A stretch of 6,186 nucleotides of DNA from Ruminococcus difficilis (GTDB lineage Bacteria > Bacillota_A > Clostridia > Oscillospirales > Acutalibacteraceae): positions 1 to 6,186 of the forward strand of contig NZ_JAEQMG010000195.1 in the NCBI RefSeq assembly GCF_016680995.1, read 5' to 3'. Positions 1 through 6,186 of this stretch are shown in pieces (positions within the stretch are counted from its first letter, which is position 1; each line of letters begins with the position of its first letter). The translations under genes were made by a program, and so were the position numbers. The notes beneath the pieces are model-generated. The model was not told the DNA's origin and ran no database searches. It saw only the letters and a program-made list of their open reading frames with translations.

Positions 1-1
1 T

Positions 2-190
2 GCAAAGACGGGCACCGCCGAAAACGCCGGAAGCGACCACGCGGCGTTCATCTGCTTCGCGCCGTTTGAAAAGCCCGAGGTCGCGGTCTCGGTGATAATC
101 GAGCACGGCGCGAACACAAAATTCGCCATGCGCACGGCAAAGGATATGCTCAGCGCATATTTTGAAAATTCACCCAAAACTAATAACTAA
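2..190 (+). CDS. Class B penicillin-binding protein (transpeptidase), C-terminal fragment
   Basis: Only the last 62 residues are present; the gene begins upstream of the window. The fragment opens with A-K-T-G-T-A-E, the KTG(T) box that forms one wall of the active site in DD-transpeptidases. It continues with HAAFICFAPFEKPEVAVSVIIEHG, whose pattern (HA-x-F, FAP, P-E-(I/V)-A-V, E-x-G) is typical of the end of PBP2/MrdA-like class B enzymes. Members are anchored in the membrane by their N terminus and cross-link peptidoglycan outside the cell. Elongation-type PBP2 fits best because a minD-like gene follows, as in clostridial mre-pbp-min clusters, but a SpoVD/FtsI-type protein cannot be excluded. 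The last residues (S-P-K-T-N-N) and the TAA stop are encoded inside a short 7-bp repeat, so the original C terminus may have been altered. Confidence 0.85.
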   Translation, partial: AKTGTAENAGSDHAAFICFAPFEKPEVAVSVIIEHGANTKFAMRTAKDMLSAYFENSPKTNN

Positions 191-194
191 TAAC
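169..194 (+). repeat. Short heptad repeat (array A) after TTCAC, overlapping a gene end
   Basis: TTCAC (169-173) is followed in phase by CCAAAAC (174-180), TAATAAC (181-187) and TAATAAC (188-194). The last two heptads are identical. The array supplies the stop codon (188-190) and last codons of the penicillin-binding protein. It has the same TTCAC-plus-heptads layout as the arrays at 4787-4812, 4917-4956 and 5816-6086. With only two identical copies it could be coincidental; the resemblance to the others is what makes it worth recording. Confidence 0.5.
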
Positions 195-275
195 TACGTG
201 AGTTTGCTCGGACTTATTAAGCACTATGCCCAAAATAAATATTAAAAATTTGTTTGATAAAATCCTCCGCTTTTG

Positions 276-304
276 TTGCTCTTTTGGAAATTTTGTGTTA
301 GAAT
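276..304 (+). promoter_or_regulatory. Candidate extended -10 promoter for the minD-like gene
   Basis: A -10 box TAGAAT (299-304) matches TATAAT at five of six positions. It is preceded by TG one base upstream (296-297), the extended -10 feature. Seventeen bases further upstream lies TTGCTC (276-281), a weak -35. The surrounding spacer (191-324) is AT-rich and holds no gene. Transcription would start near 311, which would place the ribosome binding site GAGG (311-314) at the extreme 5' end of the message. That is unusual and lowers confidence. The gene may instead be read from an upstream promoter. Confidence 0.4.
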
Positions 305-324
305 AGACAAGAGGTATTGTAATT

Positions 325-1071
325 ATGAACAATGTAATCGTTGTGGCGTCCGGCAAAGGCGGCACAGGTAAGTCAACCGTCTGCATTTGCCTCTCGGTTT
401 CGCTTGTCAAACAGGGCAAAAGAGTGCTGCTGATCGACTGCGACTGCGGTATGCGCGGACTTGACATTATGCTCGACATTGAGCAGGATATTCTTTTTGA
501 CGCGTCCGACGCCGTCTGCGGCAACTGCGGCTTCGGCGAGGCGGTCTACAAAAGTAAAAACAACGATAATCTCTTTTTGATGGCGGCTCCCTTTGACGCG
601 GAGAACGAGCTCAGTCCCTCGGTTTTCCGTCAGCTGGTAGACGCGGTCAAGGGCGGCTTCGACTACGTGATTATCGATTCGCCCGCGGGCATCGGCTCAG
701 GCTTCGTTACGGCTGCCGCTCCTGCCGACCGCGCGCTTATCGTTACCAACGCCGAACCCACCAGCGTCCGCGGTGCGGTCAAGGTGCGCAAGCGTCTTGA
801 GGCTCTCGGAATCGGCGACGCGCGTCTTGTTATCAACAGGTTCGACAAGCGCGTGTTCAAAAAGCTCGGGTTTTATCCCGACCTCGACGCGGTCATCGAC
901 GCGGCTCAGACTCAGCTCATTTCGCTCGTGCCGTTTGACATCAACATTTCGATCGTCATGCAAAAGGGCGCAGCAGGCGTTGAAAGCGGTTCCTCGTTCG
1001 CCCCGTTCGAAAGACTCGCCCGGCGCGTAGAGGGTGCGCCGTGTCCCCTTGTGCTCAAGGGTATGTTATGA
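325..1071 (+). CDS. minD: MinD-type septum-site ATPase (ParA/MinD superfamily)
   Basis: The 248-residue product carries the deviant Walker A motif GKGGTGKST, with the signature lysine K11 and the P-loop lysine K16. The D-x-D-x-G-x-R-x-L-D switch segment (D38 to D47) is typical of MinD rather than ParA. A Walker B region D-Y-V-I-I-D-S-P-A-G (about 113-122) follows, then a TNAEPTSVRGA segment matching the MinD TNPE-x-(S/T)SVRD region. MinD proteins bind ATP, dimerise on the membrane and help place the division septum. The start is ATG 325 with GAGG ten bases upstream. Oddities: at 248 residues it is somewhat short, and its end (G-A-P-C-P-L-V-L-K-G-M-L) does not resemble the amphipathic membrane-targeting helix of E. 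coli or Bacillus MinD. No minC or minE is adjacent. A MinD-like protein with another partner is possible. Confidence 0.85.
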   Translation: MNNVIVVASGKGGTGKSTVCICLSVSLVKQGKRVLLIDCDCGMRGLDIMLDIEQDILFDASDAVCGNCGFGEAVYKSKNNDNLFLMAAPFDAENELSPSVFRQLVDAVKGGFDYVIIDSPAGIGSGFVTAAAPADRALIVTNAEPTSVRGAVKVRKRLEALGIGDARLVINRFDKRVFKKLGFYPDLDAVIDAAQTQLISLVPFDINISIVMQKGAAGVESGSSFAPFERLARRVEGAPCPLVLKGML

Positions 1072-1100
1072 TTTTATGATTTAGATAATTTGAGATAATT
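1066..1100 (+). repeat. Two small tandem direct repeats in the minD-mgsA spacer
   Basis: TTATGATT occurs twice head to tail (1066-1073, 1074-1081); the minD stop codon TGA lies in the first copy. Directly after come TTAGATAATT (1081-1090) and TGAGATAATT (1091-1100), differing at two of the first three bases. Each GATAAT could act as a -10 box for the next gene, but I find no good -35 at 16-18 bases. No function is assigned. Confidence 0.4.
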
Positions 1101-1111
1101 CTGTAGTGTTT

Positions 1112-1116
1112 GGAGG
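1112..1116 (+). promoter_or_regulatory. Ribosome binding site that decides the mgsA start
   Basis: GGAGG ends nine bases before ATG 1126, a normal spacing. It is only three bases from the in-frame TTG at 1120, which rules against the two-residue longer form. Confidence 0.85.
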
Positions 1117-1125
1117 ATTTTGGAT

Positions 1126-1521
1126 ATGAATATTGCGCTTATCGCTCACGATGAAAAGAAAGAATTAATGGTGCAGTTCTGCATCGCGTACTGCGGCACG
1201 CTCAGCCGCAACAACCTTTGCGCCACCGGCACAACGGGTAAAATGGTATCCGAAGCAACCGGCCTGTCGATCCAAAAGTTCCTCGCCGGCTCTCAGGGAG
1301 GCAGCCAGCAGATCGCCGCGCGCATCGCGTGCAACGAGGTCGATATGCTCCTCTTCTTCCGCGATCCGCTCAGCCCCAAGCCCAACGAGCCTAACGATAT
1401 GAATATGCTCAGACTCTGCGATATGCACAACGTGCCCGTCGCAACCAATATCGCCACCGCCGAGGTGCTTATCCACGGCCTTGAGCGCGGCGATCTCGAC
1501 TGGAGAAACATCCTCAAGTAA
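1126..1521 (+). CDS. mgsA: Methylglyoxal synthase homologue with substituted catalytic residues
   Basis: The 131-residue product fits the small single-domain MGS fold along its whole length. Family landmarks are IALIAHDEKK at the N terminus (H8, D9, K12 match E. coli H19, D20, K23), ATGTTG (T34, T36, T37 match T45, T47, T48), G55, the R-D-P-L segment (D80 matches D91) and VPVATNIATAE near the end. MgsA turns dihydroxyacetone phosphate into methylglyoxal and phosphate in the cytoplasm, a bypass used when phosphate is scarce. Here GGDQQ reads GGSQQ, so the catalytic-base position Asp71 is Ser60. P-H-D-P-D reads P-N-E-P-N, so His98 is Asn87 and Asp101 is Asn90. The phosphate-site residues remain. 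The gene may encode an inactive or repurposed phosphate-ligand-binding protein, as MGS-like domains do in carbamoyl phosphate synthetase. It lies 54 bases after minD with its own GGAGG. Confidence 0.93.
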   Translation: MNIALIAHDEKKELMVQFCIAYCGTLSRNNLCATGTTGKMVSEATGLSIQKFLAGSQGGSQQIAARIACNEVDMLLFFRDPLSPKPNEPNDMNMLRLCDMHNVPVATNIATAEVLIHGLERGDLDWRNILK

Positions 1522-1541
1522 GCGCGGCACTGCGCTCTTTT
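1521..1541 (+). terminator. Weak intrinsic terminator candidate after mgsA
   Basis: AGCGC (1521-1525) pairs with GCGCT (1532-1536), with an added G-T pair closing the loop, followed by CTTTT (1537-1541). It starts on the last base of the mgsA stop codon. The stem is short and the T-run brief, so termination would be weak or partial. Confidence 0.4.
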
Positions 1542-1542
1542 C

Positions 1543-1563
1543 GGCATGCGCAAACGCATTGCC
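1543..1563 (+). other. Hairpin in the hisS leader
   Basis: GGCATGCG (1543-1550) pairs with CGCAT-T-GCC (1555-1563) around a four-base CAAA loop, with one bulged T at 1560. It is the second of four stems between mgsA and hisS. It has no T-run, so it does not look like a terminator. Confidence 0.4.
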
Positions 1564-1589
1564 TCGCAAATCAAAACGGTTAATTCAGC

Positions 1590-1614
1590 GTCGGGCGGCG
1601 TAATGTCGCCCGAT
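1590..1614 (+). other. Strong GC-rich hairpin in the hisS leader
   Basis: TCGGGCG (1591-1597) pairs with CGCCCGA (1607-1613). G-T and C-G pairs extend it inward to a five-base loop at 1600-1604, and a G-T pair extends it outward. No T-run follows. It may be a leader-RNA structure or the remnant of a repeat element. Confidence 0.45.
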
Positions 1615-1632
1615 ACTTATGTATATGGGAAA

Positions 1633-1666
1633 TTTGCAGCGGCGCACGGTGGTGCGCCCTTTGCAG
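1633..1666 (+). repeat. Hairpin flanked by 7-bp direct repeats upstream of hisS
   Basis: GGCGCAC (1641-1647) pairs perfectly with GTGCGCC (1652-1658) over a GGTG loop. The stem sits between two exact copies of TTTGCAG (1633-1639 and 1660-1666). The second copy ends seven bases before the hisS ribosome binding site, so the stem could affect translation initiation. Direct repeats around a palindrome can also mark a small inserted element, but seven bases is short and no related copy is visible in this window. Confidence 0.4.
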
Positions 1667-1673
1667 GTTATAT

Positions 1674-1678
1674 GGAGG
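1674..1678 (+). promoter_or_regulatory. Ribosome binding site that decides the hisS start
   Basis: GGAGG ends six bases before ATG 1685. The upstream in-frame ATGs at 1619 and 1625 have no such site and would add residues unlike any HisRS, so 1685 is preferred. Confidence 0.9.
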
Positions 1679-1684
1679 TATATC

Positions 1685-2980
1685 ATGGCATTAATCACGA
1701 AGAAAATCAAGGGCACCGAGGACGTGCTGCCCCGTCAGAGCTACCGCTGGCAGTTCATCGAGGGCGTCATGCGCGAGGAGGCGAAGGCATACGGCTTCAA
1801 GGAGATCCGCACGCCTGTCTTTGAGCACACAGAGCTCTTCGCGCGCGGCGTGGGTCAGACGACCGACGTCGTTCAGAAGGAGATGTACACCTTCGACACA
1901 AAGGGCGGCGAGAGCGTTACCCTGCGTCCCGAAGGTACCGCGGGCGCGGCGAGAGCGGTGCTTGAGCACAACCTCGAAAACGAGGGTCTGCCGATAAAGG
2001 CGAGCTACTTCGTTTCCTGCTACCGCTACGAGAAGCCGCAGGCAGGCAGACTCAGAGAGTTCCACCAGTTCGGTCTTGAGGAGTACGGCACGCAGTCTCC
2101 CGTTGCCGACGCGGAGCTTATCTGCGCGGCGCAGTCGATTCTCGACAGACTCGGTCTTGACAAGGTAAGGCTTGAGATAAACTCCATCGGCTGTCCCGAA
2201 TGCCGCGCAAAGTACAATCAGGCGCTGCGCGACTACTTCGGCGGCTACCGCGGGCAGCTCTGCACCACCTGCCTGAGCCGTCTTGAGAAAAATCCCATGC
2301 GTCTGCTCGACTGCAAAAGTCCCGAGGACAAGGCAATCGCAAAGGACGCTCCCAAAATCACCGACTACCTCTGCGAGGAGTGCGAGGCGCACTTTGCTGA
2401 GGTTCAGAAATATCTCGGCTGCGCAGGCGTTGAATACACCGTCAACCCCACAATCGTGCGCGGTCTCGACTACTACACCAAGACCGTCTTTGAGTTCGTC
2501 ACCGACTGCATAGGCGCACAGGGCACCGTCTGCGGCGGCGGCAGATACGACGGACTTATGGAGGAGCTCGGCGGAAAGCACACTCCGTCGCTCGGCTTCG
2601 CGATGGGACTTGAGCGCCTGCTGATGGTCATGGACGCTCAGGGAATCGAGATCCCCGACACAAGCTCCTGCGCTCTCTACATCGCCACGATGGGCGACGA
2701 AGCAAAGGCTAAGGCGTTTGAGCTGCTCAAGCGCGTCCGCGAGTGCGGTCTGACCGCCGAAACCGACGTTGTAGGCAGAGGTCTCCGCGCCCAGATGAAG
2801 TATGCCGACAAGATCGGCGCGCGTTACTCGATGGTGCTCGGCGACAACGAGATCGCCGAAAACAAGGCTAAGGTCAAGAACATGGAGAGCGGCGAGCAGA
2901 CAGAGCTTGCGCTCGACGAAAGCTTTGCCGAGAAATTCTCGGTGCTGCAATTGGCAAGCGACAAGGCGTTTGGAATTTAA
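1685..2980 (+). CDS. hisS: Histidine--tRNA ligase (HisRS)
   Basis: This 431-residue class II aminoacyl-tRNA synthetase joins histidine to tRNA(His) in the cytoplasm. The N terminus (IKGTEDVLP, residues 8-16) is the family's usual opening. TLRPEGT (79-85) contains the histidine-binding glutamate E83. Motif 2 is C-Y-R-Y-E-K-P-Q-A-G-R (112-122). The HisRS-specific RGLDYYT box (259-265) includes R259, equivalent to the catalytic arginine of the E. coli enzyme. Motif 3 contains GGGRYDGL and SLGFAMGLERL. The last ~100 residues form the anticodon-binding domain. The insertion domain keeps its usual cysteines (C-P-E-C, C-T-T-C, L-D-C-K, C-E-E-C). The gene is 36 bases from aspS with no clear terminator between, so the two are probably co-transcribed, as in many Firmicutes. 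A leader with several hairpins precedes it. Confidence 0.98.
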   Translation: MALITKKIKGTEDVLPRQSYRWQFIEGVMREEAKAYGFKEIRTPVFEHTELFARGVGQTTDVVQKEMYTFDTKGGESVTLRPEGTAGAARAVLEHNLENEGLPIKASYFVSCYRYEKPQAGRLREFHQFGLEEYGTQSPVADAELICAAQSILDRLGLDKVRLEINSIGCPECRAKYNQALRDYFGGYRGQLCTTCLSRLEKNPMRLLDCKSPEDKAIAKDAPKITDYLCEECEAHFAEVQKYLGCAGVEYTVNPTIVRGLDYYTKTVFEFVTDCIGAQGTVCGGGRYDGLMEELGGKHTPSLGFAMGLERLLMVMDAQGIEIPDTSSCALYIATMGDEAKAKAFELLKRVRECGLTAETDVVGRGLRAQMKYADKIGARYSMVLGDNEIAENKAKVKNMESGEQTELALDESFAEKFSVLQLASDKAFGI

Positions 2981-3016
2981 ACCGCGCCTTTTAACAATCT
3001 ACGGAGGAATAATAAC

Positions 3017-4786
<1,770 letters not shown>

Positions 4787-4814
4787 GATATGAGAGCGGA
4801 GAGTTAAGTGAACG

Positions 4815-4829
4815 GCGGGCGCTGCCCGC
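4815..4829 (+). other. Short GC hairpin in the element core
   Basis: GCGGGC (4815-4820) pairs perfectly with GCCCGC (4824-4829) across a GCT loop. It lies just inside the left TTCAC boundary. No T-run follows directly, so it is a structural feature rather than a standard terminator. Confidence 0.5.
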
Positions 4830-4830
4830 A

Positions 4831-4878
4831 CCCGATTTATATTGTTTTACGGTCACGCGCAATATTGATTCAGTCGGG
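4831..4878 (+). other. Extended two-part stem in the element core
   Basis: CCCGA (4831-4835) can pair with TCGGG (4874-4878), and ATATTG (4839-4844) with CAATAT (4860-4865). They are separated by an asymmetric internal loop and capped by a 15-base loop. This fold competes with the terminator-like stem at 4872-4889, because both use TCGG (4874-4877). Confidence 0.4.
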
Positions 4879-4889
4879 CGCCGATTTTT
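4872..4889 (+). terminator. Candidate intrinsic terminator for hisS-aspS
   Basis: TCGG (4874-4877) pairs with CCGA (4881-4884) over a GCG loop, extended by G-T and A-T pairs, and runs directly into TTTTT (4885-4889). The stem is short but placed correctly, about 90 bases after aspS and inside the repeat element. If it works, the element itself supplies transcription termination. Confidence 0.45.
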
Positions 4890-4973
4890 CCAAAACACCG
4901 CGCTTTCCGCACGACCTTCACTCCACTCTTAACTCTTAACTCTGAACTCTGACTAACGAAAGGACGTGTTCAA

Positions 4974-5756
4974 ATGGGCTGGGCTAGTATTATTGTGCCG
5001 CTCGCTATAATCGCGGCGCTCGCAGTTACCGTTCTGGTAATTTTTCTGTACATAAAATACCGCCTGCAAAGGTTCTCCAAGGAGGCATTCGGCACCAAGG
5101 ATTTTGCCAAGGCGATGAAGGATATCGAGCGGTCAACCGAGTCCGCACGTTCGGTTCACGGCATGACCGACATCTACCTGCCGCTGATTCAGAAGGACTT
5201 TCCCGATTTCGACTACGACGTATTCAAGGGCAGGGTCGAGGGCGTGCTCAAGAGCTACTTTGCCGCCATCACCGCGAAGGACGACGGTCTGCTCTCGCCG
5301 GACTGCTCGCAGTCGATCCGCAACACGGTTATCGGTCTGATACACGAGCTTGAGGCTAAGGACTACGTTCACGAGCACCGCGAGGTAACTGTTCATCAGA
5401 TGGAAATCGCGCGTTACCTCAAGAACGGCCCCACCGTGACGATACTGTTCAACGCCGCCGTCGGAATGTACGACTACGTTACCGACGCAAACGGCAAGGT
5501 GGTTATGGGCAACAGCGAGAAGAAGTCGCAGAAGCTCTTTGACGTGGCTCTCGTTTACGCGCAGGATCCCGACAAGATGAGCGTTTCGTCGATGACCACC
5601 GCTATGGGCGTTAACTGCCCGAACTGCGGCGCGCCGATCACGAACCTCGGTCAGAAATACTGCAACTACTGCGGCACCGGTATCCGCGAAATCAACGTCC
5701 GCTCGTGGAGCTTTGAGTACATTCAGGAAAACAAGACCACCAGCTCGCCGTACTGA
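4974..5756 (+). CDS. Membrane-anchored Tim44-like protein with C-terminal zinc ribbon, function unknown
   Basis: The 260-residue product begins with one hydrophobic segment (about residues 5-27) followed by K-Y-R-L-Q-R. This predicts an N-out/C-in membrane anchor with a cytoplasmic body. Residues about 35-205 form an alpha/beta region whose pattern (long helices near D-F-P-D-F-D-Y-D-V-F-K, then strands near V-H-Q-M and G-P-T-V-T-I-L-F) resembles the Tim44/NTF2-like fold seen in bacterial proteins of this layout; that match is inferred by eye. A zinc ribbon follows: C215-x2-C218-x11-C230-x2-C233, within CPNCGAP and YCNYCGTG. The tail is short and polar. ATG 4974 has AAAGGA nine bases upstream. 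It sits between two repeat elements and is probably its own unit. No substrate or partner can be named. Confidence 0.85.
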   Translation: MGWASIIVPLAIIAALAVTVLVIFLYIKYRLQRFSKEAFGTKDFAKAMKDIERSTESARSVHGMTDIYLPLIQKDFPDFDYDVFKGRVEGVLKSYFAAITAKDDGLLSPDCSQSIRNTVIGLIHELEAKDYVHEHREVTVHQMEIARYLKNGPTVTILFNAAVGMYDYVTDANGKVVMGNSEKKSQKLFDVALVYAQDPDKMSVSSMTTAMGVNCPNCGAPITNLGQKYCNYCGTGIREINVRSWSFEYIQENKTTSSPY

Positions 5757-5820
5757 TGAGCCGGCAGCTAACTGCGGTGACTGCCAGATAAATACAAATC
5801 GGAGCGAAGCGACCCTTCAC
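5757..5820 (+). other. Leader of the large heptad array, with GCGAAGC mini-hairpin
   Basis: This non-coding stretch holds GGCAG (5763-5767), which can pair with CTGCC (5781-5785) or, in part, with CTGC (5772-5775). It also holds GCGAAGC (5804-5810), a heptamer known to form an exceptionally stable small DNA hairpin. Directly after come CGACCC and TTCAC (5816-5820), then the array. The run CGACC(C)TTCACT also precedes array C (4912-4922), pointing to a common boundary motif. No convincing intrinsic terminator for the zinc-ribbon gene is visible. Confidence 0.5.
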
Positions 5821-6086
5821 TACCAACTACCAACCACCAACTGTCAACCACCAACTACCAACCACCAACTGTCAACCACCAACTACCAACTACCAACCAC
5901 CAACTGTCAACCACCAACCACCAACTGTCAACCACCAACTACCAACAACCAACTACCAACTACCAACTACCAACTACCAACTACCAACTACCAACTACCA
6001 ACTACCAACTACCAACTACCAACTACCAACTGCCAACTACCAACTACCAACTACCAACTGCCAACTACCAACTACCAACTACCAAC
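5821..6086 (+). repeat. 38-unit heptanucleotide tandem array (array D, TACCAAC)
   Basis: The 266 bases parse into exactly 38 heptads with no indels: 23 TACCAAC, 8 CACCAAC, 4 TGTCAAC, 2 TGCCAAC and 1 AACCAAC. Every unit ends in CAAC, and variation is confined to the first three bases. TGTCAAC always lies between two CACCAAC units, forming a 21-bp module four times (units 3-5, 7-9, 12-14, 15-17). Units 20-38 are nearly uniform TACCAAC, with TGCCAAC at units 31 and 35. The plus strand has only six G residues, so RNA from it would be almost unstructured. It lies between the zinc-ribbon gene and the next gene and has no CRISPR-like spacers. Confidence 0.97.
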
Positions 6087-6180
6087 TAATTTTCCTCTTG
6101 CAATTTAAAGCAATATATATTAAACTATAGATAATGGGAGAATATTTTTCTCTAATCTGTTATAAAAAGGAGTTTTTACT
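6087..6180 (+). promoter_or_regulatory. AT-rich leader of the next gene, with ribosome binding site
   Basis: Composition changes sharply at the array edge to an AT-rich stretch. TTGCAA (6098-6103) with TAAACT (6121-6126) at 17 bases is a weak promoter candidate. TATATT (6116-6121) and GATAAT (6130-6135) are better -10 boxes but lack spaced -35 partners. AAGGAG (6167-6172) is a clear ribosome binding site eight bases before ATG 6181. Confidence 0.45.
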
Positions 6181-6186
6181 ATGGGT
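6181..6186 (+). CDS. Start of an unidentified gene, cut by the window end
   Basis: Only ATG-GGT (Met-Gly) is present. It is called because AAGGAG lies eight bases upstream and the preceding stretch looks like a gene leader. Product unknown. Confidence 0.6.

Follow-up and report, generated by a model that had tools for sequence, protein, structure and literature searches.

The heptanucleotide repeats in a 6,186-nt stretch of DNA from a Ruminococcus-type bacterium (the window) are in large part the tails of intergenic elements built around a palindromic core. Two of the repeats (B and C) face outward as the tails of a single 170-bp element, and a third (D) forms the right tail of a related one. 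These elements are dispersed and share cores; their tails point outward in an exact 7-nt register, they are present or absent at orthologous sites, and a tail differs between near-identical strains. Where species share a core, it bears tail units typical of each species.

Elements in the window

The original prediction had placed four heptad sites (A to D) in the window, each beginning directly after TTCAC, and had considered B and C, and C and D, to be related. The sites and the TTCAC positions were confirmed (TTCAC on the plus strand at 169, 4917 and 5816; GTGAA, which is TTCAC on the minus strand, at 4808), and CGACCTTCACT was found at 4912 and CGACCCTTCACT at 5810. Both relationships also held, although B and C belong to a single element, as its opposite ends, and are not separate elements. 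Period 7 was strong by TRF at D (5819-6088, 38.6 copies, score 407) and modest at C (score 45) and A (score 38), while TRF gave no report for B at a score of at least 30; B consists of about three loose units of the same kind as C.

Table 1. Heptad arrays, tails and core parts located in the window.
Feature	Position	Strand	Description
Array A	178..196	+	AACTAAT, 2.7 copies; overlaps end of upstream ORF
Complete long-form element (B-C)	4787..4956	.	core with tail B at left and tail C at right; begins directly past the aspS stop codon
Tail B	4787..4812	-	TTCACT-TAACTCT-CCGCTCT-CATATCT, directed away from core; below TRF threshold
Whole B-C core	4813..4916	+	ends in CCGCACGACC
S2 palindrome	4814..4835	+	GGCGGGCGCTGCCCGCACCCGA; left end of core
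Tail C	4917..4956	+	TTCACT-CCACTCT-TAACTCT..., CTC-type units, including 4 in-register MAYT words (4924-4951)
S1 core end	5801..5815	+	GGAGCGAAGCGACCC; anchor of tail D
Tail D	5816..6088	+	TTCACT, then 38 ACC-type units

We compared the window with G001, a genome near-identical to it in which arrays were counted over 816 kb (n=44), with two sister species, G201 (an isolate assembly) and G202, and with three further relatives. The B-C core with both tails was found again near full length at four other G001 loci (72-79%); the core is present at further intergenic sites of this rumen Ruminococcus genome and partly in the two sister species. Matches to the core numbered 14 in G001, 3 in G201, 4 in G202 and 0 in the three other relatives. 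The S2 pattern, with up to two mismatches, gave 11, 3, 6 and 0, respectively (the backwards control gave 1 for each of the three). At the orthologous gap, the element is missing in L003-L006, and L002 has another palindromic element there.

The S1 core end that anchors tail D has exact copies in 10 of 398 family genomes (135 in total) and in 6 of 394 genomes of the order sample. L001, which is 99% identical to the window, has 34 D units against the 38 of the window, in a different order. The orthologous gap holds S2 and S1 with a TTC-type left tail and a CTAACC-type right tail in G202, and another core with inverted heptads in G201.

Polarity, register and species-typical units

The family of heptad-bearing intergenic elements that had been proposed does exist, and what its members have in common is a palindromic core and outward units. 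The general rule is a MAYT-NNN unit, i.e. (A/C)A(C/T)T-NNN, every 7 nt, directed away from the core. Among 41 core flanks, 34 were outward, none inward and 7 tied. Four in-register MAYT words at spacing 7 were counted 209 times in G001 and 34 times in G202, as against 0-1 at each other spacing from 5 to 12. In the family genomes with S1, tails stood on 31 of 34 distinct flanks of S1 cores.

Cores are common to several species, and the tail triplet is species-typical. S1 tail distance was 0.607 within genomes and 0.847 between them, a difference reached by none of 2000 shuffles. Judged by eye, CTC-type tails at three orthologous sites have TTC-type counterparts in the sister species. Both flanks of 14 G001 clusters were present in the G202 sample; the array was missing there at 7 of them, and at the other 7 the site was common and the units mostly different. 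A TTC tail in G001, a CTC tail in G202 and the presence of two classes in G236 are exceptions. AACT heptads, present in 45 of 200 family genomes, were set aside because the backwards control was as frequent or more so in several genomes (AACTTTC-like units match both ways). The fit of published heptamers to MANT-NNN was modest at best, and we do not claim it.

TTCAC and array A

TTCAC occurs seven times on the plus strand of the window and once on the minus strand, and four of these eight occurrences lie at heptads. Across the 816 kb of G001, it was found at the inner junction of 12/44 arrays and at the outer junction of 0/44, compared with 1.3% of random 22-mers, so the enrichment next to heptads that had been anticipated is real. 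It was also expected at every heptad array, as the anchor defining the family; that part did not stand, as 32/44 arrays in G001 start without it. Junctions of 19/44 arrays were classed as 'other', and some arrays have no recognisable core. At some core junctions TTCAC(T) is the first unit that this species usually has, and it is not a defining anchor.

Array A had been counted in the family through its TTCAC, which falls in the 3' end of the preceding coding sequence; the sister species has different sequence in its place, and in G202 the AACTAAT repeats are kept and TTCAC is not. A has no core, and its sole tie to the family among the tests made is its MAYT heptads. It probably stands outside the element family.

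Genomic placement and origin of the tails

On balance we lean towards B-C and D being non-autonomous, palindrome-cored mobile elements whose slippage-prone tails are homogenised within each genome. Such elements would insert into intergenic DNA, in many cases at 3' ends and close to terminators, with the core mobilised in trans by an enzyme. Polymerase slippage would lengthen and shorten the tails, and turnover or ectopic gene conversion may spread new units among the copies of one genome. TTCACT is a frequent first tail unit in this species. The pattern can be explained without any benefit to the cell. Homogenisation within genomes is suggested by a comparison of few species, irrespective of their kinship. 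Counting against this reading, the 25 families listed out of 138 around 60 core loci (127/153 ORFs) included no mobile-element family. No consistent target-site duplication was seen by eye, the empty sites in G202 being too diverged.

The arrays could instead be ordinary heptanucleotide repeats arising by local slippage in non-coding DNA, with cores and TTCAC as incidental neighbours. Array length does vary between near-identical strains, long near-perfect ACC arrays exist (588 bp at C10:35091), and heptamers are over-represented in many bacteria, for which slippage has been proposed in the excerpts of PMC4692102 and PMC4679880. We nevertheless consider this unlikely: polarity is fixed relative to the cores, the same unit classes recur at unlinked sites, tails of non-identical units still hold the 7-nt register, and the short tails that G298 and G348 carry on the same core are near-identical. 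The tails might also be written in trans: with a 7-nt register, a genome-wide template or enzyme would extend outward from core ends, in a telomerase-like or template-switching manner; a single template change would then alter the triplet species-wide, with cores and insertion sites unmoved. We regard this as very improbable.

Placement and folding bear on a role in RNA, where inverted tails would pair into a long stem kept as a terminator or mRNA stabiliser. Convergent gaps were favoured (17/46 versus 98/584), divergent gaps avoided (4/46 versus 150/584), and terminator-like hairpins were close by (11/39 versus 18/319), although terminator proximity may reflect insertion preference; this placement also speaks for the mobile-element reading. 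B-C folds as a single stem of -52 kcal/mol (z -3.05), which 0/200 shuffles equalled. However, for six CTC/CTC elements an element's own arms paired worse (-32.3 kcal/mol) than arms of different elements (-42.5; shuffled arm, -17.0), so there was no sign of compensatory change, and in several elements the arms are of different classes. A function of this kind appears improbable. It is similarly doubtful, and if anything slightly more so, that a species-specific DNA- or RNA-binding protein recognises the tails as arrays of sites in a 7-nt register, with protein and unit changing together. Register and MAYT are constant while the triplet varies by species, and a binding role has been proposed for TAACTGA heptamers in PMC4679880, yet unit numbers are highly variable and the exact S1 core is absent from 388/398 family genomes.

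Relation to known repeat families

Bacterial heptamer repeats have been noted for decades and, to our knowledge, have no agreed mechanism. Comparable heptads are known mainly from cyanobacteria, where Elhai in 2008 and Mazel in 1990 reportedly described STRR heptamers in which small dispersed repeats (SDR) are embedded. An SDR is a hairpin, some 20-30 nt long, that lies within heptads. At C7:25660 and C7:49466, GACAGCCACAAGGGCTGTC lies within arrays of a single direction. The arrays here are dispersed intergenic 7-bp tandem repeats, as STRR are in the excerpts of PMC2670836, and both have short hairpins in or beside arrays and no known function. They differ in phylum and sequence: the host is of Ruminococcus type and the units are unlike published STRR consensus units. 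Here a palindromic core has outward-pointing arrays on either side, and this core is common to species with different units.

REPINs (REP-RAYT), as described in PMC3116915, are likewise short, GC-rich, extragenic palindromes that are dispersed and non-autonomous. S2 is a dispersed palindrome, and S1 is not an inverted copy of it. Element ends here bear heptad tails, unlike REPINs, and the REP-associated Y1 transposase (PF01797) had 0 matches in G001, G201 and G202, two of which are draft metagenome assemblies; REPIN membership was rejected on this ground. PF01797 did match in 2/6 relatives (G203 and G204). The BrickBuilt MITE of Porphyromonas gingivalis, as portrayed in PMC4596501, is also a small intergenic element with tandem repeats and inverted-repeat ends, but its 23-nt repeat is internal, whereas 7-nt repeats form the outer ends here. 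With regard to the terminal inverted repeats of MITEs, the tails are inverted in orientation, with arms of the same unit class in some elements and of different classes in others.

Dispersed intergenic heptamers also include TAACTGA of Beggiatoaceae (PMC4679880) and GGGAATC of Xanthomonas and GGGGA(T/C)T of Nostoc (PMC4692102). The Xanthomonas heptamers mostly lie at the same gene pairs in two species, with varied sequence and length. A palindromic core with outward polarity is a feature here that goes unmentioned in the excerpts of these two papers. In the open-licence literature, no report on heptad repeats of Ruminococcus-type bacteria was among the matches listed, and none of three S1-core words of 14-15 letters was found. 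Here, heptamers are tied to a defined core end, direction and register, and sister species carry the same core, sometimes at the same site, with different units. The origin of heptamers and their likeness within a genome thus become testable, and such tests are feasible in bacteria with cultured members.

Searches of plasmids gave no match to the window B-C element or to one G298 element, the latter being the sole element searched in phages, again with no match. The 44 arrays of G001 are unevenly spread: 22/44 lie on C7 and none on C1 or C4 (100 kb each). A mixed assembly was rejected as the cause for C4, which belongs to the same lineage since the G202 sample covers 44% of it at 86% identity; coverage of C1 was 2%. 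Rfam gave no gathering-level matches in the window, L044, L046 or L050, and two group II intron domains at 77-369 of L045.

Heptad arrays in the window and in a near-identical genome

The original prediction placed four intergenic arrays of 7-bp units directly after TTCAC, and all four sites and their TTCAC positions were confirmed in the window sequence. Array D has 38 units, C and A are short, and B consists of about three loose units undetected by TRF. The window is 99.0% identical over 6185 bases to CACXAO010000017.1, from the Ruminococcus sp. RUG11079 rumen metagenome assembly, and this assembly (G001, about 2.1 Mb) was used as its stand-in genome. Lachnoclostridium sp. MSJ-17 (G201) and RUG202 (G202), whose Tim44-like protein is 90% identical to that of the window, served as sister genomes.

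Features of the window and of related loci
Feature	Sequence	Position	Remark
Array A	window	169-194, plus	
Array B	window	4812-4787, minus	left tail of B-C element
Array C	window	4917-4956, plus	right tail of B-C element
Array D	window	5816-6086, plus	right tail of a related element
B-C element	window	4787-4956	170 bp
131-aa ORF across D	window	5713-6108	not counted as a gene; translates the repeats
Penicillin-binding-type protein	window		end only; match below Pfam cut-off
MinD/ParA-type ATPase	window		
MGS-domain protein	window		
hisS	window		
aspS	window		
Tim44-like zinc-ribbon protein	window		match just below cut-offs
Palindromic element, GTAGGGGCGACCATTGGTCGCCC ... GGGCGTGCAATGCACGCCCCTAC	L002, MSJ-17 gap orthologous to B-C	1230-1300	different from B-C
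Palindromes of CCTCCCTTAGTAAGGGAGG ... GGCGTTTACGCC and CCTCCCCTTGTAGGGGAGG types	L045; L046	19240-19310; 2490-2530	intergenic; adjoin heptad arrays
Two Rfam group II intron domain matches	L045	77-369	about 5 kb from a C7 heptad array

In 816,477 bases of G001, self-repetition at a lag of 7 bases marked 51 segments totalling 3415 bases, against 0-5 segments each at control lags 4, 5, 8, 10, 11 and 13. Lags 6, 9, 12 and 15 gave 15, 17, 23 and 42 G001 segments, respectively, which we take to be coding periodicity. AACT heptads matched 183 times forward and 194 times in reverse in G001, and a backwards-pattern control once in each direction. Merging the lag-7 segments after lowering the threshold gave 44 arrays, a count that includes at least one, on contig C14, resembling a different kind of repeat. 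The link to TTCAC held only in part: in the same 816,477 bases, most arrays lack it, while 12 of the 44 have it at the inner junction and none at the outer, 'inner' being assigned from the C-rich strand and not from core position. Among random 22-mers, 1.3% contain TTCAC.

The arrays are spread unevenly over G001, with 22 of the 44 on contig C7 and none on C1 and C4, which could be due to chromosomal domain structure or to a mixed assembly. The array-free C1 and C4, 100 kb each, were compared with C7, C10 and C17 (L038-L077); G+C content is higher in the array-bearing contigs.

Palindromic cores with outward-pointing tails

Two core ends recur: S1, CGGAGCGAAGCGACCC, and S2, a palindrome GGCGGGCKCTGCCCGCACCCGA (variant GGGCGGGACACCCGCACCCGA) followed by ATTTATAT or similar. 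In G201 and G202 the two ends are combined in a single short element that is tailed on either side, and S1 is joined to an S2-like palindrome in a short two-tailed element in G298, G348 and G236. The B-C element, a longer version, has S2 at the left and a different right end, CCGCACGACC; almost all of its length is matched, at 72-79%, at four further loci in G001. Array D retains the S1 end, and its G202 orthologue carries S2 and S1. An additional hairpin, GACAGCCACAAGGGCTGTC, lies inside arrays having one direction on both its sides.

At 41 flanks of cores located independently of the heptads, the longest in-register MANT run pointed outward in 34, inward in none and was tied in seven, the ties including two-mismatch S1 matches that look like chance; in G202 the outward margin is often one unit because AATT is self-complementary. 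At a spacing of 7, sets of four in-register MAYT words occurred 209 times in G001 and 34 times in G202, whereas every other spacing between 5 and 12 gave 0-1. In these two genomes, respectively, 61 and 36 MANT runs of at least four were counted, versus 8 and 2 in reversed sequence. A mixed-unit class (AATTATT, CATTTTT, AAGTCTT, CAGTTTT, CAGTATT) recurs in G001 and at G201 locus L102, so the recurring trait is the register and not unit identity.

Other palindromes were seen nearby. At L189, L196 and L204, an inverted repeat of GTCATTCTGAGC ... GAAGAATCTT type stands beside S1, in place of the S2-like palindrome found elsewhere. Tail ends at L191, L203, L211 and L190, from several genomes, adjoin a palindrome of ACAGTTTATCTG ... 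CAGATAAACTGT type, which suggests that it is a preferred neighbour or target.

A shared core with genome-typical tails

Exact S1 was present in 10 of 398 family genomes, in 135 copies (45 in G298, 26 in G236, 24 in G267, 22 in G348 and 8 in G092), and in six of 394 genomes sampled from the order; G001 and G092 are common to both samples. Of the 135 family copies, 30 had their tails read; these loci, two copies from G201 and the exact copies of the G202 sample gave 34 distinct flanks. A MANT run of at least two units stood on 31 of these and was absent at L183, L188 and L189. The third unit position was C or T in all 127 units, any base being permitted by the search.

The unit triplet is genome-typical: TTG in G298, G348, G267 and G188, CCA in G092, ACG/GCG in G146, TTC in G202, ACC in G001, TTC and CTG in G236, and ACC and GTC in G201. 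Tail distance at S1 was 0.607 within genomes versus 0.847 between them (0 of 2000 shuffles). The TTG common to four genomes may come from inheritance. The pattern is broken by a tail of TTC units at C7:11576 in G001 and by CTC units in an array at C25:35081 in G202.

Orthologous gaps between two species

Both flanks of 14 of 31 G001 array clusters were present in the G202 sample; in the opposite comparison, an orthologue was present for 11 of the 22 clusters in G202. Heptads occur in both species at seven of the 14 sites (A, D, C7:95541, C10:21704, C10:35091, C10:39698 and C17:12201). Judged by eye, the unit is identical throughout only at A, ACC units are common to both species in the right arms of C7:95541 and C10:39698, and a CTC tail in G001 faces a TTC tail in G202 at C10:21704, C17:12201 and left of C7:95541. 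The core-terminator junction at C10:21704 is similar in both genomes, which suggests a single old insertion whose tail has since changed. The array is absent from G202 at the other seven sites, including B-C and also C7:77652, where an additional gene and a further element close by complicate the picture. Array D has 34 units, in a different order, at its G001 counterpart (L001), though this count and that of the window may both reflect assembly collapse of repeats. Xanthomonas heptamers offer a parallel: they are reported to keep mostly the same gene neighbours in two species and to vary in sequence and length (PMC4692102).

Possible origin of the elements

With moderate confidence, we favour a reading in which the core palindrome would move as a non-autonomous element, its tails would be prone to change through slippage, and tail units would be homogenised inside each genome. 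G001, G201 and G202 yielded no Y1 transposase. Of 153 ORFs adjoining 60 core loci, 127 showed none of the mobile-element families, judged from the 25 families listed out of 138. The B-C element folds as a single stem (z -3.05). Across six elements, arms paired at -32.3 kcal/mol within the same element, -42.5 between different elements and -17.0 when shuffled; since same-element arms pair worse than cross-element arms, the pairing seems to be a side effect of the units that elements have in common.

Gene context

Genes were called crudely, as ORFs of at least 90 aa, and seven clusters within such ORFs were excluded. On this basis, elements were depleted in divergent gaps (4/46 vs 150/584, P 0.007) and enriched in convergent ones (17/46 vs 98/584, P 0.002). 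In our own simple scan for terminator-like hairpins, 5 of 22 G001 clusters had one no more than 70 nt away (11 of 175 random points), as did 6 of 17 in G202 (7 of 144), a pooled enrichment of P 5e-5 against points in array-free gaps unmatched for gene orientation.
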